Origin: Embleya hyalina | Lineage (GTDB): Bacteria > Actinomycetota > Actinomycetes > Streptomycetales > Streptomycetaceae | Direction of reading: 5' to 3' | DNA: 64,000 nucleotides | NCBI RefSeq assembly: GCF_003967355.1 | Contig: NZ_BIFH01000025.1 | Location: forward strand, 124,001-188,000 | Shown here: piece after piece, positions 1-64,000 of the stretch | Layout: the number at the start of each line of letters is the position of its first letter | How positions within the stretch are numbered: position 1 is the first letter of the stretch | Notes under the pieces: generated by a model | What the model saw: only the letters and a program-made list of their open reading frames with translations | What the model was told of the DNA's origin: nothing | The model's database searches: none | Made by a program: the position numbers and the translations under genes

Positions 1-945
1 GTACACGGCATACACACACGTCGCACCCACGGGATCCGCGCCCGGTTCGGCCTCCGCGCCCAGGCGCCGGACGAGATCGTCGACGTGGGTGAGCAACTCC
101 TCCGGTTCCAGGTCGAGGTGGGCGAGGGTGAGCATGGCCGCCCGCACCCGACCCATCGTCGCGGTGGCGACCAGCCCTCGACCGAACGCCTCGCCGACGA
201 CCAGGCCGATGCGTGCCGACGACAGGGGGATCACGTCGAACCACTCGCCGCCGACCCCCGCCCCTTCCCCGGCCGGCCGGTAGATCGCCGCAGTCTCGGC
301 CGCGTCGGTGTCCGTCGTACCTCGCGGCAGCAGCATGCGTTGCAACCCGACCGCCGTGGCGTGCTCGCGCGTGTACCGGCGCGCGTTGTCGACGGCCAGT
401 CCGCCGCGCGAGGCGATCTCGTGCAGGATCTCCACGTCGTCGGGATGCAGGTCTCGCGCCCGGTCCTGCCACACGGTGACCACCCCCAACAACCGTCCCC
501 GCGCGAACAGCGGGGCGACGATCGCCCGGGAGACACGATCGGGAACCATGCGCCGCGTCGGCTCGACACCGTGCCGCGAGGTCATGAACGTCCAGGCATC
601 CTCGATGACCACCACGTCCCCGGCCATCAGGGCCGCGTCGTACGGACCCGTCGACAGTGACGGCACCCGCTCGCCCGCCGTGATCATGCCTTCGGGCAGG
701 TCGCCACACACCGCGAAACGCGCGATCGTCCCCTGCGGCGCGGGCGCCACGCCCTCCGAGTCCTCCCCCATGACGACGGCCACGTACAGGTCGACGGTCG
801 CCGCTCTCCCCAGGGTCGGCACGATCACGTCGACGATGGCCTGCGTCGTCCGCCGCACGTCCAGATCGGCGCCGATACGCGCCGCGGCCTCGTACATCGA
901 CCGCACCCGCAGACGCAGCCGTGCAACCTCGTCTTCCGCACCCAT
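1..945 (-). CDS. GAF-PP2C (SpoIIE-type) phosphatase, 3' end outside window
   Basis: The frame opens with ATG at 945 on the minus strand and runs without a stop to base 1, so the C-terminus is missing (about 315 codons present). Residues ~15-180 look like a GAF sensor domain; a PP2C/SpoIIE phosphatase domain follows, with a VGGEWFDV motif in place of the usual GGDWYD. The second metal motif, normally GDVxGHG, reads GEAFGRG, so metal binding may be altered. Such proteins usually dephosphorylate anti-sigma-factor antagonists in the cytoplasm. It is divergent from the nitrilase locus. Family assignment is firm; activity and partner are unknown. Confidence 0.85.
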   Translation of the reverse strand, partial: MGAEDEVARLRLRVRSMYEAAARIGADLDVRRTTQAIVDVIVPTLGRAATVDLYVAVVMGEDSEGVAPAPQGTIARFAVCGDLPEGMITAGERVPSLSTGPYDAALMAGDVVVIEDAWTFMTSRHGVEPTRRMVPDRVSRAIVAPLFARGRLLGVVTVWQDRARDLHPDDVEILHEIASRGGLAVDNARRYTREHATAVGLQRMLLPRGTTDTDAAETAAIYRPAGEGAGVGGEWFDVIPLSSARIGLVVGEAFGRGLVATATMGRVRAAMLTLAHLDLEPEELLTHVDDLVRRLGAEAEPGADPVGATCVYAVY

Positions 946-1093
946 CGGAACACCTCCGGGTCCTGTCCACGGTACCCGCGCGGGCGACCGCGGCGCCCTC
1001 GGAACCGCTGCCCGCGGTCGATCGGCCTCGTGGGGATCGGGCGGCGCCGGGAGGGAACTCCCGCGGGTCGTGAGGGGAGGGCGTCCTATCTTC

Positions 1094-1122
1094 TTGACAC
1101 TCCACCAAAAACGATTTAGGTT
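1094..1122 (+). promoter_or_regulatory. Sigma70-type promoter of the nitrilase gene
   Basis: TTGACA at 1094-1099 and TAGGTT at 1117-1122 are separated by exactly 17 bases. The LacI-type operator at 1105-1120 fills the spacer and overlaps the -10, so bound repressor would block polymerase. An in-frame ATG lies at 1127, but the 62 codons between it and 1313 have many A/T third positions and look like leader. Confidence 0.7.
1105..1120. promoter_or_regulatory. LacI-family operator, copy 1
   Basis: The imperfect palindrome CCAAAAACGATTTAGG has the central CG typical of LacI-family operators. It matches 14 of 16 bases of the reverse complement of the site at 3345-3360, next to the LacI-family gene. 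The same regulator very likely controls both. Confidence 0.75.
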
Positions 1123-1312
1123 CCGAATGTCGCGGCCCTGGCGCAAAGAGTGGTTTGCGAATACGGGGCGGGGACCGGTTCGGAAGTGCGCGGCGATTCC
1201 CGTGCACGCACGGGGCCGGGTGTCGGCTCCGCCGACGAGGGACGGCATCCGGCGCGGCATTCGCCTTCCATGTGGCACCAGGCATCCACCACCCACCGTT
1301 CGGGAGGCAGTC

Positions 1313-2176
1313 ATGATCGATCGCGATGCGGGCGCACAGCGTCGAGCGGGCGACGGTCTGTGGGTCACGATCCTCCAATCGCCGGGATCCCCCGGCGACC
1401 CGGAGAGCAACCTCGTCGAACTCCGTCGGGCCGCCGAACGGGCCCGGCACCGCGGTCTCGACGTCCTGGTCACACCGGAGATGTTCGTCACCGGCTACGA
1501 CATCGACCGGCCGCTCGCCGATCTCGCGCGAAGCGACCTCCTCGACCCCGTTCGACGGATCGCGAGGACGTGCCGGGTCGCCATCGTCGTCTGCCTTCCG
1601 GAGATCGCCTCGTCCGGCGCACCCCGGATGTACAACACGGCGTACTTCGTCGATTCCCACGGCGAGGTACGGGGCCGTCATCGGAAGTCGCATCTGTTCG
1701 GCGACCTCGACCGCCGCCTGTTCGAGCCCGGCGACAGGCCGTTCACGATGGTGGACTACCACGGCGTGAGGATCGCCTTGATGATCTGCTACGACGTCGA
1801 GTTCCCGGAGAACGTTCGAGCCGCCGCGATCGCCGGCGCCCATCTCGTCGCCGTTCCGACCGCGCAGATGGAGCCGTTCGCATTCGTGGCGGACCATCTG
1901 ATCCGGGCGCGGGCGTGGGAGAACCAGATATACGTCGCCTACGCGAACCACTCCGGCAAGGAGCGTGCAACGACGTACGTGGGCGGGAGCAGCGTGGTCG
2001 GTCCCTCGGGGGAGGTGCTGGCGAGGATCGAGGCCGAGACCGGCATGGCCGACGCGTGGATCGACACGACGGCCGTGGCGGCGGCCCAACGCGCGAACCC
2101 GTACCTGCGCGACCGGCGCCCCGGGTTGTACCGGGCCCTGGTCGACCCGATCCACGCCGCGAGCCCGGAGGGATGA
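1313..2176 (+). CDS. Carbon-nitrogen hydrolase (nitrilase superfamily)
   Basis: This 287-residue protein has the nitrilase-superfamily catalytic triad: Glu56 (in PEMFVTGY), Lys125 (RKSHLF) and Cys159 (MICYDVEFPE). Enzymes of this type hydrolyse amides, carbamoyl-amines or nitriles in the cytoplasm; the CYDVEFPE context favours an amidase over a true nitrilase. The start at 1313 follows a GGGAGG ribosome site. It stands alone on the plus strand but shares its operator with the LacI/amidohydrolase promoter, so it probably acts in the same pathway. The substrate cannot be read from sequence. Confidence 0.9.
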   Translation: MIDRDAGAQRRAGDGLWVTILQSPGSPGDPESNLVELRRAAERARHRGLDVLVTPEMFVTGYDIDRPLADLARSDLLDPVRRIARTCRVAIVVCLPEIASSGAPRMYNTAYFVDSHGEVRGRHRKSHLFGDLDRRLFEPGDRPFTMVDYHGVRIALMICYDVEFPENVRAAAIAGAHLVAVPTAQMEPFAFVADHLIRARAWENQIYVAYANHSGKERATTYVGGSSVVGPSGEVLARIEAETGMADAWIDTTAVAAAQRANPYLRDRRPGLYRALVDPIHAASPEG

Positions 2177-2263
2177 CGGGCGGTCCCGGCGTCACCCACG
2201 TGTTCGACCGGGGACGCACGCCATGCGGGGCCGTTCCCGAGCGGTCGCGCGCGACCCTCGTGT

Positions 2264-3319
2264 CTACGGCTCCGCCGGGTCCCTCGTGGAGCTGGCCCTG
2301 AGGTTGATCGTGCTGGGAACGGTGATCGGCTCGGTCACGGCCACGCCCTGGATGCGCTCCAGGAGCATGTGGATGGCCGCCGCTCCCAACCGAGTCGGGC
2401 GGGGGTCGACGGCCGTGATGGCAGGTTCGCTCAACCGCGCGGTCGAGCCGTCGACGCCGCCGACCACGAGGATGTCCTCGGGGACGCGCAGCCCTCGTTC
2501 CCGGCACGCCTGCAGCACGCCGGTCGAGTACCTTTCCGCCGAGGCGAACACCGCGTCCGGCGGCGCCTCGCCGTCCAGGAGTGCGATGGTCGCCCTGTAG
2601 GCGCTGAGTTCCAGGGCCACGAGCGGCACCGGCGTGACGAGCCGCCCTCGCCCGTTCGCCCAGCACCAGGACTCGTAGGCCGCCCGGGTCTCCAGGGCCC
2701 ATGCCCAGGTCGACTCGGCCCACAGCAGCACGATTCTCCGCGCGCCCGCGGCCTTGAGGTGATCCAGCAGGGCCACGGTGCTGGCGGTGGTGTCGGCGCG
2801 GACGTAGAACGGGCGGTCGGGACGACCGGCGTCGGGCTCGATGGTGACCACGGGCACGCCGACGCTCTCCAGGACGTCGATGCGGGGGTCCTCCTCGGAC
2901 GGGTCGCAGATGATCACGCCGTCCAGGCCCATCTGCGCCCACTCCTCGGCCGTCTCCAGGGGCGGCGGGAACACGAGGGAGTTGCCACCCGCGAACGCCG
3001 CGCCGGCGCAGGCCGACGCGATCTCGAGGTAGTAGTCGAGCCCGATCAGCTCCGCCTCCGCGGGCGAGCCGTCGGTCCGCGGAAGGATCAGCGCGACGGA
3101 CTTGCGCGGTGTCCCGCGCAGATCCTGGGCCGCCCGGTTCGGGCGGTACCCCAGGGCGGCCGCGGTCTCTCGAACCCGTCGGCGGGTCTCGGCGTTGACC
3201 TCGCCCTTGTCGTTCAGGGCGTGAGAGACGGTCGTGATGGACACTCCGGCCGCCTCCGCCACGTCTTTGATCGTCACTCGTGCTCCGGAACGCGCGGCCA
3301 TCCGCACACGGTAGTCCAT
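2264..3319 (-). CDS. LacI-family transcriptional regulator
   Basis: A LacI helix-turn-helix (VTIKDVAEAAGVSITTVSHA) lies near the N-terminus and a periplasmic-binding-protein-like effector domain fills the rest (351 residues from ATG 3319). The frame is open further upstream to a TTG at 3349, but that would overlap the operator at 3345-3360, so a start at 3319 or 3301 is preferred; ribosome sites are weak. It is divergent from the amidohydrolase operon and likely represses that operon, the nitrilase gene and itself. The inducer is unknown. Confidence 0.9.
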   Translation of the reverse strand: MDYRVRMAARSGARVTIKDVAEAAGVSITTVSHALNDKGEVNAETRRRVRETAAALGYRPNRAAQDLRGTPRKSVALILPRTDGSPAEAELIGLDYYLEIASACAGAAFAGGNSLVFPPPLETAEEWAQMGLDGVIICDPSEEDPRIDVLESVGVPVVTIEPDAGRPDRPFYVRADTTASTVALLDHLKAAGARRIVLLWAESTWAWALETRAAYESWCWANGRGRLVTPVPLVALELSAYRATIALLDGEAPPDAVFASAERYSTGVLQACRERGLRVPEDILVVGGVDGSTARLSEPAITAVDPRPTRLGAAAIHMLLERIQGVAVTEPITVPSTINLRASSTRDPAEP

Positions 3320-3338
3320 CGCGACCCGACCGGACCTC

Positions 3339-3367
3339 TTCACGCCCAAATCGTTTTGGGTTACGGT
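3339..3367 (+). promoter_or_regulatory. Promoter of the amidohydrolase operon (leaderless)
   Basis: TTCACG at 3339-3344 and TACGGT at 3362-3367 have a 17-base spacer holding the palindromic operator. The ATG at 3374 lies 7 bases after the -10, so transcription should start at or next to the start codon. The layout copies the nitrilase promoter. Confidence 0.6.
3345..3360. promoter_or_regulatory. LacI-family operator, copy 2
   Basis: CCCAAATCGTTTTGGG is a near-perfect palindrome centred on CG. It lies between the divergent LacI-family and amidohydrolase genes, inside the amidohydrolase promoter spacer, and has a 14/16 twin upstream of the nitrilase gene. Confidence 0.8.
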
Positions 3368-3373
3368 CTGGCC

Positions 3374-4999
3374 ATGCGAATCTCATCACTGCGCGACGGC
3401 GCCATCGTCAACGCGAACGTGCACACGATGGATCCGGCGCGTCCCGTCGCCGAAGCGGTGGCGTGGCGCGACGGCCGGATCACCCTGGTGGGCACATCGG
3501 CCGAGGTCCTGGCCTCCCGGCCCGCCGGGCCCCTCGTGGACGCCCACGGAGGGACCGTCACCCCCGGTCTGATCGACTCCCACACGCACCCGATCTGGGG
3601 CGCCGAGTTGGCCCGAGGCGTCGACCTCGGCGGACTGACGAGCTTCCGGGCCGTATCGGCCGCGCTGCGCGCCGAGGCCGACGCGACGGTCCGCAAGGGT
3701 GAACACTGGGTCTTCGCCTGGAACCTGGACTACGCCGCGCTCGAGGGGCGGCCGATCCGCGGCGTCGACTTCGCCGATGCCGTGCACGCCATGCCGGCAG
3801 TGGTGATGTTCCACGACCTCCACACCTGCGTGGCGACGGACGCCGCGCTCGCGCACGCCGGCATCGACGGGAGCGAGACGTTCGCCGACGAGTCGGTCGT
3901 GGTCGTGGACGCCGACGGCCGACCCACGGGCGAACTCCGCGAGCCCAGTGCCTACAACCTGCTCCTGCGGGCGTGCCCGCAGGTGACCCGCTCGCAACTG
4001 CGGGACCACACCACGCGCGTGTTGCGCGACTTCGCCCGCACCGGGCTCACCGGGGGCGTGGTCATGGACGGGTCCCTCGACACCCTCGACCTGCTGGCCG
4101 AGATCGAGACGACCGAGGATCTTCCCGTCCGCCTGGACGTCGCCCTGTGGCACGAACCCGGGCGCGGGGACGACGGCGTCGAAGAGTTCGTCGCCCGGCG
4201 GACCGACCGGGGGCGTCGATGGCGCACCGGCATCATCAAGCTTTTCCTCGACGGCGTCGTCGAGACGGGCACGGCATGGCTCTACGAGCCCGACACCTGT
4301 GGCCACAGCCACAGGTCCTACTGGACGGATCGAGAACGATTCGCGGACGTGGTGTCGCGATACGCCGCGGCGGGATTCCAGATCGCCACGCACGCGATCG
4401 GCGACCGAGCGGTGGGGGAAGTCGTCGAAACGTATCGGAAGGTGGGCGTCCTCGCCGCGAACGGCGCCCCCCATCGGATCGAGCACATCGAGACGCTGAC
4501 CGACGCCGACCTGTCCCGCATGGGTCGGCTCGGCGCCACCGCATCGATGCAACCCCTGCAGATGCAATGGCGCCGCCACGATCGGTCCGACAAGTGGTCC
4601 TCCCGCCTGGGCCCCGAGCGCGCGTCCCGGGCGTACCGGACCAGGGACATGCTGGACCTGGGCATCCCGCTGGCACTCGGTTCCGACTGGCCGGTGGCGC
4701 CGTTCGACCCCCGTGTCGGGATGGCCTGGGCCCGACTGAGGCGCCCCCCGGGCCTCGGTGGAGCGGTTTTCGAACCGCATCAGGTCCTGCGACCCGCCGA
4801 GGCCCTGCACGCCTACACGACCGCCGCCGCGAAGGCACTCGGCGACACCTCACGCGGCCGCGTCGCCGAGGGCATGGCCGCCGACCTCACCTGTTTCGGC
4901 GGCGACCCCCTGCGGGTCCCTGCCGACGAACTGCCGGAACTGCCCGTGCTCGCCACTATCGTCGACGGCGGGTACTCGTTCGGAGAGGAAAGACCATGA
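3374..4999 (+). CDS. Amidohydrolase family 3 (YtcJ-like) metal-dependent hydrolase
   Basis: The 541-residue protein carries the metal motif DSHTHP (His70, His72), later THAIGDRAV and HRIEHIE histidine motifs, and GSDWPVAPFDP near the C-terminus, the order seen in Amidohydro_3/YtcJ proteins. Characterised relatives include N-substituted formamide deformylase, so amide hydrolysis is a reasonable guess. It is the first gene of a three-gene operon; its stop overlaps the permease start in ATGA. Transcription is probably leaderless and LacI-controlled. Confidence 0.92.
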   Translation: MRISSLRDGAIVNANVHTMDPARPVAEAVAWRDGRITLVGTSAEVLASRPAGPLVDAHGGTVTPGLIDSHTHPIWGAELARGVDLGGLTSFRAVSAALRAEADATVRKGEHWVFAWNLDYAALEGRPIRGVDFADAVHAMPAVVMFHDLHTCVATDAALAHAGIDGSETFADESVVVVDADGRPTGELREPSAYNLLLRACPQVTRSQLRDHTTRVLRDFARTGLTGGVVMDGSLDTLDLLAEIETTEDLPVRLDVALWHEPGRGDDGVEEFVARRTDRGRRWRTGIIKLFLDGVVETGTAWLYEPDTCGHSHRSYWTDRERFADVVSRYAAAGFQIATHAIGDRAVGEVVETYRKVGVLAANGAPHRIEHIETLTDADLSRMGRLGATASMQPLQMQWRRHDRSDKWSSRLGPERASRAYRTRDMLDLGIPLALGSDWPVAPFDPRVGMAWARLRRPPGLGGAVFEPHQVLRPAEALHAYTTAAAKALGDTSRGRVAEGMAADLTCFGGDPLRVPADELPELPVLATIVDGGYSFGEERP

Positions 5000-6462
5000 A
5001 CGACTCCGCGCGGAAACCCTCGAAGGAACTGCGGCCCGATGCGCTCGGCATGTGGGACCTGGTGTTCTTCGTCGTCGCGGCGGCCGCGCCGCTGGCGGTC
5101 ATGTCGGGCGTGGCGCCACTCGCGATCCAGTTCGGGGGCATCGGAGCACCGGGCGGCTATCTCCTCGGCGGCATCGCGATGTTCGTGTTCGCGATCGGCT
5201 TCACCGCGATGACCCGGTACGTCCCCAACCCCGGCGCCTTCTACGCCTACATCTCGGAGGGGCTCGGCCGCGTCGTCGGCGGAGGCGCCGCCTTCGTCGC
5301 GCTCGCCTCCTACATCCCCATCGCCGTCGGATTCGTCCCCGCCATCGGCGTCTTCGCCCAACAGAGCGCCGAATCGGTGTTCGGACTCCACGTGCCCTGG
5401 GGCGTGTGGGCGACGATCGGCGGCGCGATCGTCGCGATCCTGGGCTACCTCAACGTGACCCTGAGCGCCAAGGTCCTGGGAACGATCCTCGTCCTCGAGG
5501 TTCTGGTCCTCCTGGTCTTCACCGTGCCGGTCGTCGTCCAAGGCGGCGCGGAGGGGCTCAGTCTCGACGGCTTCAGCCCCGGAAACATCTTCGCGCCCGG
5601 AGTGGGCGGCCTGTTCGTCCTTTCCTTCGGGGCCTTCCTGGGATTCGAGTCGACCGCCATCTACCGCGGCGAGACCAGGGACGGCAAGAGGGCGGTACCC
5701 AGGGCGACGTACATCGCGGTCGGCTTCCTGGCGGTGTTCTACTCCCTCGTCGTCTGGGCCGTGATCATGTCGTTCGGGGAATCGAAGGCCGTCGAGACGG
5801 CCGACTCCGATCCGGCCGACATGTTCTTCGTCGCGATGACGCAATGGGTGGGCAAACCCGTCAGCGACGCGATGCACCTGCTCCTGGTGACCAGTGCCCT
5901 GGCTTCCGTGCTCGCGGTGCACAACGCCTCGGCCCGCTACCTGCACGCTCTCGCGAGGGATCGCGTACTGCCTCGCGTCCTCGCCAGGACCGACCCGAGG
6001 ACGCACTCGCCCGCCAACGCGAGCCTGCTCGTCACGGCCCTGACCGTCCTGGGCGTCGTCGGCTTCCAACTGTTCGGAGCCGACCCGTACCTGCAGACGT
6101 TCCTGTGGCTCAACGGCATCGGCATCGCCGGGATCATCGGGCTCCAGGTTCTGTGCTCCGTCGCGATCATCGTGTTCTTCGCGCGCGACTCCCACGGGGT
6201 GGGAATCGTTCGGCGGCTTGTCGCGCCCACCGTGGCCGCCGTCGCGCTCACCGCGGCCCTCTACCTCATCGTCGAGAACTTCTCCGTCCTCACCGGAGCC
6301 GGGACGGCCACCAACACCGTCCTGCTCCTCGTCGTACCGGTGGCCTTCCTCGTCGGCGCGGCGGCAACGCGGCGCGCGAAGCGGGTTCGGCACGAGCCGC
6401 GACCGGCCCTTTCGCTCGACAACCGGCTCGCGCCGGCCCCGGGCCGAACCGAGGGAGCCTGA
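4996..6462 (+). CDS. APC-superfamily amino acid/amine permease
   Basis: A 488-residue integral membrane protein with about 12 hydrophobic segments and the N-terminal APC signature region (PLAVMSGVAPLAIQFGG). Family members import amino acids, amines or related nitrogen compounds by proton coupling. It overlaps the amidohydrolase gene by four bases and is followed one base later by the DUF1989 gene, so it probably imports the substrate of the two hydrolases. GAGAGG lies upstream as ribosome site. Confidence 0.9.
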   Translation: MNDSARKPSKELRPDALGMWDLVFFVVAAAAPLAVMSGVAPLAIQFGGIGAPGGYLLGGIAMFVFAIGFTAMTRYVPNPGAFYAYISEGLGRVVGGGAAFVALASYIPIAVGFVPAIGVFAQQSAESVFGLHVPWGVWATIGGAIVAILGYLNVTLSAKVLGTILVLEVLVLLVFTVPVVVQGGAEGLSLDGFSPGNIFAPGVGGLFVLSFGAFLGFESTAIYRGETRDGKRAVPRATYIAVGFLAVFYSLVVWAVIMSFGESKAVETADSDPADMFFVAMTQWVGKPVSDAMHLLLVTSALASVLAVHNASARYLHALARDRVLPRVLARTDPRTHSPANASLLVTALTVLGVVGFQLFGADPYLQTFLWLNGIGIAGIIGLQVLCSVAIIVFFARDSHGVGIVRRLVAPTVAAVALTAALYLIVENFSVLTGAGTATNTVLLLVVPVAFLVGAAATRRAKRVRHEPRPALSLDNRLAPAPGRTEGA

Positions 6463-6463
6463 G

Positions 6464-7093
6464 ATGCACGCCTACGACACAGCCGGCGACGACACGAATC
6501 CGACTCGACGCGTGATCGTGCCCGCGGGCCGGGGCTCTGCGGTCGACGTCCGTCGCGGACAGACGCTTCGTGTCGTCAACACCTCCGGCACACAGGTGGT
6601 GGATCTGTGGGCGCACACGCGAGACGAGCCGGGCGAGTACCTGGGCCTCTCGCAGTGCAGGGAGGTGCTGCAGCGGATCCACTTCCGACCGGGGGACACG
6701 CTGTCGACCAATCGCTACCGGGCCTGCCTCACCGTCGTCGACGACACCTCGGGCATCGACCACGACACCCTGATCGCGCCCTGTCGGACCGAGATGTACC
6801 TCAACGTCGGCCTCCCGGGGACCCATCGGAGCTGCACCGCCAACCATGCACAGGCGTTGCCGCGGTGGCCGTCCGCCGACCCGCCCCAGCCTTGGAACCT
6901 GTTCATGACGGCCGAGGTGGTGCCGGGCGGGCGGATCGTCTACGGGCGGCCGCCGTTCCGTCCGGGGATGTACGTCGAACTGCGCGCGGAGATGGATCTG
7001 GTGCTCGTCGTGTCCTCCTGTCCCGACGACCACTACCCGACCAACGGCGGCGACGGCTCGCCACGGGACTTCGAGATCCTCGTCGATCCCTGA
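6464..7093 (+). CDS. DUF1989 (urea carboxylase-associated) family protein
   Basis: The 209-residue protein has the DUF1989 core with a conserved-looking Cys/His segment around GTHRSCTANHAQAL. Two-subunit relatives (UcaA-type, CgdAB) act as carboxyguanidine deiminase in guanidine breakdown; this single-subunit relative, without a nearby carboxylase, may deaminate another ureido or guanidino intermediate. It is the last gene of the LacI-controlled operon, one base after the permease stop. The function in this locus is inferred. Confidence 0.85.
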   Translation: MHAYDTAGDDTNPTRRVIVPAGRGSAVDVRRGQTLRVVNTSGTQVVDLWAHTRDEPGEYLGLSQCREVLQRIHFRPGDTLSTNRYRACLTVVDDTSGIDHDTLIAPCRTEMYLNVGLPGTHRSCTANHAQALPRWPSADPPQPWNLFMTAEVVPGGRIVYGRPPFRPGMYVELRAEMDLVLVVSSCPDDHYPTNGGDGSPRDFEILVDP

Positions 7094-7157
7094 CCTTCGC
7101 CGCGCGTACGCCGAACAGGGCGACGGCGTCCCGTCCCCCGGCGATGCCCGAACCGTG

Positions 7158-7210
7158 CCGGACGACGGGCGGGAGGCACACCGTGCGTGCCCGGCCCGTC
7201 CGTCGTCCGG
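7158..7210. terminator. Bidirectional hairpin between convergent genes
   Basis: Arms at 7158-7173 and 7195-7210 pair over 16 bases with one mismatch. The hairpin lies between the converging DUF1989 and serine hydrolase genes and has no T-run, as is usual in this GC range. Confidence 0.6.
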
Positions 7211-7224
7211 AGCGGCGTGGGGTG

Positions 7225-8460
7225 CTACTTGCCGCAGAACACCTTTTCGATCAGTGCGGTATCGGCTGCCGCCTGGGCTTCCTGATCCCGATCGGTGCCG
7301 AAGGGCGTGTAGGACAGGGCCAGTTGGCGGTCGGAGTTGCCCCAGAGCTGGGTGGAGTAGCCGAAGATGCCGCCGTTGTGTCCCCAGACCACCGTGCAGG
7401 ACAACTGCAACCGGGCCAGGCCCACGCCGTAGCGGAGTGCGTCCGGCGTCGTACTCGTCGGGACCGCGTCCCGCATCTCACGCATCTGCGCCGGCCGAAG
7501 CAGCCGGCCGGCCAAGAGGGCGCGGTGGAAGCGGAGCAGGTCGTCCGTGGTGGAGATCATCTCCCCGGCGGCGCCGCCCCAGGAGGGGTTGGTTCGCGTG
7601 ACGTCCATCGCCTCGTTCGGGCTCAGGTACCAGTAGGAGTGCGCGTGTATTCCGGGGATACGGGTGGAGGTGCCGGGGAATGACGTCTGCCGCATGCCCA
7701 GCGGGCGCAGGATCCGACGGTCGATCTCCTGGGCGTAGGTGCGGCCGGTGATCTTTTCGATCAGCATGCCGGCGAGGACGTAGTTGGTGTTGGAGTAGGC
7801 CCAACCGGCGCCGGGTTCGAAGTAGGGTGCGTGGCCCGAGCCGGGTACGTTCGGGTCGCCGACCGCCGCGACGACTATCTGTCGGGGTGTGTACGTGCGT
7901 ACGAGTCCGCCCTGCGCCACCCAGGCGCGGAAGGCTTCGGGGGAGTCGATGTCGGGGAAGAGGCCGCCCGGTTCGTTGGTGGGGTCCCACAGGCCCGAGG
8001 TGTGCTTGAGCAGTTGGCCCACCGTGATCGTCGAGTCCTTGCCCGCGACCTTCGGCAGCAGGCCGGGCAGGTGACGGGCGACCGGATCGTTCAGGCCGAG
8101 CCGTCCCTCGCCCACGAGTTGCAGCACCGTCGTCGCGACGAACGTTTTCGTCACACTGCCGATCCGGAACCGCCCGTCCGCACGCACGGGGGCACCGGTC
8201 GTGCGATCGGATACCCCGACGCCGGCGCGCCGGGTGCCCTCGGCGTCGCGCACGGCGGCGATGGCCGAGACCGCCTTGGCCTCGGTCAACGCGCCGAGGG
8301 CCTGCCCCCAGGCAACCTCGTCCGGACGGGTCGGAGCCGAGGCCGACGGGCCGCTCGCGACGTCGAGTTCATCGGCGGCGGCCACCGGCACCGCGACGGC
8401 CAGGCACAACGAGGCAGCCACGGCACAGGTCAGATTCCGAAACACGGTGCGGGTACTCAC
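7225..8460 (-). CDS. Secreted serine hydrolase (beta-lactamase/D-Ala-D-Ala carboxypeptidase family)
   Basis: A 411-residue protein with a signal peptide (hydrophobic core ~10-28, AxA-like cleavage before ~30). The SxxK motif is GSVTKTF (Ser102, Lys105), the second catalytic motif is YSNTNY, and a C-terminal WGHNGG supplies the HxG-type motif. This fits the class C beta-lactamase-like/DD-peptidase family acting on peptidoglycan or small esters outside the cell. The GTG start at 8460 follows AAAGGAG. It is convergent with the catabolic operon and monocistronic. Confidence 0.93.
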   Translation of the reverse strand: MSTRTVFRNLTCAVAASLCLAVAVPVAAADELDVASGPSASAPTRPDEVAWGQALGALTEAKAVSAIAAVRDAEGTRRAGVGVSDRTTGAPVRADGRFRIGSVTKTFVATTVLQLVGEGRLGLNDPVARHLPGLLPKVAGKDSTITVGQLLKHTSGLWDPTNEPGGLFPDIDSPEAFRAWVAQGGLVRTYTPRQIVVAAVGDPNVPGSGHAPYFEPGAGWAYSNTNYVLAGMLIEKITGRTYAQEIDRRILRPLGMRQTSFPGTSTRIPGIHAHSYWYLSPNEAMDVTRTNPSWGGAAGEMISTTDDLLRFHRALLAGRLLRPAQMREMRDAVPTSTTPDALRYGVGLARLQLSCTVVWGHNGGIFGYSTQLWGNSDRQLALSYTPFGTDRDQEAQAAADTALIEKVFCGK

Positions 8461-8967
8461 ACGTGTCTCCTTTCAGAGGCAATCCACGGGGGGCGTCGAT
8501 CGGGGTATCGACGCCCCCATCGTGGCCGCCTCGGCAGGGCCCCACATCCTTCGACATCCGTACGACCAACTGGTCCACCGGGTCCATCCACCCGGCCCCG
8601 AGGCGCGAACTCGCCTTGTCACAAAGGAACGTCCGACGGATTGCGCCCGCCGCACTTCTCTGGACCCACCGCCGCACACCGTCGTCGATCCAGATGAACC
8701 AACCGGACCGGGCCGACCGGCTCCGGCCGGGCGGGATCGACACCATCGACGCAGCTCACCCGGGACCGGCCGGCCTACAGGTACTTCAACGTCGCGTCGC
8801 AGAGACGACGCACGGTCCGGCCACTCCCCCGCGTGCCGCCGGTGGGCGGCCGCAGCGCCGTCCGAGTACGTGTCCCGTTCGCCGGAACGATCGGCCCGGC
8901 ACGCGCCGGTCCGTTCATAGCCTTGCGGCCGTCCGTCCCGTGGGGGGACGGGGAGAGCGAGGCACAC
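8461..8967. other. Intergenic region, no gene recognised
   Basis: About 500 bases between divergent genes. No frame shows convincing coding signs. A minus-strand frame ending near 8778 could be the tail of a lost regulator, but this is too weak to annotate. Promoters for both flanking genes should lie here. Confidence 0.4.
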
Positions 8968-10341
8968 ATGGGCGACGAGACGCACCACCATGTCATCGTC
9001 GGAGGGAGCGCGGCCGGCATCTCCGCCGCTCTCGCACTGCGCCGGCACGGCTTCGCCGGACGCGTCACCGTCGTCGAGGCGGGTGACGAACTCCCCTACG
9101 AACGACCGCCGTTGTCCAAGGCATTGGCCGGCGGCGAACACGCGTTCCTGCATGCGATCCTGCCCCGGCAGGCGTACTCCGAGCACCGCATCACCCTGCT
9201 GACGGCCACCCGCGTCCTGGCCCTGGACCCGGACCGCCGGGCCGTCGAACTGGACGACGGGCAAACGCTGTACGCCGACCGGGTCCTGCTCGCCACCGGC
9301 ATGCTCGCGCGGACCCTGCCGGTGCCCGGCGCCGACCTGCGCGGCGTGCTGACCCTGCGGGACGTGCGCGACGCCAGGGAACTCGCCGCCCGCCTGCGCG
9401 CGGGCGGGCCGGTCGTCGTGGTGGGTGGCGGCTTCATCGGCCTGGAGGTCGCGGCGGTGGCGCGCGAGGCCGGCCTGGACGTCACCGTGGTGGAGATCGG
9501 CGCCCGTCCGCTGGAGGGCCCGCTCGGCCCGGTGCTCGCCGCGCGGATGACCGGGCTGCACGAGCGGGCCGGGGTACGGCTGCGGACCGGGGAGTCGGTG
9601 ACCGCGCTCATCGGCGACACCGACGTCACCGGGGTCCGCCTCGGCAACGGGCAGGTGCTGCCCGCCGCGACCGTGCTGGTCGGCGTCGGGGTACGACCCG
9701 ACACCGCGCTCGCCGAGGCGGCCGGAGTGTTGTGCGACGAGGGCATCGTCGTCGATCGGCACTGCCGCACCAATGTGCCGTGGATTCTCGCCGCGGGCGA
9801 CGCCACGAACCAGGCGCATCCGCACCTGCCCACCCGGGGCCGGATCGAACACTGGGACAACGCCATGCAGCAGGGCGCGGTCGCCGGCGCCGTGCTCGCC
9901 GGCGTCCCGGAGAGCCACACCGCGCTGCCCTACTTCTACTCCGAGCAGTACGGCCGGACCCTGCAGATGTACGGACGCCCGGCCCCCGGCGACGAGTTCG
10001 TCCTGCGCGCCGAGGCCGCAGACGCGGTGGACCCGGTGGACCCGGCCGAGGCGGGCGAGCCGGCCGACGGCCGCTTCCTCGGATTCTGGACCCGAGGCGG
10101 CGTCCCGGTCGCCGCCGCCGGCCTGGATCGTCCGCGCGAACTGCACGCCGCACGCGTGCTCATCGAGCGTCGCGTGCCGGTGCACGCCGCCGCGCTGGCG
10201 TCCCCCACGACCGACCTGCGGGCCCTGGCCAAACCCTCCGCGGCACCCGGCCCGTTGGCGGCCCGGCTCCGATCCCGTCCCGAGGCCCGATCGCCCCACG
10301 CAGGCGACCCGGGCATCGCGATCGGCACGGAGGCACCGTGA
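8968..10341 (+). CDS. Ferredoxin reductase component of the ring-hydroxylating dioxygenase
   Basis: The 457-residue flavoprotein has an N-terminal FAD Rossmann motif (VIVGGSAAGISAALAL), a second GGGFIGLEVA motif for NAD(P)H, and the C-terminal reductase domain of the BphA4/HcaD family. It would pass electrons from NADH to the Rieske ferredoxin encoded at 11784-12233. The region around 350-365 has an Ala/Asp/Pro-rich insertion (repeated AVDPVDPAEA) not usual in the family. It converges on the dioxygenase operon across two strong hairpins, so it is transcribed separately. The start follows GGGGAGAGCGAGG. Confidence 0.9.
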   Translation: MGDETHHHVIVGGSAAGISAALALRRHGFAGRVTVVEAGDELPYERPPLSKALAGGEHAFLHAILPRQAYSEHRITLLTATRVLALDPDRRAVELDDGQTLYADRVLLATGMLARTLPVPGADLRGVLTLRDVRDARELAARLRAGGPVVVVGGGFIGLEVAAVAREAGLDVTVVEIGARPLEGPLGPVLAARMTGLHERAGVRLRTGESVTALIGDTDVTGVRLGNGQVLPAATVLVGVGVRPDTALAEAAGVLCDEGIVVDRHCRTNVPWILAAGDATNQAHPHLPTRGRIEHWDNAMQQGAVAGAVLAGVPESHTALPYFYSEQYGRTLQMYGRPAPGDEFVLRAEAADAVDPVDPAEAGEPADGRFLGFWTRGGVPVAAAGLDRPRELHAARVLIERRVPVHAAALASPTTDLRALAKPSAAPGPLAARLRSRPEARSPHAGDPGIAIGTEAP

Positions 10342-10544
10342 CCGAGCGGCCCGGCGACCCGCGGATCGCCCGCGTCGCGGACCGCCCGTACGAGGCCGAC
10401 CGCGCGGGGACGGCCATTCCGCCGATCCGCACCGAACTCCCGGACGGCGACCCGGCCGCCACCGGCTACGCCACACAACGTCACAACGTCGCACGCCGAA
10501 TCACCGAAGGCCGCCGCCCGGTCGGCCACAAGATCGGCCCATAG
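10338..10544 (+). pseudogene. Truncated 2-keto-4-pentenoate hydratase (N-terminal remnant)
   Basis: A GTG overlapping the reductase stop (GTGA) opens a 68-codon frame. Its end, with an ARRITEGRRPVGHKIGP stretch, matches the N-terminal part of MhpD/BphH-type hydratases, where VGxKIG precedes the catalytic region; full enzymes have ~260 residues. The frame then hits a stop and no continuation is seen. It should therefore be a broken lower-pathway gene, once coupled to the reductase. Family recognition rests on this short motif. Confidence 0.6.
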
Positions 10545-10597
10545 CCGGCACGCCGCTGCACGACACCGCCCCGGGAACCGGCTGCGACCCGCACCTT

Positions 10598-10662
10598 CCG
10601 TGCACACGAAGGCCGCCCGACCGCGACAGGACATCGCGGTCGGGCGGCCTTCGTGTGCACGG
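10598..10662. terminator. Perfect 29-bp hairpin
   Basis: Arms 10598-10626 and 10634-10662 are perfectly complementary, with a 7-base loop. It should form a very stable bidirectional terminator after the reductase and hydratase remnant. Confidence 0.8.
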
Positions 10663-10916
10663 CCCGCGACGAACCGGCCCGGCCACAGCGCTCCCGGTCG
10701 CACCGTATCGGGCCACCCGGCGGCTCGGCGGACCGGACCCGAGGCCACGCCGAGCCGCTGCGGACGCGGAGACCGGCGAACCGACGGGCGGACGGCAATC
10801 GGCGATGCGTGGATCGGGCAGCACGATTCCGGGCGTGGGTGCGACCCGTCCTGCCCCGGCGCCCGAACACGCACCTCACCACCTGCGCAGGGCCGGTCCG
10901 GGCCGGCCGACCGGGC

Positions 10917-10961
10917 AACACGTCGACCAGCGTGCCGGTTCGGCACGCTGGTCGACGTGTT
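10917..10961. terminator. Perfect 21-bp hairpin at the end of the dioxygenase operon
   Basis: Arms 10917-10937 and 10941-10961 pair perfectly around a 3-base loop. It lies 44 bases beyond the stop of the leftward SDR gene and is the likely terminator of that operon. The ~250 bases between the two hairpins show no gene. Confidence 0.8.
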
Positions 10962-11005
10962 CGGTTTCCTTCATCCGCGGCGGTTCGCCCGGCCCGCGCT
11001 CCGGG

Positions 11006-11797
11006 CTACCCGTGTCGGCGCGGGATGCCGGTGGTGCTGATGTCGATCACGGTGCCCGTTGTCGTCGCCGACTCGCGCGCGGCGAGCAGCACGTACGGTC
11101 CGACGCCGTCCTCGGCCCGGACCGCGACGCCGAGCGCCGACTGCTCGATCACGATGCGGTCGATGGGCACTTCCCGGGCGATCGTGGTGTCCGCCAGTCC
11201 CATCGCCTTCGGACCGCTCAGGCCGGTCGCCATCGGGCCCGGGGCGACCGCGTTCACCCGGATGTCCGGGGCCAGTTCGTAGGCGAGCTGCCGCACCAGG
11301 CCCAAGCCCGCGTGCTTGGCCGCGGTGTACACCGGCCCACCCCCCGGTCCGGGGTAGAAGGAGGCGTTGGACAGGGTGAACACGATGCTGCCGCGCGACC
11401 TGCGCAGCAGCGGTACCGCGGCCTTCGCGCCCAGCAGGTAGCCCTTGACATCGACCGCGAACAACTCGTCGAAGCCGGCGGCCAGGACGTCGGCGGGCGT
11501 GTCGGTCAACGACCGGGCGAAGTCCCACAGTCCGGCGTTGCCGACGAAGGTGTCCAGGCCGCCGAACGCCTCCTCCGCGCACGCGCACGCACGCTCATGG
11601 TCCGCGTAGCGGGTCACGTCGCCGACCACGGCACGGATCGAATCGCCCAACGCGGTGGTGAGTTCGTCCAGCCGCTCGGCGGACCGGTCCAGCACGACCA
11701 CCCGTGCGCCTTCGGCGACGAAGCGCTCGACCACGGCGCGACCGACGCCGGATCCGCCGCCGGTGACCACGATCGACGAACCCTCAAGCCACCCCAT
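11006..11797 (-). CDS. cis-dihydrodiol dehydrogenase (SDR, BphB-like)
   Basis: A 263-residue classical short-chain dehydrogenase with TGGGSGVG cofactor motif, NAG, and YTAAK active-site motif. In this operon it should oxidise the cis-dihydrodiol made by the dioxygenase to a catechol, using NAD+. The ATG at 11797 has GGAAGGGG upstream; the gene overlaps the ferredoxin gene by 14 bases. It is the last gene of the leftward operon. The SDR family is certain; dihydrodiol specificity comes from context. Confidence 0.9.
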   Translation of the reverse strand: MGWLEGSSIVVTGGGSGVGRAVVERFVAEGARVVVLDRSAERLDELTTALGDSIRAVVGDVTRYADHERACACAEEAFGGLDTFVGNAGLWDFARSLTDTPADVLAAGFDELFAVDVKGYLLGAKAAVPLLRRSRGSIVFTLSNASFYPGPGGGPVYTAAKHAGLGLVRQLAYELAPDIRVNAVAPGPMATGLSGPKAMGLADTTIAREVPIDRIVIEQSALGVAVRAEDGVGPYVLLAARESATTTGTVIDISTTGIPRRHG

Positions 11798-12233
11798 GGC
11801 CGGCCCCTTCCGCATCCCGGCCGCCCGCGTCCGCACCGACCGGGCGTGAACCGCCGGCCTCGGAGCCGATGGTGCCCGGGCATCGCCGCTCGCTCGAGGT
11901 GTCGTCGCCCCGGGCGATGCGCACGTACACATCCGCCCGGTCGACCCGCACCTCGTGCGTGGCCAGCGGCCGGTACGCGGGTGCGGCGAGCGCCGCGCCG
12001 GTGCGCAGGCAGAACTTGGCCAGGTGCAGCGGACATTCCACCGTACCGTCCTCCACCCAACCGTCCGCGAGGGAGAAGTCCTCGTGGGTGCAGGTGTCGT
12101 CGACGCAGAACAGCTCGCCCCCGGACCGGAACACCGACACCGGTGGGGTGGTGTCCAGCCGCACGGCCTGGTCCTCGGGGAACTCGTCGACCCGACCGGC
12201 TCGGATCCACGGCTCCCGGTTGTATTCGCTCAT
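11784..12233 (-). CDS. Rieske [2Fe-2S] ferredoxin of the dioxygenase system
   Basis: A 149-residue protein; the first ~110 residues form a Rieske ferredoxin with ligands Cys48, His50, Cys67 and His70 (CTH and CPLH motifs). The last ~35 residues are a polar, low-complexity tail not found in typical 105-110-residue BphF-type ferredoxins. It should carry electrons from the reductase at 8968 to the alpha subunit. It sits 13 bases after the beta-subunit gene. Confidence 0.9.
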   Translation of the reverse strand: MSEYNREPWIRAGRVDEFPEDQAVRLDTTPPVSVFRSGGELFCVDDTCTHEDFSLADGWVEDGTVECPLHLAKFCLRTGAALAAPAYRPLATHEVRVDRADVYVRIARGDDTSSERRCPGTIGSEAGGSRPVGADAGGRDAEGAGHGVA

Positions 12234-12246
12234 AGGAAGAGTCCGC

Positions 12247-12798
12247 TCAGAGGAAGATGCTGATGCTCGGGGCCAGAAGCGTGGTGGTGTCCAGCACGAT
12301 CCGGCGTCGGGCGATGTGGAATCCCGGCTCCTGCGGGATGCGGCGCAGCAGGTCGGTACGTTCGCCGAAGAAGGTGTCGTGGTGGCGTTCCGCCCGGCTG
12401 CGCAGGACGTGGAAGTTGACCCGGACCTCGAACTCGCCGGATTCCAGCCGGGTGGGTCGGATGTTGGTGATCAACCGGCGGGTCCTGGAGGGGGGTTCCT
12501 CCGACCACGAGCGGCCGGAGGCCAATCGGCGTACGCGACCGGTCAGGAATGCCTTGTCGTCGTCGAAGAAGGCCGCCCCGTCCGGGCCGGCGATTTCCAG
12601 GTCGCGTTCGCGGACGGTTCGGGTGGTCCGGGTCGGCAGCCAGTAGTGGATGTCGTCGTCGAAGAGTTCCAGCCAGTCCTCGAACTTCTGGTCGTCCAGG
12701 AGTTCGGCCTCCAGGTAGAGGAAGCGCTCGATGTCGTAGCGGGTCGCGAGGTCGACGTCGGTGTGTCGTTGTTGTGTTGGTGTGGTGGTGTCGCTCAT
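12247..12798 (-). CDS. Aromatic-ring-hydroxylating dioxygenase beta subunit
   Basis: A 183-residue protein of the ring-hydroxylating beta-subunit family (NTF2-like fold), with the characteristic ERFLYLEAELLDDQKFEDWL opening and LPTRTTR segment. The beta subunit is structural, forming the alpha3beta3 enzyme. Its ATG overlaps the alpha-subunit stop (ATGA), indicating translational coupling for equal stoichiometry. Confidence 0.92.
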   Translation of the reverse strand: MSDTTTPTQQRHTDVDLATRYDIERFLYLEAELLDDQKFEDWLELFDDDIHYWLPTRTTRTVRERDLEIAGPDGAAFFDDDKAFLTGRVRRLASGRSWSEEPPSRTRRLITNIRPTRLESGEFEVRVNFHVLRSRAERHHDTFFGERTDLLRRIPQEPGFHIARRRIVLDTTTLLAPSISIFL

Positions 12799-14129
12799 GC
12801 GCGGTGTGCCTCCGGTTCCCGCTCCTGCCGGGCCTTGTCCCGCTCGGTGATCTCCGGCCAACTCAGCCCCGACATCAGGTCGGCCCAGCGCCGGTACATG
12901 CCGCGGGCGGCCATCTCGGTGTACATGTCGTCGGTGACCCGGCCCGGCATGCTGTCGGTGCCGCGCCGTTCGTGGCCCAGGCCCATCTGCGCGTTGAAGG
13001 TGGTCCTGCGTGCCTGGTGGCCGCGCAGCACCTGCTGGATCTCGGTCCAGTTCTCGCCGTCGTCGGTCTCGAAGACGCCGGCGGCGCTGAACGTGCGGAT
13101 GGTGCTGGTGCGAACCGCCCGCTTGGCCCGCTCGTCGGCGTCCTTGGGCAGGTAGGTCCAGGACCACACCTCGATCTGGCCGGGGCCGCGCGGATGCCAG
13201 ACCCGCATGGTGTTGTTGATGGTCAGCCAGGAGAAGTTGGGGAAGACGGTGTTGTGTCCGTTGACGGCCAGCGCGCGCTGTTCGCCGATCCGGCGGTAGA
13301 TCTGTTCGCGGTTGGCCACGACCCACGCGTCGAAGTCGGGCCCGGCCTGTGTGGGCACCATGTCGGGGCGCAGGCCGAAGCCCGAGCCGTGGCCGTTGCC
13401 GGCGTACTGCCGGCCGGGTGCGGCGGTGCTCTGCTGCTGGAACTCGGCCAGTATTGCCGGGTCTTCGATCAGGGCCACCAGCGCGGAGGCGTGCGAGGAG
13501 GGCACGTGGTACATGTCGCTCGCGAACTGCTCGGCGGCGAACTTCCAGTTGCAGTCGATGACCCATTTGGTGGCGCCGGGTACCAGGGTCAGGCCCGCGT
13601 CGTAGCGGTCGGCGAGGGCGTCGAAGTACCAGAGCATGTCGCCGAGGTAGTCCTCGAAGGACGGCGCGCTCTCGTCCCACGTACCGAAGACGAAGCCCCT
13701 GTGGTTGTGCAGGCGCGGCACCTGCGTCGGGCCCCACGCGGCCTTGTCGATCTCGTCGTGGTACGCCCGGTCCTGCATCGGCACGTTGACCAGTTCGCCG
13801 GCCAGGTTGTAGCCCCAGCCGTGATAGGTACAGGTGAACGCGCGGGCGACGCCCTCGTCGGCGCGGCAGATGCGCATGCCCCGGTGCCGGCACTGGTTCA
13901 GGAACGCCCTGACCGACCCGTCCCGTTGGCGGACCACCAGGACCGGGTCCTCCGCCATATAGGTCTGCACGAAACTGCCCGGCTTGGGAATTTGGGTGTC
14001 GTGCGCCAGGAAGAGCCAGCTGCGGGCGAAGACCCGTTCCAGCTCGGCCTGGTAGACCTCGGGGTCGGTGTAGATGCTGGGGTTGATCAACCCTTGTTCG
14101 GGCTGAACCAGCTCGTTGACGTCGAACAT
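12795..14129 (-). CDS. Aromatic-ring-hydroxylating dioxygenase alpha subunit
   Basis: The 444-residue catalytic subunit has a Rieske centre at Cys80/His82 and Cys100/His103 and a mononuclear iron site at His208 and His213 in DMYHVPSSHAS, with bridging Asp205. These numbers coincide with those of naphthalene dioxygenase. The third, acidic ligand is expected in the ETDDGEN segment (~354-357). It adds O2 to an aromatic ring to give a cis-dihydrodiol. The ATG at 14129 has GAAAGAG upstream, 18 bases after the extradiol gene. The accompanying meta-cleavage enzymes point to a biphenyl/alkylbenzene-type substrate; the exact one is unknown. Confidence 0.95.
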   Translation of the reverse strand: MFDVNELVQPEQGLINPSIYTDPEVYQAELERVFARSWLFLAHDTQIPKPGSFVQTYMAEDPVLVVRQRDGSVRAFLNQCRHRGMRICRADEGVARAFTCTYHGWGYNLAGELVNVPMQDRAYHDEIDKAAWGPTQVPRLHNHRGFVFGTWDESAPSFEDYLGDMLWYFDALADRYDAGLTLVPGATKWVIDCNWKFAAEQFASDMYHVPSSHASALVALIEDPAILAEFQQQSTAAPGRQYAGNGHGSGFGLRPDMVPTQAGPDFDAWVVANREQIYRRIGEQRALAVNGHNTVFPNFSWLTINNTMRVWHPRGPGQIEVWSWTYLPKDADERAKRAVRTSTIRTFSAAGVFETDDGENWTEIQQVLRGHQARRTTFNAQMGLGHERRGTDSMPGRVTDDMYTEMAARGMYRRWADLMSGLSWPEITERDKARQEREPEAHRA

Positions 14130-14147
14130 GACGGGCTCTTTCTCGGT

Positions 14148-15053
14148 TCAGTCGGTCGCGGGGCCGGGCACGGCGGTGAAGCGGTGCCCCCAATTGCTGG
14201 GCGACTCGTAGTGGCTGACGGTCCAGTCCCGGTCGTCGATGACCCGGCCGTTGTAGCCGTATTCGATGTCGAAACCGGAGGGGGTGCGCACGTAGAAGGA
14301 GGTCATCCGGTCGTTGCTGTGTTCGCCGATGGACAGCGGGATGGGCATCTCCTGTTCCTGGACGGCGTCCAGGGCCCGGCCGACGGCTTCCAGGGTGGTG
14401 ACTTCGAGCATCAGGTGGCCCAGGCCCGAGGCCGGTGCGCCCGGCAGCGCGGCGAAGGCGATCGAGTGGTGGCGGGGGTTGCAGTGCAGGAAGTGTGCGG
14501 GCTGCGGGCCGAACGCGATCGTGTCGGAGAGTTTGAAGCCGAGGTGCTCGGTGTAGAAGGCGGCGGCTCGGGCGACGTCTTCGGCCAGCAGGAAGGTGTG
14601 GCCGATGCCGATCTCGCCGGCTGCGGTCTCGCCGGCGACGAAGGTGACGCCGCGGGGTGAGGTGAAGCCGGTCTTGTCGACGCTCGGGCCCCAGTACGCC
14701 TCGAGGGTGTTGCCGGTCGCGTCGCGGAACACGATCAGGCCGCGGACTCGGCGACGTTCGGCCAGGTCGGGGTCCTCGTGGACCTCGATGCCGCGCGAGC
14801 GCAGCGTGTCGGCGAGGGCTTCCAACCGCTCTGCCGACCTGACCTCGAGGCCCAGGGCGACCAGGGACTGCGGGCCGGCGGGTTCGCCGGCTTCGATCGC
14901 CAGCCGCCAGGAGCGGCTGTCGGTCTTGAACAGGAGGGTGTCCGGGTCGGCCGAGGGGGCGGGCTGCAATCCGAGGATCTCGGGGCCGAACCGCTGCCAC
15001 GCCTCCAGGGGGCCTCGTACGACGACGTAGCCCAGGGCGCTCACGATGTTCAT
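14148..15053 (-). CDS. Type I extradiol ring-cleavage dioxygenase (BphC-like)
   Basis: The 301-residue protein has the two-domain vicinal-oxygen-chelate layout of 2,3-dihydroxybiphenyl 1,2-dioxygenases. Iron ligands are His152 (IGIGHTF), His213 (LGHLMLEV) and Glu264 (FDIEYGY), spaced as in characterised enzymes. It opens the catechol ring next to the hydroxyls, producing the substrate of the hydrolase encoded upstream. It is second in the operon, 111 bases after the hydrolase gene. Confidence 0.93.
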   Translation of the reverse strand: MNIVSALGYVVVRGPLEAWQRFGPEILGLQPAPSADPDTLLFKTDSRSWRLAIEAGEPAGPQSLVALGLEVRSAERLEALADTLRSRGIEVHEDPDLAERRRVRGLIVFRDATGNTLEAYWGPSVDKTGFTSPRGVTFVAGETAAGEIGIGHTFLLAEDVARAAAFYTEHLGFKLSDTIAFGPQPAHFLHCNPRHHSIAFAALPGAPASGLGHLMLEVTTLEAVGRALDAVQEQEMPIPLSIGEHSNDRMTSFYVRTPSGFDIEYGYNGRVIDDRDWTVSHYESPSNWGHRFTAVPGPATD

Positions 15054-15164
15054 GGTCTGGTCCTGCTCCCTTGTTCGGTGGACGGCGGTGCGGGGACGGG
15101 TGCGACGGGGACGAGTGCGCGGTGGGACGACTTTCGGGGGGTACGGGAGGTGCGTGCGGTGGGC

Positions 15165-16013
15165 CTACAGCGCGCCGGCGAGGAAGGCGCGGGTCACGGC
15201 CTGGAATCGGTCGGCCTGTTCGATCTGCGCCCAGTGGCCGCAGTGCGGAACCAGGTACAGCCGGGCGTTGGGGATCCGGCGGGCGAACCACTCGCTGCCC
15301 TCGGGCGGGACGATCACGTCCTCGCGTCCGTGCACGAGCAGCACGTCGTTGGTGATCCGCTCGAGCGCGATCTCGGGCAGCCCGGGGCCGGCGCCGGGTG
15401 CCATGGTGAAGGTCTGCCGGTGCGAGCGCTCGACTTCGGGGCGGATGGCCATCGCCAGGCGTTCCTCGGCGATGGCGCCGAGCCGGTCGCCGAACAGCGT
15501 GGGGTCGTACAGCATGAACGAGATCAACTCGGCCATCGATCGCGCGGTGGGGTCGTCGTAGAAGGTGATCAGCCGCATCATCGCGGCCGGCGGCGTGGTC
15601 ATGTTCCCCGCGCCGGCGGCGCCCATGAGGACGGCTTTGCCGAACCGCTCGGGAGCGCGGACCAGCAGGTGCAGCGCAAGTGCGCCGCCCAGCGAGTTGC
15701 CGACGAGGTGGACTCGCTCCAGGCCCAGTTCGTCGAGCAGGCCGAGGCAGGCCGCGACGTTCTGCCGCAGCCGGGAGCCGGGCGGGGTGTGCTCGGGGTG
15801 GCTGGAGTCACCCCACCCGATCTGGTCCACGACCAGGCAGTCGTAGGTGTCGGACAGGGCCTCGATGGTGCCGGCGAAGTTGGACAGGCCGGTGGCGCCG
15901 GGCCCTGAACCATGGAGGAAGAGAATCGTCTCGGCGTTGCCTTGGCCGGCGCGGTTGACCCGGAGGGTGTGCTCTCCCACCGTCACATCGGACGTGACGA
16001 TCGTATTGCTCAT
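15165..16013 (-). CDS. Meta-cleavage product hydrolase (BphD-like alpha/beta hydrolase)
   Basis: A 282-residue alpha/beta hydrolase with oxyanion motif HGSGPGATGLSNF, nucleophile elbow GNSLGGA, acid in GREDVIVP and catalytic His in PHCGHW. The HGSGPGA..NF signature is typical of C-C bond hydrolases acting on meta-cleavage products. It yields a carboxylic acid plus 2-hydroxypenta-2,4-dienoate, for which no intact downstream enzymes are seen here. The ATG at 16013 has GGGAG 8 bases upstream; an ATG at 16028 is the alternative. First gene of the leftward operon. Confidence 0.93.
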   Translation of the reverse strand: MSNTIVTSDVTVGEHTLRVNRAGQGNAETILFLHGSGPGATGLSNFAGTIEALSDTYDCLVVDQIGWGDSSHPEHTPPGSRLRQNVAACLGLLDELGLERVHLVGNSLGGALALHLLVRAPERFGKAVLMGAAGAGNMTTPPAAMMRLITFYDDPTARSMAELISFMLYDPTLFGDRLGAIAEERLAMAIRPEVERSHRQTFTMAPGAGPGLPEIALERITNDVLLVHGREDVIVPPEGSEWFARRIPNARLYLVPHCGHWAQIEQADRFQAVTRAFLAGAL

Positions 16014-16325
16014 GTGTTGGGCTCCCATGGATGAGTCGCCTGGATGTCGCGTGGATGCCCCCACGCGGGACGACACCCGTACACGCGTGCGTGCCGCCGG
16101 GATGTGGTCGACGGCCGCTCGGTCGCGCCGTGGCGGGCGGGGTGTGGTGGTGATCGCATCCACGCCGGCGAGTCTCCGTCGCGCCGCGCACGCTTGGGGA
16201 GGATCGTTCCGGTGGCCGGGACACCGGGGTGGCGCGGCTGGGCGGCCGGTGGCGTCGGCGTTCGGTCGTCCCGGCCGGCGGAACGGATCGCCCGTTGGCG
16301 TGCCGGCCGATGGCACGGTGCGGCC
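16014..16325. other. Divergent intergenic region (aromatic operon / MFS-WD40)
   Basis: About 310 bases that must hold the promoters of the leftward aromatic operon and of the rightward MFS gene. No clear -35/-10 pair and no copy of the IclR palindrome at 20670-20689 is visible. No gene is seen. Confidence 0.4.
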
Positions 16326-19034
16326 ATGCCAAGCCTTCAGGATCCACCGTCGGCCCGTTCCGGCCCGTTGCTGTTCGCGTTGTGCTTCGCCGGGGTGGTG
16401 GCGGGCGCGGTACCGGCCGTCGTGGTTCCCGTACTGCCGGACATCGCCCGGGAGTTGGGGGTCTCGCCCGGTGCCGCGAACTGGGCGGTGACGGCGGGGC
16501 TGCTCACCTCGGCGGTCACCGTCCCGGTGTTCGGCCGGATCGCCGACCTGCGAGCCGGTCGAGGCGTACTGGTGTGTTGCCTGTCGGTGCTCGCCGTGGG
16601 CGCCGTACTGTCCGCGCTCGCCCCCTCGTTCCCGCTGTTCCTGCTCGGGCGCGCTCTTCAGGGCACTGCGGGGGCGGTGTTCCCGCTGGCGGTCACGGTG
16701 CTGTATCGCGAGGTGGGCGGCGACCGGCTCGCCTCCGCGGTGGCCCTGGTGTCGGGGACCCTGGCGGTGGGCGGGGGGCTGGGACCGGTGGCCGCCGGCC
16801 TGCTGAATCGCGTGTACCCGGGGTACCGGGTGCTGTTCTGGGGTTGTGCCGCCGTGGCCGTGTGCTCGGTGCTCCTGGTCGTCCTGTTCGTGCCGCGGGG
16901 ATCGGGTGTCGACGCGGGCGGGCGGGTGGATGTCGCGGGTGCCGCCGTGCTGGGTACGGGACTGGTCCTGGTGATGTTGCCGCTGTCGCAGGGCGGCAGT
17001 TGGGGATGGACGTCACCGGCCGTTCCCGCCATGGCGGTCGCGGCGGCACTCGTCCTGGGAATCTTCGTTCGGGTCGAGCGCGGTCGCCGCGACCCGCTGT
17101 TGGCGATGGATCTGTTGCGGCGCCGGCCGATCGTGGTGGCGAACGTGTTGTCGGCGCTGGTCGGGGCGGTGATGTACCTGGCGGTGCTGGTGCTGACCCA
17201 ACTGGTGCGTGGACGGCCCGAAGCCGCGGGCTACGGCTTCGGCGCGTCGGCGCTGACCGCCTCGGTGGTGTACCTGTTGCCGATGACGATCGCGTCGATG
17301 ATCGCCGCGCCGATCGGCGGCCGGTCGGTCGTGCGCTTCGGTGCCCGCTTCACTCTCGTGGTGGCCGGACTCGCGGGAGTGGGCGGGTTCGGTGTGCTGA
17401 CCGTGGCGCACGATCGGCCGTACCAGGTGGTGGTGGCGAGCTTCGCGATCGGGGTGATGGTGAGTCTGGGGTATGCCGCGATCCCGTCGCTGTTGGCCGA
17501 GTTCGTGCCCGCGTCCCGGATCGGCATGGCCAACAGCGCGAACGCGTTGACCCGTTGGATCGGCGGCGCCGCCGCGAGCAGTTTCGTCGCGGCGGTCCTG
17601 GCCGCGTTCACCGCGAACGGTGGGCCGCCGCGCGAGGGGGCGATCGTCGTGCTGTCCGGGTCGGGCGTGGTCGTGGCGCTGACCGTGGTGTCCCTGGCCC
17701 GCTTCGGCCTTCCCGCGCCGTGGGCCGCCGGGGCGGGGCCGGCTAGAGTTTCGGCCATGAGTGACGACGTTCATATGATCGCTTCGGCATCGGATCCGTC
17801 GGGGGCGGAAGGGTCGTGGACGGACCTGCCATGGCTGGTGAACGCTGATCCGGAGCGGGTTCTGGGGTTGCCGGCTTCCGATGCGGATTCCGATGCGCGA
17901 CTGATGGCTGCGGTTTACCGGGCGTCGGTGGACGTACACCGGGACGCGCCACCGTGGGTGCGGCGGCAACTGCTGGCCCTGGACGCGGCTCGGTACGGGG
18001 ACCGGGAGTTGTCGGCACGGATTGCCGCCGTGTCGGTGGAGGATGTCGACACCGAGCCATGGCGGGTGCTGTGGTCCACCGGCTCGCAGAGTGACCCGCA
18101 CTTCCGGATGAACCCGTCGGGTCACACCGGCGGTGTCGACGCGGTGGTGACAACCTTCTCGGACGGCCGCCACGTCGTGGTCACCGGCAGCAAGGACCGG
18201 ACGGTCCGGGTGCGGGACCTTGAGACCGGCCGGCCGGTCGGCGGGCCCATGAGCGACCTCAACGGCAGAGTGTGGGCGGTGGCGACGGAGGTCGTGGACG
18301 GTCGGCCGTGCGTCGTCACGGCCGGCGACTGGGCGGTACGCGCGTGGGACCTGGCCACCCGCCGGCAGACGGGCGAGCTGCCGGGGATCAACGGTGAGGT
18401 GTGGTGTCTGGGCACCGCTGTCGTCCGCGGGCGACCGTGTGTGCTCGCCGGCGACGACGACGTGTCCGTGCGGGTCTGGGATCTGGCCAGTGGGGAACAG
18501 GTCGGCGAACTCACCGGACACAACGACTTCCTGATGGCCATCGACACGCTGGTGATCGATGACAGACCCCATGCGGTGGGCTGTATGAGCGGCGGCAAGG
18601 TCTGGCGGTGGGACCTGACCACCGGACAACCGGTCGGGGAGCCCCTGCCGGGCCACGACGGCGAGGCGTGGGCGGTCGCGACAGCGGTCGTCGGCGGCAG
18701 AGTCCACGCGATCACGGCAGGTCACGACGCCACCGTGCGCGTGTGGGACCTGGTCATGGGACGGGAAGTCGGCAGGCTGGTCGGCCACGAAGGCACCGTG
18801 TCCGCGGTGGTGACCGCGGTGATCGGTGGAGAACTCCGGGTCGTCACCGGTGGTTCGGATGGAACGGTGTGCCTGTGGGAGCCGGCCGCCGGGCGGCAGA
18901 TCGGCCGGGAGCTGGTGTTTCCCGCGCCGGTCCATGCGCTGACCGTGACCCCGGAAGGCTCGCTCGTGGTGGGCTTCGGCGGCGACGTCGCGGTCCTGTC
19001 CCTGCATGCCGGCCCTGACTCCACTGGGCCGTGA
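16326..19034 (+). CDS. MFS (DHA2-like) transporter continuous in frame with a WD40 propeller
   Basis: From ATG 16326 the frame encodes a 14-helix MFS exporter (residues ~10-470), then runs without a stop into a ~425-residue soluble region: a polar linker and seven WD40 blades ending in WD/VWDL-type repeats (total 902 residues). MFS exporters of this length normally stop near residue 475. Either this is a real fusion with a cytoplasmic propeller, or two genes whose separating stop was lost or never needed (see the entry at 17757). It is divergent from the aromatic operon and could export a toxic aromatic. Confidence 0.6.
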   Translation: MPSLQDPPSARSGPLLFALCFAGVVAGAVPAVVVPVLPDIARELGVSPGAANWAVTAGLLTSAVTVPVFGRIADLRAGRGVLVCCLSVLAVGAVLSALAPSFPLFLLGRALQGTAGAVFPLAVTVLYREVGGDRLASAVALVSGTLAVGGGLGPVAAGLLNRVYPGYRVLFWGCAAVAVCSVLLVVLFVPRGSGVDAGGRVDVAGAAVLGTGLVLVMLPLSQGGSWGWTSPAVPAMAVAAALVLGIFVRVERGRRDPLLAMDLLRRRPIVVANVLSALVGAVMYLAVLVLTQLVRGRPEAAGYGFGASALTASVVYLLPMTIASMIAAPIGGRSVVRFGARFTLVVAGLAGVGGFGVLTVAHDRPYQVVVASFAIGVMVSLGYAAIPSLLAEFVPASRIGMANSANALTRWIGGAAASSFVAAVLAAFTANGGPPREGAIVVLSGSGVVVALTVVSLARFGLPAPWAAGAGPARVSAMSDDVHMIASASDPSGAEGSWTDLPWLVNADPERVLGLPASDADSDARLMAAVYRASVDVHRDAPPWVRRQLLALDAARYGDRELSARIAAVSVEDVDTEPWRVLWSTGSQSDPHFRMNPSGHTGGVDAVVTTFSDGRHVVVTGSKDRTVRVRDLETGRPVGGPMSDLNGRVWAVATEVVDGRPCVVTAGDWAVRAWDLATRRQTGELPGINGEVWCLGTAVVRGRPCVLAGDDDVSVRVWDLASGEQVGELTGHNDFLMAIDTLVIDDRPHAVGCMSGGKVWRWDLTTGQPVGEPLPGHDGEAWAVATAVVGGRVHAITAGHDATVRVWDLVMGREVGRLVGHEGTVSAVVTAVIGGELRVVTGGSDGTVCLWEPAAGRQIGRELVFPAPVHALTVTPEGSLVVGFGGDVAVLSLHAGPDSTGP
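17744..17749 (+). promoter_or_regulatory. -10 box for an internal leaderless start
   Basis: TAGAGT lies 7 bases before the in-frame ATG at 17757, the spacing of leaderless actinomycete promoters. No convincing -35 is seen. Confidence 0.4.
17757..19034 (+). CDS. WD40-repeat protein (alternative internal start of the MFS-WD40 frame)
   Basis: Starting at ATG 17757 gives a 425-residue protein: an N-terminal segment (~1-110, with LPWLVNADPERVLGLPAS) resembling leaders of actinomycete WD40 proteins, then seven blades forming one beta-propeller, a protein-binding scaffold. The leaderless -10 at 17744 supports independent expression, although the upstream MFS frame has no stop before it. No enzymatic motif is seen. 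Confidence 0.5.
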   Translation: MSDDVHMIASASDPSGAEGSWTDLPWLVNADPERVLGLPASDADSDARLMAAVYRASVDVHRDAPPWVRRQLLALDAARYGDRELSARIAAVSVEDVDTEPWRVLWSTGSQSDPHFRMNPSGHTGGVDAVVTTFSDGRHVVVTGSKDRTVRVRDLETGRPVGGPMSDLNGRVWAVATEVVDGRPCVVTAGDWAVRAWDLATRRQTGELPGINGEVWCLGTAVVRGRPCVLAGDDDVSVRVWDLASGEQVGELTGHNDFLMAIDTLVIDDRPHAVGCMSGGKVWRWDLTTGQPVGEPLPGHDGEAWAVATAVVGGRVHAITAGHDATVRVWDLVMGREVGRLVGHEGTVSAVVTAVIGGELRVVTGGSDGTVCLWEPAAGRQIGRELVFPAPVHALTVTPEGSLVVGFGGDVAVLSLHAGPDSTGP

Positions 19035-19090
19035 GCCGTTGGTGCTGTGACCGGATGGTTGCCGGTTCCGCCCCGGCGATGAGGACAAAA

Positions 19091-19107
19091 CGCAGCCGGC
19101 GGCTGCG
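19091..19107 (-). terminator. Intrinsic terminator of the tetR-like gene
   Basis: Read on the minus strand, a 7-bp GC stem with a 3-base loop is followed at once by TTTT (plus-strand AAAA at 19087-19090). It lies 30 bases beyond the TetR stop and also faces the WD40 gene. Confidence 0.6.
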
Positions 19108-19136
19108 CAATCCGGCGAACCCATGCGGTCAGCGCA

Positions 19137-19802
19137 CTAGCGTCGGTGCGGGGTCGCCGATCCTGCCGCGGCGCCTTGGCGCATGTCGTTCTCCCGGACG
19201 GCGGCCTCCTGGCCCGCATCGTCCCTGATGGTGGCCAGGACGAGTTGGCGCAGGCGGCGGATGCCGGAGGGGATTCCGACCGCCTCGGCGTCGGTGAAGA
19301 CCACCAGGCCGGCGGTGAACGACATGGTCAACTCCGCCAGTTCCAGGGCGAGTCCCGTCGGGTCGGAGACGCCGCAGCTGCGTGCGACCGGTTCGATCAC
19401 CGCGATCAGCTCGGTCCGTACCCGACGGCGTGCTTCGTGTACCAGCGGCGCGATGGTCCCGTCCTTGTCCTCCTGGAGTTGCAGCAGGAACATCAGCCGC
19501 ATGAACAGCACCCGGTCGCCGATCACGTCCACGGCCGCGTCGTAGAAGGCCCCGAGTCGGTCGAGCGGGTCACCGGGCAGGTCGTCCACGGCCGGCAGCG
19601 ATTCGAAGAAGAGCCCGGAGGATCGTTCGAACACCGCCGCCAAGAGGCCGTACTTGTTGGTGAAGTGGTGGTAGATCGAGCCCACCGGGAAGCCGGAGGC
19701 CCGGCAGACCTGACCGACGGTCACGTCCGCATAGCCTCGGGTGCTGAACAGCCGCTCCGCCGCGTCCAGGATCCGGTCCCGGTTCGCGCTGGTCTTGTCC
19801 AT
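19137..19802 (-). CDS. TetR-family transcriptional regulator
   Basis: A 221-residue TetR protein with the N-terminal helix-turn-helix (VTVGQVCRASGFPVGSIYHH) and a diverged ligand domain. The ATG at 19802 is preceded 7 bases earlier by TAGGGT (minus strand 19815-19810), so a leaderless start inside the end of the iclR-like gene is likely; GTG 19811 is the alternative. It converges on the MFS-WD40 frame and may regulate it or the aromatic genes. The ligand is unknown. Confidence 0.88.
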   Translation of the reverse strand: MDKTSANRDRILDAAERLFSTRGYADVTVGQVCRASGFPVGSIYHHFTNKYGLLAAVFERSSGLFFESLPAVDDLPGDPLDRLGAFYDAAVDVIGDRVLFMRLMFLLQLQEDKDGTIAPLVHEARRRVRTELIAVIEPVARSCGVSDPTGLALELAELTMSFTAGLVVFTDAEAVGIPSGIRRLRQLVLATIRDDAGQEAAVRENDMRQGAAAGSATPHRR

Positions 19803-19812
19803 GGCCGCCACC

Positions 19813-20631
19813 CTACCGACCGGTCGCGATCAGCCGACCGGCCGATCCGGCCGGGAGCGACCGGGAGATCGCCGCGGCCGTGCGGCGCAGCGGGTCGATC
19901 AGTACGGTGCCGCTGCCGGCCGCGGCCGCGAAGCCGACCGACACCGCGGCGACGGGCCGGCCGTCGACCAGCACCGGGACCGCGACGCAGGCCATCCCGT
20001 CGACGGCCTCCTCACGGTCGACGGCGTAGCCGACGGTCCGGATCGTGGTCAGGTGTCGGCGGATGAGCGCCGGTGAGGTCAGCGAATGGGTGGTGCGCCG
20101 TTCCAGTGGTGCGGCCAGTACCTCGGCGACGGTGTGTTCCGTCGAGTGGGCGAGCATGGCCTTGCCGATCGCGGTGCAGTGGGCCGGGAGTCGACCGCCG
20201 ACCAGGGCCGGGGAGCGGTCGTATCGGCGGCTGCGGAGCTTCTCCAGGTAGACGGCGTGGCCGTCGCGCAGGATCGCGAGATGCAACGTCTGGCCGGTCA
20301 CCCGATGCAGCTCCTCCAGGTGCACCAGGGCGGCGTCGCGCAGCGCGACCTCCGGAGGGAGGGTGCCGAACGAGAACATCCGCAGTCCCATCCGGTAGCC
20401 GTCGCTGTGCTGCTCGACCGCGCCGACCTCGACCAGCATCGCGAGCACTCGATGCGCGGTGGACTTGGGCAGCCCGCTGCGGCGCACGATCTGGGCGAGG
20501 GTCAGCACACGCCGGCTGTGACTGAACACCTCCAGCACGCGAAACGCCTTCCACAACACCGACGGAGCCGGCTCCGCCCCGGCCCCGAGTCCGGCCTTCG
20601 CCGTCGATCGATCCGTCATATCCATGTCCAT
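19813..20631 (-). CDS. IclR-family transcriptional regulator
   Basis: A 272-residue IclR protein: winged helix (LTLAQIVRRSGLPKSTAHRV) and the effector domain (AHCTAIGKAMLA, DREEAVDGMACVAVPV). IclR proteins often control aromatic catabolism, which fits its place beside the dioxygenase genes. ATG 20631 with GGAG 7 bases upstream is preferred; a GTG at 20652 would add seven residues. It is probably autoregulated through the palindrome overlapping its promoter. Confidence 0.88.
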   Translation of the reverse strand: MDMDMTDRSTAKAGLGAGAEPAPSVLWKAFRVLEVFSHSRRVLTLAQIVRRSGLPKSTAHRVLAMLVEVGAVEQHSDGYRMGLRMFSFGTLPPEVALRDAALVHLEELHRVTGQTLHLAILRDGHAVYLEKLRSRRYDRSPALVGGRLPAHCTAIGKAMLAHSTEHTVAEVLAAPLERRTTHSLTSPALIRRHLTTIRTVGYAVDREEAVDGMACVAVPVLVDGRPVAAVSVGFAAAAGSGTVLIDPLRRTAAAISRSLPAGSAGRLIATGR

Positions 20632-20669
20632 GTCCTGACTCCATCTCGACACAGTCCTAGAACGGAGAC

Positions 20670-20689
20670 TCTAGAATCCATATTCTAGA
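20670..20689. promoter_or_regulatory. Palindromic operator upstream of the iclR-like gene
   Basis: TCTAGAATCCATATTCTAGA is a perfect 8-bp inverted repeat with a 4-base spacer, and a further half-like CCTAGAAC lies at 20656-20663. It covers the -10 of the minus-strand promoter, so it is a likely autoregulatory IclR site. Confidence 0.6.
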
Positions 20690-20712
20690 CATTCGTCGGC
20701 GGGCAAGGTCAA
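20683..20712 (-). promoter_or_regulatory. Promoter of the iclR-like gene
   Basis: On the minus strand TTGACC (20712-20707) and TAGAAT (20688-20683) are separated by 18 bases. The -10 lies inside the palindrome. Confidence 0.6.
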
Positions 20713-21536
20713 CCGGGATCGCTCGACCGGGCCCAGTACGCGAAACGAGTGCGATGGGCCGCGCGAGGACTCCAGGCGGACGCGGCCGGCACGGGACATC
20801 GGGCGGCGTGCGTGAACCCGACGGCGCCGGACACCGCCCGGAAGCCGTGGCTGGTCCATGACCCGCGACCGTCGTCCGTGAGCATCGGCATCTGCCACAG
20901 CAGCGTGGTGGCCGTGTTCGTCGACCGCGGTCTCGAAGGTGCGCCCGCGGATCAGGTGCCGGCGCGCGGTGTCGTCGGCGTCGGGTTCCGGCCGGGGCAG
21001 CACCCGGATCGCAGGCCCAGGACCTCCCGGGGCCTTTGGCCGGTCGGGTACGACAGGACGACGAACGCGGCCGTGCCAGGGCCGGCCCTGGATCCGCCCG
21101 GTGACCGGGACGTCGAGCGGACAGGGGCCGGGCGGGCGGAGGCGGCGGCCACCAGGCCGTGTCGTTTGACGAGGAGATCCACCTGGTGGGGACGATTCCA
21201 CCCGGTTCTGCACCCGCGTATGCCCCACTGTCATCACGATCCACGCCCCCGGCCCCAGCAGATGACGTGCCGATCCCGCAGCCCCGGGACCTGGCCGCGG
21301 GTGGGTACGGCTCTTGGCTCGGCGGGGCGAGGGAGGATGAAGTCGGGACCGTACAGGGGGTTGGCACAGGGCGCCTGCGTGAAACCGATCCGCCGGGCGG
21401 TTTCCTCCACACACGCGCCGGCCCTCGTGCCCGCCGCCGTTCCGCCGTTGGCCATTCGCCAGACGGCGGTCGTTCGTGGCGGATAGGTTGAAGCGAGGCA
21501 TTTCGCCTCCCCGCGCCTGACCCCATGGAGGTCGAA
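20713..21536. other. Long intergenic region, no gene recognised
   Basis: About 820 bases between divergent genes. Open frames exist on both strands but show no recognisable protein and mixed codon bias. A TAGGTT box at 21484-21489 may belong to the next gene's promoter; no matching -35 was found. Confidence 0.4.
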
Positions 21537-22724
21537 GTGCCGCATTTCGCCTACCAGTTCCACGCCGCCGTCGGCAACTGTCAGCCGGTCCTCGCCGGTC
21601 CCGCCGGGGTGGGCAACCCGGCGCCGCGACTGATCAATCTGGCCAACACCGGTGGCGCCGCGCTGGTTCCGCACCTGGCCGGCGGGATACCCGCGGCCGG
21701 ATTGGCGGCCGTTCCCGCAGTGGCGGCGAGCGCGCCCTACACCTGGGCCGGACTGACGAACGCGTCGCTGCGCATCGGGCTCTACCCGGCGGGACCACAC
21801 CCCGCCTACGAGGCGAACTGGCGCATGGCGTCGCTGCGCGTGGCCGCCTACACGGCGGCGGGTGGCCAACTGCGCGACACGCCGATCCTGGCGGCGCTGG
21901 ACGCGGGCGAAAAGCGCGCCCTTGCCTACTTCGCGGGTGTGACACTGGCCATGTACACCGCCGGGATCAGCGGCTTCACCTTCCCGCGCCACCTGTCCCG
22001 CCACGTCGCCGTGTACGGGGGAGCGGGTGTCGGATACACGGTCGATCCCGCGTTCGCCGCGGCCAACCTGCCCGACATCGTGTTCTTCAACCTGGGGGCG
22101 GGCACCTGCCAGGTGTGGGAGGCCAAGGGGCGCGGTGTGGGCGCGGCCGGCGGCGGTTTCGCCGCCGCCGGGGTCCCGGCGCTGCTCGGCACGGCGCTCG
22201 ACCAGACCCGCAAACTCGCCACGGTGCGCATACCGGGCGTGTTCGGCGCGCTCACCGCGCCCAATGCCCGTATCGCCTCCGTTGCGCGGGTCAATCCCGC
22301 CGACGGCCGGTGGCACCTGCACGTGGCCGACCCCGCCCAAAAGCGGCGCCGGGAGGAAGGCGATCCGATGGAAAAGGCGAAGTTCTACGAAGAGTTCTAT
22401 CGTCCCTTCCTTGAGATGATCGACGGCAGCACTGCCACGCTCACCGTCGACGGCGTGCGGTTCCTCGTCGCGGTGGTGCCGGGAACCCGGGTCCGCATCG
22501 GGCTCGACGAACGTATCGCCGATCTCTTCGGCCAACACGTCGGCAAGCGGGGACGCCCCGAGGGCGATCGTGCCGCAACGGCGTCACCGGAGGAGATCTG
22601 CGAACGGATCGAGGAGATTGTCGAGACGGGCTACGGCCAGGCCCCGATCGACAACCTCTACGTCAGCCCGGAGGGCATTCTCACCGAAGCCGACGAGGAG
22701 GACCTGACCCAACCTCCGGCCTGA
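21537..22724 (+). CDS. Uncharacterised protein with PD-(D/E)XK-like motif
   Basis: No known family is recognised in this 395-residue protein. GTG 21537 is chosen because GGAGG lies 5 bases upstream; ATG 21525 would add four residues but has no ribosome site. Around residues 179-200 a PD dipeptide followed by a hydrophobic strand, then EAK after 15 residues, and a later ALDQTRKL helix, match the order of the PD-(D/E)XK nuclease core. The C-terminal third (after ~275) is charged and acidic. Nuclease activity is only a hypothesis. Confidence 0.75.
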   Translation: MPHFAYQFHAAVGNCQPVLAGPAGVGNPAPRLINLANTGGAALVPHLAGGIPAAGLAAVPAVAASAPYTWAGLTNASLRIGLYPAGPHPAYEANWRMASLRVAAYTAAGGQLRDTPILAALDAGEKRALAYFAGVTLAMYTAGISGFTFPRHLSRHVAVYGGAGVGYTVDPAFAAANLPDIVFFNLGAGTCQVWEAKGRGVGAAGGGFAAAGVPALLGTALDQTRKLATVRIPGVFGALTAPNARIASVARVNPADGRWHLHVADPAQKRRREEGDPMEKAKFYEEFYRPFLEMIDGSTATLTVDGVRFLVAVVPGTRVRIGLDERIADLFGQHVGKRGRPEGDRAATASPEEICERIEEIVETGYGQAPIDNLYVSPEGILTEADEEDLTQPPA

Positions 22725-22819
22725 AAAACGACGCGAGGGATCACGGTCCCGCAAGGGCGGCAGGCTTCCAACTCATTCGGCGGGCCCTGCATTTGCGCAC
22801 ACGGCTCACTGCCGAGCCG

Positions 22820-23470
22820 TGGAAGGGCGGTTCGTCGGCGAAACCCTCGGGTGCTCCCCGGGTATCGCGGAATGCGGGAACCGTGGAGGGGGTGGCGCGT
22901 GGGGGTCAGTCCGGTGCCGGAGAGGTGGTCGACCTGTCGTATCCAGGGCTCCTCAGCCATCAGGACGCCGAGTTCGGGCGTGACGATCTCGTCCGGAACG
23001 TGGCGCAGGTCCTCCGGTGGCGGGTCGTCCACCAGGCACGACCGGCCCAGCGCGGCGGCGACCCCGACCTCGGGCGGGCGCGCGGGATCCGACCAGCACG
23101 CGCGGGCGAAGCCGGCCGCGTCCTCGTGGCGGTATTCCCGCGCCGGTTGCGCGATCGCCAGGACCAGGCCCGCCCTCGCACGGGGATGCTCCTCGACGCG
23201 CAACGCTCGTGCAGGGCCGCGGAGATCTCCCGCGCGGCCCGACGACGCCGCCGGGACGCGCGCCGCCCCCTCCCCCGCACCCGCAGGTCCGGGTCGTCCA
23301 GGAGCGCGAGCGGGACGTGCGCGTCCGCGGCGATCGCATCCCGCGCCGCCCGAGCCGACCAGTTCTGCGGATAACCGCTCCCGTCGAAGTGCACCTCGTC
23401 GTCCGGGTCGGCGACCCGCAACAGGGCGGCGCGACACGTCGCCCCAGAGGTTGCGACACACCACCGCACC
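22820..23470 (-). pseudogene. Decayed copy of the HEAT-like gene at 48522-49562
   Basis: Minus-strand sequence matches the C-terminal two thirds of the intact gene at 48.5 kb, including RAALLRVAD, QNWSxRAARDAIAADAH and xGFADxPPF segments. The frame shifts several times, and similarity stops abruptly near 23470, so the N-terminus is missing. DNA similarity is high by eye, suggesting a recent duplication followed by decay. Confidence 0.75.
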
Positions 23471-23667
23471 AGCAGTTGGCCTTCCGCTCCGCCCCCGGCG
23501 CCGGCCGCGCACGAGCGCCGAGGGTGCGGCGGTGGAGTCGCGCAACGGCGCCTCCCTGCCGTGAAACGGCGGAGGCGGATGGAGGCCGTCCGGCCAGGGC
23601 CGTTGGGATCGTCGATCGCGGGCAGGGATGCCCGTCCGTGACGCCGAGGCCACCGCCGGAGATCGAC

Positions 23668-24066
23668 ATGGTCGACGAACCACCCGCATCGCCCCACCTT
23701 CGCGAGACGATCCGTTGGAACGTGCCGCCCGAACCGGGCACCTTACGCCTGGTCCGGCACGCGGTCCGCGACACCCTCACCGCCTGGGGTTGGACCCACG
23801 AACGCGTCCACACCGCCGTGTGGGTGACCTCCGAACTCGTCGGCAACACCCTGCGCCACACCGATGCCGGCGCCGTGCTCACCCTGACGCCCGTCCCCCA
23901 CGGCGTCCGCCTGACCGTCACCGACACGTCCCCGTCCCCACCCGTCCGCCGGACCCCCGGCCCCGACGGCGGGCACGGGTTACGTGTCCTCGACGCCCTC
24001 GCCCCAGGGTGGACCGTCGAACTCCACCCGCACGGCAAGAGCATCCATGCCGACATCCGCACCTGA
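23668..24066 (+). CDS. RsbW-like anti-sigma factor / ATP-binding protein (HATPase_c_2)
   Basis: A 132-residue GHKL ATPase of the serine-kinase anti-sigma type, with N-box ELVGNTLRHTDAG and G-box around DGGHGLRVLD. Such proteins bind a sigma factor or phosphorylate a STAS antagonist in partner switching. The ATG follows GGAG by 7 bases. It lies at the edge of a block with PP2C, STAS and kinase genes, which suggests a shared network; the actual partner is unknown. Confidence 0.88.
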   Translation: MVDEPPASPHLRETIRWNVPPEPGTLRLVRHAVRDTLTAWGWTHERVHTAVWVTSELVGNTLRHTDAGAVLTLTPVPHGVRLTVTDTSPSPPVRRTPGPDGGHGLRVLDALAPGWTVELHPHGKSIHADIRT

Positions 24067-24222
24067 CGCCGCGCGACACCGACCCGACCGACCCGCCCGG
24101 CCACCGGGCCGACGCGAGACGGAGCGAACGGCGGATCCTTTCCGGGAAAGACCGCGCGAAACGCGCCCATTCCGGGGAATACGCCCTCTCGGGCGGGGCA
24201 GACGTGGGGCGGAGGTAAAACA

Positions 24223-24393
24223 ATGATTCCCCTTTTGGTCGTCCTGCTTCTCGCCCTGATCCTTTTTGGCGCCGGCTTTGCGCTCCAGGCCCTGTGGTGG
24301 ATAGCCGTCATCGTCCTGGTCGTATGGGCCCTGGGCTTCATATTCCGTTCCGCGGGCACCGGCGGCCGCCGCGGCCGGTGGTATCGCTGGTAG
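24223..24393 (+). CDS. Small hydrophobic membrane protein (56 aa)
   Basis: ATG 24223 is preceded by GGAGG (24211-24215). The product has two hydrophobic stretches (residues ~3-20 and ~24-42) and a basic tail ending RGRWYRW. It resembles the short 'hydrophobic protein' common in Streptomyces genomes. Function unknown. A perfect terminator follows 38 bases downstream. Confidence 0.8.
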   Translation: MIPLLVVLLLALILFGAGFALQALWWIAVIVLVVWALGFIFRSAGTGGRRGRWYRW

Positions 24394-24431
24394 ACCCCAA
24401 CAACGACACCATCTCCCCCGTGTCACCGACA

Positions 24432-24483
24432 GGGTGGGGTGTGGGTCGACCCCGACTTATCGGGGTCGACCCACACCCCACCC
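24432..24483. terminator. Perfect 24-bp hairpin with T-run
   Basis: Arms 24432-24455 and 24460-24483 pair perfectly around a 4-base loop (CTTA), and TTTT follows on the plus strand. It ends the small hydrophobic protein transcript. The 200 bases up to the next gene show nothing else. Confidence 0.9.
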
Positions 24484-24685
24484 TTTTCCATATGCCCCGA
24501 GGCGGCGGCGCTCGGCCGTCGATAATCCGAGAACATCACCGCACCTCGAAATGAAAACCGACTCTCCGGGTAAAAATGAAAACAAGCCGGGACGGCCGTG
24601 AAGAATGCGGGAGTCATTCGCACCTCCACACGACCGCCCCGGCCCACGCGTCCCCGGACACCCGCATCGCGATTCCCGTGTCGGA

Positions 24686-27136
24686 TCAGGTGATCTGGAT
24701 GCCGACCACGCATGTGTCGTCGTCGGTGTCCGCCCGGCTGTGGGCGAGGAGTCGGTCGAGGCGTTCGTCCAGGGTGGCGGTGATGGCGCGTGCGGTGGCC
24801 AGGAGTTGATCAAGGGAGCTTTCGAGGCAGTGGTCGCGGCGCTCGATCAGGCCGTCGGTGTAGAGCAGGAGTGTGTCACCCAGGGCGAGGTGGATCTCGT
24901 CCTCGGCGTAGCCGGCCTCGGCGAACGCGCCGAGGAGGGGGCCGTCGAGCAGGGACAGGCGTTGCGTCGTGTCGTCGCGGATCCACACGGGGGGCAGGTG
25001 GCCGGCGCGGGCCCAGCGCATCGTGCGCGTGCCCGGGTCGTACAGGGCGCAGACGACGGTGGCGGTGACCTGGTCGGTCAGATGGAGCGTGACGGTGTTG
25101 AGCCAAGTGAGCAGTTGCGCGGGGCCGGCGCCGGTGATGGCGAGGCCGCGTAGCGCGTTGCGCAGCACGATCATGCTGGTCGCGGCGTGGATGCCGTGTC
25201 CGGCGACGTCGCCGACACACAGCAGGATCTTCTTGGACGGCAGGACGAGGGCGTCGTACCAGTCGCCGCCGACGGCGGTGTCGGATTCGGCGGGGCGGTA
25301 GCGCACGGCCACCTGGAGACCTTCGGCGTCCAGGGGGGCGGGTGTGGGCGGCATGATCGCGTGCTGGAGTTGCCGGGCCAGGCGGTTTTGTTCGCCCACC
25401 TGTTGTTCGCTGTGCGCGAGGCGGTCGCGGGTCGCGGCGAGGGCGACCTCGGTCCAGTGTTGGGCGGAGACGTCCTGGTGGGCGCCGCGGATGGCCAGCA
25501 GGCGGTCTTCGGCGTCCAGGACCGGTTCGGCGACGATCCGGATGCGTCGGGTGACGCCGTCGGTGCGTTCCAGGCGGAAGGAGACGGTGGCGTGGCGGCG
25601 GTGGTGTACCAGGGTGTGCAGGAATCGGGCGAGCGCGGCGGTGTCGTCGGGGTGTGCGTGGTTCGGCAGGTCGGCCAGGGCCACGGGGACGGCGGTGGTC
25701 GGCAGGCCGTGGAGGGCGAACAGGGAGTCGTTCCAGGTGACGGCGCCGGTGACGAGGTCTTCCTCGAAACCGCCGATGCGGCCCAGTCGTTGGGCGTGTT
25801 GGAGCAGCCGGGCGAGGCGGGCCGCCTCGTGTTCGATCCGCCAGATGAGCAGGATGGCGTTCGCGTGGCGGCTGACGGCGACGTCGGCGACGGCGTCGAG
25901 GCGGACGTCGTCGACGAGGGCGGTGAGCGTGACGCTTTCGGCGCGGTAGGACTCGCCGGTGGCATGGACACGCTCGACGATGTCGTACAGCCCGCCGGGG
26001 GTCGCGGCGAGGGGGTATGCCTCCAGGAGCAGGGCGCCGTGGATCAGATTGGCCGGGCGTCCGGCGGGGTCGAGGAAGCGCGCGTTGACGTGGTGCACCC
26101 GGAAGTCGACGAGTTGCCGGTGCTCGTCCTCGTGCGGAACGAGCACCAGGGCGGGGTCGTGGAGGCAGTCGGCGATCCCGACGAGGTCGACCGTGGCGGG
26201 GTGTGTGACGGTGGGGTCGCCGGGGGCCGGGTGGGTTTCGAGGGTGTGGGCGCACAGTTCGGCCAGGGCCTCGATCTGGCGGCGCAGGCGCGGGGGTTGC
26301 TCGGGGAGCGGATTCGGCCAGCAGATTTCCAGGATGCCGTGGATCCGGCCGCCGGTGCCTGCCGGAGCGGCGGCCCGGGCGCCGGTGAGGTCGTGTTGGC
26401 CGATGGAGGGTGTTGCGATCCGGGACAGGTCGGGGGTCCAGGTCCAGTCGAGATCGGCGAGGGCCCGGCGGGCGAAAGTCGCCACTCCGGGTGGGACGTG
26501 TCGCCAGCGGGTGGCCTCGTGGTCGGTGAATCCGGCGCTGCCCGCGAGGGTGAGGGAGGCGTCGGGGGCGATGGCCCACACGGCGACGGCGGTGGCGCCC
26601 AGGGGCGCGAGGGCGTGTTCGAGCAGGGATCGGGCCACGGCATGGGTGTCGTCGGCGGCACCGGCGCCGCTTTCCGCGGTACGCAGGCGCATGCTCACGG
26701 TCTTGCCGTCGGGGGGTGCGGCGGGGGTGGCGGTTTCGGTGACGAAGTCGCAGGCGGCTTCGGTGAGGCGGTCCGCGGCGGTGCGGTCGAGGATGTCGGC
26801 GGCGAGTTCCATCACGCTCACGCCGGCGTGGTCGGCCAGGGTGGCGAGTTGTCGGGCGGCTTCGGTGGGGCTGCAGTGCAGGCGTTCGATGAGGATGCCC
26901 TTGGCCGTCTCGATCAGGGCACGGCCGTCCGCTCGGGCGTGCGCGGCGCGGATCTCGCGGCGCAGGCGTTCGACGGTCGCGGCGAGGCGGCCCACGGCGG
27001 AGGCGCCGTCCAGGGCGCTCTCACCGCGCGGTGGTACGGCGGCGGCGCCCTGGTTCCCGGTGACGGCGTGCGGGCCCGTCGGGTCGTCGGCGTCCGGCCG
27101 GTGGGATGTCTCGGGTGGGGGTGCGGTGTTGCTCAC
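24686..27136 (-). CDS. ANTAR-GAF-PAS-PP2C multidomain phosphatase
   Basis: The 816-residue protein begins with an ANTAR-like helical region (~55-112, ALIETAKGILIERL), then a GAF-like domain (~150-300), two PAS-like domains (~318-430 and ~440-560), a short coiled coil and a C-terminal SpoIIE PP2C phosphatase (~590-815) with canonical VGGDWYD, VGDVAGHG and LLYTDG motifs. ANTAR domains normally bind RNA; joined to a phosphatase it may instead dimerise. GTG 27136 lies 7 bases after the hybrid kinase stop, so the two form an operon. Confidence 0.9.
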   Translation of the reverse strand: MSNTAPPPETSHRPDADDPTGPHAVTGNQGAAAVPPRGESALDGASAVGRLAATVERLRREIRAAHARADGRALIETAKGILIERLHCSPTEAARQLATLADHAGVSVMELAADILDRTAADRLTEAACDFVTETATPAAPPDGKTVSMRLRTAESGAGAADDTHAVARSLLEHALAPLGATAVAVWAIAPDASLTLAGSAGFTDHEATRWRHVPPGVATFARRALADLDWTWTPDLSRIATPSIGQHDLTGARAAAPAGTGGRIHGILEICWPNPLPEQPPRLRRQIEALAELCAHTLETHPAPGDPTVTHPATVDLVGIADCLHDPALVLVPHEDEHRQLVDFRVHHVNARFLDPAGRPANLIHGALLLEAYPLAATPGGLYDIVERVHATGESYRAESVTLTALVDDVRLDAVADVAVSRHANAILLIWRIEHEAARLARLLQHAQRLGRIGGFEEDLVTGAVTWNDSLFALHGLPTTAVPVALADLPNHAHPDDTAALARFLHTLVHHRRHATVSFRLERTDGVTRRIRIVAEPVLDAEDRLLAIRGAHQDVSAQHWTEVALAATRDRLAHSEQQVGEQNRLARQLQHAIMPPTPAPLDAEGLQVAVRYRPAESDTAVGGDWYDALVLPSKKILLCVGDVAGHGIHAATSMIVLRNALRGLAITGAGPAQLLTWLNTVTLHLTDQVTATVVCALYDPGTRTMRWARAGHLPPVWIRDDTTQRLSLLDGPLLGAFAEAGYAEDEIHLALGDTLLLYTDGLIERRDHCLESSLDQLLATARAITATLDERLDRLLAHSRADTDDDTCVVGIQIT

Positions 27137-27143
27137 GGCGGGT

Positions 27144-30100
27144 TCACTCCCGAAGGGGGGACGTCGGGCGGGGTCGACCGGCGGGGTGCTCTCGGGAGGG
27201 GAGCAGGTGGCGGCGGAGGACGGCGAGCAGGTGGTCGGTGTCGACGGGTTTGGTGACGTAGTCGGCGGCCCCGGCGGCCAGGCTCTTGTCGCGGTCGCCC
27301 GGCATGGCCTTGGCGGTGACGGCGATGATCGGCAGGTCGGCGTAGCGGGGCATGCGGCGGATTTCGGCGGTGGCGGCGTAGCCGTCCATCTCGGGCATCA
27401 TCACGTCCATCAGGACCAGGTCGACCTCGGGGTGCCCGACGAGGGTGGTGATGCCCTCGCGGCCGTTCTCGGCGTGCAGGACGTTGACGGCGTGGAGTTC
27501 GAGGATGCTGCTGAGGGCGTACAGGTTGCGGGTGTCGTCGTCGACGATCAGGACGGTGCGGTCGGCGAGGGCGGCGTCGAGGGTGGGTGTCGCGTGGTGG
27601 GTGCGTTCGGTGGCGTGCACCAGGGGCAGTACGTCACCGGGCTGTTCGGCGGACAGGTGCAGGGTGATGCGTTCGCGGAGTTCGTCCAGGCCCGCGAGCA
27701 GTTCCAGGGGTTTGGTGTCGGCGCGGGTCTGCAGGGCGCGGATCTGTTCCCGGGGCAGGCGACGGGTGTTGTGGGCCAGGACGGGCACGTTCGCGGAGGC
27801 GCTGTCGGCGTCGAGGGCGTCCAGGAGGGTCAGTGCCTGGCCGTCGGGCATGTCCAGGTCGAGGACGACGCAGTGACAGGGTGCGGCGGCGAGGGTGGCG
27901 GCGGCTTCCTGGGCGTCCACGACGGTCAGGACGTCGACGCCCGGCCCGCCGGCGCCGTCGTGTCCGCCGGCCGCGATGTCGGCCACGGCGCTTTGCGCGA
28001 CCAGGCTCAGCAGACCCTGGGGGCGTTCCTCCAGCACGAGTACGCGCCGCCGGGCGGGTGGCGCGGCGGGTTCGAGGGGGCGCGGCCGCGGTTCGGCGCC
28101 GGCATCGGGGGCGCCGGGGGCCGAAGGGTGCGTGACGAGTGCCGGGACGGCGGCCATGGCGGCGGTGGTGTGTACGGCGGGCAGGTACAGGGTGAAGGTG
28201 CTGCCCTGTCCGGGGGTGCTGTCGGCGGTGATGGCGCCGCCGAGCAGGTTGGCGATCTCGCGGCTGATCGACAGGCCGAGGCCGGTTCCGCCGTATTTGC
28301 GGCTGGTGGTGCCGTCGGCCTGTTGGAACGCGCCGAAGATCGTCTCGAGTTGGTGCTCGGCGATGCCCACCCCGGTGTCGCGCACGCGGAAGGCCACGAC
28401 GGCGTCACCGCCGCGCTGTACGCCGGCGGGGACCTCGTGGTCGGCGGCCGGTTCGATGCGCAGCGCGATGTGGCCACTGTCGGTGAATTTGACCGCGTTC
28501 GACAGCAGGTTGCGCAGGATCTGCCGCAGGCGTGAGTCGTCGGTGAGCAGGTCGGCCGGTATTCCGGGGCCGGTGGTGATGTCGAACGTCAGACTCTTTT
28601 GCGTGGTCATCGGCCGGAACGTCGCCTCGACGTAGTCGAGGAGTCGGCGTAGCGAAACGCGTTCGGTGTGGACGTCCATCTTGCCGGCCTCGACCTTGGA
28701 CAAATCGAGGACGTCGTTGATCAGTTGCAGCAGGTCGGAGCCGGCGGAGTGGATGATGCCCGCGTATTCGACCTGTTTGGGGCTGAGGTTGCGGGTGGGG
28801 TTCTGGGCGAGGAGTTGGGCGAGGATGAGCAGGCTGTTGAGGGGTGTGCGCAGTTCGTGGCTCATGTTCGCCAGGAACTCCGACTTGTACTTCGAGGCGA
28901 GGGTCAACTGGCGGGCGCGGTCCTCGAGTTCCTGTCGGGCCTGTTCGATCTGGAGGTTCTTGGCCTCGATGTCGCGGTTCTGCGTCGCGAGGAGCGCGGC
29001 CTTTTCCTCCAGTTCCTCGTTGGAGTGCTGGAGTTCCTCCTGCTGGTGCTGCAGTTCCTCGGAGCGCACGCTCAGTTCGCCGGCCAGGCGCTGGGATTCG
29101 GCGAGGAGTTCGTCGGTGCGCGCGTTGGCGACGATGGTGTTGACGTTGACACCGACGTTTTCCATCAACTGGTCGAGGAAGTCGCGATGCGTGGGGGTGA
29201 ACGCGGTGATCGACGCGAGTTCGATGACGCCGAGCACCTGGTCCTCGACCACGATCGGCAGCACGATCAGCGCGGTGGGCGCGGCGCGGCCGAGCCCGGA
29301 GGAGACCACGTAGTGGGTGGGGACGTCGTCGACGGCGATGATGCGCCGGCTGCGGGCCGCCTGGCCCACCAGGGTGCGCCCGGGCGGAATGCGCGTGGCG
29401 TGGCCGTCGTCCGCGCCGAGCCCGTACGCGCCGATCAGGCGCAGCCCCGTTCCGGTCGCGCTGTCCTCGGCGAGGTAGAAGGCACCGTACTGTGCGCCGA
29501 CCAGGGGGGTGAGTTCGTCCATCACGAGTTCGGCGACGACGGCCAGGTCGCGGTGACCCTGCATGAGCGCGGACACGCGGGCGAGGTTCGACTTGAGCCA
29601 GTCCTGTTCCTCGTTGGCGCGGGTGGTCTCGCGCAGCGAGCCGACCATCGCGTTGATGTTGTCCTTGAGTTCGGCGACCTCGCCGGAGGCGTCGACGGTG
29701 ATCGAGCGGGTCAGGTCGCCCTCGGCGACGGCGCTGGCGACCTCGGCGATGGCCCGGACCTGGCGGGTGAGGTTGCCGGCGAGTTCGTTGACGTTCTCGG
29801 TCAGGCGTTTCCACGTGCCCGAGACGCCCTCGACCTCGGCCTGTCCGCCGAGTCGCCCCTCGCTGCCGACCTCGCGCGCCACCCGGGTGACCTCGGCGGC
29901 GAAGGAGGAGAGCTGGTCGACCATGGTGTTGATGGTGGTCTTGAGCTCCAGGATCTCGCCGCGCGCGTCCACGTCGATCTTCTTCGACAGGTCGCCGTTG
30001 GCCACCGCGGTGGTGACCAGGGCGATGTTGCGGACCTGGCCGGTGAGGTTGTTCGCCATCGAGTTGACGTTGTCGGTCAGGTCCTTCCAGGTCCCGGCGA

Positions 30101-30941
30101 CGTTGGGCACGCGGGCCTGGCCGCCGAGGATGCCCTCGGTGCCGACCTCGCGGGCGACCCGGGTGACCTCGTCGGCGAACGCGGACAGGGTGTCGACCAT
30201 GGTGTTGATCACCTCGGCGAGGGCGGCCACCTCGCCCTTGGCCTCGACGGTGATCTTGCGGGAGAGGTCGCCGCGCGCCACGGCGGTGGCGACCTGGGCG
30301 ATGGAACGCACCTGGCCGGTGAGGTTGGAGGCCATCACGTTGACGTTGTCGGTGAGGTCCTTCCAGGTGCCGGACGCGCCGCGCACGGTCGCCTGTCCGC
30401 CGAGGTTGCCCTCGGTGCCGACCTCCCGGGCGACCCGGGTGACCTCGTCGGCGAACGCGGAGAGCTGGTCGACCATCGTGTTGATGGTCTCCTTCAACTC
30501 CAGGATCTCGCCCCGCGCGTCCACCCGGACCTTCTGCGACAGGTCGCCGCGCGCCACCGCCGTGGCGACCTGGGCGATGGAGCGCACCTGGGACGTGAGG
30601 TTGCCGGCCATGAAGTTCACCGAATCGGTCAGATCGGCCCACGTGCCCGACACGCCCGGCACGAGCGCCTGACCGCCGAGGGTGCCCTCCGACCCGACCT
30701 CGCGTGCCACGCGGGTGACTTCGGAGGTGAACAGCGCCAGTTGGTCGACCATGCCGTTGAACACCCCGGCGATCTCCCCGAGCAGGCCGTCGCCGTCGTC
30801 GGGCAACCGGCCGCCGAAGTCGCCGTCGCGTACGGCGGTCAACCCGGCCAGCAGGCGGCGCAGTTCGGCGTTGCCCACGACGTCCGTCTCGTGCCGTGCC
30901 CGCGCGGGAGGCACGAGCCCGGTGTCCGCGTCATCGGTCAT
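27144..30941 (-). CDS. Multi-HAMP hybrid histidine kinase with two receiver domains
   Basis: The 1265-residue protein has five HAMP units (~60-480; four nearly identical, each ~92 residues), a GAF domain (~500-650), a coiled coil rich in Glu/Gln, a HisKA domain with [11 protein letters not shown], an HATPase domain with NAVKFTDSG and two C-terminal receivers. The last receiver has LIVDDD and [10 protein letters not shown]; the first ([14 protein letters not shown]) is degenerate. No transmembrane segment is seen, so it is soluble, like fungal group III kinases. ATG 30941 follows GGTGGAG. It heads an operon with the ANTAR-PP2C gene. Confidence 0.93.
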
Positions 30942-31235
30942 GTGCTCCACCCTCGCCTCGGTCGCCGGTTCCCCGGGAATTCGCCCCTGTTCCGCGGAGC
31001 CCCCGCGCATCCTCGCCACGCGCCCACCCGACGACACGCGGTCGGCGGAACCGACGCACACGGCCACGTGGTCTTGGGCATGCCGATATCGGCCTTTCGC
31101 GTGATGGTCGACCTCCTCGACGCCGGGACAGGCCCAACAGAGCGGTACTTATACGGCTTAAATGGAGAATTGCCCGTTTTCTTCCCAGTGTTGCGTATGG
31201 CTGGAGCATAGGACACGGTTGCAGGAAGACAACTG
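30942..31235. promoter_or_regulatory. Divergent promoter region of the signalling block
   Basis: This 294-base gap separates the divergent kinase and PP2C operons. Its right part (31145-31215) is AT-rich for this genome and a perfect 12-bp palindrome GCCGATATCGGC lies at 31082-31093. No well-spaced -35/-10 pair could be assigned. Confidence 0.45.
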
Positions 31236-32963
31236 TTGTCCAGCGATAAAGAGGTGGTGGGGTGCGCGCGACGCGTTCCCCGGCTTGTGATCCGTACTTC
31301 GGGTACACCCAAGACCCCCCGCGATGGTGACGTTCACGTCGGCTCGATCTGGAACGACGCCCCCTGTCCCGTTCTCGTCGTCGACGCCGACGGCGACGTC
31401 ATCGGATCCAACGAAGGCGCGCGCCGGTTGTTCGCGCACGCCGAGGAGGTCGGCGAAGGCCTGACCGCGGGCGGCCTGCCGCACTGGCTCGCGCGGGCGC
31501 ACCACCGCCCGCACCCGGCCGCGGCACCGCAGGAGGCGGTGTCGGGCACCGTGGCGGGTCGGACGTTCGCGGCGCATCCCTCGCGGATCGAGAACGGGGA
31601 CGTGGTGTGGTGGCTCGTGGAGGACACCGATCTCCGTCGAGCCGAGCAGGAGCTGCGCCACGAGCGTGAACGAGCCGCACTGTTGGCGGACGTCTCCGGC
31701 GCACTGCTGTCGTCGCTGAACCTCGAACGATGCGCGGAGGTGACGGCGCGGATGGCCGCGGATCACCTGGCCGACGCCGCGGTCGTCGTCGCCCCGGCCC
31801 AGGGTCGCCGGCACGCGCTGACCTACGCGCAGGGCGGCGGCGGCATCACGCGTACCGTGGCCTCGATCGATCCGCGCACGGTTCCCGGACTGGCGGAGGC
31901 CCTGCAGGGTTTCCCACCGGTCCCGGCCCGGTGGATCGACCCGGACGACATCCCGGACTGGAGTGTGCCGCCCGGTTTCGCAGGTCCGATCGGCTCGGTG
32001 ATCGTCACCCCGCTGCCCGGACACGGAGTACCGGCCGGGGTGCTGATCCTGCTGCGCGCGAGCACCCACCGGGCGTTCACGGACGGCGAGGAGGTCTTCG
32101 CGCGGCTGTTCGCCGCACGGGCCGGCGCCGCCCTGTCCGCGGCACGGCTGTACGCGGAGCAGGCCTCGATCACGACCACGCTGCTGCGGGAGTTGCTGCC
32201 GCCGCGGCTGGAGCGGGTGCACGGCGTGGAGTACGCCGGCGTCTACCGGACCTCGCAGGACCACGAGCGGGTCGGCGGTGACTTCTACGACGTCCATCCC
32301 GGTGCCGACGCGTCCCGGGAGACGTTCGTCGTGCTGGGCGACGTGGCGGGCAAGGGCCTGGAGGCGGCCGTCCTGACCGGAAAGATCCGCAGTGTCCTGC
32401 ACGCGCTGTTGCCGCTGTCCGGGGATCACCAGCAGGTCCTCGTCCTGCTCAACGACGCTTTGATGAACTCCCACCACACCCGGTTCGCGACCCTGGTACT
32501 GGCCTCCGTGCGGCGCAGCGCGGGGCAGGTGTTGCTGCGGCTGACCAGCGCCGGACATCTGCCGCCGCTGATCGTCCGCGCCGACGGGCGGGTGGAGGAA
32601 GCCGCGACCGGCGGCACGCTCGTGGGGGCGCTGCCCGACGTCCGGACGCGGAGCGTGGACGTGGTGCTGGCCCCCGGAGAGACCTGCCTGCTGTACACGG
32701 ACGGGATCACCGAGGCGCGCGGCGGGCCGCTGGGTGACGACTTCTACGGCGAGGAGCGGCTGCGGGAGGCCCTGCGGGAGTGTGCGCGCATGCCGGCGGA
32801 GGCCGTGGTCGAGCGGGTACAGATGCTGGCGGCCCAGTGGCTGGGCGGCGGCCGTCACGACGACATGGCCACGCTGGCGATCACCAACCCGGCCGGCGGG
32901 GTCGACGGATTCGCCGTCGCGGACGATCGCGAGGGCCGCGAGCCATGCCGGCGGGAACCGTGA
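31236..32963 (+). CDS. PAS-GAF-PP2C phosphatase
   Basis: A 575-residue protein with a PAS-like N-terminus (~35-130), a GAF domain (~145-300) and a complete SpoIIE PP2C domain (~325-555; VGGDFYDV, GDVAGKG, LLYTDGITEA, GGGRHDDM). The start is uncertain: TTG 31236 has AGGAAG upstream, and GTGs at 31254 and 31287 are in frame. It is the first gene of an operon with the cobalamin-binding and STAS proteins and is the obvious phosphatase for the STAS partner. Its stop overlaps the next start (TGATG). Confidence 0.88.
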   Translation: MSSDKEVVGCARRVPRLVIRTSGTPKTPRDGDVHVGSIWNDAPCPVLVVDADGDVIGSNEGARRLFAHAEEVGEGLTAGGLPHWLARAHHRPHPAAAPQEAVSGTVAGRTFAAHPSRIENGDVVWWLVEDTDLRRAEQELRHERERAALLADVSGALLSSLNLERCAEVTARMAADHLADAAVVVAPAQGRRHALTYAQGGGGITRTVASIDPRTVPGLAEALQGFPPVPARWIDPDDIPDWSVPPGFAGPIGSVIVTPLPGHGVPAGVLILLRASTHRAFTDGEEVFARLFAARAGAALSAARLYAEQASITTTLLRELLPPRLERVHGVEYAGVYRTSQDHERVGGDFYDVHPGADASRETFVVLGDVAGKGLEAAVLTGKIRSVLHALLPLSGDHQQVLVLLNDALMNSHHTRFATLVLASVRRSAGQVLLRLTSAGHLPPLIVRADGRVEEAATGGTLVGALPDVRTRSVDVVLAPGETCLLYTDGITEARGGPLGDDFYGEERLREALRECARMPAEAVVERVQMLAAQWLGGGRHDDMATLAITNPAGGVDGFAVADDREGREPCRREP

Positions 32964-34132
32964 TGACGAGCACTGTGAAGGCAAGCACTGTGAAGACGGG
33001 CACTGTGAAGACGGGCACTGTCACGACGGGCACCGTGAACGCGGCGAAGGGGACGGCGGACACCGCGGCCCCGCCCACACCCTCCGATCTCGCGGAGCGA
33101 CTGTGGACGGCCGTGATCGGCCGGGACGAGCCGGCCGCGATGGCGCTGGCCACCGCGGCGGCCGATGCCGGGGCCGACGGCGAGACCCTGCTGCTGGACG
33201 TCGTGGCCGCCGTGCAGCGCCGCGTCGGGCACGAATGGGCGGCGAACCGGATCGGGGTCGCCGAGGAGCACGCGGCCACCGCGATCATCGACCGGGTCGT
33301 CACCGTCCTGGCCCACCGCCCCACGCCGCCTCCGTCCCGGACGCGGGGCAACGTCACGGTCGCGTGCGTGGATGGCGAATGGCATTCCCTGCCCGCCCGG
33401 TTGCTGGCCGAGACCCTCACCGGGCGCGGCTGGCGGGTGGACTTCCTCGGCGCCCACACCCCGACTCCGCACCTGATCGCGCACGTGCATCAGAGCAACC
33501 CGGCCGCCGCCCTGCTCTCGGCCTCGCTGCCCACTCACCTGCCCACCGCACACCAGGCGGTGACCGCCGTGCAGTCGCTGGGCATCCCGGTCATGGTCGG
33601 CGGCGCCGCCTTCGGCACGGACGGGCGCTACGCCCGCCTTCTGGGAGCCGACGCCTGGGCCCCCGACGCGCGAGGCGCCGCGGACCGGCTGGCCCGGGGG
33701 ATCACCGCCCGGCACGCGGAGCGACGCCACGAGATCGACGACCTGCCCCATCTGGCCGATCAGGAGTACACGTTCGTCAAGTCCAACCGCACCACCCTGG
33801 TGCGGCGGTGTCTGGCCGCCCTCGACGAGCGCGGGCCCGACACGCGCGCGTACAGCGCCGCCCAGCGCGAACGAACCGCCGAGGACCTGGCCCACATCGT
33901 GGACTTCCTCGCGACGGCCCTCTACGTCGACGAGGCGGACCTGTTCACGTCCTTCATCGGCTGGACGAGGGACATACTCACCGCCCGCAACGTGCCCGCG
34001 GCCGGTTTGCGCCTGGGGCTGGACATCCTCACCGAACAACTGCGCGACTTTCCCCGCGCGCTCGGCTTCATCCGCGTCGCGATCGACACCCTGCCCACGG
34101 CGCCCGCCCACTCCGGCCCTGGAACGGCATGA
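32963..34132 (+). CDS. CarH-like cobalamin-binding (B12) sensor protein
   Basis: After a low-complexity repeat (1-26), residues ~40-118 form the helical cap of B12-binding proteins with the Wx9EH motif (Trp92, Glu102, His103) that contacts adenosylcobalamin in the photoreceptor CarH. Residues ~130-225 form the Rossmann B12 domain; the ligand motif reads EWHSLP (His141), with Pro where ExHxxG has Gly. Residues ~265-389 form a helical output domain. No DNA-binding region is present, unlike CarH. The gene overlaps both neighbours, so it is translationally coupled to PP2C and STAS. Light or cobalamin sensing is inferred. Confidence 0.88.
   Translation: MTSTVKASTVKTGTVKTGTVTTGTVNAAKGTADTAAPPTPSDLAERLWTAVIGRDEPAAMALATAAADAGADGETLLLDVVAAVQRRVGHEWAANRIGVAEEHAATAIIDRVVTVLAHRPTPPPSRTRGNVTVACVDGEWHSLPARLLAETLTGRGWRVDFLGAHTPTPHLIAHVHQSNPAAALLSASLPTHLPTAHQAVTAVQSLGIPVMVGGAAFGTDGRYARLLGADAWAPDARGAADRLARGITARHAERRHEIDDLPHLADQEYTFVKSNRTTLVRRCLAALDERGPDTRAYSAAQRERTAEDLAHIVDFLATALYVDEADLFTSFIGWTRDILTARNVPAAGLRLGLDILTEQLRDFPRALGFIRVAIDTLPTAPAHSGPGTA
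32966..33040 (+). repeat. Five tandem 15-bp repeats coding TSTVK/TGTVK
   Basis: Directly after the start codon, five in-frame 15-base units encode TSTVK, ASTVK, TGTVK, TGTVT and TGTVN. Units 2-4 are almost identical at DNA level, so copy number could vary by slippage without changing frame. Confidence 0.85.
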
Positions 34133-34542
34133 ACTCCCCCACGCCCGTCGAGTTCTCCGTCGACGTTCAGTCCGGCGACACCCGGTCGCTGCATCTGGCC
34201 ATTCGGGGAGAGCTCGAGTACGACACCGGTACCGCGTTCACCGAGCGGGTGAACGCGGTACTGGACACACATCTGCGACGGCACGGACCGGCGCTGCGTC
34301 ATCTGCACCTGGACTGGGAGGGCCTGACCGCCATCGACTGCGGCGGGTTGTCCGTCCTGATCGGACTGCGCCGCCGCACACACGCCGCCGGCATCGCCCT
34401 GCACCTGCACCGTCAACCCGCGCGACTGACCCGCCTGCTCGACGTCACCGGCGTCGGCGGATACCTCACCGAGGCCACCGACACGGATGGGCGCGGCCTC
34501 TCCGCAGGGGGTGACGGAGGCCGGTCGGCGCCCTCTCCCTGA
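34129..34542 (+). CDS. STAS-domain protein (anti-sigma factor antagonist-like)
   Basis: The 137-residue protein is a single STAS domain (~8-115) with a short disordered tail. At the phosphorylation loop, where SpoIIAA has Asp-Ser-Ser-Gly-Leu, this protein reads Asp70-Cys71-Gly-Gly-Leu, so the usual phosphoserine is missing. It may be permanently 'active', or act as an adaptor. The start overlaps the B12-protein stop (ATGA); it is the last gene of the operon. Confidence 0.88.
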   Translation: MNSPTPVEFSVDVQSGDTRSLHLAIRGELEYDTGTAFTERVNAVLDTHLRRHGPALRHLHLDWEGLTAIDCGGLSVLIGLRRRTHAAGIALHLHRQPARLTRLLDVTGVGGYLTEATDTDGRGLSAGGDGGRSAPSP

Positions 34543-34922
34543 CCGTCGGCGGAACGTCGGCCGGACATCGGGACACGACGGCGGATCGGGCTCGCCGACC
34601 CCGGGATACATGTCTGGCCGCAACATTTGTCATCAGTCAATAATTCGATACGCTTCGCATCGGGACGCCGGGGGCATGACGAAGCCGTCGACGTCAGGTA
34701 TCGACATCGACGTGACGCGCGCATCGCCGGCTTGCAACCGAGCGCCACCGCTCGTTCATCCGACGAAAGGGAGGCGCCGCCATGGGACGTCGGCCGGCAT
34801 CCGCTCGGCACGTATCCGGCCCGCGTACCTCGCACTCCCGTGGATCGCGCTCGCGTACCTCGCACTCCCCGCACGCGGTGGAGCGGTCACACCGTGCCTG
34901 CCCCCCGACGCGGCCGATCGCC
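34543..34922. other. Intergenic region with a 17-bp direct repeat
   Basis: GCGTACCTCGCACTCCC occurs at 34823-34839 and again at 34853-34869. An AT-rich patch lies at 34620-34655. No gene is recognised. Confidence 0.5.
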
Positions 34923-35423
34923 TCAGGCGGTTCGCGCACGCGAGGAGAGAGAGGACGCATCACCCGTCGCCTCGTCCATGACGGGCGCGGCGGCGTTGCG
35001 CAGGGATTCGAGGCCCTTCAGCAGCATCGCCCGGGACTCGCCCGACATGCGCGCCGTGACGACCGCCAGTTCCTGCTCACGGCGGGCCCGCAGATCCGCC
35101 AGGAAGGCGCAGCCCCGCCCACTGAGCCGCAACTGGAGCTCACGGCGGCTGTTGGCACTGGGCAGGCGCTCGACGAACCCCACCGCCTGGAGGCGGTCAC
35201 ACAGACGACTCGTCGAGGAAGGCGTCGACCGCAAGCCGTCGGCCAACGTACGCAGGTTGATGCCCTCGTGCCGCTCCAGCAGAAACAGCACGCGCAGCTG
35301 TGACGGCGAAACGGGGGCCGTGGACGCACGCCCCAACAACATCTCGAGCAACTCGGCCGCCGCGGTCGCCACACGCGCCGTCTCGTCCGACTGGTCGTGT
35401 CGAGAGAAGGTAACCCCGCTCAC
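34923..35423 (-). CDS. MarR-family transcriptional regulator
   Basis: A 166-residue winged-helix protein with the MarR pattern: recognition helix near LRTLADGLRSTPSSTSRLCD and wing near LPSANSRRELQLRLSGRG. GTG 35423 has GGAG about 10 bases upstream. It is divergent from the PP2C gene at 35586, with 162 bases between them, so it likely regulates that gene and itself. Ligand unknown. Confidence 0.88.
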   Translation of the reverse strand: MSGVTFSRHDQSDETARVATAAAELLEMLLGRASTAPVSPSQLRVLFLLERHEGINLRTLADGLRSTPSSTSRLCDRLQAVGFVERLPSANSRRELQLRLSGRGCAFLADLRARREQELAVVTARMSGESRAMLLKGLESLRNAAAPVMDEATGDASSLSSRARTA

Positions 35424-35585
35424 CGCCTTACTCCGACGCCCGATACGGCCGCCTCTCCGATGGCCGTGCCGTCACCACAATAGACGCTATAAAGGCGATT
35501 GATTCGACAGGCCGTCCGGCCGCTCGCCGAACACGCCTTGAGGGTGCCCCGTACCGCATCCGCAGAGAACGGCTGAAGAAGAACT
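35424..35585. promoter_or_regulatory. Divergent promoter region marR-like / PP2C
   Basis: An AT-rich core around 35476-35502 (AATAGACGCTATAAAGGCG) is the likely site of both promoters. A MarR operator is expected, but only a weak inverted repeat (AATAGACGC / GGCGATT) is seen. Confidence 0.4.
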
Positions 35586-36833
35586 GTGAACGTATACGAG
35601 GAAGCCGAGCGTGCGCTGCGCTCCGCACCCGCTCCCGGGCTGCTGGACGCCATCCGCGGTGTGCTCACGCGGCACTACCGGGCAGGAGCCGTCGACCTGT
35701 TGATGGCCGACTACAGCCTGACCGTCCTGCTGTCGGTGTCCGCGCCCGGTCCGGCCACCGAACACCTCTCCATCGACAACAGCCCCCAGGGTCGGGTCTT
35801 CGGCGCACAGGAACCCGCGCACGAGCGACACGGAGCGGACACGGTCGTACACCTCCCGGTGACGGTACGCGGCGACCGTCTCGGCATCCTCTCCGTCACC
35901 CTCCCGACCGACGCCTGTTCACCGGCCGTACGGACCGAACTCCTCGACATCGCCGAGATGCTCGCCCACGCGCTCACCGTCGCCGAACGCGACACCGACC
36001 TCTACCTCCGGGCCCGACGCAAGGACCGGCTGACCCTCGCGGCCGAGATGCAGTGGCAACTCCTGCCCGGCCACGCCTGCCGGCGCGACGAATACGCCAT
36101 CGGCGCCCAGCTCGAACCCGCCTACGCCGTCCACGGCGACAACTTCGACTGGTCCGCCACCGCGGACCGCCTCACGCTGACGGTGACCAACGGCATGGGC
36201 GAGGGCATCGACGCCGCCCTCCTCAGCAACCTCACGATCAACGCCCTGCGCAACGCCCGACGCGCCGGCATCCCCCTCGCCGACCAAGCGGCCCTCGCCG
36301 ACCAGGCCGTCTACGCCCGGCACCGCGGCGACGCCTACCTGTCCGTCCTGCTGCTGGACTTCGAACTGGCCACCGGACGGGTGCAGGTGATCGACGCCGG
36401 ATCCCCACGCCTGTTGCTGCTGCGCGAGGGAACGGTGAGTGCGATCGACTTCGAGGCGCAACTGCCCCTGGGCATGTTCGAGGAGACCGACTACACAGCG
36501 CAGGAATTCCCGGTCCGTCCCGGCGACCGGCTGGTGTTCGTCAGCGACGGAGTCCACGCGGTCGCCTCGCCGGCCGGCGAAGCCTACGGCGATCGCGCGC
36601 TGGCCCGGGCGATCAGCGCCACCCGACTGCTGCCGCCCGCCGAGATGCCCCGCGCCGTCCTGCGCGAACTCGCCGGCCACCGCGGGCGCCCGACCCCCGA
36701 CGACGACGCCCTGATCGTCTGCCTCGACTGGTACGGCCGACCCACCGCACCCAACGGCCCGCCGACCGACCACACCGAACGAACCCACGCCCACCCGTCC
36801 CCCCTTCGGGCCGCACCGCACGCTCCGCGCTGA
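35586..36833 (+). CDS. Degenerate PP2C/SpoIIE-family protein
   Basis: A 415-residue protein with a GAF-like N-terminal half (~20-135) and a SpoIIE-type C-terminal domain (~150-385). Metal motifs are altered: GDNFDW replaces GGDWYD, and TNGMGEG replaces GDVxGHG, so the second metal Asp is Asn; SDGV and the final DDDAL remain. It may be a weak or altered phosphatase. The start is GTG 35586 with AAGAAG upstream. The tail after ~385 is polar and low in complexity. Confidence 0.85.
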   Translation: MNVYEEAERALRSAPAPGLLDAIRGVLTRHYRAGAVDLLMADYSLTVLLSVSAPGPATEHLSIDNSPQGRVFGAQEPAHERHGADTVVHLPVTVRGDRLGILSVTLPTDACSPAVRTELLDIAEMLAHALTVAERDTDLYLRARRKDRLTLAAEMQWQLLPGHACRRDEYAIGAQLEPAYAVHGDNFDWSATADRLTLTVTNGMGEGIDAALLSNLTINALRNARRAGIPLADQAALADQAVYARHRGDAYLSVLLLDFELATGRVQVIDAGSPRLLLLREGTVSAIDFEAQLPLGMFEETDYTAQEFPVRPGDRLVFVSDGVHAVASPAGEAYGDRALARAISATRLLPPAEMPRAVLRELAGHRGRPTPDDDALIVCLDWYGRPTAPNGPPTDHTERTHAHPSPLRAAPHAPR

Positions 36834-37521
36834 CGACGCGGCGGGCCCGAGGCACGTTCGGACGTAAGCCGTGTCCGCTCCCCACCCGGCCACCGCGTAT
36901 CGCGTCCGCGGGGGCCGGGGGGACGCGACGCGCGGGGCACCGGGGCTGTCCCGGTCTCCGGGCCGGGCACCGGACTCCGGGAGGGCACTGTGGCAGCGCC
37001 GCCCCGAACAAGGCGTGCGAGGGACTCGGCATCGGCTTCGTCCCTACGGCCCGCTCGACAATGGCTTCCGCACCGCCCAGATCCCACTTCCATGCGGACG
37101 CGCGCCCACCACCGCCATCCGCCGGATGCCGGCCGAGACCCCATGTCACCCGTGACCCGACGCCGACCTCGCACGACTCACCGGAGACCGACGTCCACAA
37201 CGGGCCATGTCGGCTCGACGAACCGGCAGTCCGGGACCTGCAGCAGGTCGAAAACGTCCTGACAGCGTCCCGATGCCGCCGCCCACGACGCCGCCGCGCG
37301 ACGTGAGCCCCGGAACCGGCCGGGGTACGGCCAGGCTCGGGCGTACGGCTCCGCCCGCGCCCGTCGGCAGCCGTGCCCTGTCCCACGACGCCGCCGGAGG
37401 CCCTGCCCGCGCGTGATGACGCACCCGGCACGGCTGCGTACCCGGGTGGTTGCCCGCCGGACGAACGGAGCAACGGCCTCCGGCGGCCTGCGCCCGTCCC
37501 GTCACAGAGCGCGGGCCCGTG
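36834..37521. other. Long non-coding stretch, nothing recognised
   Basis: Nearly 690 bases. Frames on both strands give arginine- and proline-rich nonsense with no recognisable motifs; no strong hairpin is seen. Confidence 0.4.
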
Positions 37522-37767
37522 CTACGCGTCGGCGATCCGTGCGCTCCAGCCATCGGGGAGTTCCGCCTCGTCCACGGTGATGGCCTCGATCGTCCCGGTG
37601 ACGGGGTCGATGTCGACCTGCACCCCGTCGCCCGCGTAGCGAGGATGGCCGGTGGCTCCCTCCTCGCCGGTGGGGCGAACCGTCGCCGACCGCACGGCCG
37701 GCCCCCGCGCCGTCGGAGGCATGTCCTGCGCGTTGTACGGATAGATCAACACCTCGAAGTCGTCCAT
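37522..37767 (-). CDS. Small acidic hypothetical protein (81 aa)
   Basis: An acidic 81-residue protein opening MDDFEVLIYPYN and ending WSARIADA, with good codon bias. GGGTAAGGGCG precedes the ATG. A central segment (VDIDPVTGTIEAITVDEAEL) looks like two beta strands. No family recognised; judged real by codon usage and composition. It stands alone. Confidence 0.6.
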   Translation of the reverse strand: MDDFEVLIYPYNAQDMPPTARGPAVRSATVRPTGEEGATGHPRYAGDGVQVDIDPVTGTIEAITVDEAELPDGWSARIADA

Positions 37768-38293
37768 CCCGCGCCCTTACCCGCCAACGACCGCGAGCAC
37801 GGGCGCCTCGTGAAAATCGGCCGCACGTGCCGGGCGGCACCCACCACAACAGCGCACCGGTGTTCGAGGGGTTCGCCGGACATCAGGCGTGACTCGATCG
37901 ATCTCCCGCATGGCCTTGTCGAGCTCCGGTCCGCGAGGTGTCGCGCGCCCACGTGGAACGGGTGACCCTGTCCGACACGCCGCGCCCTCGACGCCGGAGC
38001 CGTGCCCGTGCGCGGCGCCGAACCCGGACCGGACTCGACACCCGAGCGAGGCATCCGAATCCTGGCCCAACAGGCGGGCGAGCAAGCCCGGGCCGACGCG
38101 CGATTTCGCCCGTCACGCGGTCTGGGACCGGCTACACCCGGGCCAACGAGACGCGGTCGCCGACATCGGGGCCGGCCCCGACACCACCGGACCCGCCACG
38201 ACGAGGCGGCGGGCGCTCACGGCGAGCACGCCGCTGTGCGCGAGCCGCAACGGGCCTCGCGCGACGCCACACCCGGCAGTGGTGCCGTGCGGA
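37768..38293. other. Intergenic region, no gene recognised
   Basis: About 525 bases between two minus-strand genes. No frame has convincing codon bias or motifs. Confidence 0.35.
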
Positions 38294-39112
38294 TTACCAC
38301 GCTTCGCTGGAGCGAGCGAGCGCCGCGTACGCCACGGCCGGCGGTAGTTGTGGCTGCCAACGGGCGTCCGCCGTGTACAGGAGGAAGACCACGGTGCTGT
38401 CGCGACGGGCGATCGCGCTGAGCTCGACGCGTTCGCCCAGCCCCTGACGCCACAGGGACACATCGACGATCCCTCCCTGGTCGATACGACTCCTCATGCC
38501 GCAGAGGTCTGTCCAGACATACAGGCCGTTGGCGACACGCAGCGCCTCTGCCCGATCGTCGAAGGAGACGACGATCTCGGAGAACGATGCCGTCGGGCTC
38601 GTCTCGCTGCTGTAGCGGAACATTCGCGCGTGTCGAATCCCGGCGGGCCGAATCCCGCGGATTGCGCGCGTGTCGTCGCAAGGATCACCCGTGAACGGTG
38701 CTTGGCTCGTGGAGGTGCCGGTCGGCTGCCGGGAAGTCACGTTTATGAACTCTTTGTAGTTCCGGGAGGTGTGGGTCAGCCTCCAGGGAGCAAGTTCGGG
38801 CGGGAGCTGCCGGGAGGTGAGCGGACCGCTGGTCGCGGGACCGCCTCGCAACGCGCCACCGAGGTCCGTGGACCGTACGCCGAGGACGGACACCACGATC
38901 ACGATGGCCGCGGCGACGCCGAGAGCGATCCGTCGCCGGAGGCGTCGCTGCCGTCCTCGCCGGCGCGCCGATGCCGCGGGGCGCGGCCTCACGGCGGCTT
39001 CGGTGCGCACTGCGAGGGCGCCCAAGTACTCGGTCAGTACCGTCTGTTCGTGGCGTTCCGACGATGCGCGGCGTTCGTTGGTGCCACCGGGCACCCCGCT
39101 CGTTTCACCCAT
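38294..39112 (-). CDS. Membrane protein coupled to the ECF sigma factor (anti-sigma candidate)
   Basis: The 272-residue protein has a ~60-residue cytoplasmic N-terminus ending in a very basic stretch, one membrane helix (~62-80, IALGVAAAIVIVVSVLGV) and a ~190-residue extracellular domain of no known family. Its ATG overlaps the sigma-factor stop by eight bases. Position and topology fit an anti-sigma factor, but no zinc HxxxCxxC motif is seen in the N-terminus, so the role is inferred. Confidence 0.8.
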   Translation of the reverse strand: MGETSGVPGGTNERRASSERHEQTVLTEYLGALAVRTEAAVRPRPAASARRRGRQRRLRRRIALGVAAAIVIVVSVLGVRSTDLGGALRGGPATSGPLTSRQLPPELAPWRLTHTSRNYKEFINVTSRQPTGTSTSQAPFTGDPCDDTRAIRGIRPAGIRHARMFRYSSETSPTASFSEIVVSFDDRAEALRVANGLYVWTDLCGMRSRIDQGGIVDVSLWRQGLGERVELSAIARRDSTVVFLLYTADARWQPQLPPAVAYAALARSSEAW

Positions 39113-39653
39113 GGCGCACCTCCGCGGTGTCCGTTCGCCCCGCGACCTCTCGCGGGGGGTCGGGGGTGGTCGTGGTCAGGTCGACGGCCAGTGCGCGGCG
39201 TGCGCGGGTGAGCCGGACCCGGACCGCGCCGGCCGTTATCCCCAGGTCTTCGGCGATTTCCTCGATGGGCAGGTCGTAGAGGTGGAACAGCACGACGACC
39301 AGGCGTTGGCCGACGGGCAGCCGCCGCAGGGCCCAGACCAGGTCGACGTGGTCCGGCGTCGGATCGGGAACGTGTCCGGAGCCGCCGAGCCGCAGATGGG
39401 CCCGCAGCCGGTGGCACGAGCGTCGCCAACTGCTCACGGCCAGACGCAGCGCCACCGTGCGCACCCAGGCGGCCGGGTCCCGGGCGGCCGAGACGGTGGG
39501 CCATCGTTCCCAGGCTCGGGCGAAGGCTTCGTGCACGGCGTCCTCGGCCTCGGTCACGTCACCGGTGAGCTGGTAGACCGCTGCGATCAGCCGACGCGAG
39601 GTGCTCCCATACAACGCGTCGAAGTCCGTTCGTAAGTCCTCGTCGTCCCGCAT
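39105..39653 (-). CDS. ECF-family RNA polymerase sigma factor (SigE-like)
   Basis: A 182-residue sigma-70 factor with regions 2 (~20-85, LTGDVTEAEDAVHEAFARAW) and 4 (~115-165, LPIEEIAEDLGITAGAVRVR). It directs polymerase to an extracytoplasmic-stress-type regulon. ATG 39653 follows GGGGGC. The frame is open upstream, but that part lacks sigma homology. It is probably autoregulated from 39700-39726 and coupled to the membrane protein downstream. Confidence 0.9.
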   Translation of the reverse strand: MRDDEDLRTDFDALYGSTSRRLIAAVYQLTGDVTEAEDAVHEAFARAWERWPTVSAARDPAAWVRTVALRLAVSSWRRSCHRLRAHLRLGGSGHVPDPTPDHVDLVWALRRLPVGQRLVVVLFHLYDLPIEEIAEDLGITAGAVRVRLTRARRALAVDLTTTTPDPPREVAGRTDTAEVRHG

Positions 39654-39699
39654 CCGTTCGCCCCCGATGTCGGCTGCCGTACGCCCTCGTCGAAAGGAG

Positions 39700-39726
39700 G
39701 ACGCCCGGGCGGGCCGGAATGTTACA
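39700..39726 (-). promoter_or_regulatory. ECF-type promoter upstream of the sigma gene
   Basis: On the minus strand TGTAAC (39726-39721) and CGTC (39703-39700) are 17 bases apart, matching the AAC-N16/17-CGTC pattern of many ECF promoters. This suggests autoregulation. Confidence 0.5.
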
Positions 39727-40084
39727 CGCGCGCACGCGAATCGACTCCGGCCGGCGGAGCGGCGGCGGACGCCGTGGGCCCGGGAGTGAGCCTGTTCCAC
39801 CTGACGGGGCCGCCCGTTCGAGGTCCGGAGTCCACGAGCCTCGGGGCCGGACCGCAACGTCGCCCTGCGCTGCCCGAACCGTCCCCAGGGCAGGCGCCGC
39901 CGTGTCCCGGAGATCCCGATGGCGGACATGTGCAGGGTGTCCACGATCAAGGGGAAACCTCACCGAACACCACCCCGGAAGCACGGACGGGTACGACGAT
40001 GTCGGTGATCTCCTGCATGAACGCCGTGATCGCCCTCCTGCTACCTCGCCGGGGTTCGCGAAGGCCCGCTTCAGTGGCCCGAGT
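39727..40084. other. Intergenic region, no gene recognised
   Basis: About 360 bases between the sigma promoter and the TetR stop. Nothing coding or repetitive is seen. Confidence 0.4.
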
Positions 40085-40729
40085 TCACGGTCGCGGCGGC
40101 GTATGGGTCGGATCGGGAAGGTTGGTCGGACCTGCGTCGGGCGCGTGGTGCGGGTCCTGGTGCCATGCCGCGACGCGCTGCGCCAAACCGTCCACCATGA
40201 GGGCCAGTCCCGCCTCGAACGCCGACTCGTTGTCGATCGTCGGGACGACGGGGTGGTCCGTCCCGACGGCGAGGGCGGTGTCCGCCTGCTCTTCCAGGAC
40301 GCTGCCGACCGTGTAGCGGCCGGCGGCCAGCATTGCCATCCGGGCGTCCTGTTCGGGAAGGCCGGACGCAAGCAGGAACTGCATCTTGTGGGCGATCCGG
40401 TCGAGGTCCGCCCCGCCGGGCATGCTTCCGGCATGGAGTCGTGCGCCGTCGCGGTGCATCAGCAGCGTGCGACGGAAGTCGCGGGTGTTCTCGAGGAACC
40501 AGTCCCGCCAGTGGTCACCGGGCCGCGGTAGCGGAGCCGCCGCATGCGGTGCCATGGCGGCCTGGGCCATCGCACCGAGCAGCTCCCTCTTGTTCCGGAA
40601 GTGGTAGTAGAGGGACGGTTGTTCGACGCCCAGGCGCTTGGCCAGCCGCCGGGTGCTGACAGCGTCCAGGCCGACTTCGTCCAGCAGGTCGAGTGCCTCG
40701 CCGACGACGTTCTCGCGGTTCACCTTCAC
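40085..40729 (-). CDS. TetR-class regulator (tetracycline-repressor type)
   Basis: A 214-residue protein whose DNA-binding helix (VSTRRLAKRLGVEQPSLYYH) and C-terminal domain (HRDGARLHAG, MAMLAAGRYTVGSVLEEQ) follow the order of true tetracycline repressors. The GTG start at 40729 lies 6 bases after a TAGATT -10 (minus strand 40741-40736), so it is probably leaderless. Two tetO-like palindromes lie just upstream, facing a broken monooxygenase and the MMPL exporter. A planar polyketide inducer is plausible. Confidence 0.92.
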   Translation of the reverse strand: MKVNRENVVGEALDLLDEVGLDAVSTRRLAKRLGVEQPSLYYHFRNKRELLGAMAQAAMAPHAAAPLPRPGDHWRDWFLENTRDFRRTLLMHRDGARLHAGSMPGGADLDRIAHKMQFLLASGLPEQDARMAMLAAGRYTVGSVLEEQADTALAVGTDHPVVPTIDNESAFEAGLALMVDGLAQRVAAWHQDPHHAPDAGPTNLPDPTHTPPRP

Positions 40730-40738
40730 GTTGACAAT

Positions 40739-40751
40739 CTATCGGTGATAG
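40739..40751. promoter_or_regulatory. tetO-like operator 1
   Basis: CTATCGGTGATAG differs from the Tn10 tetO2 core CTATCAGTGATAG at one position. It overlaps the -10 of the tetR-like gene, so it should mediate autorepression. Confidence 0.8.
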
Positions 40752-40769
40752 GTGACGCTGCAAATCTGC

Positions 40770-40782
40770 CTATCACCGATAG
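40770..40782. promoter_or_regulatory. tetO-like operator 2
   Basis: CTATCACCGATAG is the reverse complement of operator 1; flanking bases also match. Centres are 31 bases apart, close to the tetO1-tetO2 spacing of classical tetR/tetA regions. Confidence 0.8.
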
Positions 40783-40805
40783 AAACGAGGCCGCGCCGTG
40801 ACCGT

Positions 40806-41045
40806 CCCCGGCCTGCCGGCTCGCCCGGGGCGGTGACCGAGTGACCGTCGTCGAACGCTTCCCGGCGCTGCGGGCCACCGGCGCCCGGGCCGACCTCCGT
40901 GGCCAAGGCATCGACGCGGTCACGCGCATGGGGCTCCTCGACGCGGTCGGGGGCAAGCTCGTGGACGAAGCCGGCGTCGCCTTCGTCGACGCACGCGGCA
41001 AGGCACGGGCGACCGTCGTGGCCGACACCTCCGGCCGGGGCCGAC
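40806..41045 (+). pseudogene. Remnant of a FAD-dependent (TetX/PHBH-like) monooxygenase
   Basis: The plus-strand frame reads LARGGDRVTVVERFPALRAT and continues to about VADTSGRG, matching residues ~20-95 of FAD monooxygenases where the first Rossmann strand leads to VTVVER. The N-terminal GxGxxG part is missing and nothing of the remaining ~300 residues is recognisable. It occupies the position expected of the original tetR-controlled gene. Confidence 0.65.
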
Positions 41046-41262
41046 AGACCCTCGGGCGCCGCCTTGGCGCGCCTCCCGCTCTGCTCGTACTGCCGTTTCA
41101 GTACGCCGCAGTGTCGCCGAGCGCCGGACGACGAGGATGCACCCGGTCACCAACGATGGAGTCACGGCTCCGGCACCACGCGCCCGCGTGGCCCACGCGG
41201 CCAAATCGTGGCCTCGTTGCCGTCGCACAGCCTTTCCCTCCTGCCGACTGGAGCGCCTCGTC

Positions 41263-43473
41263 ATGGCTTCACTGCTCTACCGACTCGGTCGACTGTCCTT
41301 CCGACAACGCCGGTACTTCGCCCTCGTGTGGATCGTGCTCCTGGCGGCGGGCGCCTTCGCCGCAGCCACGGCGCCGGCGGCCGAGGACGACGGATTCTCG
41401 ATGCCGGGCACCGAATCGCAGCGGGCCTTCGACCTGATGGACGAACGTTTCCCCGGCGGAAACGCGGAGGGCGCCGACGCACGGATCGTCTTCGCCGCCC
41501 CCGACGGGCGGAAGGTGACCGCCGGCGACAGCAGGGCGGCGGTGGACAGGGTCGTCGAAGCGGTCGCCCGCGGCCCTCAGGTCAAGGAGGTCCTGAACCC
41601 CTTCACGCAGGACGACAACACCGTCAGCAAGGACGGCACCACCGCCTACGCGACCGTCACCTACAACGCGGTGAGCGACGACCTGACCGAGGCGACGAAG
41701 AAGTCCCTCATGGACGCCGTCCAGGACGGTCGGGACGCCGGCCTGACCGTGGAGGTCGGCGGATCGGCCGTGGACGCGGGCCCCGAACTCGGCGGCGTCA
41801 CCGAGCTGATCGGCATCGGGGTCGCGGCGGTGGTGCTGCTCCTCACCTTCCGGGCGCTGGTCGCCGCCGGTCTTCCGCTGATCACCGCGCTCGTCGGTCT
41901 CGCCGCGGGAATCTGCGCGATCATCGCCGCGGGCATGTCCACCACGACGATCACCCTGGCACTCATGCTGGGCCTGGCCGTGGGGATCGACTACGCGCTG
42001 TTCATCGTCTCGCGATATCGGGCGGAACGAGCCGAGGGGCACACGGCGGAGGAGGCGGCCGGTCTGGCGGTGGGCACGGCGGGATCCGCCGTCGTCTTCG
42101 CCGGAGCCACGGTCGTCATCGCGCTGGCCGGGCTGTCGGTGGCGGGCGTCCCCATGCTGACCGACATGGGGCTGGCCGCCGCCGGGACCGTCGTGGTCGC
42201 CGTACTGGTCGCGCTGACCCTGCTGCCCGCGCTGCTGGGCTTCTTCCCCCGGGCCGTGCTGCCCCGCGCACACCGCGCACCGGGGCGGCCGACCCCGCCG
42301 GCCAAGGAGCCCGCGGGCAGCCGGTGGGCCCGCTTCGTCATCCGCAGGCCGCTGGCCATGCTGCTGCTCGGCGTCGCGGGCCTGGGCGTGGTCGCCGTCC
42401 CGGCGCTGGACCTGCAGCTCACCCTGCCGGGCGACGAGGCTCAGCCCACCTCGACCACCCAGCGGCGCGCCTACGACGCACTGGCCGACGGATTCGGCGC
42501 CGGCTTCAACGGGCCCTTGACCGTGGTCGTCGACGCCAAGGACGCCGCCGACCCGAAGACGGTCGTCACCCGGGCCACCGAGATCCTCACCGCCACCGAC
42601 GGAGTGGTGGACGTCTCGCCGGCCGTGTTCAACGAGGCCGGCGACACCGCCGTCGTCACCGCCGTACCCGGCACCGGCCCGAGCGCCACCGCGACCAAGG
42701 ACCTCGTCAAGGCCATCCGCGCCCAAGCGAACGAACTGGAGTCCGACGCGGGCGCATCCATGCTGGTGACCGGTCGGACCGCCATGAACATCGACGTCTC
42801 GAACAAGGTCACCGCGGCGCTCATCCCCTACCTCGCCGTCGTGGTGGGCCTGGCCGTCGTGCTCCTGATGGTCGTGTTCCGCTCGGTGCTCGTACCGCTC
42901 AAGGCGGCCTTGGGCTTCCTGCTCTCGGTCGCCGCGTCCTTCGGCGTGATCGTCGCGGTGTTCCAGTGGGGATGGCTGAGCGGCCCGCTCGGTGTCGCAC
43001 AGACCGGGCCGGTGATGAGCATGATGCCGATCTTCCTGATCGGCGTGGTCTTCGGCCTGGCCATGGACTACGAGGTCTTCCTCGTGACCCGCGTCCGGGA
43101 AGCCTTCGTCCGCGGCGAGCACCCTTCCCAGGCCGTCGTCACCGGCTTCCGGCACAGCGCCCGGGTCGTCGTGGCCGCCGCCGTCATCATGATCGCCGTG
43201 TTCGCAGGCTTCATCGGCATGACGGACTCCATGATCAAGATGCTGGGCCTGGGCCTGGCCTCCGCCGTCTTCTTCGACGCCTTCATCGTCCGGATGACCA
43301 TGGTCCCCGCGGCCCTCGCCCTGCTGGGTCGCACGGCGTGGTGGCTGCCCCGCCCGCTGGCCCGGGTACTGCCCGACATGGACGTCGAGGGCGAGAAGCT
43401 GACCCGGCGCCTCACCCTTGACATCGCCCTGCCGGCACAGGCCACACACCGGGAGGAATCGGTGAACACCTGA
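41263..43473 (+). CDS. MMPL/RND-family exporter
   Basis: A 736-residue membrane protein with the duplicated MMPL architecture: each half has one N-terminal helix, a large extracellular domain and five helices, with proton-relay motifs GIDYALFIVSR (~242) and AMDYEVFLVTR (~602). Actinobacterial MMPL proteins export lipids or hydrophobic antibiotics. ATG 41263 has CTGGAGC upstream. It lies downstream of the tetO-like pair and 106 bases before a two-component system. Confidence 0.92.
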   Translation: MASLLYRLGRLSFRQRRYFALVWIVLLAAGAFAAATAPAAEDDGFSMPGTESQRAFDLMDERFPGGNAEGADARIVFAAPDGRKVTAGDSRAAVDRVVEAVARGPQVKEVLNPFTQDDNTVSKDGTTAYATVTYNAVSDDLTEATKKSLMDAVQDGRDAGLTVEVGGSAVDAGPELGGVTELIGIGVAAVVLLLTFRALVAAGLPLITALVGLAAGICAIIAAGMSTTTITLALMLGLAVGIDYALFIVSRYRAERAEGHTAEEAAGLAVGTAGSAVVFAGATVVIALAGLSVAGVPMLTDMGLAAAGTVVVAVLVALTLLPALLGFFPRAVLPRAHRAPGRPTPPAKEPAGSRWARFVIRRPLAMLLLGVAGLGVVAVPALDLQLTLPGDEAQPTSTTQRRAYDALADGFGAGFNGPLTVVVDAKDAADPKTVVTRATEILTATDGVVDVSPAVFNEAGDTAVVTAVPGTGPSATATKDLVKAIRAQANELESDAGASMLVTGRTAMNIDVSNKVTAALIPYLAVVVGLAVVLLMVVFRSVLVPLKAALGFLLSVAASFGVIVAVFQWGWLSGPLGVAQTGPVMSMMPIFLIGVVFGLAMDYEVFLVTRVREAFVRGEHPSQAVVTGFRHSARVVVAAAVIMIAVFAGFIGMTDSMIKMLGLGLASAVFFDAFIVRMTMVPAALALLGRTAWWLPRPLARVLPDMDVEGEKLTRRLTLDIALPAQATHREESVNT

Positions 43474-43579
43474 GCCCGCGGACCGCCTCGGGCCGCCCGC
43501 AGTGGCACGGGTGGCCCGACGCCGTTCCGCAAGGCAGACCCCGACCGACGACAAGGCAACGACCGACCGAGGAGCCCCC

Positions 43580-45019
43580 ATGATCGCCCGATTGCGGTTG
43601 TGGGCCCGCCGCCGTCCCCGGTCGGTCGACGCCACGCTCGCCGTGACGCTGTCCGGCGTCACGATCGTCTCCACGGCGATGGGGCAGCCGCCCCGCGTCA
43701 CCCAGTGGCCGCCACTGCCCGCGGTGGTCGTCGCCGCGGTCTCCTCCGCCCTCCTCCTCGCCCACCGCCGATTCCCGCGCCTGACGGTGGTGGGCACCAC
43801 CGGGTGCAGTGCCGGCCTGGGCGCGATGGGCGCCTCGCTGGGCTACCCGTTCAGCTCCACCGTCATCGGCACCGCCATGGCGGCCCTGTACTCCCTCGCC
43901 CGGCGCACCGACCGACAGACCACCGGCCGCTACACCGCCGCCTGTGGCCTCGTACTGTTCGCCGTCTCCGTCCTGTGGGCACCGAACGGCGCGCACATGC
44001 GGTCCGAACAGGTCGGACTCGTCGGTTTCGTCCTTCTGTCCAGTGCCGTAGCCGACTCCGCGCGCAGCCGACACGACTACATCGCCGCCGTGGAGGCACG
44101 CGCGGAACTCGCCGAGCGCACACGGGAGGACGAGGCACGTCTTCGGGTGAGCGCCGAGCGGATACGTATCGCCCGCGAACTGCACGACGTGGTCGCCCAC
44201 CACATCACCCTCGCCCACGCCCAGGCCGCCACCGCCGACTATCTGCTGTCCACCAAGCCGGATCAGGCGCAGCTCGCGCGGCGCAACCTCACCGCCACCC
44301 TCACCTCCGCGCTGCAGGAACTTCGGGCAACCGTGGGACTGCTGCGCCAGACCGGGGACGAAACGGCTCCGCTGGATCCCGCGCCCGGCCTGGCCCGGCT
44401 CCCCGCGCTCCTCGCCTCCTTCGAGAACGCCGGCCTGACCGTACGACTCACCGGCGACGGCCCCCGGGAGGCGCTGTCACCACGGGTCGACCTCACGGCC
44501 TACCGAATCGTGCAGGAAGCCCTGACCAACGTCACCAAACACGCGCACACGACGACGGCCTCGGTCCACCTCACCCACACCGACCGCCTGCTGACCATCA
44601 CGATCACGGACGGCGGACGGCGGCGGACGACGACCAACGCGGCCGGCTACGGACTCATCGGCATGCGGGAACGCGCCCGGGCCGTCGGCGGGCGGCTGCG
44701 GGCCCGCCCCCGCTCCGACGTCGGATTCGAGGTCATCGTGGAGCTCCCCGCCGCCGCGTCACGCCCCCCGACGACACGCTCGCCCACCACGAGGACCGAC
44801 AATGACGATCCGGGTACTGCTCGCCGACGACCAGGCACTCCTCGCCGGAACCTTTCGGATCCTCATCGACGCCGGCGACGACATGGAGGTCGTCGGCGTC
44901 GCGGCGGACGGCGCCCAGGCCGTGCGAATGGCCCGCGCCACCACCCCGGAGGTCGTGGTCATGGACATCAGAATGCCGGGAATGGACGGCCTGGCCGCCG
45001 CCGAGGAGATCACCCGTGA
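43580..45019 (+). CDS. Two-component sensor histidine kinase (HisKA_3 type), aberrant C-terminus
   Basis: ATG 43580 follows GAGGAG. The protein has about five N-terminal membrane helices, a HisKA_3 phospho-acceptor segment IRIARELHDVVAHH and a GHKL domain ending YGLIGMRERARAVGG. Kinase similarity ends near residue 395, but the frame runs on to 45019, 218 bases into the response regulator gene, adding an Arg/Gly-rich tail that is just the regulator's DNA in another frame. A one-base shift at the C6 run (44764-44769) would instead end the kinase in ATGA at 44803-44805, the usual coupling. Confidence 0.82.
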   Translation: MIARLRLWARRRPRSVDATLAVTLSGVTIVSTAMGQPPRVTQWPPLPAVVVAAVSSALLLAHRRFPRLTVVGTTGCSAGLGAMGASLGYPFSSTVIGTAMAALYSLARRTDRQTTGRYTAACGLVLFAVSVLWAPNGAHMRSEQVGLVGFVLLSSAVADSARSRHDYIAAVEARAELAERTREDEARLRVSAERIRIARELHDVVAHHITLAHAQAATADYLLSTKPDQAQLARRNLTATLTSALQELRATVGLLRQTGDETAPLDPAPGLARLPALLASFENAGLTVRLTGDGPREALSPRVDLTAYRIVQEALTNVTKHAHTTTASVHLTHTDRLLTITITDGGRRRTTTNAAGYGLIGMRERARAVGGRLRARPRSDVGFEVIVELPAAASRPPTTRSPTTRTDNDDPGTARRRPGTPRRNLSDPHRRRRRHGGRRRRGGRRPGRANGPRHHPGGRGHGHQNAGNGRPGRRRGDHP

Positions 45020-45500
45020 CGAGACCCTCACGCACACGCGCGTCCTCGTCCTCACCACCTTCGAGACCGACGAATATGTGACCAGGGCCCTGCGTGCGGG
45101 CGTGAGCGGCTTCCTGGGCAAAGGCGTCGACCCCGCCGTGTTCCTCAACGCCATCCGCACCGTGGCGGCCGGAGACATGGTCCTGTCCCCGCCGGCGACC
45201 CACGCCGTGGTCACCCGCTACCTCGCCGGCCCCAACCCCCCGGCGGCAACGCCCCCGGCGCTGGAGGCCCTCACCCCCCGGGAACGTGAAGTCCTGGCCC
45301 AGGCCGCCCGAGGTCTCACCAACGACGAGATCGCCGAATACCTGGACGTCAGCCCGCTGACCGTGCGCACCTTCATCCAGCGCATCATGACCAAGCTCGA
45401 CGCCCGCCACCGCGGCCGGCTCGTCGCCATCGCCTACCAAACCGGTTTCGTACGCGTACATCCAACACCCCGGCCGGCCCCAAGAAGCACGAACACCTGA
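44802..45500 (+). CDS. NarL/LuxR-family response regulator
   Basis: A 232-residue regulator: receiver domain (~3-120) with acidic DDQ pair, phospho-acceptor Asp in VVMDIRMPGMDG and a conserved Lys in FLGKG; LuxR-type helix-turn-helix (~150-215, LTPREREVLAQAARGLTNDE). It is the partner of the kinase it overlaps and likely controls the MMPL exporter. GAGGA lies upstream of ATG 44802. Confidence 0.93.
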   Translation: MTIRVLLADDQALLAGTFRILIDAGDDMEVVGVAADGAQAVRMARATTPEVVVMDIRMPGMDGLAAAEEITRDETLTHTRVLVLTTFETDEYVTRALRAGVSGFLGKGVDPAVFLNAIRTVAAGDMVLSPPATHAVVTRYLAGPNPPAATPPALEALTPREREVLAQAARGLTNDEIAEYLDVSPLTVRTFIQRIMTKLDARHRGRLVAIAYQTGFVRVHPTPRPAPRSTNT

Positions 45501-45678
45501 CGCCTCCCACAGCAGGCCCTTCAACACCCCCAGCCGGCACGAACGTAGGCAACCACGCCAGCAGTCGAGATGCCGAACAGGCGCCCGCGCCCACATGGCG
45601 GCCCCGGGCCACGCGGCTCCCCGATTCCAGGACCCGGGATCACTCCGACCTGGCCCTGGGCGAGGGCAGGGGTCTGGT

Positions 45679-46107
45679 TCAGGCGTGAACGCGCAGGCGG
45701 ATCAGGTGTCCGTGGGCAGCGTAGTCACCGTCCCCATCGAGCATGCCGGTGACGCACTCGACGGTGTTCCGGTCGACCCGGCGGACCGCGAAGGACGCCT
45801 CGGCGACCGGAGCCGGCAGTGTGATCGCATCACGGATGGGAAGATCCGGAGCCCCCGGCTCGGCGGTGGCCTCGACATCGACCTCGTAGACGCCGTCCTC
45901 CAACAGCCGGGCACCGCGCAGACGCCAACGCGAACCGGACTCCTCGCACGCCCGCTTCAGATGAGGCAGCAGGTGGGCGTCGGGATCCTCGGTCACCCAG
46001 CCTTCCCGGGTCAGTACTGCGGCGAGCCGCTCCACATCCGGAGCCAGGGCCCGGCTGGCGGCGATACCGGTGAAGCGTTGATCGATGTCCCAACGTCGAC
46101 GTTCCAT
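45679..46107 (-). CDS. Conserved hypothetical protein (142 aa)
   Basis: From ATG 46107 the product opens MERRRWDIDQRF and has good codon bias over 142 residues, with alternating strand/helix composition. No family is recognised. TACGGT six bases before the ATG suggests a leaderless start. It converges on the response regulator gene. In-frame sequence upstream of 46107 has poor coding bias and was excluded. Confidence 0.75.
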   Translation of the reverse strand: MERRRWDIDQRFTGIAASRALAPDVERLAAVLTREGWVTEDPDAHLLPHLKRACEESGSRWRLRGARLLEDGVYEVDVEATAEPGAPDLPIRDAITLPAPVAEASFAVRRVDRNTVECVTGMLDGDGDYAAHGHLIRLRVHA

Positions 46108-46519
46108 GAGCCCACCGTATCCACCGGACTGGGCCGAACGCGGGACCGACGATCGACACATGCCCGAAGAGGCGGGCCCCGGCCGCGACTTGTCGGGGAG
46201 GCAGCCCGCAGACCGGCAACCACAAGCCGACGACATCTGCGACCCGTCACCCGGACACTTCACCCCGGACGTGAAGGTCACCCGATCAGCGGCTCCCGAT
46301 CCGACCGAAAAACACGAGCCCCGGTCGAGTACACCGGCGCCACCAACGGCCCCACCCTGGTACCGGAGGTCACCGAAGACGTGGTCCCCATTGAGCCGAT
46401 GAAATCAGGGCCGGCTTGGCGAACGACGCGCGGCCGGCCCGGGATGCCCGGGTTCAGGGGCGGTGTCGGCTGCGGTCGAGGTCCGCGTCGAGAACGGCGA
46501 GATCGGGGTCGGTCTCGCA

Positions 46520-46765
46520 GTTGCTGCTCACGCGCCCGGTCCTCGAGGTCGACCTTGTCCGCGGAGCGCACCTGTTCGACGGTGGTGTCGCCGAGGATGG
46601 CGAACACCTCTGCGATCACACGGCTCAGGCCGTGGTGGCGGTTGGCGGGGGCGTGGCAGATAACGGCTTCCACGGGAAGGGCTGAGCCGGTCGCGGCAAG
46701 TCGCTCGACCAGCCACCGCCGGAACGGCGTGTCCCGGGGCCCGTCCGGGAGACGATCGAAAGGAA
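46520..46765 (-). pseudogene. Fragment of an unrecognised coding sequence
   Basis: A minus-strand frame shows strong third-position GC and natural composition (RDTPFRRWLVERLA, VEAVICHAPANRHHGLSRV, VEQVRSADKVDLEDRA) but loses coding bias at both ends and has no good start. It is probably part of a decayed gene. The rest of 46108-46824 shows nothing. Confidence 0.4.
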
Positions 46766-46824
46766 GAGGAGCGCGAGGCCGAACCCGGTGGCGCTGTCGC
46801 CGCGCCGCGCGATTCCGGACGAGT

Positions 46825-48009
46825 TCAGGGCGTCATCGAGTGGCGAACCGCGTTCGGCAGGGGCCAGGTCGGGCCGGACGGGTCGTCCAACCACACGTGT
46901 TGGCCGCCATCGGGCTCGACGCACAGGCCGAAGCGTTCCGGCCCGGGGCGGCCCTGGACGGTCCATCGATCGTAGGTGTGTTCGATGTCGGCCCACACGT
47001 CGCGTTCGCCGTGCACGGTGACCGGGAACGGGCCCTCGTCGCGGTCCCGGGTGTGGTCGATGTCGGCCCAGTTCGCGCCGGTGGCGTCGATCACCCGCAG
47101 GGTGCAGCACCATTCACCCGGCTGCGGGTCGCGGGCACGGGCGGTCAGGAATCGGTATCCCGGCAAGGTGACACCGACGACGAACGCGGCCTCGGGCTCC
47201 TCCGGTTGCGCCGCCCACGGCACCAGATCCGAAACGCGTTCGCGGGTGGGGGCGTCGTGGTCCACGGGCGGAGGGTCGTCGTCATACCCGGCTGCCGCGG
47301 CGCGCAGCGGCATGAACGAGCCCAGTGCGGCGAACGGGCCCGTCGCTCCCCCGTCGTCGTCGCGGGTCAGGCGGGCGATGCCGTACGACACCCACGGCGA
47401 GGTCCACGGGACCAGGAGCGTCCCACCGGGACGGGTCTGCTCGACCCACGCGGGCGGGACGACATGGACGGAGCAGGTGGCGACCACGGCGGCGTACGGT
47501 GCTCGGACGGGGTGGCCGAGAATGCCGTCGCCGGTGACGATGTGCGGACGTATGCCCGCGCGTTCGCACTCGGCGCGGGCTGCTCGGGCCAGGTCCGGGT
47601 CAATCTCGACACTGATGACCTCGTGACCTGTGGCGGCACGCAGAAGGCAGGCGTTCCAGCCGGTGCCGGTGCCGATCTCCAGGAACGGGCCGGCGGTGGG
47701 GTCGAGCAGGTCGAGCATCGCCGCGACGACCGAGGGCTGCGAGGCGGACGAGGTGGGCCAGTCCTCACGGCCCGGCGCGCCGTCCATCGCGGTGATCAGC
47801 GCGATGTCGTCGTACGCCGCGTCCCACCACGCCCTCTCGTCGGTCGAACGGTCGACGGGGCCGGTGTCGGTCCACACGCGGTCCGGCAGGAACAGGTCCC
47901 TGCGCACCGTGGCGATCACCTCCCGCCACCGCGGGTCCAGGCCGGGAACCGATGCGGCCACGGTGTCCGCGAGCCGGGCGGCACGCTCGAGCGGGTCGTA
48001 CACGCTCAC
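46825..48009 (-). CDS. Protein-L-isoaspartate O-methyltransferase-like enzyme
   Basis: The 394-residue protein has a PIMT-type methyltransferase core: substrate loop TSSASQPSVVAAML (86-99), SAM motif LEIGTGTGWNACLL (110-123), acidic VEIDPD and a later GGTLLVPW strand. An extra ~170-residue C-terminal domain is present. PIMT homologues in RiPP clusters methylate an Asp side chain that then forms aspartimide. The GTG start overlaps the stop of the 38-residue peptide gene (GTGA), so the two are translationally coupled. Confidence 0.88.
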   Translation of the reverse strand: MSVYDPLERAARLADTVAASVPGLDPRWREVIATVRRDLFLPDRVWTDTGPVDRSTDERAWWDAAYDDIALITAMDGAPGREDWPTSSASQPSVVAAMLDLLDPTAGPFLEIGTGTGWNACLLRAATGHEVISVEIDPDLARAARAECERAGIRPHIVTGDGILGHPVRAPYAAVVATCSVHVVPPAWVEQTRPGGTLLVPWTSPWVSYGIARLTRDDDGGATGPFAALGSFMPLRAAAAGYDDDPPPVDHDAPTRERVSDLVPWAAQPEEPEAAFVVGVTLPGYRFLTARARDPQPGEWCCTLRVIDATGANWADIDHTRDRDEGPFPVTVHGERDVWADIEHTYDRWTVQGRPGPERFGLCVEPDGGQHVWLDDPSGPTWPLPNAVRHSMTP

Positions 48010-48122
48010 TTGCCGTCCTTCGGGTCATCCTTCTTGTGGCGCCCCGGCACGGGCGCCGGCTTCGAACCGTCGGGACTCGGCTTCTGCTGACCGAAGTCCT
48101 TATCGCCCTCGTGTTCACCCAT
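48006..48122 (-). CDS. 38-aa peptide coupled to the PIMT gene, candidate RiPP precursor
   Basis: ATG 48122 is preceded by a strong GGGGGAGG ribosome site 8 bases away, and the stop overlaps the methyltransferase GTG. The peptide has 7 Lys, 6 Asp and 6 Pro, no Cys, and two Asp-Gly pairs (Asp18-Gly19 and Asp36-Gly37), the dipeptide most prone to succinimide formation. Two-gene precursor/PIMT clusters without an ATP-grasp define the imiditide RiPPs. Assignment rests on gene order and the Asp-Gly motifs; a plain substrate or regulatory peptide is the alternative. Confidence 0.7.
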   Translation of the reverse strand: MGEHEGDKDFGQQKPSPDGSKPAPVPGRHKKDDPKDGK

Positions 48123-48354
48123 CGCGCTGCCTCCCCCGTCCCGGACACGCGCTTGCTACGGACCGAGCATCCTCGCCCACATCGCGTGATCGCAAGATTC
48201 CGACGATTCGCGCACCCGAATCCCGCACCCGCCCGGCGCGTTCGAGGTACCCACCGGCTGGAGAACCCGCAGACCCGGCATTGCGGCGGCCATGCCCGGC
48301 GGCCAACGCGCGTCTTGGCCGTGCTGCGGAGACCGCAGCCGATCCCGGTGCGCG

Positions 48355-48463
48355 AGAGACGGAGTTCCCGGCGTTGGCAGTCAACCCGATGAACCTCGTT
48401 CCCACCTGCAGCGACTGCAACAAGCCGAAGGGAACGGCCGGCTTCGGGAGGAGGAGTAGGTGA
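48355..48463 (+). pseudogene. C-terminal fragment of an HNH endonuclease
   Basis: The frame reads EFPALAVNPMNLVPTCSDCN followed by KPKG, which is the C-terminal half of an HNH nuclease motif (NL.P.C..CN..KG). No start or N-terminal half is found, so this is a remnant. The remainder of 48123-48521 shows no gene. Confidence 0.55.
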
Positions 48464-48521
48464 AGCCCATCGTTCGCGGCGACGACGTCGACAAGCCGGC
48501 GGAAAACGGGACCCGGGGGTC

Positions 48522-49562
48522 TCAGAAGGGCGGGTCGTCGGCGAACCCCTTGGGGCCTCCCCACAAATCGGGGAACGTGGGGGGTTCGACGAGGTCGAAC
48601 ATCTGGTTCAGGGTGTGCGCCAGTCCGGCGCCGAAGTAGGGATCGACCTGCCGCAGCCAGGGCACCTCGGCCATCAGACGGCCGAGTTCGTCCGTGACCG
48701 TGTCGTCCAAAACGGCGCGCAGGTCCTCGGGTGGCGGGTCGTCCACCAGGCACAGCCACCCCAGCGCGGCGGCGACCCTGACCTCGGCGGGGCGTTCGGG
48801 GTCGGACCAGCACGCGCGGGTGAAGCCGGCCGCGTCCTCGTGGCGGTGTTCCCGCGCCAGTTGCGCGATCGCCAGGACCAGGCCCGCCCGCAGCCGGGGA
48901 TGCTCCTCGATGCGCAGCCGCTCGTGCAGCGCGGCGGAGATCTCCCACGCGCGGGCGGAGGCCGCCGCCAGGACGCACGCCGCCTCCTCCCGCACCCGCG
49001 GATCCGGGTCGTCCAGGAGGGCGAGTGGGATGTGCGCGTCCGCGGCGATCGCGTCCCGCGCCGCCCGCACCGACCAGTTCTGCGCATAGCCGCTCCCGTC
49101 GAGGTGCAGGTCGTCGTCGGCGTCGGCGACCCGCAACAGGGCGGCGCGCGATCCGTCGCCCCAGTGGTTGCGACACGCCACCGCGGCGACCAGGACGAGG
49201 GCGTTCACGCGCTCGTGCATGGCAGGGTCCGCGGCGATCCGCAGCAGGAACGGCACCGTCAACGACGCCACCGACTCCGTCGTGCCCTGATGACAGATCG
49301 AGTTGCCCAACGACGCGCCCGCCCGGCGCGCCACGGTCGGGTCGGCGGAACGCATCCGCTCCAGGTGGTGGGGGACGTTCTCGCCCGAGCCGTACGCGTG
49401 GGAGAACCTGCCCCAGGGCACCTCCCCGAAGAAAAACCCGTCCTTGACGTCCCTCGACAGGCCCGCGACGACCATGCGTACGTCGAGCGCGGTCCCCTCG
49501 TACACCTCGATGCCGTGCACACGCACCCGCTCGAGATCGAACGCGAGTTCCTCGGACGTCAC
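48522..49562 (-). CDS. HEAT-repeat-like protein
   Basis: A 346-residue, largely helical protein with repeated ~30-35-residue helical pairs (ARRAGASLGNSI, RAARDAIAADAHIPLALLDD, RVREEAACVLAAAS, RLRAGLVLAIAQLA), the pattern of HEAT/PBS-lyase-type scaffolds. GTG 49562 has GGGAGG upstream; the open frame before it is non-coding. No catalytic motif is seen. A decayed paralogue lies at 22820-23470. Confidence 0.8.
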   Translation of the reverse strand: MTSEELAFDLERVRVHGIEVYEGTALDVRMVVAGLSRDVKDGFFFGEVPWGRFSHAYGSGENVPHHLERMRSADPTVARRAGASLGNSICHQGTTESVASLTVPFLLRIAADPAMHERVNALVLVAAVACRNHWGDGSRAALLRVADADDDLHLDGSGYAQNWSVRAARDAIAADAHIPLALLDDPDPRVREEAACVLAAASARAWEISAALHERLRIEEHPRLRAGLVLAIAQLAREHRHEDAAGFTRACWSDPERPAEVRVAAALGWLCLVDDPPPEDLRAVLDDTVTDELGRLMAEVPWLRQVDPYFGAGLAHTLNQMFDLVEPPTFPDLWGGPKGFADDPPF

Positions 49563-49853
49563 GGTCGCCTCCCGCGGATCTTGGCCGAACGCACCCTGCC
49601 TACCACCACGCGCCGACACCGCCCGAACGAACGAACGGTCCCGCTCCGGCAACGACGCCCCGCACGTGGCGCGGTCGTCGAGGATGGCGTCGTGCGACGG
49701 TCCTCCGTTCGTTCGCCGTCGTGCCGCGAGTGGGGTCGTCGAGAGGCGCGCCGTCGGGTCGGGGGTTCGTCGACTGACCCCGACCGGGCGCCGTCCGCTC
49801 CCGGCGAGTCGGGCGGCGTCCGGTGGATCACCCGTCGAGAGCAGAATGGAACG

Positions 49854-50138
49854 ATGAGCGCTTATCTGGTTGAGAGTTGGGGCTCGGACGGCGCGGATCC
49901 GGCGGGGTTCCTGATGCTTTCGGCCGTCGGGATCGTCCTCCTCGGGGTCGGGATCTGGTTTCTGCGCGATCGAGAGGGGGCCGCGCGATTCTTCGCCGAG
50001 AACAGCGCCGACGTGGCCTCCCGATCCCCCGAGGAGCGGTTGGTCTCGGCCCGGGCAACGATGAAGGTCATCGGTCCGGGCTTCCTCGTCCTGGGGTCGC
50101 TGCTCTTGATCGGCGGTACCGTCGCGGCCTTCACCTGA
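49854..50138 (+). CDS. Small two-helix membrane protein (94 aa)
   Basis: ATG 49854 opens a 94-residue protein with two membrane helices (~20-40 and ~72-93) joined by a charged loop containing RDREGAARFF and RSPEERLV. CAGAAT six bases upstream of the start suggests a leaderless promoter. No family recognised. It is divergent from the HEAT-like gene. Confidence 0.7.
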   Translation: MSAYLVESWGSDGADPAGFLMLSAVGIVLLGVGIWFLRDREGAARFFAENSADVASRSPEERLVSARATMKVIGPGFLVLGSLLLIGGTVAAFT

Positions 50139-50679
50139 TCGATCCGGCCTCGGCACGGGTCCCACCTGCGCCGGTTCGTCGTAGGTGTCCGTCAGGATGC
50201 CCGGGTGGCAACGAACGATCCCGGTGGTACCGGCGAGGAGGAGCAGCCGGCGCTCGGGGTCGAGGGGGCATGGCAGGCCGAGCGGGCTGCCCGGCGGCGT
50301 GCGCCGAAGGCGTCGGTGTTGGTGCGTGCGGTCGTTGTCCGGCCACCCGGTCGCCGCGAGCAACACACCTGCTGGGAGGCCGCGTTCGTGACGCCTCATG
50401 CAGGCCCCCGTGTCGATGGTCCGGGCAACCCTGTCGCCCGACGGTCGCGGTCACGAACCCGTCGCCCGATTCGACGAACGGACGGCGATGCCACCGCGCC
50501 CGGCCGGCCGTCGCCCTGTACTCGGCGGACCGGCCGGGAACGTCATTCCAAGCAAGCGGTAGTCAGGCGCGGGGTGTGTCGCGCGGGCCGGCATGCCTCG
50601 GGGCGTCAGGCATCCGATCCCCGGCGTGGCGCGGCACTTCGGGCAGGGTGTGGGCCCATGCGAGGCCGGGGGCGACGTT
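50139..50679. other. Intergenic region, no firm gene
   Basis: A minus-strand frame around 50170-50300 reads PLDPERRLLLLAGTTGI and could be a fragment, but has no start or family match. Confidence 0.3.
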
Positions 50680-51200
50680 CACCGGCCGGCACGAGGAGGT
50701 CCTGCAGGGTGGTGCGCAGTTCGCGACGGGTCGCGGTGGCGCCGAGCAAGGGCAGGAATTCCGAGACGTGCCATCCCGGGGCGGCGCCGGCCCGAAGTCC
50801 GCACGGTGCACGGGACGGTTGAACGGATCGACCGGCGACTCGACCCCGAACCCGAACCCGAACCGGCGCGCGGTCTCGCCGACGTACCGCTGCTCCAGGA
50901 AGTGGAGGTGGCAGTCGATCTTCAGCAGCTTGCCGCGGACCGTCGAGCTGGCCCGCTTCCCGAGCCCCCGGCGAAGTACTTGTCGAGATGACGCCGGGTC
51001 GACTGCCACGGCGGGAGGTCGTGGCAGTCGCCCAGCTCGACCACCGGCTTGACCGGCTGGTGCAGCGTGGTCGGCGCGAGCCCGACGACGTCCCGCGCCC
51101 GCGGGAGCGCCATCGGGGTGTCCTGGAGGAACGCGTCGGCGCTCCGGTCACGCCGAACCGTCCCGTCCGCTGCGCCGCCGGACCGTAGCGCGCGACTCGG
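50680..51200 (-). pseudogene. Frameshifted gene of unknown family
   Basis: Protein-like sequence continues across three minus-strand frames: first DAFLQDTPMALPRAR ... HDLPPWQSTRRHLDKYFA (to ~50965), then KRASSTVRGKLLKIDCHLHF ... NRPVHRADFGPA (to ~50775), then EFLPLLGATATRRELRTTLQ (to ~50690). At least two frameshifts separate these parts, so the gene is broken (or the sequence has errors). Family not recognised. Confidence 0.55.
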
Positions 51201-51482
51201 CCGCCCGTCGTGCCCCGACACCCACTCATCGAGGAGGCCGGTCAACCGACATGTGGGATGCGACCGTACCGGCGCGGGATTGGGATTGCACCACTCGATC
51301 GAGGTCGGGAGCCGAACGGACCTGTCCGCCCGGCGTGAGCAACCCGACGACTCACTCGGCACATTGCTCGTCATCCCTCGGTCACCCGAATGCGACACGA
51401 CGCATTGTCCTCTCGCCCTACCCGCCCGGCCGGGGAGGCGGCGGGGCGGGTGTCGCGGGGTGCGCTCCGGTGCGGCGCGCGG

Positions 51483-52211
51483 TCACCAGTGCGCGGCGGT
51501 CGCGAAGAAGGTGGTGCCGGGCCACGCCTCGGTGGGCGTGGTGGAGGGGACGATCCGGCCCGCGCACAGGCCGCGTTCGGCCAGTCCTTCGACGATGCGG
51601 GGGATCGCGGCGAGCGTGGTCGTGTAGCCCTCGTGCAGGAGGATGATGCCGCCCGGTCGCACGGTGAGCGCGTTGGCGACGATGTCGTCGGTGGAGATGC
51701 CGTTGTAGTCGTACGTGTCGACCGTCCACAGCACCTCGGTCATGCCCAGCGTGGTCGCGTCCTGCCGAATGCCAGGGTTGGTCCGACCGTACGGCGGACG
51801 GAACAGGCTCGGGGCGTGGCCGGTCGCGGACTGGAGGATCTGGTTCGTGCCCAGGAGTTCGTTGAACGCGTCGGGTTCACCGAGTTCGTCGAGGAACGGG
51901 TGCGAGAAGGAGTGATTGCCGATCCAGTGGCCGCCGGCGGCGATCTGGGTGACGTACTGCGGGTGGTCGAGGGCGTGTGCGCCGGTGAGGAAGAACGTCG
52001 CCTTGACCCACCCGGCGTCGTTCAGGGCGCGGACGTACGCAGGGGTCAGGGTCGAGGGGCCGTCGTCGAAGGTGATCGCCGCGTAGCCCGCGGCGCAGGG
52101 GCCCGCCGGTTCCGGGTCCGCGTGCGCGGCTGCGGCCGGGCCTGCGAACAGACCCGCCACGGTCATCAACGCAACGGTCGTCCATGCGCGAACCCGTGCG
52201 TTCGACTTCAT
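51483..52211 (-). CDS. Secreted polysaccharide deacetylase (NodB domain)
   Basis: The 242-residue protein has a signal peptide (~8-32) and a NodB domain: ITFDDGPST with metal Asp, GNHSFSHP with the His pair, FRPPYG and a C-terminal LLHEG. These enzymes remove acetyl groups from GlcNAc polymers or peptidoglycan outside the cell. AAAGGAC lies 8 bases before ATG 52211. It ends an operon with a GT2 glycosyltransferase and a small sorted peptide, so it probably modifies the polymer made by the transferase. Confidence 0.92.
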   Translation of the reverse strand: MKSNARVRAWTTVALMTVAGLFAGPAAAAHADPEPAGPCAAGYAAITFDDGPSTLTPAYVRALNDAGWVKATFFLTGAHALDHPQYVTQIAAGGHWIGNHSFSHPFLDELGEPDAFNELLGTNQILQSATGHAPSLFRPPYGRTNPGIRQDATTLGMTEVLWTVDTYDYNGISTDDIVANALTVRPGGIILLHEGYTTTLAAIPRIVEGLAERGLCAGRIVPSTTPTEAWPGTTFFATAAHW

Positions 52212-52359
52212 CTCGGTCGTCCTTTCGAAGGTGCGAGACCACTGCGGGTGTGGCGCACCGCCGGTTGGCGGCGACCACGTCGGCACCGCGCTCGGGGGCG
52301 TCCGGGAACGGCTTACCGGACGCCCCCGAGGGCGGAGAGAACACCTGCCGACCGTGCGG

Positions 52360-52512
52360 TCAGCGGGTGCGGGCGGGCATGATCCGCCGGAGCGCGAGGC
52401 CCGCGCTGAACAGCGTGAACGCGGCCACGAACGCCCACATGACGTTTGCGCCGGTCGCGGCGAGCGCGCCACCGGCACCGGCCGCGGCTGCTCCTGTGCT
52501 TGCGTGGTACAT
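52360..52512 (-). CDS. 50-aa peptide with LAATG sortase signal
   Basis: From ATG 52512 the peptide has a short Ala/Gly-rich N-terminus, LAATG at residues 17-21, a hydrophobic helix (~24-42) and a basic tail starting RR. This is the layout of a class E sortase sorting signal (LAxTG) with almost no mature protein. AAAGGAA precedes the start; an alternative ATG is at 52521. It lies between the glycosyltransferase and deacetylase genes. Cell-wall anchoring is inferred. Confidence 0.75.
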   Translation of the reverse strand: MYHASTGAAAAGAGGALAATGANVMWAFVAAFTLFSAGLALRRIMPARTR

Positions 52513-52514
52513 GG

Positions 52515-53843
52515 TTACCATTTCCTTTCTTTTCTTCGGATCGCGTCCCAGAACGCCTGAGCCTGGGCCGCCTGGAGGTAGAGGTCGAAAGCCATCTCGA
52601 CCACGATGAGCGCGCCGAGTACCACTTGGAGCGGTCCGCGCTTGCGGACGCTCACGGCGCGCTCGAGGGAAAAGATCAACGTCACGACCATCCATATGGG
52701 TTGGATGCGCACGTGTCCGGTCAGGGCCAGGGACAGGAACAACGAACCCAGGTAGATCGCGATGACCAGCAGACCGATCAGGGACAACAACTGGCGTCCC
52801 CAATAGGTCCGGGTGATGTGGGTCCACCCGTAGTCCGTCAGGTTCTCCAGAGCGCCGCGTTTCCATCGCAGGCGCTGCTTGAACAGGTCCGACCACGTAC
52901 CCATGACCTCGGTCATCAGCGTGCACTTGGGCGGACAGACGATGCGCAGGCCCAGGTGCAGGATCCCGAGGGTGAGTTCGTTGTCCTCGGTGAGCACCCG
53001 GGTGTCGTAGACGTGCGCACCGCCCGGGAGTTCGCCGGCCGCCCGGGCGGCGACCACCTCCTGGAGGGTGAGCGCCCGAAAGAGCGTGGCGGTGCCGGTG
53101 AGTACCAGGGCTTTGCCCTGGAGGCGTTCCACGTCGCGGACGTATCGGGCGTACTCGTTGCGCTGGAGCATGCCGACGAACCCGCCGCCCGGCTTGCCGG
53201 TGAACGTCCCGCCGACCGCGCCGAACTCGCCGGAGGCCAGTCGTTCCAGGCCGTGGCTCAGGAACTCGGGACCGAGCGTGGAGTCGGCGTCCATGACCAG
53301 GATCGCGTCGGCCGGGCCGAGGCTCGGCAGGATGCGGTCGATGACCTGGTTGAGGCCGCCGGCCTTCTTGTGTTCGTTGTCGACGGTCTCGTAGACCTGG
53401 ACACCCATGCTCCGGGCGATCTCGACGGTGCGGTCGGTGCAGTTGTCCGCGATGACGATGATCGTCTCGGGTGGGCGCCGCTGGCCGAACAGGGACGTGA
53501 TCGTCTCGCCGATCTGCGCTTCCTCGTTGTGCGCGGGGACCAGCGCGGTGATCCGCATCGCGTGCACGTCGGCCTTGGGCAGCGAACGGCGGCGCCGGCG
53601 CTTGGTCTTGAGCCGGAAGGGCTCGGCCTTGCGCGCCCGATGCCGCCGGGGCGTGCCGGTCGGTGTGCTCGCGGTGTTCGCCGTGGGCAGAGCCGTCGGA
53701 GCGGGGCGTGGTGCGGCGACAGGGCGCGGTTCGGCGCCTATCGCCGTCAGCTGCTCGGTCGGATGGTCCGAGCCGGCCGGGCGCTCGGCCCGCCCACGAT
53801 GCCGCCCACTGGGCGCGCCATTCACGTATCCGGTGTTCTTCAT
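52515..53843 (-). CDS. Processive family 2 glycosyltransferase
   Basis: A 442-residue GT2 enzyme: disordered basic N-terminus (~1-95), catalytic domain with ALVPAHNEE, DNCTDRT, MDADS, TEDNE and the processive QRLRW motif, then three or four membrane helices. Such enzymes polymerise and extrude GlcNAc or glucose polymers; the adjacent deacetylase favours GlcNAc. ATG 53843 is a likely start but its ribosome site is weak. First gene of a leftward operon. Confidence 0.9.
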   Translation of the reverse strand: MKNTGYVNGAPSGRHRGRAERPAGSDHPTEQLTAIGAEPRPVAAPRPAPTALPTANTASTPTGTPRRHRARKAEPFRLKTKRRRRRSLPKADVHAMRITALVPAHNEEAQIGETITSLFGQRRPPETIIVIADNCTDRTVEIARSMGVQVYETVDNEHKKAGGLNQVIDRILPSLGPADAILVMDADSTLGPEFLSHGLERLASGEFGAVGGTFTGKPGGGFVGMLQRNEYARYVRDVERLQGKALVLTGTATLFRALTLQEVVAARAAGELPGGAHVYDTRVLTEDNELTLGILHLGLRIVCPPKCTLMTEVMGTWSDLFKQRLRWKRGALENLTDYGWTHITRTYWGRQLLSLIGLLVIAIYLGSLFLSLALTGHVRIQPIWMVVTLIFSLERAVSVRKRGPLQVVLGALIVVEMAFDLYLQAAQAQAFWDAIRRKERKW

Positions 53844-54426
53844 CCCGCCATCGCATGTCGACCGCGCCAATGGCGAACGGAACGACAGCGCCCCGCCCGT
53901 GCGCACCCCTGAGCCGTGTCGGCATCCGGGCAGCACGAACACGACGAGGAGTGAGCTCGTCGAAGAGCGAAATCGTCCATTCCCCCCTGGGCCCCCACCC
54001 AAGGGGGCCAATCATGGGGTATTAGAACGATCTTTGTACATCACAAAGTCGTAATTGTGAGCACAGGCACATACTTACGCGGAATCCATCTGGTCGGTCG
54101 GTGGCGGATTATGGGCCGATTTGTACGTCTTGATGACGACGTAGCCGGCACATTGGGACACGGGGGGCGGGGATTGGGTGGGCGCCGGACGGGTGGTTGC
54201 CGGTTCGGGTGGGGTGTCGGCGGCCGACTCGGGGGGATGGGCGGCCCCGGTTCGGACACCTCCTCCTGAGGGAAGTTCACGATCCTCGGGGCGGTGATCA
54301 CCCCGGCGGTACGGACGCCGTGGCACCCGTACCCACGGCCCGGCGGCGCGCGACCCCGGTCCGGCCCCCGCGGAGGCGGCCGGACCGGGGTCGCGACGTG
54401 ACCACCGACGGGTCACCGGGTGCCGG
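53844..54426. other. Intergenic region upstream of the polysaccharide operon
   Basis: About 580 bases. The AT-rich part (54010-54130) holds an inverted repeat and probably the operon promoter. Short proline-rich frames at 54041-54416 on the minus strand are doubtful and not called. Confidence 0.4.
54032..54048. promoter_or_regulatory. Inverted repeat CTTTGT-N5-ACAAAG
   Basis: Perfect 6-bp arms with a 5-base spacer lie in the AT-rich region upstream of the glycosyltransferase operon, near a possible minus-strand TAATAC -10 at 54025-54020. It is a candidate operator. Confidence 0.45.
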
Positions 54427-55383
54427 TCATTGCGGCCCGCCGGCCGTGGTGAAGTACCAACTCTTGGTGGGCATCGGGGTGCCGTCGATGGAATCCGCGC
54501 TCAGTCGGACCTGGTATACGTAGCCGGCCGCCAGATCCGCAGTCGGATTGAACCTGACGGTACGGGAGGCGCCGTCGTAGGACGTGGCGCCGGAGATGTC
54601 GCCGGCCTCGCCTTTGAACAGGTGCCATCGGATCGTGGAGTACCGCACCTCACGGTCGAAGGCCGCCGAGAGGTTGGTGTCGACCGGGACCGAGACCTCC
54701 CCCGGCTTCGGGGACTGCTCGAAGATCTCCGGCGCGGGGCCGGAGTCGTTGGTGGTGTTGAACACCGGAGTGACCCAGTAATTGGTGTCGTTCCAGGTGG
54801 AGTTCGGGAACCCGGTGCCATAGGCGTAGACCCCGTTTCCGCCGATGTCGGCACTCGCGGGCGCGGTGAGCGGGCCACGGGAGTGGGCGGTGGTCAGGCC
54901 GCCCTGGTCGGCGCTGTACCCACCGTTGGACGCCTGGTACGACACCACGTAGGTGGTGTTGGCGGCAAGCGCGGGAAGCGCGGTGAAGTTCGCCTGTTGC
55001 CAACCGGTTTCCGACTCGTCGGTGAACTGGACACTGGCAAGTCGTTGACCGGTCTCCGACCACAGGGTACCGGTGTGCCTACCGGTATTGGGGTAGACCT
55101 TCCAGAAGCGGATCCCGACGAGGAAACCGGGCCGGTCCACCCGGAACTTGACCCCCACTTCGGTGGCGACGGTGTCCTGGTCCGCTCCGGAGACGGGCTC
55201 GTCGCTCGATGTCCACAGGGCGCACGGGCAGGAAACCGGCGGCAACGGGTCGGCTTCGACGCCGACGCCCTGGGGATCCACGGCCGCCCGGGACGTGCCC
55301 GGTGCGGCCGCGAGTAACGCGAACAGGAGCGCGAGGACGATCGGAATGGTCGCTGTGCGCAGCCTTGGCCAAGGTATGTTCAT
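54427..55383 (-). CDS. Secreted DUF4082 / Ig-like domain protein
   Basis: The 318-residue protein has a signal peptide (~8-33), a DUF4082 domain (~60-205, with VGVKFRVDRPGFLVGIRFWK) and a C-terminal bacterial Ig-like domain (~215-315). DUF4082 is found in cell-surface carbohydrate-related proteins of actinomycetes. ATG 55383 has GGGGGAG upstream. It is probably an extracellular binding protein; the ligand is unknown. Confidence 0.88.
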   Translation of the reverse strand: MNIPWPRLRTATIPIVLALLFALLAAAPGTSRAAVDPQGVGVEADPLPPVSCPCALWTSSDEPVSGADQDTVATEVGVKFRVDRPGFLVGIRFWKVYPNTGRHTGTLWSETGQRLASVQFTDESETGWQQANFTALPALAANTTYVVSYQASNGGYSADQGGLTTAHSRGPLTAPASADIGGNGVYAYGTGFPNSTWNDTNYWVTPVFNTTNDSGPAPEIFEQSPKPGEVSVPVDTNLSAAFDREVRYSTIRWHLFKGEAGDISGATSYDGASRTVRFNPTADLAAGYVYQVRLSADSIDGTPMPTKSWYFTTAGGPQ

Positions 55384-55405
55384 GGGTTTCTCCCCCACTC
55401 GAACA

Positions 55406-55795
55406 TCACTTCCCGGGACGGTCGCCCCGGGGTCGAGCCACGGGAGAGTCTGACGCACGTTCCAAGGGTGCGTCCACCGGATCGCGCGTACACCCGGCCG
55501 GCCTTCTCGGCCCGATCCGGAAGGCGCTTGGCTCCGGAACGCGCTTTGTGGGAAAGGGAGTTCGCCATGCTATCGGCATGGCAGCCGACGCTGCCGCCGC
55601 ATCGCGCGCGGCACATTCCCCTCGGTCGATCCGGATGACGTGCTTGCCGCGGACACCGCCGGCTTCCAAGGCCCGGTGGGTGCGGCGTCGGGGTTGCCGC
55701 CGACGAGGAGGCGCTCACCGGGTTGGAGGCCGGCCTTCCCGCGCAGCGCGGTCACGACCGTGGCCCCGCCGGCGAACGGCGAAATCGCCCGCACC
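55406..55795 (-). pseudogene. Remnant of an MDR (quinone oxidoreductase-like) gene
   Basis: One minus-strand frame reads VTALRGKAGLQPGERLLVGG, the segment before the cofactor motif of medium-chain dehydrogenases; another frame nearby reads LEAGGVRGKHVIRID, matching their C-terminal end. The ~150 residues normally between them are missing. The rest of 55384-56099 shows no gene. Confidence 0.5.
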
Positions 55796-56099
55796 GGAAC
55801 GACGTCTTCCTCCGTACCACTGGAAGCATCACGTCGCGCCGCAACTCACCTGCGCGGAGGGTACGTTCGTCATCGACCTGCTGCCGGACCCAATAAGGCC
55901 TCTGGACGTCGGGTCGTGGATGGGTGCCGCCAAGGGCGCCGGGCACCCACGCTCACGGACACCTCCGAGGCGACGGCCCCCGGGAACTCCTGGGCGCCCC
56001 CGGCTCCCCCGGGGCCGCCTTCGTCCCGGGGACCCCGACCCCGATCGGCGAGGCCCTCCGCGCGCGGATCGACACCTGCAAGCGCCAGACCCGGAGGGA

Positions 56100-56453
56100 T
56101 CAGGCGGGCTGCCATAGTTCGACGCGGTTGCCCTCGGGGTCGGTGACCCAGCCGAATCGACCGACCCCGGTCATTTCCTGGATCTCCTCGGCCACGTCCG
56201 CGCCCCTGGCGCGCAGCTGCGCGAGCATCGCGTCGAGGTCGCGGACCCGGAAGTTGAGCATGGTCCGCTGGGCGCGCGAGCCGAAATAGTCGGTCTCGGT
56301 CTCGAACGTCGCGAACACGGTCGGCCCGGCCTCCTGCCGCCAAACGCCGTTGTCGTCGGCGTCCAGGCCCAGACAGTCGCGGTACCACGCGCTCAGCGTC
56401 GTCGGGTCGGCGGCCCGCATGAAGTATCCGCCGATTCCGAGCACACGTTCCAT
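56100..56453 (-). CDS. VOC/glyoxalase-family protein
   Basis: A 117-residue single-domain vicinal-oxygen-chelate protein (LSAWYRDCLGLDADD, MLNFRVRDLDAML, WVTDPEGNRVELWQ). Members bind metals or antibiotics or act as small lyases. AGGATGG precedes ATG 56453. It lies next to a TetR gene in the same direction. Function unassigned. Confidence 0.9.
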   Translation of the reverse strand: MERVLGIGGYFMRAADPTTLSAWYRDCLGLDADDNGVWRQEAGPTVFATFETETDYFGSRAQRTMLNFRVRDLDAMLAQLRARGADVAEEIQEMTGVGRFGWVTDPEGNRVELWQPA

Positions 56454-56518
56454 GGGGCCATCCTGTCAGGACGACGACCCCGCGAGCCGGCAACACACCG
56501 AACTCCACCGGGCCGTCG

Positions 56519-57370
56519 TCACCCCTCGCGCCGGGCCAGCGACGCCGCAATGCCGTCCAGGACGCCGGCCAGGCCCCATCGGAACAGGGCGTCCAGGTCC
56601 CAGGGTTCGCCCGCGGCGCGCATCGCGCGGGTCAGCCGCGGATACGCGCCGGTCGCGTACAGGGCGTCCCAGGAGGGGTCGGCCACGGTGCGCCGCCGGG
56701 CCGAGGCCGGGCCCGACCGGCGCTCGTTCTCGATCTCGTCGACAAGCGTCACTGCCACGCCCTGCGTGTACGCGGTGACCATGAAGACGTAGCGAAACGC
56801 CTCGCCGGGTTCGAGGTCGAGTCCGTCGAGGGACGTGAACGTGTACTCGTTGTCCGCCGCGATCCCGGGGCTGGGGCGCAGCCGGGTGCTCATCATCACG
56901 TTCGGCAGGATCCACGGATGCCGGCGGTACAGCTCCCAGTCGCGGTGCGCGGCCCGTTCCAGCCCCTCGCGCCAATCGCGCGGGGGCGGCTGCGCCGGCG
57001 GCGCCTCGGTCAACGCGGCCTCCACCATCAGGGCCACCAACTCGTGCCTGGACGTCACGTGGCGGTACAGGGACATGGTGCCCGCGTCGAGGCGGGAGGC
57101 CACGGCGCGCATCGAGAGCGCGTCCAGCCCCTCGGCGTCGGCGATCGCGATGCCGGCGCGCACGATGCGCTCGACGGTCAGGTGGGGCGGGTCGGTCTCG
57201 CCGGCCGTGGCGGGATCGACGTCGGCGCCGGGAGCCGTCGGGTCGATCGTGGGCTCCCCCGCCGTCCGGGCCCGATACGCCTTCGCCTGGCAGGCCCGGG
57301 AGCAGTAGCGCCTGGGCCTGCCGCGCACGGCCGACTCCAGCGCATTGCCGCAGCGAGCGCAGGTCGCCAT
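56519..57370 (-). CDS. TetR-family regulator with N-terminal zinc ribbon
   Basis: The 283-residue protein starts with a four-cysteine zinc-binding segment (CARCGNALE ... RRYCSRACQ), then a TetR helix-turn-helix (MRAVASRLDAGTMSLYRHV at ~95-115) and a TetR_C-type ligand domain. AAAGGAGAT is a strong ribosome site before ATG 57370. It is divergent from the DHA2 exporter gene and probably represses it through the palindromes at 57505-57532. Confidence 0.9.
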   Translation of the reverse strand: MATCARCGNALESAVRGRPRRYCSRACQAKAYRARTAGEPTIDPTAPGADVDPATAGETDPPHLTVERIVRAGIAIADAEGLDALSMRAVASRLDAGTMSLYRHVTSRHELVALMVEAALTEAPPAQPPPRDWREGLERAAHRDWELYRRHPWILPNVMMSTRLRPSPGIAADNEYTFTSLDGLDLEPGEAFRYVFMVTAYTQGVAVTLVDEIENERRSGPASARRRTVADPSWDALYATGAYPRLTRAMRAAGEPWDLDALFRWGLAGVLDGIAASLARREG

Positions 57371-57504
57371 CGCACGGATCTCCTTTTCGTCACACGGGCA
57401 ACTTCGTGACGAAATTCTAGTCGAGAAATGCTGCGTGCGGAAATCTGCCATGCAAATACCGCCCCGAATAACGATTGGAAGCCTTCCAGGGTCATGGGTA
57501 TCGT

Positions 57505-57532
57505 GTACGCATTCGACGCGTACGACGTACGC
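57505..57532. promoter_or_regulatory. Palindromic operator cluster of the TetR/MFS pair
   Basis: GCGTACGACGTACGC (57518-57532) is a perfect palindrome, and a further GTACGC half-site lies at 57505-57510. The cluster is just upstream of the exporter's -10 box and between the divergent genes. Confidence 0.65.
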
Positions 57533-57539
57533 ATCAGGC

Positions 57540-57545
57540 TATAAT
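57540..57545 (+). promoter_or_regulatory. Consensus -10 of the exporter gene (leaderless)
   Basis: TATAAT, a perfect -10, lies five bases before the ATG at 57551. The -35 region is covered by the palindromes and has no consensus match, consistent with tight repression. Confidence 0.6.
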
Positions 57546-57550
57546 CGACC

Positions 57551-59131
57551 ATGGAAACGGCTCCGGGAACGGTGGACATGACGGAAACACGCAACAGGGC
57601 CGGGACGAAGGAGTGGGTCGGGCTCGCGGTCCTGGTGCTCGCCTGTGTGCTGGTCTCGATGGACATGTCCGTCCTGTTCATCGCGCTCCCGTTCCTGACC
57701 ACCGATCTCGATCCGAGCGGTTCGGAACTGCTCTGGATCATGGACGCCTACGGGTTCCTCCTGGCCGGACTGCTCATCACGATGGGCACGCTCGGCGACC
57801 GGATCGGCCGGCGCCGGTTGTTGCTCGCGGGTGCGCTCGGCTTCGGCGTCGCGTCGGTCCTGGCGGCCCTGGCCACCGGTCCGATCATGCTGATCGTGGC
57901 CCGCGCGCTGCTCGGCGTCGCGGGGGCCACCCTCGCGCCGTCCACGCTCTCCCTGATCCGGAACATGTTCCACGACGAACGCGAGCGGGCCACCGCGGTG
58001 GGCGTGTGGACTGCCGGTTTCGCGGGCGGCGCCGCGCTCGGCCCGATCATCGGCGGCGTACTGCTCGAACACTTCTGGTGGGGCTCGGTCTTCCTGATCA
58101 ACGTGCCCGTGATGGTCCTGCTGCTCGTGCTCGGACCCCTGCTGCTCCCCGAGTCCCGCGACCCCGTACCCGGCCGCTTCGACGTCCCGGGCGCGGTCCT
58201 GTCGCTGGTCGCCGTGGTCGCCGTCGTGTACGGGATCAAGCGGAGCGCGGAGCACGGTCTCGGCCCGGAGCCGGTCGGCTGGATCGCCGCCGGGCTCGTG
58301 GTCGGCGGTGGATTCCTGTACCGGCAACGGGTGATCGCGGACCCGATGATCGACCTGTCGTTGTTCCGCTCGCGCCGGTTCGGCGTGTCCTTGGCGGCCG
58401 ACGGGCTCGGCTCGTTCGTCCTGGTCGGCTTCAGCCTGTTCACCTCGCAGTACCTGCAACTCGTGCACGGGATGGGGCCGTTGGAGTCGGCGGTGTGGTC
58501 CTTGCCGACGTTCCTGGTGATGCCCGCGGGCATCGCGGCGGCCACAGCGCTCGCCCCCCGCATCGGCAAGCCGAACGTGATCGTCATCGGGTTGGCGGTG
58601 TCCGCGCTCGGCTTCGTCGCGCTCGCGCCGATCGGTACCGACTCCGGGAGCGGCCGGCTCGTCGCCGCGTTGAGCGTCGTCGCCCTCGGTATCGGCGCGA
58701 CGGTCGCGGTGGTCACCGACGTCGTGTTGTCCTGCGCGCCGCCCGAACGGGCCGGATCGGCCTCGGCGATGGCCGAGACCGCCGCCGAGTTCGGTGGTGC
58801 CCTCGGCATCGCGATCCTCGGCAGCATCGGCACCACGATCTACCGAACGACGCTGACCGACAAGGCACCTGACGGCCTGTCGCCCGGCGACCTCGACACC
58901 GCCCGGGACACCCTGGGCGCCGCCGTCGACACCGCCGCGAACCTGCCGAAGGGCACCGGCGACGCGTTGCGGCGGGCCGCGTTCGACGCCTTCACCCGGG
59001 AGATGCGGATCACCGCCGCGGTCTGCGCGGTGCTGCTGACCGGCGCGGCGCTCCTCGTCGGGATCCTGCTGCGCGACGGCGCCGCCGAGGACACCCCGCA
59101 ACCGAAGGAGCCGGTGACCGAGGCCCGGTAA
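57551..59131 (+). CDS. DHA2-family MFS drug exporter
   Basis: The 526-residue protein has 14 membrane helices and the motifs of drug:H+ antiporter family 2, including GTLGDRIGRRR after helix 2. It exports antiseptics or antibiotics. Transcription is probably leaderless from TATAAT and controlled by the divergent zinc-ribbon TetR. Confidence 0.93.
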   Translation: METAPGTVDMTETRNRAGTKEWVGLAVLVLACVLVSMDMSVLFIALPFLTTDLDPSGSELLWIMDAYGFLLAGLLITMGTLGDRIGRRRLLLAGALGFGVASVLAALATGPIMLIVARALLGVAGATLAPSTLSLIRNMFHDERERATAVGVWTAGFAGGAALGPIIGGVLLEHFWWGSVFLINVPVMVLLLVLGPLLLPESRDPVPGRFDVPGAVLSLVAVVAVVYGIKRSAEHGLGPEPVGWIAAGLVVGGGFLYRQRVIADPMIDLSLFRSRRFGVSLAADGLGSFVLVGFSLFTSQYLQLVHGMGPLESAVWSLPTFLVMPAGIAAATALAPRIGKPNVIVIGLAVSALGFVALAPIGTDSGSGRLVAALSVVALGIGATVAVVTDVVLSCAPPERAGSASAMAETAAEFGGALGIAILGSIGTTIYRTTLTDKAPDGLSPGDLDTARDTLGAAVDTAANLPKGTGDALRRAAFDAFTREMRITAAVCAVLLTGAALLVGILLRDGAAEDTPQPKEPVTEAR

Positions 59132-59454
59132 CCGCCGGCGTCGACCACGGCCTGCCCCGGGCCGCTCACGCCACGGTGAACGAGGTTCCGGACGCCGCAC
59201 CGATCGCCCCGGAACCCGCCCACCGCGGCGCCGCCACCATCGTCCGGCACTCCAACCTCCTCGGCGACGTGCGCCGCCCCCGCGACGAACGACACCGCGC
59301 CCCAACCCCGCACCAAACGCCGCCGGTTCGGCCGCCCCTGACGGGACACGCGACCCGCCGGATCCCTCGGCAATCGGCCGGACAGCACCACACGGCACCA
59401 TCGACATGTGCCGAAGCACGCCGGTTGTCACCAACGACCCGCCCCGAGCTGCGA
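59132..59454. other. Intergenic region, nothing recognised
   Basis: About 320 bases after the exporter stop. Open frames have poor composition and no family match. Confidence 0.35.
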
Positions 59455-59691
59455 CTTCCCTGCCGGCGAACGATTCCTGACCGCGAGCCCCACGAGCCCA
59501 CCCGACGCGGCGGCCGACACCCCGGGCCCCGCCTGGATCGCCCGCATCCTGCTCGCCGCCGTCGACGGCCTGCACTCCGGTGACTCCCGAAACCCGACAT
59601 CGACACGACCGCCGACCTGCGGACCCTCTACACGGTCCTGCCGGCCACCCTCCCGCCGGCCGACCACCCGGGCGTCCCCGAGGCGGGGTAG
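59455..59691 (+). pseudogene. C-terminal remnant of a TetR-type regulator
   Basis: One frame reads DFPAGERFLTAS ... WIARILLAAVDGLH, like the ligand domain of TetR proteins (ILLAAVDGL); after a frameshift near 59585 it continues DIDTTADLRTLYTVLPATL to a stop at 59691. The DNA-binding half is absent. The remaining 180 bases to the next start hold no gene. Confidence 0.45.
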
Positions 59692-59870
59692 GTGCACCAC
59701 CCGAGTGTGTGCACGGCTCACGATCCGTGTGGCGGTACGGATACGGGTCGGCCATCCGGCGGGTTCGATGTTTCCCTGCCGGTTGCCCTGCGCGTGGGCA
59801 AATCAGGCTTCTCTCAAGGGAGTTCGATCCGGTCCGGTCTGTGATTCCCGAGAAGAGGGGCACATCCACC

Positions 59871-60827
59871 ATGCTCGGTTCGTATCGCCGACGCACCGTC
59901 GGCGCGCTGTCCGCCGCGCTCGGCGCCGCCATGACACTCGTGATCGGCACGACGACCTCGGCCCGGGCGGCCACCTTCGTCAACGGCGGCACCGACAGTC
60001 TGTACAACGTCACCCGTGCCCTCGCCGACGACTACGCGTTCAACGTCGACCCGAACGGCGACGACTGGCTCACCGCACCCGCGGCCCCGGGGGCCTTCAC
60101 CTTCGCCAACGCCGCGTGCAACGCCTACTACGCCACCCACCCGCTGCCGACGAACGCGGACGTGCTGCCCCTGGAGCGTGCGCAGGTGGTGCCGAACTGC
60201 TTCGCCTTCGCCCGTACCGACGTCACCCCGACCACCCCCACCGATCTCACCTACATCAGGGTCGCCGGCGACGCGGTCACCTGGGCCACGAAGAAGCCCG
60301 GTGCCCCGACGAACCTGAGCAAGGCCGTGCTCAAGAACATCTACAACTGCACCTATACGGACTGGAGTCAGCTCCCGGGCAGCACCGCGTCCGGCGCGAT
60401 CCAGAAGCACCTCCCGCGAGCGGAGGGCGGCCTGCGTCGGAACTTCATCAAGTACGTACTCGACGACTTCGACCCGACCGCGCCCGCCAACTACCCCTGC
60501 TCCATCACCGTCGTCGGCACGGCTCAGCCGGACCGCGGCGACGACCCGGCGATCGGCTCGGCGAACGCCATCATCGCCTACGACGCCTCCGCGTACCGGG
60601 CGCAGACCACCCCGGCCACCGGCGTGGTCAACCACACCAACGGATTCAAGCTCGGCAGCATCGACGGCAAGGCGCCCAACACCGCCGCGTTCACCGGCAA
60701 CATCTCCACCTACTACGTGATCGACGCGCGCGATACCGAGATCGACACCAACACGATCGCGTTCATCAATTGGGCCAAGGCCCCCGCCCAGCGCCCCATT
60801 TGGCAGCTCTTCGGCTTCGTCCCGTAA
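59871..60827 (+). CDS. Secreted PstS-like substrate-binding protein
   Basis: A 318-residue protein with a signal peptide ending at ARA (~33) and a type 2 periplasmic-binding fold like phosphate-binding PstS proteins (LSKAVLKNIYNCTYTDWSQL, TNGFKLGSIDGKAP). No lipobox Cys is seen, so it is secreted rather than lipid-anchored, and no ABC transporter genes are nearby. AGAGGGG precedes ATG 59871. Confidence 0.85.
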   Translation: MLGSYRRRTVGALSAALGAAMTLVIGTTTSARAATFVNGGTDSLYNVTRALADDYAFNVDPNGDDWLTAPAAPGAFTFANAACNAYYATHPLPTNADVLPLERAQVVPNCFAFARTDVTPTTPTDLTYIRVAGDAVTWATKKPGAPTNLSKAVLKNIYNCTYTDWSQLPGSTASGAIQKHLPRAEGGLRRNFIKYVLDDFDPTAPANYPCSITVVGTAQPDRGDDPAIGSANAIIAYDASAYRAQTTPATGVVNHTNGFKLGSIDGKAPNTAAFTGNISTYYVIDARDTEIDTNTIAFINWAKAPAQRPIWQLFGFVP

Positions 60828-60880
60828 TCGAAGCGGGTCCGCTTCGTACCTGTGCTTCCGGACGCTTGACGCTCCCGTCG

Positions 60881-60907
60881 CCGTCCGCTCGCCGCGTCGG
60901 CGGACGG
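60881..60907 (+). terminator. Possible hairpin terminator
   Basis: Eight-base arms (60881-60888 and 60900-60907) enclose an 11-base loop, 53 bases after the PstS-like stop. Modest strength. Confidence 0.4.
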
Positions 60908-61906
60908 ACGGCGGCATCGGGTCCCGGGCCCGATGATCGTTCCGCCGGCGCGACGGGGTCGTGGTCGGGGAAATCCCGAAGCATGACCGCACCCGCCGCC
61001 CCGGAATCGCTGCACGGGCGGTCACCGCCCGTCCGGTACGACCCGCCCATCCACCGCCGCCGCCCGGCCGGCCGCCACGGGACCGAGGAGCCGAGTCGGC
61101 GGCGGCCAGGCCTTCGGCCGGGGCGCGGCAGCGGCCGGCGAGTTCCGGAGGGTCGAGCACCACGAAGTCGTGGCCCGGCAGCGCTACGTGCGTGATCACG
61201 AAATCGAGGCTACCGGCGCCGCTGCGGACCTCGCGGCGATCCGGTCCTCGCAGCGACAACCACGAACGGCACGAGCAACGCCCGGACCGGGTTCCGACCG
61301 GAACGGCACCGTCGACTCGACGAGTTCCCGCACCCGGGGCGAATCCCACGGCGGCGCAGCGGCGGGCGAAATCGATCGAGCAGCCGTCCGCGGCGGCTGT
61401 CGTGCGCGGAGCCGCCCAACCCCTATGGGGCCTACAACATTTCCTCACAACTTCTTGGGGCGTCGGGGTGGAGCCCGATCGAAGGGTGGTTGAGGTGGGG
61501 CCGTCCGAACGATCGTCGACGCGTGTTGGCGTTCCGGCGCGGCAACGCCTGGTACCTGCGGGCCTGCGTGATCCTGCGCCGGATCGCCGGCCGACCCATC
61601 CGCGTGCCAACGAGACGCCGGGCCCACTGCCGGACCGGATCCGTATCTCGGCAACGAGCGACCCGACCTCCCCCTCCCGGTCTGTGCCACCGCCCCTGGT
61701 GCCGTCTTCGGTGGGCGCGCGTGCCGGCGGTATTGGAAACGACCGCACGGCGTGCGACTGGTACATTGCCGGCCACGGGGAACAGCGCGACGCTCCAACT
61801 ACGGCTGTTCAAGGGCTTGTTGAACGTCGGTGCGGTAGTCGGCGCCTTGCGGTCGACGCGACGCACGTCCGCCTCCGTGGCCGCTCACGACGGAGGAGGG
61901 ACGCCG
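60908..61906. other. Long region without a confident gene
   Basis: About 1 kb. A minus-strand stretch near 61130-61200 (HVALPGHDFVVLDPPELAG) hints at the end of a decayed alpha/beta hydrolase, but no other part is recognisable. GGAGGAGGG at 61892-61900 is the ribosome site of the next gene. Confidence 0.4.
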
Positions 61907-62641
61907 ATGGCCCAGTGGCGCGAGTCCGGATCGCGGTCGCCATGGGGGATCATCGGGGAGTACTTCACTCCGGAACACCGCATTGCCCCGCCCGACCCGT
62001 TCATGGAGCGCATGCAACTGCTCCGATCCTGGGTGAGCGTCGGCATCGTCTTGTGGATGTGCTACCAGTACGGCTTCGACTACGACGAGTTCAAGTCCGA
62101 GGCCACCGGCAACCTGACCATCGGCGTGGGCACCGCGCTCCTGATGGTGCCGTTGATCGGCCTCGTCCTGATACTCGTCGCCGACCCCGCCGCCCGGCCC
62201 GACGTCAGGCGCGACATGGCGGCGCCACTCGGCCGCGTGGTGGCGTTCGTTGTGATCGGTGCCGTCTCGATCCGGGGCATGTCCTACGCCGATGCCCATG
62301 AGACCGTGTTGTCCTTGTTCGTCGTCACGCCGCTCGCGTTGATGGCCACGGTGGTGTTCATCTGCGCCGCGTGGTACTCCACTCGTCACCTGTTCAACGC
62401 CGTCGACGGCCACCTCCTGATGCCGTCACTGGTCGGCCCGTGGGTTCCCTGGGCCATCGCATGCGCGAACATCGGCGACTCGGGGGACAACGTTCCCGCG
62501 GGTGTCGGCCTGACCGTCTCGTTCGGCGGCGCCGTCCTCGTGACCGTGCTCGCGGTGTGGGAGCACCTGCGCGTGCGCGAGCTGTACGGCATCTCCCTGC
62601 GGCACCCCGACCCCGGGTCCGCCGACGCCACCGACGCCTGA
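61907..62641 (+). CDS. Multi-pass membrane protein of unknown function
   Basis: The 244-residue protein has about six hydrophobic helices (from residue ~40 onward) after a polar N-terminus. ATG 61907 has a strong GGAGGAGGG site six bases upstream. No family recognised. It converges on the NmrA-type gene with a hairpin between. Confidence 0.78.
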   Translation: MAQWRESGSRSPWGIIGEYFTPEHRIAPPDPFMERMQLLRSWVSVGIVLWMCYQYGFDYDEFKSEATGNLTIGVGTALLMVPLIGLVLILVADPAARPDVRRDMAAPLGRVVAFVVIGAVSIRGMSYADAHETVLSLFVVTPLALMATVVFICAAWYSTRHLFNAVDGHLLMPSLVGPWVPWAIACANIGDSGDNVPAGVGLTVSFGGAVLVTVLAVWEHLRVRELYGISLRHPDPGSADATDA

Positions 62642-62904
62642 CCGCGCCACGCGGAACGGTTGGCCCCCCGGCTCTTTCGGAGCGCCGGTGTGCACGGAGA
62701 CGGTCACGCGGTCGGGCATGAGCGCGTCGTCCCTGCATCCATGGTGCTCCGCGAACACGGATGCGTGCCCCTGGCGGTACGTCAACGGCCCGAGTTCGTG
62801 TATCGACCCGTCTTCGGGGCCTGTATTCACGTCGGTGGCGGGACTCCATTGCTCGGCGAGTCCACGGGGGGCGAGATCCGCTCGTCCCACCGTCACGAAC
62901 GACA

Positions 62905-62934
62905 GGGCCCGCGCGGCATCCGCCCCGCGGGCCC
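62905..62934. terminator. Hairpin between convergent genes
   Basis: GGGCCCGCG (62905-62913) pairs with CGCGGGCCC (62926-62934) around a 12-base loop, just beyond the stop of the leftward NmrA-type gene. The ~260 bases before it show no gene. Confidence 0.55.
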
Positions 62935-62940
62935 GTCGAG

Positions 62941-63675
62941 TCAGCGTGCGAGCCAGTCCCGATAGGCCGTCTTGGCGAGGACGGCGCCGTCCCCGGCGAT
63001 GAGGGCTTTGCCCGAGGCGGCGGCGAACATGCCGGCCGTGTCGTCGGTGACGACGGTGCGCCGGTCGCCGCGGGCGGCGAGGGTGATCCTGCCCAGTTCG
63101 TCGAGCCGGAAGACCTCGGGACCGGCGACGTCGCGGGTGTCCCGTAGCGGGGTGCCCACGCTGACGTCGGCCACGGCCCGGGCAACGTCGGCCGAGGCCA
63201 TGGGCTGGACGAGCGTGGCGGGCAGGCGGACGGTGTGCTCGTCGGAGGTCCAGGACAACACCGAGTCCATGAACTCGAAGAACTGCGTGGCGCGGACGAT
63301 CGAGTACGGCACGGGGCCGGCCTTGAGGATGTTCTCCTGCAGCACCTTGGCACGGTAGTAGACCAGATCCGGCACCAGGTCGGCGCCCACGATCGAGAGG
63401 ATGACCGCGTGCCCGACGCCCGCCGCCTCGGCGGCGGCCAGCAGGGTGTCCATGGTCTGCCGGAAGAACGCTGGTGAGGCCTCGTCGAAGGTCGGCGAGT
63501 TCGTCAGGTTGACGACGACGTCGGCACCGTCCAGCGCCTCCGCCAGGCCCTGCCCATTGAGCAGGTCCAGGCCGGAGGACGGGGAATGCGGCACCGCGTG
63601 GTGCCCGTTCGCGTTGAGGATCTCGACGACCTGCGATCCGATGAGACCGGTCCCACCGATGACAGCGATGTTCAT
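62941..63675 (-). CDS. NmrA/atypical SDR NAD(P)-binding protein
   Basis: A 244-residue Rossmann protein with GGTGLIGSQ at the N-terminus, NLTNSP after the fourth strand and a YRAK active-site-like motif (YYRAKVLQENILKA), typical of NmrA/SDR_a5-like NAD(P)H-binding proteins. It may be a redox sensor or quinone/ketone reductase. ATG 63675 has AAAGGGC upstream; the open frame before it is non-coding. Confidence 0.9.
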   Translation of the reverse strand: MNIAVIGGTGLIGSQVVEILNANGHHAVPHSPSSGLDLLNGQGLAEALDGADVVVNLTNSPTFDEASPAFFRQTMDTLLAAAEAAGVGHAVILSIVGADLVPDLVYYRAKVLQENILKAGPVPYSIVRATQFFEFMDSVLSWTSDEHTVRLPATLVQPMASADVARAVADVSVGTPLRDTRDVAGPEVFRLDELGRITLAARGDRRTVVTDDTAGMFAAASGKALIAGDGAVLAKTAYRDWLAR

Positions 63676-63778
63676 TTCTTCGCCCTTTCTTGCCGGATTC
63701 CACAAGGAACACGTTCACGAACCAAGACCGACCGGCCCTGCGGGTTGTGACACACAGAATTTCCCGCAGGAACAGCCT

Positions 63779-64000
63779 CTAGACTCCGACGCACGTGACG
63801 GCCTCGTCGAGCGGTGCCCAGCCGGTACGAGGACGGCTCACCGCGACATCCTCGAATCCGATCGACATTCCGCGGAAGAGAACGAGTTCGTCCGGGGGCG
63901 AAAGGATCTCGCCGCCCCATGCCACGATCGATGTAGCGGAACAGGGCGGCGGGCGCGCCGAGTGCACCGTAGCGCTGCTCGCCGAAAGCGGATCGGCGCT
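63779..64000 (-). CDS. Partial gene, 5' end outside window
   Basis: The minus-strand frame ending at 63779 reads GGEILSPPDELVLFRGMSIG and FEDVAVSRPRTGWAPLDEAV, well-formed protein sequence with good codon bias. Beyond ~63940 a different frame looks better, so a frameshift or a short gene starting within is possible. Family not recognised. Confidence 0.45.
   Translation of the reverse strand, partial: SADPLSASSATVHSARPPPCSATSIVAWGGEILSPPDELVLFRGMSIGFEDVAVSRPRTGWAPLDEAVTCVGV

Follow-up and report, generated by a model that had tools for sequence, protein, structure and literature searches.

A predicted stand-alone photocobilin encoded between a PP2C-type phosphatase and a STAS protein in Embleya hyalina

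What might a vitamin B12-binding protein control when it carries the adenosyl-pocket motif of the photoreceptor CarH and has no DNA-binding domain? This question was raised by a window of 64,000 nucleotides from Embleya hyalina, in which three plus-strand open reading frames overlap (31236–32963, 32963–34132, and 34129–34542). The first-pass annotation had described them as an operon for a PAS-GAF-PP2C phosphatase, a CarH-like B12 protein, and a STAS protein. Both overlaps were located: the stop codon of the phosphatase gene (TGA, 32961–32963) overlaps the start of the second gene, which is either GTG at 32960 or ATG at 32963, and the second and third genes share an ATGA junction at 34129. The TTG start of the phosphatase gene at 31236 is doubtful, with in-frame alternatives including GTG at 31287. 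A scan for sigma-70 promoters and terminators found nothing. Pfam matches to SpoIIE, to B12-binding_2 and B12-binding, and to STAS_2 agreed with the three proposed domain assignments. The features of the locus are as follows.

23656..24066, + strand: RsbW-like HATPase_c_2 protein, candidate kinase/anti-sigma partner (Pfam 1.5e-6; synteny with sister-species locus L123)
31236..32963, + strand: PAS-GAF-PP2C (SpoIIE/RsbU-type PPM) phosphatase (Pfam SpoIIE, metal motifs, AlphaFold2 fold)
32963..34132, + strand: stand-alone photocobilin, predicted adenosylcobalamin and biliverdin photoreceptor (phmmer, Foldseek)
33083..33310, + strand: four-helix-bundle cap, residues 41–116, with the adenosyl-pocket motif W-x9-EH (B12-binding_2)
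33236–33238, + strand: Trp92 codon, adenosyl-pocket motif
33266–33271, + strand: Glu102-His103 codons, adenosyl-pocket motif
33350..33676, + strand: B12-binding Rossmann domain, residues 130–238 (B12-binding; SasPcob alignment)
33383–33385, + strand: codon of the predicted Co ligand His141 (SasPcob alignment)
33470–33472, + strand: His170 codon, equivalent of SasPcob His137 (SasPcob alignment)
33746..34087, + strand: photoglobin/biliverdin-binding globin domain, residues 262–375 (SasPcob globin alignment; 8J2W fold match)
33884–33886, + strand: codon of bilin-site Asp308, aligned with SasPcob D270
33962–33964, + strand: codon of bilin-site Trp334, aligned with SasPcob W296
34129..34542, + strand: STAS-domain protein, phospho-acceptor Ser replaced by Cys (STAS_2; alignment to SpoIIAA and relatives)

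Identity of the B12-binding protein

The middle protein matched the Pfam families B12-binding_2 (1.4e-11) and B12-binding (4.1e-17). Comparison by phmmer with SasPcob of Saccharothrix syringae (PDB 8J2W) gave E = 1.5e-76 over residues 45–366, with approximately 45% identity across 320 residues, whereas CarH reached only 1.2e-10. In a Foldseek search, its AlphaFold2 model (pLDDT 83) matched 8J2W over the whole length (target-normalised TM 0.89, approximately 340 columns), whereas the structural match to CarH was limited to the first two thirds of the model. For the C-terminal third, Pfam has no model of the photoglobin domain; this biliverdin-binding domain, at residues ~262–375, had been overlooked in the first-pass annotation. 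No HTH or MerR-type DNA-binding domain was found by Pfam, as had been claimed, and the N-terminus is a low-confidence tail of 40 low-complexity residues derived from a 15-bp tandem repeat.

The CarH motif had been placed correctly: Trp92, Glu102-His103, and His141 align with W61, E71-H72, and H108 of SasPcob, and the E/DxH motif is present as E139-W-H141. The bilin-site residues His170, Asp308, and Trp334 are identical to SasPcob H137, D270, and W296, of which His137 touches the bilin of the other monomer (PMC10979010). The W, E, and H of the adenosyl pocket and the ligand H were kept in 60, 61, 61, and 60 of 61 aligned sequences, respectively, and the bilin-site residues in 47–49 of 61.

Photocobilins, characterised in 2024, sense light by means of vitamin B12 and probably a bile pigment (PMC10979010). 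Judged from its sequence, the middle protein is a stand-alone photocobilin, showing every feature of the family that can be tested at this level. The label "CarH-like" was apt for the CarH-type adenosylcobalamin module but named the wrong family, since a bilin-binding globin is added. The B12-binding core, W-x9-EH, and the His ligand are common to CarH/LitR (PDB 5C8D) and the window protein, but the latter lacks the MerR DNA-binding domain and has the extra photoglobin. It resembles SasPcob (PDB 8J2W/8J2X; PMC10979010) in domain order, stand-alone architecture, and B12 and bilin-site residues, and differs from it by the N-terminal tail. That the protein is instead an ordinary corrinoid methyl carrier (MtaC/MtbC/MetH-like) is hardly credible. 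It does draw weak matches to corrinoid models, e.g. TIGR02370 (1.1e-8, far below the cut-off), but CarH scored better (1.6e-14; 53.9 bits, model cut-off 400) and photocobilins far better; the W-x9-EH pocket and the photoglobin do not fit such a carrier, and no methyltransferase adjoins. This reading was dropped on the motif and the family scores.

The genome encodes a heme oxygenase (1.6e-48) and a CobA/CobO corrinoid adenosyltransferase (1.7e-60), and biliverdin and adenosylcobalamin (AdoCbl) are therefore to be expected. A second photocobilin of the same genome (L083) has lost the bilin-site Asp; His in place of this Asp was considered the probable reason why AbPcob binds bilin weakly (PMC10979010).

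The phosphatase and its pairing with photocobilins

The first protein matched SpoIIE/PP2C (4.9e-42) with intact metal-binding motifs (GGDFYD, GDVAGKG, LYTDGI, and DDMA). The PAS-GAF part of the earlier assignment was sub-threshold in Pfam (GAF, 1.3e-4; PAS_4, 1.3e-3) but visible as folds in the AlphaFold2 model (mean pLDDT 81), in which PAS-like and GAF-like domains are followed by a helix of 38 residues (283–320), which links GAF to PP2C, and by a PPM domain. The nearest folds were the RsbU domain of Rv1364c, RssB, SiaA, and SpoIIE.

Comparing the operon across actinomycetes had been suggested with the first-pass annotation, and its arrangement was borne out. Of 395 genomes surveyed at class level, 65 contained a photocobilin; at family level, 150 of 395 did. 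We compared 121 loci, comprising the window, 60 from the class survey, and 60 mostly from the family, and 80 named loci taken from a separate collection, which share species with the first set and are not independent samples; both sets favour close relatives of the query. The gene immediately preceding the photocobilin on its strand encoded a PP2C in 115/121 and 79/80 loci, and the PP2C stop codon overlapped the photocobilin start in most of them (ATGA or GTGA, usually 4 bp). Of the first 61 loci, five had no PP2C; these were located at the end of a contig or did not belong to the main clade, and one was a fragment. A STAS gene followed in 89/121 and 69/80 loci and was absent downstream in 32/121. 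By chance, a SpoIIE gene would be expected directly upstream of approximately 0.4% of genes, a base rate derived from the ~40 SpoIIE domains of this 12-Mb genome with ~10,000 genes assumed. The observed frequencies are far above this value; the conserved unit is thus phosphatase plus photocobilin, with STAS usual but optional.

The distance matrices of photocobilin and PP2C correlated with r = 0.93 (175 pairs), compared with 0.68 for photocobilin and STAS (139 pairs), values without species-tree control, of which shared history alone could yield much. STAS was also more divergent (mean identity 0.38 vs 0.59–0.61). A Streptomyces microflavus plasmid whose annotation was made independently carries consecutive genes for PP2C, a cobalamin-dependent protein, STAS, and MarR with 4-bp overlaps, and a second plasmid has the same gene order. 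As an exception, the photocobilin of the SGAir0924 plasmid adjoins gas-vesicle genes, without PP2C. No reliable PP2C-photocobilin fusion occurred among the loci examined; the sole candidate (L205) looks like a frameshift and was not used as proof of contact.

The role of stand-alone photocobilins has been described as less clear, and the potential partners of SasPcob in Saccharothrix (STAS, SpoIIE, and PP2C) were deduced from STRING (PMC10979010), whereas the overlapping PP2C gene of the window was read directly. The association of a stand-alone photocobilin with potential STAS/SpoIIE partners had thus already been suggested, and the first-pass statement that no such system had been described does not hold. 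What is new are the counts showing how nearly invariant the PP2C partner is, together with the RsbW synteny and the STAS phospho-site losses, which recur among relatives, described below. The near-constant pairing suggests what these sensors control: the overlapping phosphatase, near-invariant in Streptomyces, Mycobacterium, Amycolatopsis, Actinomadura, Nocardioides, and others, gives stand-alone photocobilins a specific candidate enzyme. A light transcriptome of M. kansasii does not mention B12, STAS, or phosphatase.

The STAS protein and the RsbW-like gene

The third protein has the STAS fold of RsbV/SpoIIAA-type antagonists (STAS_2, 4.1e-11) but not their phosphorylatable Ser/Thr. In the alignment to SpoIIAA Ser58 and SypA Ser56 (site per PMC10120452), the acceptor position is Cys, encoded by TGC at 34339–34341 (GAC TGC, 34336–34341; motif I-D-C-G-G-L). 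The sister species, whose operon (L123, from G396) is 88% identical, keeps Ser with GAC TCC, a single base change. Among scorable relatives, Ser/Thr occupied the position in 82/88 and Ser in 62/68, the remainder having Ala, Pro, or Arg; by this alignment, the phospho-site is lost recurrently. Since a Ser-to-Ala change in SypA produced a constitutively active protein (PMC10120452), the window STAS is, by analogy, probably locked in an unphosphorylated, binding-competent form.

The dN/dS values against the sister were 0.43 for STAS, the highest of the genes measured, 0.38 for the photocobilin, and 0.19 for PP2C; from these values none of the three genes looks abandoned, with STAS the least constrained. 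The RsbW-like protein that had been placed at 23668 corresponds to a real gene (23656–24066; HATPase_c_2, 1.5e-6). In the window, a 6.5-kb block (24652–31164) lies between this gene and the operon and contains two minus-strand genes, one for a HAMP-GAF hybrid histidine kinase and one for an ANTAR-PAS-PP2C protein. The sister species lacks the block, and RsbW lies ~1 kb upstream of its operon; it is also close upstream in several other Streptomyces. An association between loss of the phospho-Ser and adjacency of an RsbW gene is suggestive only (Fisher p 0.03 and 0.06, uncorrected for shared ancestry).

Possible control of the phosphatase by light

The first-pass annotation had proposed protein-protein control of a sigma/anti-sigma network. 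Protein-protein control is the best reading, because a CarH-type module without a DNA-binding domain sits in a conserved operon with PP2C and usually STAS; in this genome, the Cys at the acceptor position makes the canonical partner switch through STAS phosphorylation doubtful. Our preferred explanation, to which we give a probability of roughly 60% in full, is that the photocobilin is a light-controlled partner of RsbT/RsbQ type that sets the activity of the PPM phosphatase in trans. In it we infer ligand binding, light response, phosphatase contact, direction of control, and final target.

In the dark, the photocobilin would be a head-to-tail dimer with biliverdin and AdoCbl bound, the latter base-off and His141-on. 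On exposure to green light, or to red light via the bilin, the Co-C bond would be cleaved, the adenosyl group would leave, and the dimer would be disrupted. The dark and light states may then contact the co-transcribed PAS-GAF-PP2C phosphatase differently, with its long GAF-PP2C helix serving as a coiled-coil-type linker such as is switched by RsbT in RsbU and probably by RsbQ in RsbP, so that the photocobilin would act in trans as a light-driven activator or inhibitor. This role as linker partner is suggested by two published observations: ordering of the RsbU linker by RsbT leads to dimerisation and activation of the phosphatase, a logic also argued for RsbP/RsbQ and diguanylate cyclases (PMC12143880), and light-state photocobilins activated a diguanylate cyclase in trans (PMC10979010). 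For most relatives, the expected substrate is the operon's own STAS protein, whose dephosphorylation would free a sigma factor or some other target from an RsbW-like kinase. In this genome, the phosphatase probably acts on another STAS protein, because the window STAS has no phosphorylatable residue at the usual position. The missing simplest substrate, the occurrence of photocobilins without PP2C, as in SGAir0924, and the absence of a reliable PP2C-photocobilin fusion among the loci count against the explanation.

A sensor in which occupancy rather than photolysis sets activity, with the photocobilin reporting cobalamin, biliverdin (heme breakdown), or redox state to PP2C and light being incidental, seems unlikely. 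AdoCbl binding lowered cyclase activity below that of the apo protein even in the dark, SasPcob had the opposite effect when biliverdin was bound (PMC10979010), and streptomycetes live in soil with little light. However, the adenosyl-pocket W, E, and H, whose role in CarH and SasPcob is light-triggered adenosyl release, are kept in 60–61 of 61 sequences, and the bilin site, through which red light also becomes effective, is mostly kept alongside. It is distinctly improbable that the photocobilin acts directly on STAS or the RsbW-like kinase and not on PP2C. The STAS gene overlaps that of the photocobilin in the window and is usually just downstream elsewhere, RsbW is adjacent in the sister and some Streptomyces, and photoglobins have a common ancestor with the globin domain of RsbR, a stressosome protein (PMC10151467); however, STAS is more divergent and is absent downstream in 32/121 loci, whereas PP2C is almost never absent. 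Similarly small is the probability that the module is degrading in this lineage and, its STAS phospho-acceptor lost, switches nothing. The STAS Cys and dN/dS and the Asp-less second photocobilin point in that direction, but all three genes are open and complete, the dN/dS values of PP2C and photocobilin are lower, and the active-site residues of both are intact.

If light control of the phosphatase by the photocobilin is true, B12/bilin light sensing would be linked to a phosphatase of the general-stress type, giving a green/red-light switch for a protein phosphatase. A broader proposal, which we hold only tentatively and consider doubtful, is that stand-alone photocobilins of actinomycetes are dedicated light partners of one PPM phosphatase type, and that some lineages, including this one, were rewired to a substrate other than the fixed unphosphorylated STAS. 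RsbU/RsbT and RsbP/RsbQ of Bacillus subtilis (PMC12143880) likewise combine a PPM phosphatase, N-terminal sensor, helical linker, and STAS antagonist, and are regulated by a trans-acting partner, as would by analogy be the case here. In the window, however, the partner is a predicted photoreceptor that has no sequence relationship to RsbT or RsbQ, and the STAS lacks the phospho-acceptor Ser. AbDPcob, a photocobilin-diguanylate cyclase, is another enzyme under light control by a photocobilin (PMC10979010), but there the photocobilin is fused to GGDEF and has His at the bilin site, where the window protein has Asp.

Upstream block and 5' end of the PP2C gene

The following features were located in and around the 5' part of the operon (window positions).

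24652-31164: block of 6.5 kb encoding a multi-HAMP hybrid histidine kinase, together with a gene for an ANTAR-PAS-PP2C protein
Within 31226-31330: perfect inverted repeat GACAAC-T-GTTGTC, over the called TTG start of PP2C
Within 31226-31330: short ORF, reading VRATRSPACDPYFGYTQDPPRW, with a good ribosome site and overlapping the PP2C 5' end
31287-31310: Sigma-B-type promoter-like motif
32960-33039: 15-bp tandem repeat, 5.3 copies

The sister species lacks the 6.5-kb block at the equivalent site. These features at the PP2C 5' end could point to a leader peptide or to a misassigned start. An SPACDxFxGY-like peptide, as in this ORF, was seen again in several relatives.

Upstream of PP2C, the promoter-like motif GNNT-N14-16-GGGTAC was detected at 11 of the 55 photocobilin loci scanned (the window, L183, L184, L186, L187, L189, L191, L194, L203, L236, and L257), against a shuffle mean of 0.8 and maximum of 3, with kinship among loci not controlled. 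It occupies two fixed positions, in two subclades, and its bases are coding in the window clade.

N-terminal tail of the photocobilin

The low-complexity N-terminal tail of the photocobilin (STVKTGTVKT) is the product of the 15-bp tandem repeat, which is not kept in frame in the sister species.

Photocobilins at other loci

The second photocobilin of the Embleya hyalina genome (L083, G000:C14) is 35% identical to that of the window, and has its own PP2C upstream and two STAS genes on the opposite strand. Alignment indicated that Asp of its bilin site is replaced by Gly and the equivalent of His137 (SasPcob numbering) by Glu. The genus's other species have related copies.

The PP2C-photocobilin-STAS operon, with the STAS phospho-acceptor Ser intact, was also identified in several mycobacteria, including M. 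europaeum, M. nebraskense, M. scrofulaceum, and M. iranicum (mycobacterial loci L200, L211, L219, L220, L230, L233, L240, and L262), where it is a candidate link to light-regulated pigment in the genus. On a plasmid of Streptomyces sp. SGAir0924 (L294), a photocobilin without PP2C is directly followed by gas-vesicle genes.
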